Shown here: in pieces, positions 1-11,003 of the stretch
Layout of the letters: each line of letters opens with the position of its first letter
Position numbering within the stretch: the stretch's first letter is position 1
Source: Candidatus Bathyarchaeota archaeon
GTDB lineage: Archaea > Thermoproteota > Bathyarchaeia > 40CM-2-53-6 > FEN-987
DNA length: 11,003 bases
NCBI GenBank assembly: GCA_022865625.1
Contig: JALHTB010000004.1
Coordinates: 1-11,003 of the forward strand
Reading direction: 5' to 3'
Made by a program: the position numbers and the translations under genes
The notes under the pieces: model-generated
What the model saw: the letters and a program-made list of their open reading frames with translations, nothing else
Told to the model about the DNA's origin: nothing
Databases searched by the model: none

Positions 1-1086
1 GCGGAGCCTGTGTTCGCTTCTGCCTATTCTCTGAATCAGTCGAGATGCTTGACGTGGCGACATGTATTGGATGATGAAGTCGACAGATCCGACATCGATC
101 CCTAGCTCAAGGGATGATGTACAAACAACCGCCTTGAGCTTACCGGCCTGGAACTCGCGTTCAACTTCCTCCCGAATCTCCTTCGAGAGGGAGCCATGGT
201 GGACGCGGATCGGAGCATGCGAGTCTAGAGCTTTGAGTTGAGAGCCAACCGCCTCGGCATGCTCACGCGTGTTCGTGAATACCAGGACAGAGTTCTTCTC
301 GTGGACCAGTTGTGCGATGCGTCTTGCCCGGCCGATCGATGATGGTGGAACACTGAACTTCTCACTCTGTTCTCGATCCGACGGCGTCGGCGAAACATAG
401 TCAACTTGGACTTCGAATCCTCTGCCTTCCTTGGACTTTACGATGACGGCGTCTCTGTTGGAGCCTGCAAGGAATTTGGCGATTCTACTCTCGTCTCCAA
501 CGGTCGCGGAGAGTCCAATCCTCTGAAAGTCCCGGCTCGTGAGGTTCCGCAGACGCTCGAGGCCAAGCGCAAGTTGAACTCCACGCTTGTCCGTTGCCAG
601 CTCATGTATCTCGTCCACGACAACCCATCTGACATTTCTAAGGTGCTCGCGCATGCGCTTGCCGGGTAGGATCGCTTGGAGAGTCTCAGGTGTCGTGATG
701 AGCATGTCGGGGGGAGATCTTGCTTGGAGGGTTCGAGTAGCAGTCGCGGTATCTCCGTGTCTGACTTGGACTTTGATTCCGAGCTCTGAACCCAGCTCAG
801 AGAGTCGACGTAGGATGTCTCTGTTGAGTGCACGAAGAGGCGTGACGTAGAGTATCGATATGCCATGCGTCTCATCTCTGCTTCTCGCCCCGACAAAGAG
901 ATCAAAGACAGGAAGAACAGCGGCAAGCGTCTTCCCTGTTCCGGTCGGAGCGATGAGGAGGGCATTCTTGCCTTCAAGGATCGGTGGGATCGCGAGTTTT
1001 TGGATGTCGCTGGCTTCAGCTATGTCGAGTTTCTCCACCTGCGCTCGTAGAGGCTTCTGGAGCAGTGCGAACGCATCATCATGCAA
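1..1086 (-). CDS. Lhr-type superfamily 2 DNA helicase, partial (C-terminus outside window)
   Basis: ATP-dependent helicase of the Lhr (large helicase-related) family, a 3'-5' translocase linked to DNA repair. I translated 362 uninterrupted residues by hand. Motifs in order: Q-like DIQKLAIPP (27-35), Walker A APTGTGKT (46-53), Ia TPLRALNR (82-89), Ib TTPETL (131-136), II DEIHE (158-162), III LSAT (192-195), IV VFTNTREHAE (about 269-278), V ELGIDVG (327-333), VI QRIGRSEH (352-359). The DEIHE box and the QRxGRxxH form are what separate Lhr from DEAD-box RNA helicases. The missing part should hold the rest of RecA2, the winged helix and the Lhr-specific C-terminal domains, so Lhr-core versus full-length Lhr cannot be told apart. 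The start chosen is TTG at 1086, with a GAGGT Shine-Dalgarno five bases ahead; an in-frame TTG at 1101 lacks one. Other SF2 helicases are less likely. Confidence 0.9.
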   Translation of the reverse strand, partial: MHDDAFALLQKPLRAQVEKLDIAEASDIQKLAIPPILEGKNALLIAPTGTGKTLAAVLPVFDLFVGARSRDETHGISILYVTPLRALNRDILRRLSELGSELGIKVQVRHGDTATATRTLQARSPPDMLITTPETLQAILPGKRMREHLRNVRWVVVDEIHELATDKRGVQLALGLERLRNLTSRDFQRIGLSATVGDESRIAKFLAGSNRDAVIVKSKEGRGFEVQVDYVSPTPSDREQSEKFSVPPSSIGRARRIAQLVHEKNSVLVFTNTREHAEAVGSQLKALDSHAPIRVHHGSLSKEIREEVEREFQAGKLKAVVCTSSLELGIDVGSVDFIIQYMSPRQASRLIQRIGRSEHRLR

Positions 1087-1270
1087 GTGTGACCTCTCCA
1101 ACTCAACTTAGCTGAATGATCGAGACTGTAGCGTCGCTCGTCTGGGCGCTGTATCGTCTCCGAGTCCGGTCTGCGAATCATTGTCTTTGGTTTATCGGTT
1201 TCGTCGATCCTCGATCGTTAGGCAAACCAGAATCAAGAATGCGCCTGCCGCTGGCGGTCGAGCTTTGGAC
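1087..1270. other. intergenic stretch without a recognisable gene
   Basis: This lies between the Lhr start and the stop of the small membrane-protein gene. It presumably holds the Lhr promoter, but I see no convincing TATA box at the right distance. A weak candidate on the minus strand is GATAAACC around 1187-1194. Short open frames here lack a credible start with a ribosome-binding site. No tRNA fold, long palindrome or box C/D pair was seen. Confidence 0.5.
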
Positions 1271-1375
1271 TCAGCTCTTCTCGTAGGCAAGATACACGAA
1301 GGTCAGAACGAGCGCTATGAATGCGGCAACTGTGATGCCGATCTGTAGGAGAGTGTAGAATTCGTCAGCGGTCAA
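1271..1375 (-). CDS. small single-span membrane protein, 34 residues
   Basis: Unrecognised small protein. Translation from TTG at 1375 gives 34 residues: an acidic N-terminal segment (T-A-D-E-F), an unbroken hydrophobic stretch from about residue 9 to 31, then a short E-K-S tail. That is the pattern of one transmembrane helix, with the lysine end probably cytoplasmic. Support for expression is a good Shine-Dalgarno (GGAAAGG, about nine bases before the start) and a TTTAAA element at 1417-1422, roughly the right distance upstream. It sits between the Lhr helicase and the SWIM protein, all on the minus strand, and could be a membrane partner or unrelated. No ATG is available in frame. It is too short for family assignment; the case rests on hydrophobicity, ribosome-binding site and promoter together. 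Confidence 0.5.
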   Translation of the reverse strand: MTADEFYTLLQIGITVAAFIALVLTFVYLAYEKS

Positions 1376-1416
1376 TGGTGTACGCCTTTCCTGCCTGCGT
1401 AGATCGTAGATCCTGA

Positions 1417-1422
1417 TTTAAA
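1417..1422 (-). promoter_or_regulatory. TATA-like element for the small membrane-protein gene
   Basis: TTTAAA lies 42 bases upstream of the TTG at 1375. That would place transcription start near 1394 and leave a leader of about 20 bases carrying the GGAAAGG ribosome-binding site. The element is palindromic, so direction is inferred from the gene. It also lies just past the SWIM gene's stop. Confidence 0.35.
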
Positions 1423-1448
1423 CAATTCTGTAATCTCGTCAGGCGACA

Positions 1449-1874
1449 TCAAGGCGCAGACTCTGATCGCGTTCTCCATTGCTGTGTGATCTTGGCGTAT
1501 TGTGTATCACGGAGGTCGCTGGTTTCGAATCTTCCCAACGCCGACGCGATCCTCTGTGCGATTATGTGATAGCAGAGTGCTCGCTTGCCGTCCATGACTC
1601 GAAAGTAGTAGTCGTTACAGTTGCAGAAGTTCGTCTCCGGGATAACTTGGTAGACTTCCTTTCTGCCTTTCACTGCCCAGACGATGCGCCCGCTTGGTTT
1701 GAATCTGAATCTCTTCACCTTCCGCTTGTCAACGAGCTCTAGAGCGTTCTTGAATCGGTCACCGAACCGTTCCGCGAGTTTGGTTTTCTGAGATTCCGTA
1801 AGCTTGCGGGAAGACACGATGTCTTGGCATACGGCCTGGATTACTTCCAGCTCTTTGTTGTATGCCTGTGACAT
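1449..1874 (-). CDS. SWIM zinc-finger protein
   Basis: Small 141-residue protein with a SWIM-type zinc site: C84-x-C86, then C101-x-H103, the CxC...CxH spacing that defines the family. The N-terminal 50 residues look helical and charged, and a basic K/R-rich patch (50-63) precedes the finger. SWIM domains bind DNA or proteins. Archaeal stand-alone SWIM proteins include relatives of Sws1, which works with Rad51/RadA paralogues in recombination; that role is only an inference here. It is divergent from the metallophosphoesterase and two genes away from Lhr, which fits a repair context. ATG at 1874 is used; a TTG at 1889 would add five residues (L-A-G-L-A) and is possible, as neither start has a clear Shine-Dalgarno. 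Confidence 0.75.
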   Translation of the reverse strand: MSQAYNKELEVIQAVCQDIVSSRKLTESQKTKLAERFGDRFKNALELVDKRKVKRFRFKPSGRIVWAVKGRKEVYQVIPETNFCNCNDYYFRVMDGKRALCYHIIAQRIASALGRFETSDLRDTQYAKITQQWRTRSESAP

Positions 1875-1988
1875 AGCCAACCCGGCCAAGCAGGTTAGTT
1901 CATCAGAGCTTCAAGTGTTTGATTAAGCATATGTTGAAAGAGTAGAACGCCAAGAGAGATTTGAAGCAGACAGAGAGGCCGGCGTAGT

Positions 1989-2852
1989 TTGGTCAATTAC
2001 AGCTTAGGGCCTGTGGATTCTACTCCCTCTCTGCTGCTTCAAGGCGAAGGCGAGCGTGTTCTCGTCGTCGGTGATTTGCACATCGGTTGGGAGATCACTC
2101 TCGCACGGCAGGGCATCCATGTTCCTTCACAGACGTCGAAGCTAGCAGATCGTCTGGTTGAGATAATCGGGAAATCGACCCCAACTAGGATTGTGTTTCT
2201 GGGTGATGTGAAGCATACGGTTGTTGGAGCGGAGATGGAAGAGTGGAAGGATGTGCCTGAGTTCTTCGAGAAGATCAGCCCACTCGTGTCCGACATTCAG
2301 ATCATCCAAGGCAACCACGACGGGAACATAGAGCCGATGACTCCCTCTCAAGTCAAGATCCTTCCACCGAGCGGGATCGCGCTGTGGGGAAAGTATGGTC
2401 TCTTCCACGGGCACGCGTGGCCTGCCCCAGAACTTCTCGGATGCGAATCTCTGATTCAGGGCCACTTGCACCCGGTTGTGTTATTCACAGACGCTCTCGG
2501 CTACAGGATCACGAGCCCCGTCTGGGTGCGTGCACCGTGTGACGGCGTGAAACTGGCGCGCGCGATTCTGAGAGACTCGAAACGCCGGAGAATCAAAGAC
2601 GTTGAGAGTAAGATCAAAGAACGATACAATGTCGAGCTGAGAGTCTCGCGTTGCCTCTTCGTTCCACCATTCAATGATTTCCTAGGTGGCCGGCCAATCA
2701 ACGTGAGAGAACGTTCCGGAGCAAGGCGAACGAAGACCGACACCTTCGGGCCTCTACTCAGAGGAGGAATTGTGAAGATGAATGAGGCTGAAGTCCAGCT
2801 CTTAGACGGAACATATCTCGGAACGGTAAAGCAGCTTCGCGCGTTTGCTTAG
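1989..2852 (+). CDS. COG1407-type metallophosphoesterase (calcineurin-like)
   Basis: Binuclear-metal phosphoesterase of 287 residues. All calcineurin-fold blocks are present: GDLH (28-31), GDVKH (72-76), GNHDG (108-112), HGHAWP (140-145) and GHLHP (158-162). The GHxWP block is typical of the COG1407 branch found in archaea and beside bacterial Lhr genes, where a member has been shown to act as a manganese-dependent DNA nuclease. The C-terminal 80 residues (PPFNDF, then a glycine- and arginine-rich part) also match that branch. The start is TTG at 1989 with GAGG about ten bases ahead; it gives the usual N-terminus before the first metal motif. With the helicase and SWIM genes close by, a nuclease role in DNA repair is the best reading, though its actual substrate cannot be read from sequence. 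Confidence 0.88.
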   Translation: MVNYSLGPVDSTPSLLLQGEGERVLVVGDLHIGWEITLARQGIHVPSQTSKLADRLVEIIGKSTPTRIVFLGDVKHTVVGAEMEEWKDVPEFFEKISPLVSDIQIIQGNHDGNIEPMTPSQVKILPPSGIALWGKYGLFHGHAWPAPELLGCESLIQGHLHPVVLFTDALGYRITSPVWVRAPCDGVKLARAILRDSKRRRIKDVESKIKERYNVELRVSRCLFVPPFNDFLGGRPINVRERSGARRTKTDTFGPLLRGGIVKMNEAEVQLLDGTYLGTVKQLRAFA

Positions 2853-2911
2853 GTTTGACCTTGCGAGCCTGTGACCGTGTCAGCAGAGATAGTATAGTCT
2901 AGAAGGGTGTC

Positions 2912-2949
2912 AGTAAATATCTCCTTTCTCAGAGTAAATATAATCCTTT
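2912..2949 (+). promoter_or_regulatory. duplicated TATA element ahead of the nfnAB-type operon
   Basis: Two near-identical units lie 21 bases apart, about two helical turns: AGTAAATATCTCCTTT at 2912-2927 and AGTAAATATAATCCTTT at 2933-2949. The second contains the better TATA box (AAATATAA, 2936-2943), which puts transcription start near 2965 and leaves about 55 bases of leader before the ATG at 3023. The first may be a second promoter or a bound regulatory copy. Confidence 0.55.
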
Positions 2950-3022
2950 GCAGCAACGAGGCGCAGGGTCCGAATATAGTCTGAGCGCTAATTCCAGGCG
3001 TTCAGGGCGGCAGGGGTCAACC

Positions 3023-3886
3023 ATGTACAAGATTCTGGAGAAGCAGGTCCTCAGTGATGTAACGAAACTGATGGTTGTGGAAGCCCCTCAGGTCGCCCGG
3101 AAAGCAAAGCCAGGTCAGTTCGTTATCGTTCGTGTTGATGAGCCTGGTGAACGTATCCCGCTCACGATCGCTGATTTCGACAGAAACGCCGGCACAATCA
3201 CTCTCATCTTCCAAGAAGTCGGCAAATCAACAATGCAGATGGGCACTCTGAAACTAGGAGACGAACTCATCACAGTCGCCGGCCCACTAGGTCATCCAAC
3301 AGAGATCGAAAAGTACGGAACAGTAGTCATGGTCGGAGGAGGAGTAGGCATCGCTCCGACCTTTCCTATCGCCCGAGCCCTCAAGGAAGCTGGAAACACT
3401 GTCATCTCCATCATAGGCGCTCGCAACAAGTCTCTCCTCTTCTGGGAAGACCGCATGCGCGCAGTTTCGGACGAATTGATCGTTTGCACCGATGACGGCT
3501 CGTATGGACGTAAGGCGGTTGTGACGGAGCCACTCAAGGAACTGCTCGAAGCACGAAAGGGTGCTATCGTTCGAGTCTGGGCTATCGGGCCAGCTGTAAT
3601 GATGAAGTTCGTCGCAATGGCCACGAAGCCCTACAATGTGAAGACGATTGTCAGTCTCAACACGATAATGATCGATGGTACTGGCATGTGTGGCGGCTGC
3701 CGTGTAGTCCTAGATGAGGGCGCCCAGTTCGTCTGTGTCGATGGGCCGGAGTTCGACGCTCACAAGGTCAATTGGGGCATCCTTCTCTCACGTCTACGAT
3801 TCTATGGTGAGCAGGAGCGTCTTGCGGTCGAACGTTGGAAGCACCAATGCAAACTTGACAGCGCAGTGACGGGGGTAAGCGCATAG
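3023..3886 (+). CDS. NADPH:ferredoxin oxidoreductase / sulfide dehydrogenase small subunit (NfnA/SudB type)
   Basis: FAD- and pyridine-nucleotide-binding subunit, 287 residues. Visible features: RIPLT (44-48) for FAD, GGGVGIAP (105-112) for NAD(P), and a C-terminal [2Fe-2S] site with C223-x2-C226 and C238; in this family an aspartate serves as the fourth ligand, and D218 is a candidate. In characterised relatives the two-subunit enzyme couples NADH, NADPH and reduced ferredoxin by electron bifurcation, or reduces sulfur/polysulfide. The ATG at 3023 is chosen because AGGGGTC lies just before it, MYKILEK is the normal N-terminus, and a longer frame from 2948 would begin inside the TATA repeat. 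The stop overlaps the next start by one base (TAGTG), showing translational coupling. It resembles dihydroorotate dehydrogenase electron-transfer subunit PyrK, but the partner gene favours the Nfn type. Confidence 0.88.
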   Translation: MYKILEKQVLSDVTKLMVVEAPQVARKAKPGQFVIVRVDEPGERIPLTIADFDRNAGTITLIFQEVGKSTMQMGTLKLGDELITVAGPLGHPTEIEKYGTVVMVGGGVGIAPTFPIARALKEAGNTVISIIGARNKSLLFWEDRMRAVSDELIVCTDDGSYGRKAVVTEPLKELLEARKGAIVRVWAIGPAVMMKFVAMATKPYNVKTIVSLNTIMIDGTGMCGGCRVVLDEGAQFVCVDGPEFDAHKVNWGILLSRLRFYGEQERLAVERWKHQCKLDSAVTGVSA

Positions 3887-5286
3887 TGCCGAAGCAGATC
3901 GTTCCAAAGAAGACGCCAATGCCAGAACAGCCTCCAGCCGAGCGTGTCAAGAACTTCAACGAGGTTCCATACGGCTACAAACCCGAGCAAGCAATAGCTG
4001 AGGCTCAACGCTGCCTGCAATGTCCCAAGCATGATTGCATTACCGGTTGTCCTGTCAACATCAACATACCCAGTTTCGTGAAGCTTGTCTCGGAAGGCAA
4101 TTTCCGCGGGGCGATCAACCTGATCAAGGAGACCAACGCTCTCCCCGCGATTACAGGTCGAGTATGCCCTCAGGAGCAACAATGCGAGAAGGTATGCACT
4201 CTGGCGAAGCGCTTCGAACCCGTCGCCATAGGCCGGCTGGAGCGTTTCGTAGCCGATTGGGAAGCAGCGCAGGGCGATCTGCCTGTCCCGAAACTGGCTC
4301 CTCCGACTGGCAAGAAGGTAGCCGTCGTTGGCTCCGGGCCGGCCGGTCTCACAGTCGCGGCTGACCTTGTCAGAATGGGCCATCAGGCTACGATCTTCGA
4401 AGCGCTCCATGAGGCCGGAGGAGTGCTGGTGTATGGCATTCCGGAGTTTCGTATGCCCAAGGCTATCGTTCGTCGTGAAGTGGACTACGTCTGTAGCCTC
4501 GGCGCAAAGCTTGTCAAAGACTTCGTCGTCGGCAACGCTGCCACACTCGACGAGCTGCTGCAAGAATATGATGCTGTCTTCTTGGGTTCCGGAGCCGGAC
4601 TACCTTGGTTCCTGAGTATTCCGGGAGAGAATCTGAGTGGTGTGTATTCAGCCAACGAGTACTTGACTCGTGCCAACTTGATGAAGGCCTACAAGTTCCC
4701 CGAGTATGATACACCGATCGCACGAGGGCGCCGCGTGATCACAATAGGCGGAGGAAACGTAGCGATGGACTCATCACGCACCGCCCTACGGCTTGGCGCA
4801 GCGGAATCGATCATTATCTATCGTCGATCACGCGACGAGATGCCAGCTCGCGCGGAAGAGATCCACCACGCAGAAGAAGAGGGCATTCAATTCAAGATGC
4901 TGACAACACCAGTCGCCATACATGGCGACGAGAACGGTCACGTGAAAGAACTGGAATGCATCAAGAACGAGCTGGGAGAACCGGACGCATCCGGTCGGCG
5001 GCGCCCCGTACCGATCAAAGGATCCAACTTCCGCATTCCAGCGGACGTCGTGATCATAGCCATCGGTCAAAGCCCAAGCCCTCTGATCCCCAAGACGACA
5101 TCTGACCTGAAGACTGGCAAGGACGGCGTTGTGATCATAGACGAAGAAACCGGCAAGACATCTAAGAAAGGCGTCTTCGCAGGCGGCGATGTCGCAACCG
5201 GCGGAGCCACAGTCATCCTAGCGATGGGACAAGGCAAGAAGGCGGCAAAAGCCATGGACGAGTACCTGAAGACTGGGCAATGGTAG
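3886..5286 (+). CDS. NADPH:ferredoxin oxidoreductase large subunit (NfnB/SudA, GltD-like)
   Basis: Flavin iron-sulfur subunit, 466 residues, often annotated as glutamate synthase (NADPH) GltA although no glutamine amidotransferase is present. An N-terminal Fer4_20-type domain carries C43, C46, C51, C55 and a second set C94, C100, C104 for two iron-sulfur clusters. The FAD Rossmann motif GSGPAGL is at 149-155, the NADPH motif GGGNVAMD at 288-295, and the C-terminal FAD motif GVFAGGDVATGGAT closes the domain. Length and order match SudA/NfnB. The GTG start at 3886 overlaps the previous stop, with GGGGGT upstream. With the small subunit it should balance NADPH and ferredoxin pools in the cytoplasm. 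Glutamate synthase activity is less likely, since the catalytic large subunit is absent from this locus. Confidence 0.9.
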   Translation: MPKQIVPKKTPMPEQPPAERVKNFNEVPYGYKPEQAIAEAQRCLQCPKHDCITGCPVNINIPSFVKLVSEGNFRGAINLIKETNALPAITGRVCPQEQQCEKVCTLAKRFEPVAIGRLERFVADWEAAQGDLPVPKLAPPTGKKVAVVGSGPAGLTVAADLVRMGHQATIFEALHEAGGVLVYGIPEFRMPKAIVRREVDYVCSLGAKLVKDFVVGNAATLDELLQEYDAVFLGSGAGLPWFLSIPGENLSGVYSANEYLTRANLMKAYKFPEYDTPIARGRRVITIGGGNVAMDSSRTALRLGAAESIIIYRRSRDEMPARAEEIHHAEEEGIQFKMLTTPVAIHGDENGHVKELECIKNELGEPDASGRRRPVPIKGSNFRIPADVVIIAIGQSPSPLIPKTTSDLKTGKDGVVIIDEETGKTSKKGVFAGGDVATGGATVILAMGQGKKAAKAMDEYLKTGQW

Positions 5287-5296
5287 CTAGGCATAT

Positions 5297-5340
5297 AGTA
5301 TACTTTATACTCTATCACTGCATGCGCATCTCCCGATGCG
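5297..5340 (+). promoter_or_regulatory. vapBC promoter with two inverted repeats
   Basis: The palindrome AGTATACT (5297-5304) abuts a TATA box TTTATA (5304-5309). About 20 bases on lies a perfect inverted repeat, CGCATC (5325-5330), loop TCCC, GATGCG (5335-5340), ending three bases before the vapB ATG. The expected transcription start falls inside this second repeat, so it could be an operator for VapBC autorepression or an RNA hairpin covering the short leader. Confidence 0.5.
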
Positions 5341-5343
5341 GAC

Positions 5344-5550
5344 ATGAGCTCGGCCACTACCGTGAAGGTTTCCAAGGCCACCCTAAGCGAGCTGGAGAAG
5401 ATCCGCGAACAGCTCAACGCTCGTAGCCTAGATGATGCAATAAGATCACTCATCAAGAGACACAGGTTGCAGCTACTGCAAGGAACGCTCGGGGCTGACA
5501 GAGGAAAGATCAAGCCGTTCACCGAGGAAGACAGAGGCGAGGACCGCTGA
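5344..5550 (+). CDS. vapB: VapB-type antitoxin
   Basis: Antitoxin of 68 residues in front of a PIN toxin. The N-terminal part (VKVSKATLSELEKIREQL) has the beta strand followed by helices of ribbon-helix-helix DNA-binding antitoxins, with SLDDAIRSLIKRH forming the second helix (about 28-40). The tail, rich in K, E, D and R, would wrap the toxin. It should bind VapC to block its RNase and bind its own promoter as a dimer. ATG at 5344 gives the correct length. It lies eight bases before vapC, so the two are one transcript. Confidence 0.8.
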   Translation: MSSATTVKVSKATLSELEKIREQLNARSLDDAIRSLIKRHRLQLLQGTLGADRGKIKPFTEEDRGEDR

Positions 5551-5558
5551 AACTCGTC

Positions 5559-5951
5559 ATGGATTCCTACGCTTGGGTAGAACTCTTTCTCGGCGGTCAA
5601 AAAGGACAGAACGTCAAGCGAATCATAACAGAGGCCGACGAAGTAAGGACGCCCGATATAGTCTTGGCAGAGATCTCCAGGAAGTACCTGAGAGAGAAAG
5701 CCGACAGCAGCAGACTCAAGTCCAGACTAGAGACGATCGCATCAGCCTCGCTCGTGACACCCGTTGGGGTCGAGATAGCCATGAAGGCAGGAGAAGCATA
5801 CCTTGAACTCGCAGAAAGAGCCGCAAGGCAAAGACGCAGAGCCCCGAGCCTATTCGACGCGATCGTTCTTGCCACAGCGCGTGTGTATGATTCAAAGGTC
5901 CTGACTGGAGACGAGCATTTCGAAGGACTACCAGAAACCATTGCAGTCTAG
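5559..5951 (+). CDS. vapC: VapC-type PIN-domain ribonuclease toxin
   Basis: PIN-domain RNase of 130 residues. The four acidic metal ligands expected of an active PIN domain are visible: D2 (MDSYAW), E38 (LAEI), D100 (LFDAIVLATAR) and D118 (LTGDEHF). Characterised VapC toxins cut tRNA or rRNA; the target here is unknown. ATG at 5559 puts the first catalytic aspartate at residue 2. Homologues often begin MKLV before the aspartate, and an in-frame CTG at 5547, overlapping the vapB stop, would restore L-K-L-V, so a non-standard start is possible. The gene ends 35 bases from the encoded CCA end of a convergent tRNA gene. Confidence 0.85.
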   Translation: MDSYAWVELFLGGQKGQNVKRIITEADEVRTPDIVLAEISRKYLREKADSSRLKSRLETIASASLVTPVGVEIAMKAGEAYLELAERAARQRRRAPSLFDAIVLATARVYDSKVLTGDEHFEGLPETIAV

Positions 5952-6003
5952 GCTGCAAACCGATCCGCAGGTTCAATTCGAAGCGGTGGTGGGGCCGGTG
6001 GGA

Positions 6004-6025
6004 TTGTCATGGCTTTTGTAGCCAT
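6004..6025 (-). other. noncanonical tRNA intron in the T-loop, position 59/60
   Basis: Twenty-two bases inside the T-loop. An internal hairpin (TGGCT, loop ACAAA, AGCCA) sits beyond a central helix of TTCA against TGAC with three Watson-Crick pairs and one T-C mismatch. Bulges AAA and AAT, cut after the second base, restore the seven-base loop TTCAAAT. This is a relaxed bulge-helix-bulge. The exact borders could shift by one or two bases because of the run of A. Confidence 0.82.
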
Positions 6026-6047
6026 TTTGAACCCACGGCCTCCCGGG

Positions 6048-6063
6048 CTCTCGCATGCATGGT
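6048..6063 (-). other. canonical tRNA intron at position 37/38
   Basis: Sixteen bases, starting ACCATG and ending CGAGAG, between G37 and C38. Bases 32-35 (CTCG) pair with CGAG inside the intron to make the four-base-pair central helix. The flanking three-base bulges GGA and AGC are each cut after the second base. This is an exact bulge-helix-bulge substrate for archaeal tRNA splicing endonuclease. Confidence 0.88.
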
Positions 6064-6144
6064 CCCGAGCCGGGTATCATACCATGCTAGACAACGGCCC
6101 CAAGCGTCGTAACAGAGCCGGGGGTCCCTAATTCTACCTTTCTC

Positions 6145-6507
6145 TCATTTCTTGGTCTTGAATATCAGCCAGTTCTTGTCCTTGGTTCGTATCAGTCTGT
6201 AATCTCCATCGAGTCTGTTCCCATGAAACACTAAGGCAATCGCAGTCTCTGTATTGTTCGTGAGGTCGAAGGTTCCCCTATCCCAGATTTCGACCTTGCC
6301 CGCACCGTACTCTCCTTCAGGTATGGTGCCTTGGAAGTCGATGTAATCAAGCGGATGATCGTCGACAGCTACCGCCAGACGTTTCACGCCGGACGTCTCA
6401 GGTGGACCCTTCGGGACCGCCCAACTCCTGAGCGTGCCGTCAAGTTCCAGACGCAAGTCGTAGTGAAGCGTTCGAGCCGCGTGCTTGTGTACGACGAATC
6501 TTGGCAT
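6145..6507 (-). CDS. stand-alone LigD-type 3'-phosphoesterase (PE domain)
   Basis: Single-domain DNA 3'-end healing enzyme of 120 residues, matching the PE domain of bacterial LigD but free of ligase and polymerase domains. PE removes 3'-terminal ribonucleotides or 3'-phosphates so that ends can be ligated. Catalytic and metal residues known from Pseudomonas LigD line up at a constant offset of 33: H9, H15, D17, R19, H51 and Y55. The blocks HYDLRLE (15-21), SWAVPKGP (28-35) and PEGEYGAG (63-70) are intact, so it should be active. ATG at 6507 is the only credible start; the frame is open upstream but lacks another start codon. It is last of four co-directional genes, 47 bases after the metalloprotease. 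Confidence 0.92.
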   Translation of the reverse strand: MPRFVVHKHAARTLHYDLRLELDGTLRSWAVPKGPPETSGVKRLAVAVDDHPLDYIDFQGTIPEGEYGAGKVEIWDRGTFDLTNNTETAIALVFHGNRLDGDYRLIRTKDKNWLIFKTKK

Positions 6508-6554
6508 CTTGCACTCAAAGATCCCAGAGGAATCAGTAGCGTCCTGTCTGTTGG

Positions 6555-7052
6555 CTACTTGATGTAGCTGTCGGTGGATCTGTCAAAGTCAGTGACTATT
6601 TCCACGTTCTGCGAGTGCTCCTTGCGGATGGGTTCGCCAATCCCTGGGAACATCTCTGCTGGGCCTCTGTGAGCGATTTCGGTCGCTGGATGATCCTCAC
6701 CAAGGTTCTCTTTGGAGATTTCGAACACAAGCTTCCTCGCTTGCGTCTCGTCCACGTAGCCCAACGAGTGAATGTATTCGTGGAGTAGGATTGAGTAGAC
6801 GTAGGAGTTGATCTGACGAAGGGTTCGCGCTGACCGTGTCACTGCATCAAGTGCCAGTTTGTTCATGACGATTCCGTTTGTGCCGACTGCGTGGTAAGCG
6901 CCTATTTGCTCGGGGAGTTCGGCGAGGTACAGCATCAGGCCTGAACGTCTCTGGCCTAAGGAGCGTTCTACTGTCTTCTTCACGAGTTCGAAGACATCAC
7001 CGAAGTTTCTGCACTGATCGAGTTCTTTCGCTGCTTCTATCGTCACTCTCAC
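6555..7052 (-). CDS. metzincin-like zinc metalloprotease, uncharacterised
   Basis: Protein of about 165 residues with one clear zinc site, HEYIHSLGYVD (91-101). It reads as HExxHxxGxxD, the metzincin signature with aspartate as third ligand, as in snapalysin. A methionine at P-A-E-M-F-P downstream could serve as the Met-turn. There is no signal peptide or membrane span, so it should act in the cytoplasm. I do not recognise a named family. Immediate coupling to a small heat shock protein suggests handling of damaged proteins, which is inference. The GTG start at 7052 makes a 4-base GTGA overlap with the previous stop, the same layout as the gene before; a TTG at 7058 would add two residues. 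Confidence 0.75.
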   Translation of the reverse strand: MRVTIEAAKELDQCRNFGDVFELVKKTVERSLGQRRSGLMLYLAELPEQIGAYHAVGTNGIVMNKLALDAVTRSARTLRQINSYVYSILLHEYIHSLGYVDETQARKLVFEISKENLGEDHPATEIAHRGPAEMFPGIGEPIRKEHSQNVEIVTDFDRSTDSYIK

Positions 7053-7525
7053 ACCCAATCCAGTCTCGGTCGAGGAGGATTGAACTTTCCATGCTTTCTC
7101 ACGACCAGCTCTAGTCTCCCATTCTTGAAGACGGCCTTCGCTGTATCAGGATCGACTCGGAATGGTAGACGGACTTCTTTGATCCATGATTCTGTTGAAG
7201 TCTTGACGGACAATGTGAGAGAGTCTTCTGCGCAGTGCAGACTCAGGTCTTTCCTATTCACTGATGGTAGCTCGACTGCCACTTTCGCATTTCCTGCTTC
7301 GGTGGATACCATCACTTGAGGCTCGTCTGTTAGTGTTTTCTCAGATTGTTCGTCTTCGTTGTCGCTGTGTGTGGTTTCGTCTCCAAACATCGTGTATGGT
7401 GCTCGTTGATTGTAGCTTGAAGCCGCGATCCGTAATCGAGGCTTGCCATCGTGAAATTCGATCGGTCTCTTCCATAATCGCTCGGGAAACTCGATATTCA
7501 GGTCCATTTCATCTTCTGTCTTCAT
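7049..7525 (-). CDS. Hsp20/alpha-crystallin family small heat shock protein
   Basis: ATP-independent holdase chaperone, 158 residues. The alpha-crystallin domain occupies about 68-147: strands around VAVELPSVNRKDLSL, then LTLSVKT, a basic/acidic edge segment, and the diagnostic A-x-x-x-N-G-x-L-E-L motif (AVFKNGRLELVV). The 65-residue N-terminal arm contains an acidic, low-complexity stretch (GDETTHSDNEDEQSE). The usual C-terminal I-x-I/V motif, used to build large oligomers, is absent: the tail is rich in P and R and ends D-W-V. A strong GGAGGAG lies eight bases before the ATG, and the ATG overlaps the upstream stop (ATGA), so translation is coupled to the winged-helix gene. Confidence 0.88.
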   Translation of the reverse strand: MKTEDEMDLNIEFPERLWKRPIEFHDGKPRLRIAASSYNQRAPYTMFGDETTHSDNEDEQSEKTLTDEPQVMVSTEAGNAKVAVELPSVNRKDLSLHCAEDSLTLSVKTSTESWIKEVRLPFRVDPDTAKAVFKNGRLELVVRKHGKFNPPRPRLDWV

Positions 7526-8268
7526 TCTCTGTTCTCCTCCAATACTCGCCGGACTCTTTCTACGAACGCCATGTATTCACAGAAGATCTGTTTTCCAATC
7601 ATGGTCAGTCCGTAGGTGTCGTCATCTTGTTCATCGATTAGCCGATGAGTCAGTAGTGATGTGACGTTCTCATAGACGAGTTTCGGATTGATCTCGGCTC
7701 GGTAGTGTCTCTTTCCGTGTGGTCGCTCCAGCAAGGGTACGAGCATGCGCACTCTGGTCTCATTCCCCAGTAGATCCATTATCTCGAGAGCCTCACGGAA
7801 TGTTCGGTCGATTGCGCGTTCACGCCATGGAAGTCTTTGGATCTCAAACTTGCCCGATTCGAATGCTTCCGGAAATCGATCAGCAATCTCACTGGTGTTG
7901 ATTCTTGAGGGAAAGATCAGAGTCGCGTTTGCGTTTTCCGCATCTTGCACCAATTCCAAGCTCTGGAATAGATTCTCGCTGGCGGGGCCCGTTTCACAGA
8001 AGACGAGGTTGAGAGTGTCTCGGTCTATTCCGCAGACGTCAACATCAACGTCACTTTCCGTTTCTGGTATCGTCCTCAGGGTGGCTGAGACGAAGGTGTC
8101 CTGCAGGCCGCGTTGGATCATCCATCCTGCTGCATGGAATTTCTCCAGCATGTGAAGTTCCGTTTCATCTCCTTGAGAGCCGAATGCGTTCCTGAAGGCC
8201 ATGTAGTCTAGGATGTGCACTGGTAGTACTCTGGCGGTCCTTGAGGGTTGGAGTACGGCGAGTCGCAA
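7522..8268 (-). CDS. winged-helix protein with nuclease-like N-terminal domain
   Basis: Protein of 248 residues, first in the stress operon and the likely regulator. The C-terminal part (about 160-240) has an ArsR-like winged-helix pattern: DLLGNETRVRML starts helix 1, YENVTSLLTHRLI is the recognition region, and TYGLTMIGKQI forms the wing and last helix. The N-terminal part shows E37...G48 followed by SDVDVDVCGID (72-82) and NLVFCETG (87-94), recalling the core strands of PD-(D/E)XK nuclease folds. The usual lysine after E92 is glycine, so it may be inactive and sense something instead; this is a weak inference. TTG at 8268 fits the TATA box at 8301-8307 and a GATGG just upstream. ATG at 8202 is a fallback. 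Confidence 0.72.
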   Translation of the reverse strand: MRLAVLQPSRTARVLPVHILDYMAFRNAFGSQGDETELHMLEKFHAAGWMIQRGLQDTFVSATLRTIPETESDVDVDVCGIDRDTLNLVFCETGPASENLFQSLELVQDAENANATLIFPSRINTSEIADRFPEAFESGKFEIQRLPWRERAIDRTFREALEIMDLLGNETRVRMLVPLLERPHGKRHYRAEINPKLVYENVTSLLTHRLIDEQDDDTYGLTMIGKQIFCEYMAFVERVRRVLEENRE

Positions 8269-8278
8269 ATGCCATCGT

Positions 8279-8291
8279 TTACCATAGGTAA
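8279..8291. promoter_or_regulatory. palindrome at the transcription start of the stress operon
   Basis: TTACC, spacer ATA, GGTAA, five-base perfect arms; the flanks extend it imperfectly to GTTTACC...GGTAAC. It covers the transcription start expected from the TATA box at 8301-8307. The GTAAC core is shared with the larger palindrome upstream. Confidence 0.45.
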
Positions 8292-8300
8292 CGGGTCCCG

Positions 8301-8307
8301 AATATAA
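8301..8307 (-). promoter_or_regulatory. TATA box of the winged-helix/Hsp20/protease/PE operon
   Basis: On the minus strand this reads TTATATT, preceded by a palindrome where the BRE should be. Transcription would start near 8279, about ten bases before the TTG at 8268, giving a very short leader. Confidence 0.6.
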
Positions 8308-8328
8308 GCTGTTACGTGAAGTAACAGC
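8308..8328. promoter_or_regulatory. 21-base palindrome, candidate operator
   Basis: GCTGTTAC, spacer GTGAA, GTAACAGC: eight-base perfect arms touching the TATA box of the stress operon. Placement over the BRE suits a repressor or activator site, most simply bound by the winged-helix protein the operon encodes. Read as RNA it also lies 17 bases past the pyrB stop and is followed by TTATATT, so it might double as a pyrB terminator hairpin. Confidence 0.55.
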
Positions 8329-8344
8329 AAAGAATCCGTGCTCT

Positions 8345-9265
8345 TCACTTTAGGCTTCCAAGGATGAGCGATATCAAAGCCATTCGTGTCAGAAGGCCAT
8401 ACCACGCCTGCTTGAAGTACTTCGAGTGTACGGTTCCGTCGACATCTGGGCTGATCTCGTCGATCCTCGGAAGAGGATGCATCACAATCGCATCCTTCTT
8501 CGCGGACCCTAACTCAAGAGTGCTAAGCTTGTATGAGCCCCTCACCTTCTCGTACTCAGCAAGGTCAGGAAAACGCTCCTTCTGAATTCGCGTCATATAG
8601 ATGACGTCCAGATCTGGCAGGGCCTGCACAAGGTCAGTGCTTTCCTGCACGGGGATCTTCTTCTCAACTTCCACAAGCACGTCTCTTCGCATCCGAAGCG
8701 AATCAGGAGAGATCAGATGCAGCTTGACTTTGTACTGGGCGAGGGCATACGCAAGGGAGTGGACAGTTCTCCCATAACGTAGATCTCCAATGAGCCCAAT
8801 GCTAAGGCCGTCGATTGTTCCCTTCTCTTGCTTCACCGTGTACAGATCCAGCAAGGCCTGAGTCGGATGCTCCTCCGCACCGCTACCAGCATTGATGACT
8901 GGAACAGATGAGAACTCAGCCGCAAGCCTCGCTGCGCCCTCCAGAGGGTGCCGTATCACCAATGCGTCTGCGTAGCTCTCGAGGACTCTCACGGTGTCTG
9001 CGAGGTTCTCTCCCTTCTCAACCGAGGCGGCTCTTGGATCCGCGAACCCGATGCAGGTTCCACCGAGCCTATACATGGCTGACTCAAAGCTAAGCCTCGT
9101 GCGTGTGCTCGGTTCAAAGAAGGCTGTGGCCAGGATCTTGCCATGTAGCATATCTGATCCTTTACGGGCTAGGGATTCCATCGAGTCTGTCTTGTTCAGA
9201 ACGTAATCGATCTCGTCGCGTGTGAAGTCCCTGATCGATACGATGTCCCTACCCGTGAAGTCCAT
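8345..9265 (-). CDS. pyrB: aspartate carbamoyltransferase catalytic chain
   Basis: Catalyses carbamoyl phosphate + L-aspartate to N-carbamoyl-L-aspartate, the committed step of pyrimidine synthesis, as trimers in a PyrB/PyrI complex. The carbamoyl-phosphate loop STRTR is at 53-57, the mobile S81/K84 loop follows (SVEKGENLADT), HPTQ is at 133-136, and an HPLPR block near the C-terminus binds aspartate. At 306 residues it matches the family. ATG at 9265 is chosen, with MDFTGRDI the normal beginning and GGTGG just before it; a TTG at 9286 would add seven odd residues. A TATA-like element at 9301-9310 (minus strand) fits. pyrI is divergent rather than downstream in an operon. Confidence 0.95.
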   Translation of the reverse strand: MDFTGRDIVSIRDFTRDEIDYVLNKTDSMESLARKGSDMLHGKILATAFFEPSTRTRLSFESAMYRLGGTCIGFADPRAASVEKGENLADTVRVLESYADALVIRHPLEGAARLAAEFSSVPVINAGSGAEEHPTQALLDLYTVKQEKGTIDGLSIGLIGDLRYGRTVHSLAYALAQYKVKLHLISPDSLRMRRDVLVEVEKKIPVQESTDLVQALPDLDVIYMTRIQKERFPDLAEYEKVRGSYKLSTLELGSAKKDAIVMHPLPRIDEISPDVDGTVHSKYFKQAWYGLLTRMALISLILGSLK

Positions 9266-9300
9266 CGGAGCCACCAGCTGAAACAAGTCACGAGGTTCGG

Positions 9301-9310
9301 TAAATAGCTA
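9301..9310 (-). promoter_or_regulatory. pyrB: TATA-like element for pyrB
   Basis: It reads TAGCTATTTA on the minus strand, 36 bases before the ATG at 9265, so transcription would start near 9280. Just upstream is a small palindrome, GCACG-AG-CGTGC (9316-9327), that could bind a regulator. Confidence 0.45.
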
Positions 9311-9364
9311 GTCTCGCACGAGCGTGCCCCAATCGCTTGCCGCAGGCTCTAGCAGGGTTTTCAA

Positions 9365-9374
9365 TTCATATATA
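9365..9374 (+). promoter_or_regulatory. pyrI: TATA box for pyrI
   Basis: TTCATATATA, 34 bases ahead of the TTG start at 9408. It argues against any start upstream of it, such as an in-frame one at 9324, and makes pyrI independent of pyrB. Confidence 0.6.
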
Positions 9375-9407
9375 CGGGTCTCGCGCACTAGCCGATCTGA
9401 CTGGCGT

Positions 9408-9875
9408 TTGTCGTCAAAAGATCAATTGTACGTCAAAAAGATTCGAAACGGAACCGTCATCGATCACATCGAACCTGGGCATGCATTAGACGTTCTCCAC
9501 ATTCTTGGAATCAACGGGAAGCACGGCGAGGTTGTCAGTGCCGTCATGAATGTTGAGAGCAAACGGTACCGACGGAAGGACATTGTGAAGATAGACGATC
9601 GAGAGCTCAACCCTCAGGAAGTCGACAAGATCGCTCTGATCGCACCAAAGGCTACCATCAACATCGTAAGAGAATACGAGGTGACATCGAAGAAACGCGT
9701 TCAACTTCCTCAAACGATCCGAGGCATCATAAAATGCAACAATCCTTCATGTGTGGTAAACGCTCGCGAACCGGTGACTCCAGAGTTCAAGGTTGAGGTT
9801 CCTGAGCCTCTGAGAATACGTTGCCACTACTGTGGACGAATAATGGGAAAGGATGATGTGCTCAAGCAGTTCTAA
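9408..9875 (+). CDS. pyrI: aspartate carbamoyltransferase regulatory chain
   Basis: Allosteric subunit of aspartate transcarbamoylase, 155 residues; binds nucleotides in its N-terminal domain and PyrB through a C-terminal zinc domain. The start of the allosteric domain is recognisable (KIRNGTVIDHI, 11-21). The zinc ligands are C110-x4-C115 and C139-x2-C142, one position off the E. coli numbering, which supports TTG at 9408 as the start; TTG at 9426 is an alternative. A frame reaching back to 9324 would begin before the TATA box. With PyrB this should form the dodecameric enzyme whose activity is set by purine and pyrimidine nucleotide levels. The next gene, atpF, begins 48 bases on. Confidence 0.93.
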   Translation: MSSKDQLYVKKIRNGTVIDHIEPGHALDVLHILGINGKHGEVVSAVMNVESKRYRRKDIVKIDDRELNPQEVDKIALIAPKATINIVREYEVTSKKRVQLPQTIRGIIKCNNPSCVVNAREPVTPEFKVEVPEPLRIRCHYCGRIMGKDDVLKQF

Positions 9876-9923
9876 TGCAAATGTGGAAGTGCTGACAAGC
9901 CGCTCGAGACGGGTAGGTCCTAG

Positions 9924-10241
9924 ATGACCAAGATCGCGTTGCTGGGAGATCGCGAGACGGCCACGTACTTCCGAATCTCGGGCTTGAGGAGGAGCAAGTA
10001 CGTAAAGGACCGACCTGAAGCTGAGCAAGCATTCGCCAAGTTCCTCGCTGACGACTCAATCTCTCTCATCCTGGTAACCGAACCTGTCATGGAGTGGGTT
10101 CAGCCACTCGTGGCCAAGCATCGAAAGGAATACCCCCTGGTGATGGCGATACCGACAAAGAAGGGCCCGAAGAGTACGGTAGACACGCTGGCCCAACTTG
10201 TGAAACGCACCGTCGGTATCGAATTGAAGGTCAAAAGCTAG
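9924..10241 (+). CDS. atpF: A-type (archaeal V/A) ATP synthase subunit F
   Basis: Central-stalk subunit of the A1 motor, 105 residues, near the usual 100. The Rossmann-like N-terminus KIALLGDRETATYFRISGL and the IPTKKGPKST block before the C-terminal helix are family hallmarks. It links the D/F rotor to the catalytic A3B3 head in the membrane-bound ATP synthase. No other ATPase subunit gene is visible here; instead it lies between pyrI and argF, so it is separated from the usual atp operon or at its detached end. It may be read with pyrI, as no clear promoter occupies the 48-base gap. Confidence 0.88.
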   Translation: MTKIALLGDRETATYFRISGLRRSKYVKDRPEAEQAFAKFLADDSISLILVTEPVMEWVQPLVAKHRKEYPLVMAIPTKKGPKSTVDTLAQLVKRTVGIELKVKS

Positions 10242-10264
10242 CAATCCGTCCAGGAATCTAGCAC

Positions 10265-10286
10265 TTTAAGTAGCATCTACCATGCT
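10265..10286 (+). promoter_or_regulatory. argF: possible argF promoter with inverted repeat
   Basis: TTTAAG (10265-10270) is a weak TATA-like element 48 bases before the argF ATG. It is followed at once by an inverted repeat, AGCAT-CTACC-ATGCT (10272-10286), close to where transcription would start. Both are short and could be chance. Confidence 0.3.
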
Positions 10287-10317
10287 CATTCAATCGTAAC
10301 CCTCGGGCGATCATGGT

Positions 10318-11003
10318 ATGGTGGCTTTGAAGGGGAGAGACTTTCTCTCCGTTTCTGATTTTGATGTCTCCGAGATTCATGCGTTCTTGAAGTCGATAAA
10401 GAAACTGAAGCCCGTGTCTCCCGGCGGCACGCATGCTCGAATCTTGGAAGGAAAGGTCGTTGGGTTGCTCTTCGAGCATCCCTCCACTCGCACAAGAGTC
10501 AGCTTCGAGTCAGCTGCAATGAGACTAGGAGCTGACATCCTCTACATGAGACCTGACGAACTGCAGCTGAAGCGGGGGGAACCGATCAAGGACACGGCAC
10601 GCGTGTTGTCAGGCTACTTGGATGTGCTCGTCTACAGAACATCGAATCATGACACACTCGTCGAACTCGCGGAACATGCCAGAATGCCGATCATCAACGC
10701 GTTGAGTGATCTAGAGCATCCCACTCAGGCGCTTTCGGACCTGGCGGCGATCGAAGATGCAAAAGGATCACTCCACGGTCTCAAACTTGCTTGGATTGGA
10801 GATGGAAACAACGTGTGCAACTCTCTAATACTCGCGTGTGCGAGCGTGGGAGTCAACATCTCAATAGCAACACCGCCGAACTATCAGCCTGATGCGGACA
10901 TCGCAAGGAAGGCAAACGAGCTAGCACAGGAATCCAACTCGAAGATCTGGTATACCGATGACCCATTCGAGGCCGCTGAAGGAGCAGACGTACTCTACAC
11001 AGA
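10318..11003 (+). CDS. argF: ornithine carbamoyltransferase, partial (C-terminus outside window)
   Basis: Converts carbamoyl phosphate and L-ornithine to citrulline in arginine synthesis. 228 residues are visible and uninterrupted. STRTR (56-60) binds carbamoyl phosphate; LQLKRGEPIKDTARVLSGYL is the ornithine-type segment, unlike the SVEKGE loop of the neighbouring pyrB; HPTQ is at 134-137, the variant also seen in E. coli; GDGNNVCNSL (161-170) is the ornithine-side block. These separate it from aspartate carbamoyltransferase. Of two nearby ATGs, the one at 10313 hits a stop within six codons, so 10318 is the start. The C-terminal HCLP block is beyond the window, so an acetyl- or succinyl-ornithine specificity cannot be excluded. 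Confidence 0.92.
   Translation, partial: MVALKGRDFLSVSDFDVSEIHAFLKSIKKLKPVSPGGTHARILEGKVVGLLFEHPSTRTRVSFESAAMRLGADILYMRPDELQLKRGEPIKDTARVLSGYLDVLVYRTSNHDTLVELAEHARMPIINALSDLEHPTQALSDLAAIEDAKGSLHGLKLAWIGDGNNVCNSLILACASVGVNISIATPPNYQPDADIARKANELAQESNSKIWYTDDPFEAAEGADVLYT

What the first reader, a model, noticed from the sequence alone, without database searches (positions are those of the whole stretch)
5987..6101. tRNA-Pro(CGG) gene interrupted twice, once inside the T-loop
The gene folds into a normal tRNA only after removing a 16-base intron at 37/38 and a 22-base one at 59/60. The second has relaxed bulge-helix-bulge form (three pairs plus a mismatch), implying a broad-specificity splicing endonuclease. 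Such T-arm introns are known mainly from crenarchaea and have been proposed to protect tRNA genes from integrases that target the T-arm. Ordinary tRNA searches would probably miss this gene or mis-bound it.
Basis: partly seen in the sequence, partly recalled or inferred. Interest (0 to 1): 0.7.

Follow-up and report, generated by a model that had tools for sequence, protein, structure and literature searches.

The report
Archaeal tRNA gene with two introns
An archaeon related to the Bathyarchaeia carries a proline tRNA gene cut by two small introns, one inside the T-loop; relatives share this and some of their tRNA genes appear to carry four introns, one more than the three stated in the papers consulted.

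Summary
Window 6101-5987 (-) encodes tRNA-Pro(CGG) with a 16-nt intron at 37/38 and a 22-nt intron at 59/60; ARAGORN and Rfam miss the raw gene, and ARAGORN calls it once the T-loop insert is removed. By PyrB the window is nearest to Bathyarchaeota genomes. Eleven related genomes carry tRNA-Pro(CGG) with the same two interruptions, and stems of spliced orthologues show compensated changes. A covariance model of T-arm plus 59/60 intron matches 50 of 256 genomes of that class, 53 of 250 of a Nitrososphaeria class, 20 of 47 of a Lokiarchaeon's and 15 of 149 of a Methanolobus class, so 'mainly crenarchaea' is too narrow. T-loop base 57 covaries with the intron. Twelve of 16 clade genomes searched show two EndA genes; alpha subunits carry the Lys44 'CSL' loop of broad-specificity enzymes. 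Beyond the finding: nine relatives each have one tRNA gene read with four introns; papers consulted state three as maximum. Integrase protection stays undecided. There are no RNA data, and the window's own genome is not held.

The parts
5987..6101 (-). tRNA-Pro(CGG) gene, 115 nt with encoded CCA, interrupted twice
6064..6101 (-). exon 1, tRNA positions 1-37 (anticodon CGG at 6067-6065)
6048..6063 (-). intron 1, 16 nt, position 37/38; central helix CTCG/cgag, weak apical hairpin (bulge-helix-loop)
6026..6047 (-). exon 2, tRNA positions 38-59, ends in T-loop TTCAAA
6004..6025 (-). intron 2, 22 nt, position 59/60 in the T-loop; relaxed BHB (A57-t, C56-g, T55-a paired, T54.c not), 5-bp hairpin
5987..6003 (-). 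exon 3: T60, 3' strands of T-stem and acceptor stem, A73, CCA; no second copy of these 17 bases in the window at up to 3 mismatches
6145..6507 (-). neighbouring ORF upstream: LigD 3'-phosphoesterase domain (PF13298), ends 43 nt before the tRNA; context only
5559..5951 (+). neighbouring convergent ORF: PIN domain (PF01850); context only
8345..9286 (-). pyrB-like ORF (aspartate/ornithine carbamoyltransferase domains), used to place the window

Best explanation
It is a functional tRNA-Pro(CGG) gene whose precursor carries two protein-spliced (bulge-helix-bulge type) introns. In the pre-tRNA, T-loop bases 54-57 pair with the 3' end of the second intron and anticodon-loop bases 32-35 with the 3' end of the first, each making a splicing endonuclease substrate; EndA cuts after the second base of each 3-nt bulge, the tRNA ligase joins the exons, and only then can the T-loop fold and be modified. 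Shown by sequence: the pairing, covariation at base 57, conservation in relatives, the EndA type of relatives. Inferred: expression, cutting, ligation and their order. The gene belongs to a Bathyarchaeia lineage in which 59/60 introns sit in many tRNAs and look inherited with the tRNA gene. Because TTC(A/G)A is almost the same in every tRNA, the T-loop offers a ready-made half of a splice site, which may be why this position is so often occupied (inference).
For: Gene structure and tool behaviour. Twelve distinct tRNA-Pro(CGG) genes, the window's and 11 in related genomes, carry a 37/38 insert of 13-21 nt and a 59/60 insert of 15-24 nt. Ten spliced orthologues (of 19 in hand): 9 of 20 stem pairs have changes on both sides, 0 of 500 shuffles as good. 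Base 57 against its intron partner in 137 T-arm introns: A-T 100, G-C 22, others 15; 122 Watson-Crick against a shuffled mean of 87 and maximum of 102 in 5000. Orthologues exist with no intron (G044) and with D-arm introns instead (G010, G012, G024, G025), so the inserts are removable parts. EndA alpha with CSL and Lys44 in relatives. Shuffled window gene solved 0 of 300.
Against: No transcript, splicing or charging data. The window's genome is not held, so its EndA, its ligase and a second Pro(CGG) gene could not be checked. By eye no T-run terminator or clear promoter box (no archaeal promoter test was run). Intron 1 has almost no apical hairpin. Two of the 12 Pro(CGG) genes (L096, L102) do not pass the splice-site solver at 37/38 even under relaxed rules. 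15 of 137 pairs at base 57 are not Watson-Crick. The introns came from loci found with a model that contains these pairs, and the rows were chosen and spliced so as to fold, so full pairing there is partly built in; the compensated changes are the informative part.
Confidence: 0.92

Rival explanations
1. The locus is a decaying tRNA pseudogene into which two unrelated short insertions have fallen.
For: No expression data; the genome cannot be checked for another copy.
Against: Every stem of the window's spliced tRNA pairs, with compensated differences from orthologues; both inserts fit the splice-site geometry; the same two interruptions are found in 11 related genomes.
Confidence: 0.04
2. The T-loop insert is kept in the mature tRNA as an enlarged T-loop.
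For: In the minimum-energy fold of the unspliced gene four pairs of the T-stem and the insert hairpin form.
Against: It would abolish the conserved T-loop; orthologues have intact T-loops; the 3' end of such inserts covaries with loop base 57 as a splice site requires.
Confidence: 0.02
3. In addition to being spliced, the T-loop intron is kept by selection because it breaks the attachment site of integrases that target tRNA 3' ends (not exclusive with the best explanation).
For: The idea is in print for disrupted tRNA genes in general (passages of PMC4390854, and PMC4033280). In G033 a recombinase-like ORF (24.7 bits, below the family cut-off) lies beside a tRNA gene that ARAGORN calls Ser(TGA) from the raw sequence: one weak case.
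Against: In G034 an integrase ORF lies about 1.8 kb from a tRNA-Glu with a T-loop intron; no duplicated tRNA end was found in the 40 kb examined. Some tRNA genes of G033 are read without any T-loop insert. No comparison of integration rates was possible.
Confidence: 0.15

Closest known systems
Non-canonical archaeal tRNA introns at 59/60
   Same: Same position and splice-site type; 59/60 is listed among known non-canonical positions (PMC4090602, passage).
   Different: Passages seen place such introns mostly in Crenarchaeota, Thaumarchaeota and Nanoarchaeota (PMC8450103, PMC3218864, PMC4090602). Here the host is a Bathyarchaeote relative. Mean distance of T-loop introns is smaller between the same isotype in different genomes (0.392, 277 pairs) than between isotypes of one genome (0.487, 37 pairs), which suggests inheritance rather than the spread between tRNAs described for Thermoproteales (PMC4090602, PMC4033280, passages); near-identical genomes add to that difference.
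tRNA genes of Caldiarchaeum subterraneum
   Same: Introns at 37/38 and in D-, V- and T-arms; three genes with several introns (PMC3293823, passage).
   Different: Different lineage; number per gene beyond 'multiple' was not stated in the passage.
Intron-rich tRNA genes of Asgard Atabeyarchaeia and Freyarchaeia
   Same: 92-95% of tRNA genes with introns, often non-canonical, over half with several (PMC11291895, passages).
   Different: Different phylum; positions and the maximum per gene are in a supplement that I could not open, so four-intron genes there cannot be excluded.
EndA of Aeropyrum pernix (3p1z)
   Same: G033 EndA alpha aligns over 177 residues, with Lys44 of the CSL and, by my reading, the Tyr, His and Lys of the catalytic triad (CSL and K44: PMC6379350, passages).
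   Different: The T-loop-intron clade has one more residue in this loop in 14 of 14 alpha subunits read, against 0 of 7 in other Bathyarchaeia, and lower-scoring beta subunits (44-55 against 71-85 bits).

Membership tests
Archaeal BHB tRNA intron (59/60) | removal restores a standard tRNA | tested here: met
   ARAGORN; compensated stem changes
Archaeal BHB tRNA intron (59/60) | two 3-nt bulges separated by a 4-bp central helix | tested here: inconclusive
   Bulges fit; three of four central pairs form (relaxed form). Of 137 introns counted 114 have four pairs, 22 three, 1 two.
Archaeal BHB tRNA intron (37/38) | two 3-nt bulges, 4-bp central helix, apical helix | tested here: inconclusive
   Four central pairs and both bulges, apical helix of one pair: bulge-helix-loop form.
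Archaeal BHB tRNA intron | cut by EndA and ligated in the cell | not testable with these tools
   needs RNA or enzyme
(alpha-beta)2 broad-specificity EndA | two separate EndA genes | tested here: inconclusive
   Relatives only: 12 of 16 clade genomes show two genes, 4 show one. Window's genome not held.
(alpha-beta)2 broad-specificity EndA | CSL loop with Lys44 in alpha | tested here: met
   Relatives only: aligned for G033; loop read in 14 of 14 clade alpha subunits fetched, ten by eye and four.
(alpha-beta)2 broad-specificity EndA | cuts relaxed splice sites | not testable with these tools
   needs enzyme
Mobile-element insertion scar | neighbouring integrase or repeated attachment site | tested here: not met
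   No integrase domain in the 10 ORFs scanned (of 31 listed); no second copy of the tRNA 3' end in the window at up to 3 mismatches. Only 11 kb of context.

The most novel reading that the evidence does not exclude
The window's gene belongs to an archaeal lineage with the most interrupted single tRNA genes reported so far: nine related genomes each have a tRNA gene with four introns (Pro-GGG in the D-loop near 20/21 and at 30/31, 37/38, 59/60 in six genomes; Pro-CGG at 15/16, 25/26, 37/38, 59/60 in G004, the possible sister of the window; Tyr-GTA at 9/10, 30/31, 37/38, 59/60 in two). The T-loop, nearly constant in all tRNAs, acts as a general landing site for such introns across Archaea, including methanogens with a strict endonuclease.
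Probability: 0.65. Interest if true: 0.68.

Novelty: new member of a known kind. Interest (0 to 1): 0.5.

Why it matters
tRNA genes hidden by T-loop introns are missed by common searches, so tRNA sets of uncultured archaea can look incomplete. The relatives give a natural series for one and the same tRNA (no intron; D-arm introns; 37/38 plus 59/60; four introns), which makes gain, loss and splicing order testable. The contrast between lineages whose EndA has the CSL loop (relaxed splice sites present) and methanogens without it (only full 59/60 helices seen, 7 of 7, a small sample) is a direct test of how the enzyme shapes where introns can live.

Tried and rejected
Rfam at E<=1 and ARAGORN on the raw window found nothing. 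Blastn of the whole gene against 18 genomes hit two, which led to the other T-loop introns. A simple cloverleaf solver left 49 of 103 entries without fit; the 103 include a few chance scanner hits. The multi-intron solver then solved 45 of 103 under strict rules and 25 of the 54 further entries tried under relaxed rules. Rejected as solver artefacts: the five-intron reading of L166 (25.5) and four-intron readings of L122, L131, L132, L136, L174 (25.1-26.1; shuffles of other genes reached 26.5), and Ser(TGA) in L155. L155 is still among the 63 rows of the distance count. Not counted: a four-intron candidate in a Nitrososphaeria-class genome, L239 (27.1). Of 126 model matches in the class of G001 110 were fetched; the 16 weakest were not. 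Of the 110 loci, ARAGORN gave a tRNA ending at the expected place in 78 once the T-loop insert was removed (its anticodon calls are often wrong there); 14 of the other 32 were solved with two or more introns; the rest stay open, four (L134, L157, L179, L188) with no scanner hit. L103, counted, is probably no intron. In the Nitrososphaeria-class set L250 passed the criteria but looks spurious, and five of 30 failed. The solver resolved none of the 10 Methanolobus-class loci, although ARAGORN gave a tRNA in all 10 after removal of the T-loop insert; by eye they look like tRNA-Ser(CGA) with a further D-loop insert. PyrB places the window only weakly beside G004 (90/59). The integrase question stayed open. 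For the Tyr gene the full-length contiguous relatives found are tRNA-Phe, so its junctions are checked against a related tRNA; the Tyr call rests on anticodon GTA and on C1-G72 (identity element recalled, from no call). Class names are mine, from the labels of the centre genomes and from recall; the tool names no group.

Literature: searches were the only searches. Their listings showed no paper on tRNA introns of Bathyarchaeia and none with four introns in one tRNA gene; the library lacks most subscription journals, and of the papers cited I saw passages only. Sugahara 2008, Fujishima 2010 and Randau and Soll 2008 were seen only as cited in those passages.

Full report
What is there. On the minus strand, 6101-5987, the window holds a tRNA gene that reads as standard only when two stretches are left out: 16 nt (6063-6048) at 37/38 and 22 nt (6025-6004) at 59/60. 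ARAGORN finds nothing in the raw window, and Rfam nothing up to E=1. With the T-loop stretch removed ARAGORN reports tRNA-Pro(CGG) and itself marks the 16-nt intron; with only the anticodon stretch removed it finds nothing. The first site has four central pairs but an apical helix of one pair. Shuffling the gene interior never gave a solvable tRNA (0 of 300).

Where it lives. The 18 best PyrB relatives in the genome collection are 64-71% identical; 13 are labelled Bathyarchaeota, the rest 'archaeon', 'uncultured archaeon' or, once, 'bacterium'; the next ones are at 59% and less. In a PyrB tree of 49 rows its neighbour is G004 (archaeon RBG_16_50_20), with weak support (90/59). No genome is held for the window. 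Neighbours are a LigD phosphoesterase-domain ORF that ends 43 nt upstream and a convergent PIN-domain ORF; nothing ties them to the tRNA. The 17 bases at the tRNA's 3' end have no second copy in the window.

Relatives. A blastn search turned up other tRNA genes with inserts at the same T-loop position. A scanner asking for a T-stem, an acceptor stem and a splice-site-like insert found more in the loci in hand. A covariance model of the T-arm with its 59/60 intron, built from eight sequences including the window, matches 50 of 256 genomes of the class of G001 at E<=0.01, 126 matches, up to six in a genome. By handle number, which probably follows kinship to G001 (not stated by the tool), the matches are clustered: 9 of 18 genomes in G001-G018, 30 of 30 in G019-G048, 11 of 208 in G049-G256. 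The model also matches 53 of 250 genomes of the class of G257 (labelled Nitrososphaeria), 20 of 47 of the class of G259 (labelled Lokiarchaeota) and 15 of 149 of the class of G260 (Methanolobus). E-values are rough, and about two or three chance matches are expected per 250 genomes. Of the loci fetched there, ARAGORN or splice-site criteria supported 25 of 30 (one of them, L250, looks spurious), 28 of 29 and 10 of 10.

The same gene in relatives. Twelve distinct tRNA-Pro(CGG) genes, the window's and 11 others (G009, G018, G033, G034, G035, G036, G039, G040, G041, G042, G043), carry both a 37/38 and a 59/60 insert; ten of the 12 also pass the splice-site solver, those of G039 and G041 do not. 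G037 adds a 15/16 intron. G004 has four introns in it. G010, G012, G024 and G025 have, by eye, introns in the D-arm region instead and an intact T-loop, and G044 has no intron at all. Ten of these 19 were aligned in spliced form: all 200 stem cells pair and nine of 20 pairs are changed on both sides, reached by 0 of 500 shuffles. Full pairing is partly built in, because rows were spliced so as to fold; the compensated changes are not. So this is a maintained gene. In five of the 11 relatives the full-length blast match to the spliced sequence is tRNA-Arg(CCG), not a second Pro(CGG) (G033, G034, G039, G040, G041); no intact Pro(CGG) was seen in the listed matches of the other six, but the list was cut, not every match was fetched, and the genomes lie in many contigs.

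The splice site is real. In 137 T-arm introns (91, 21, 18 and 7 from the four classes), picked from the fetched loci without asking for the central helix, base 57 and its intron partner are A-T in 100, G-C in 22 and something else in 15. Watson-Crick pairs number 122 against a shuffled mean of 87 and a maximum of 102 in 5000 shuffles; the partner of C56 is G in 137 of 137 and that of T55 is A in 124 and G in 13. Related sequences, and the model that found the loci, favour pairing, so this is strong support rather than a probability. A T54.C mismatch is found in 4 of 137, the window itself included, and one of the four (L103) is probably no intron. Helices of three pairs occur in 15 of 91, 5 of 21, 2 of 18 and 0 of 7 (Methanolobus class).

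The enzyme. Of 16 T-loop-clade genomes searched 12 show two EndA genes and four show one; of seven Bathyarchaeia without a model match five show two and two show one. G033 alpha aligns with A. pernix alpha over 177 residues, and Lys44 of its Crenarchaea-specific loop is conserved (role of Lys44: PMC6379350, passages). The clade's loop is one residue longer in 14 of 14 alpha subunits read, against 0 of 7 in the other Bathyarchaeia (read by eye, and, whose motif search missed several); clade beta subunits also score lower (44-55 against 71-85 bits). Shared ancestry explains such a link as well as function does. Of the 15 Methanolobus-class genomes with model matches, 14 show one fused two-domain EndA and one shows none; in those 14 the loop is absent. 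So a full 59/60 site can apparently live with a narrow enzyme; the relaxed site of the window fits the broad one.

Four introns. A solver that removes splice-site-like introns and asks for a full cloverleaf solved 45 of 103 entries under strict rules (one of them from a Lokiarchaeon): one intron 2, two 27, three 11, four 5. It solved 0 of 900 shuffled versions, and 0 of 200 for each of the five four-intron genes. Relaxed rules solved 25 of 54 more; shuffles of the genes shown were then solved in up to 5 of 100 cases, with lower scores (26.5 at most among those printed; real 28.4 or more). Under either rule 14 readings have four introns; five of these score 25.1-26.1 and are rejected. That leaves nine genomes with one four-intron gene each: Pro(GGG) in G009, G039, G040, G041, G042, G045; Pro(CGG) in G004; Tyr(GTA) in G018 and G033. 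ARAGORN names each of the nine spliced products as that tRNA and finds nothing in the raw loci. The mature Pro(GGG) of G009 aligns end to end with an uninterrupted Pro(GGG) of G047 (80%), and the Tyr body aligns almost end to end with uninterrupted tRNA-Phe genes (83-88%). Passages of the papers consulted put the maximum at three (PMC8450103; PMC4390854; PMC4033280). Asgard genomes with very many tRNA introns are in print (PMC11291895, passages); their count per gene was not visible to me.

How it probably works, and its history. The 3' end of a 59/60 intron need only read about tgaa or cgaa to pair with the near-universal TTCA or TTCG of the T-loop, so any tRNA already supplies half of the site (inference). 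Within Bathyarchaeia the introns look inherited: mean distance 0.392 between the same tRNA of different genomes (277 pairs), 0.487 between different tRNAs of one genome (37 pairs), 0.512 otherwise (1639 pairs); some of the genomes are near-identical, which lowers the first figure. Protection from integrases is an idea in print; my look at 21 genomes, 9 of them with integrase matches over the cut-off, decided nothing.

Verdict. The gene itself is a new member of a known kind. What raises the interest is the lineage: T-loop introns in at least seven amino-acid families (Glu, Phe, His, Met, Pro, Gln, Tyr), and genes read with four introns.

Noticed in passing
L225-L234 (class of Methanolobus genome G260): tRNA genes with full-helix 59/60 introns of 30-32 nt, by eye tRNA-Ser(CGA) with a further D-loop insert, in genomes with a one-gene EndA lacking the CSL loop.
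   Followed up: partly
L265-L293 and L031:8914-9053 (class of Lokiarchaeon genome G259): 59/60 introns of about 28-31 nt in several tRNAs; model matches in 20 of 47 genomes.
   Followed up: partly
L294-L297 (G010, G024, G012, G025): tRNA-Pro(CGG) with D-arm introns (about 15/16 and, in three, near 24/25, by eye) and intact anticodon loop and T-loop.
   Followed up: partly
L203, L205, L207, L209-L214, L217, L361, L370, L373, L377 (EndA alpha): One extra residue in the CSL loop in all 14 T-loop-intron clade genomes read; clade beta subunits score lower against PF01974.
   Followed up: partly
L444:1352-2647 and 2706-2844 (G033): A weakly recombinase-like ORF lies directly beside a tRNA gene that ARAGORN calls Ser(TGA), as in tRNA-targeting elements.
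   Followed up: no
L239 (class of G257): Possible four-intron tRNA (9/10, D-arm, 30/31, 59/60), score 27.1, not counted.
   Followed up: no
window 6145-6507: A 120-aa ORF with only the LigD 3'-phosphoesterase domain, just upstream of the tRNA.
   Followed up: no
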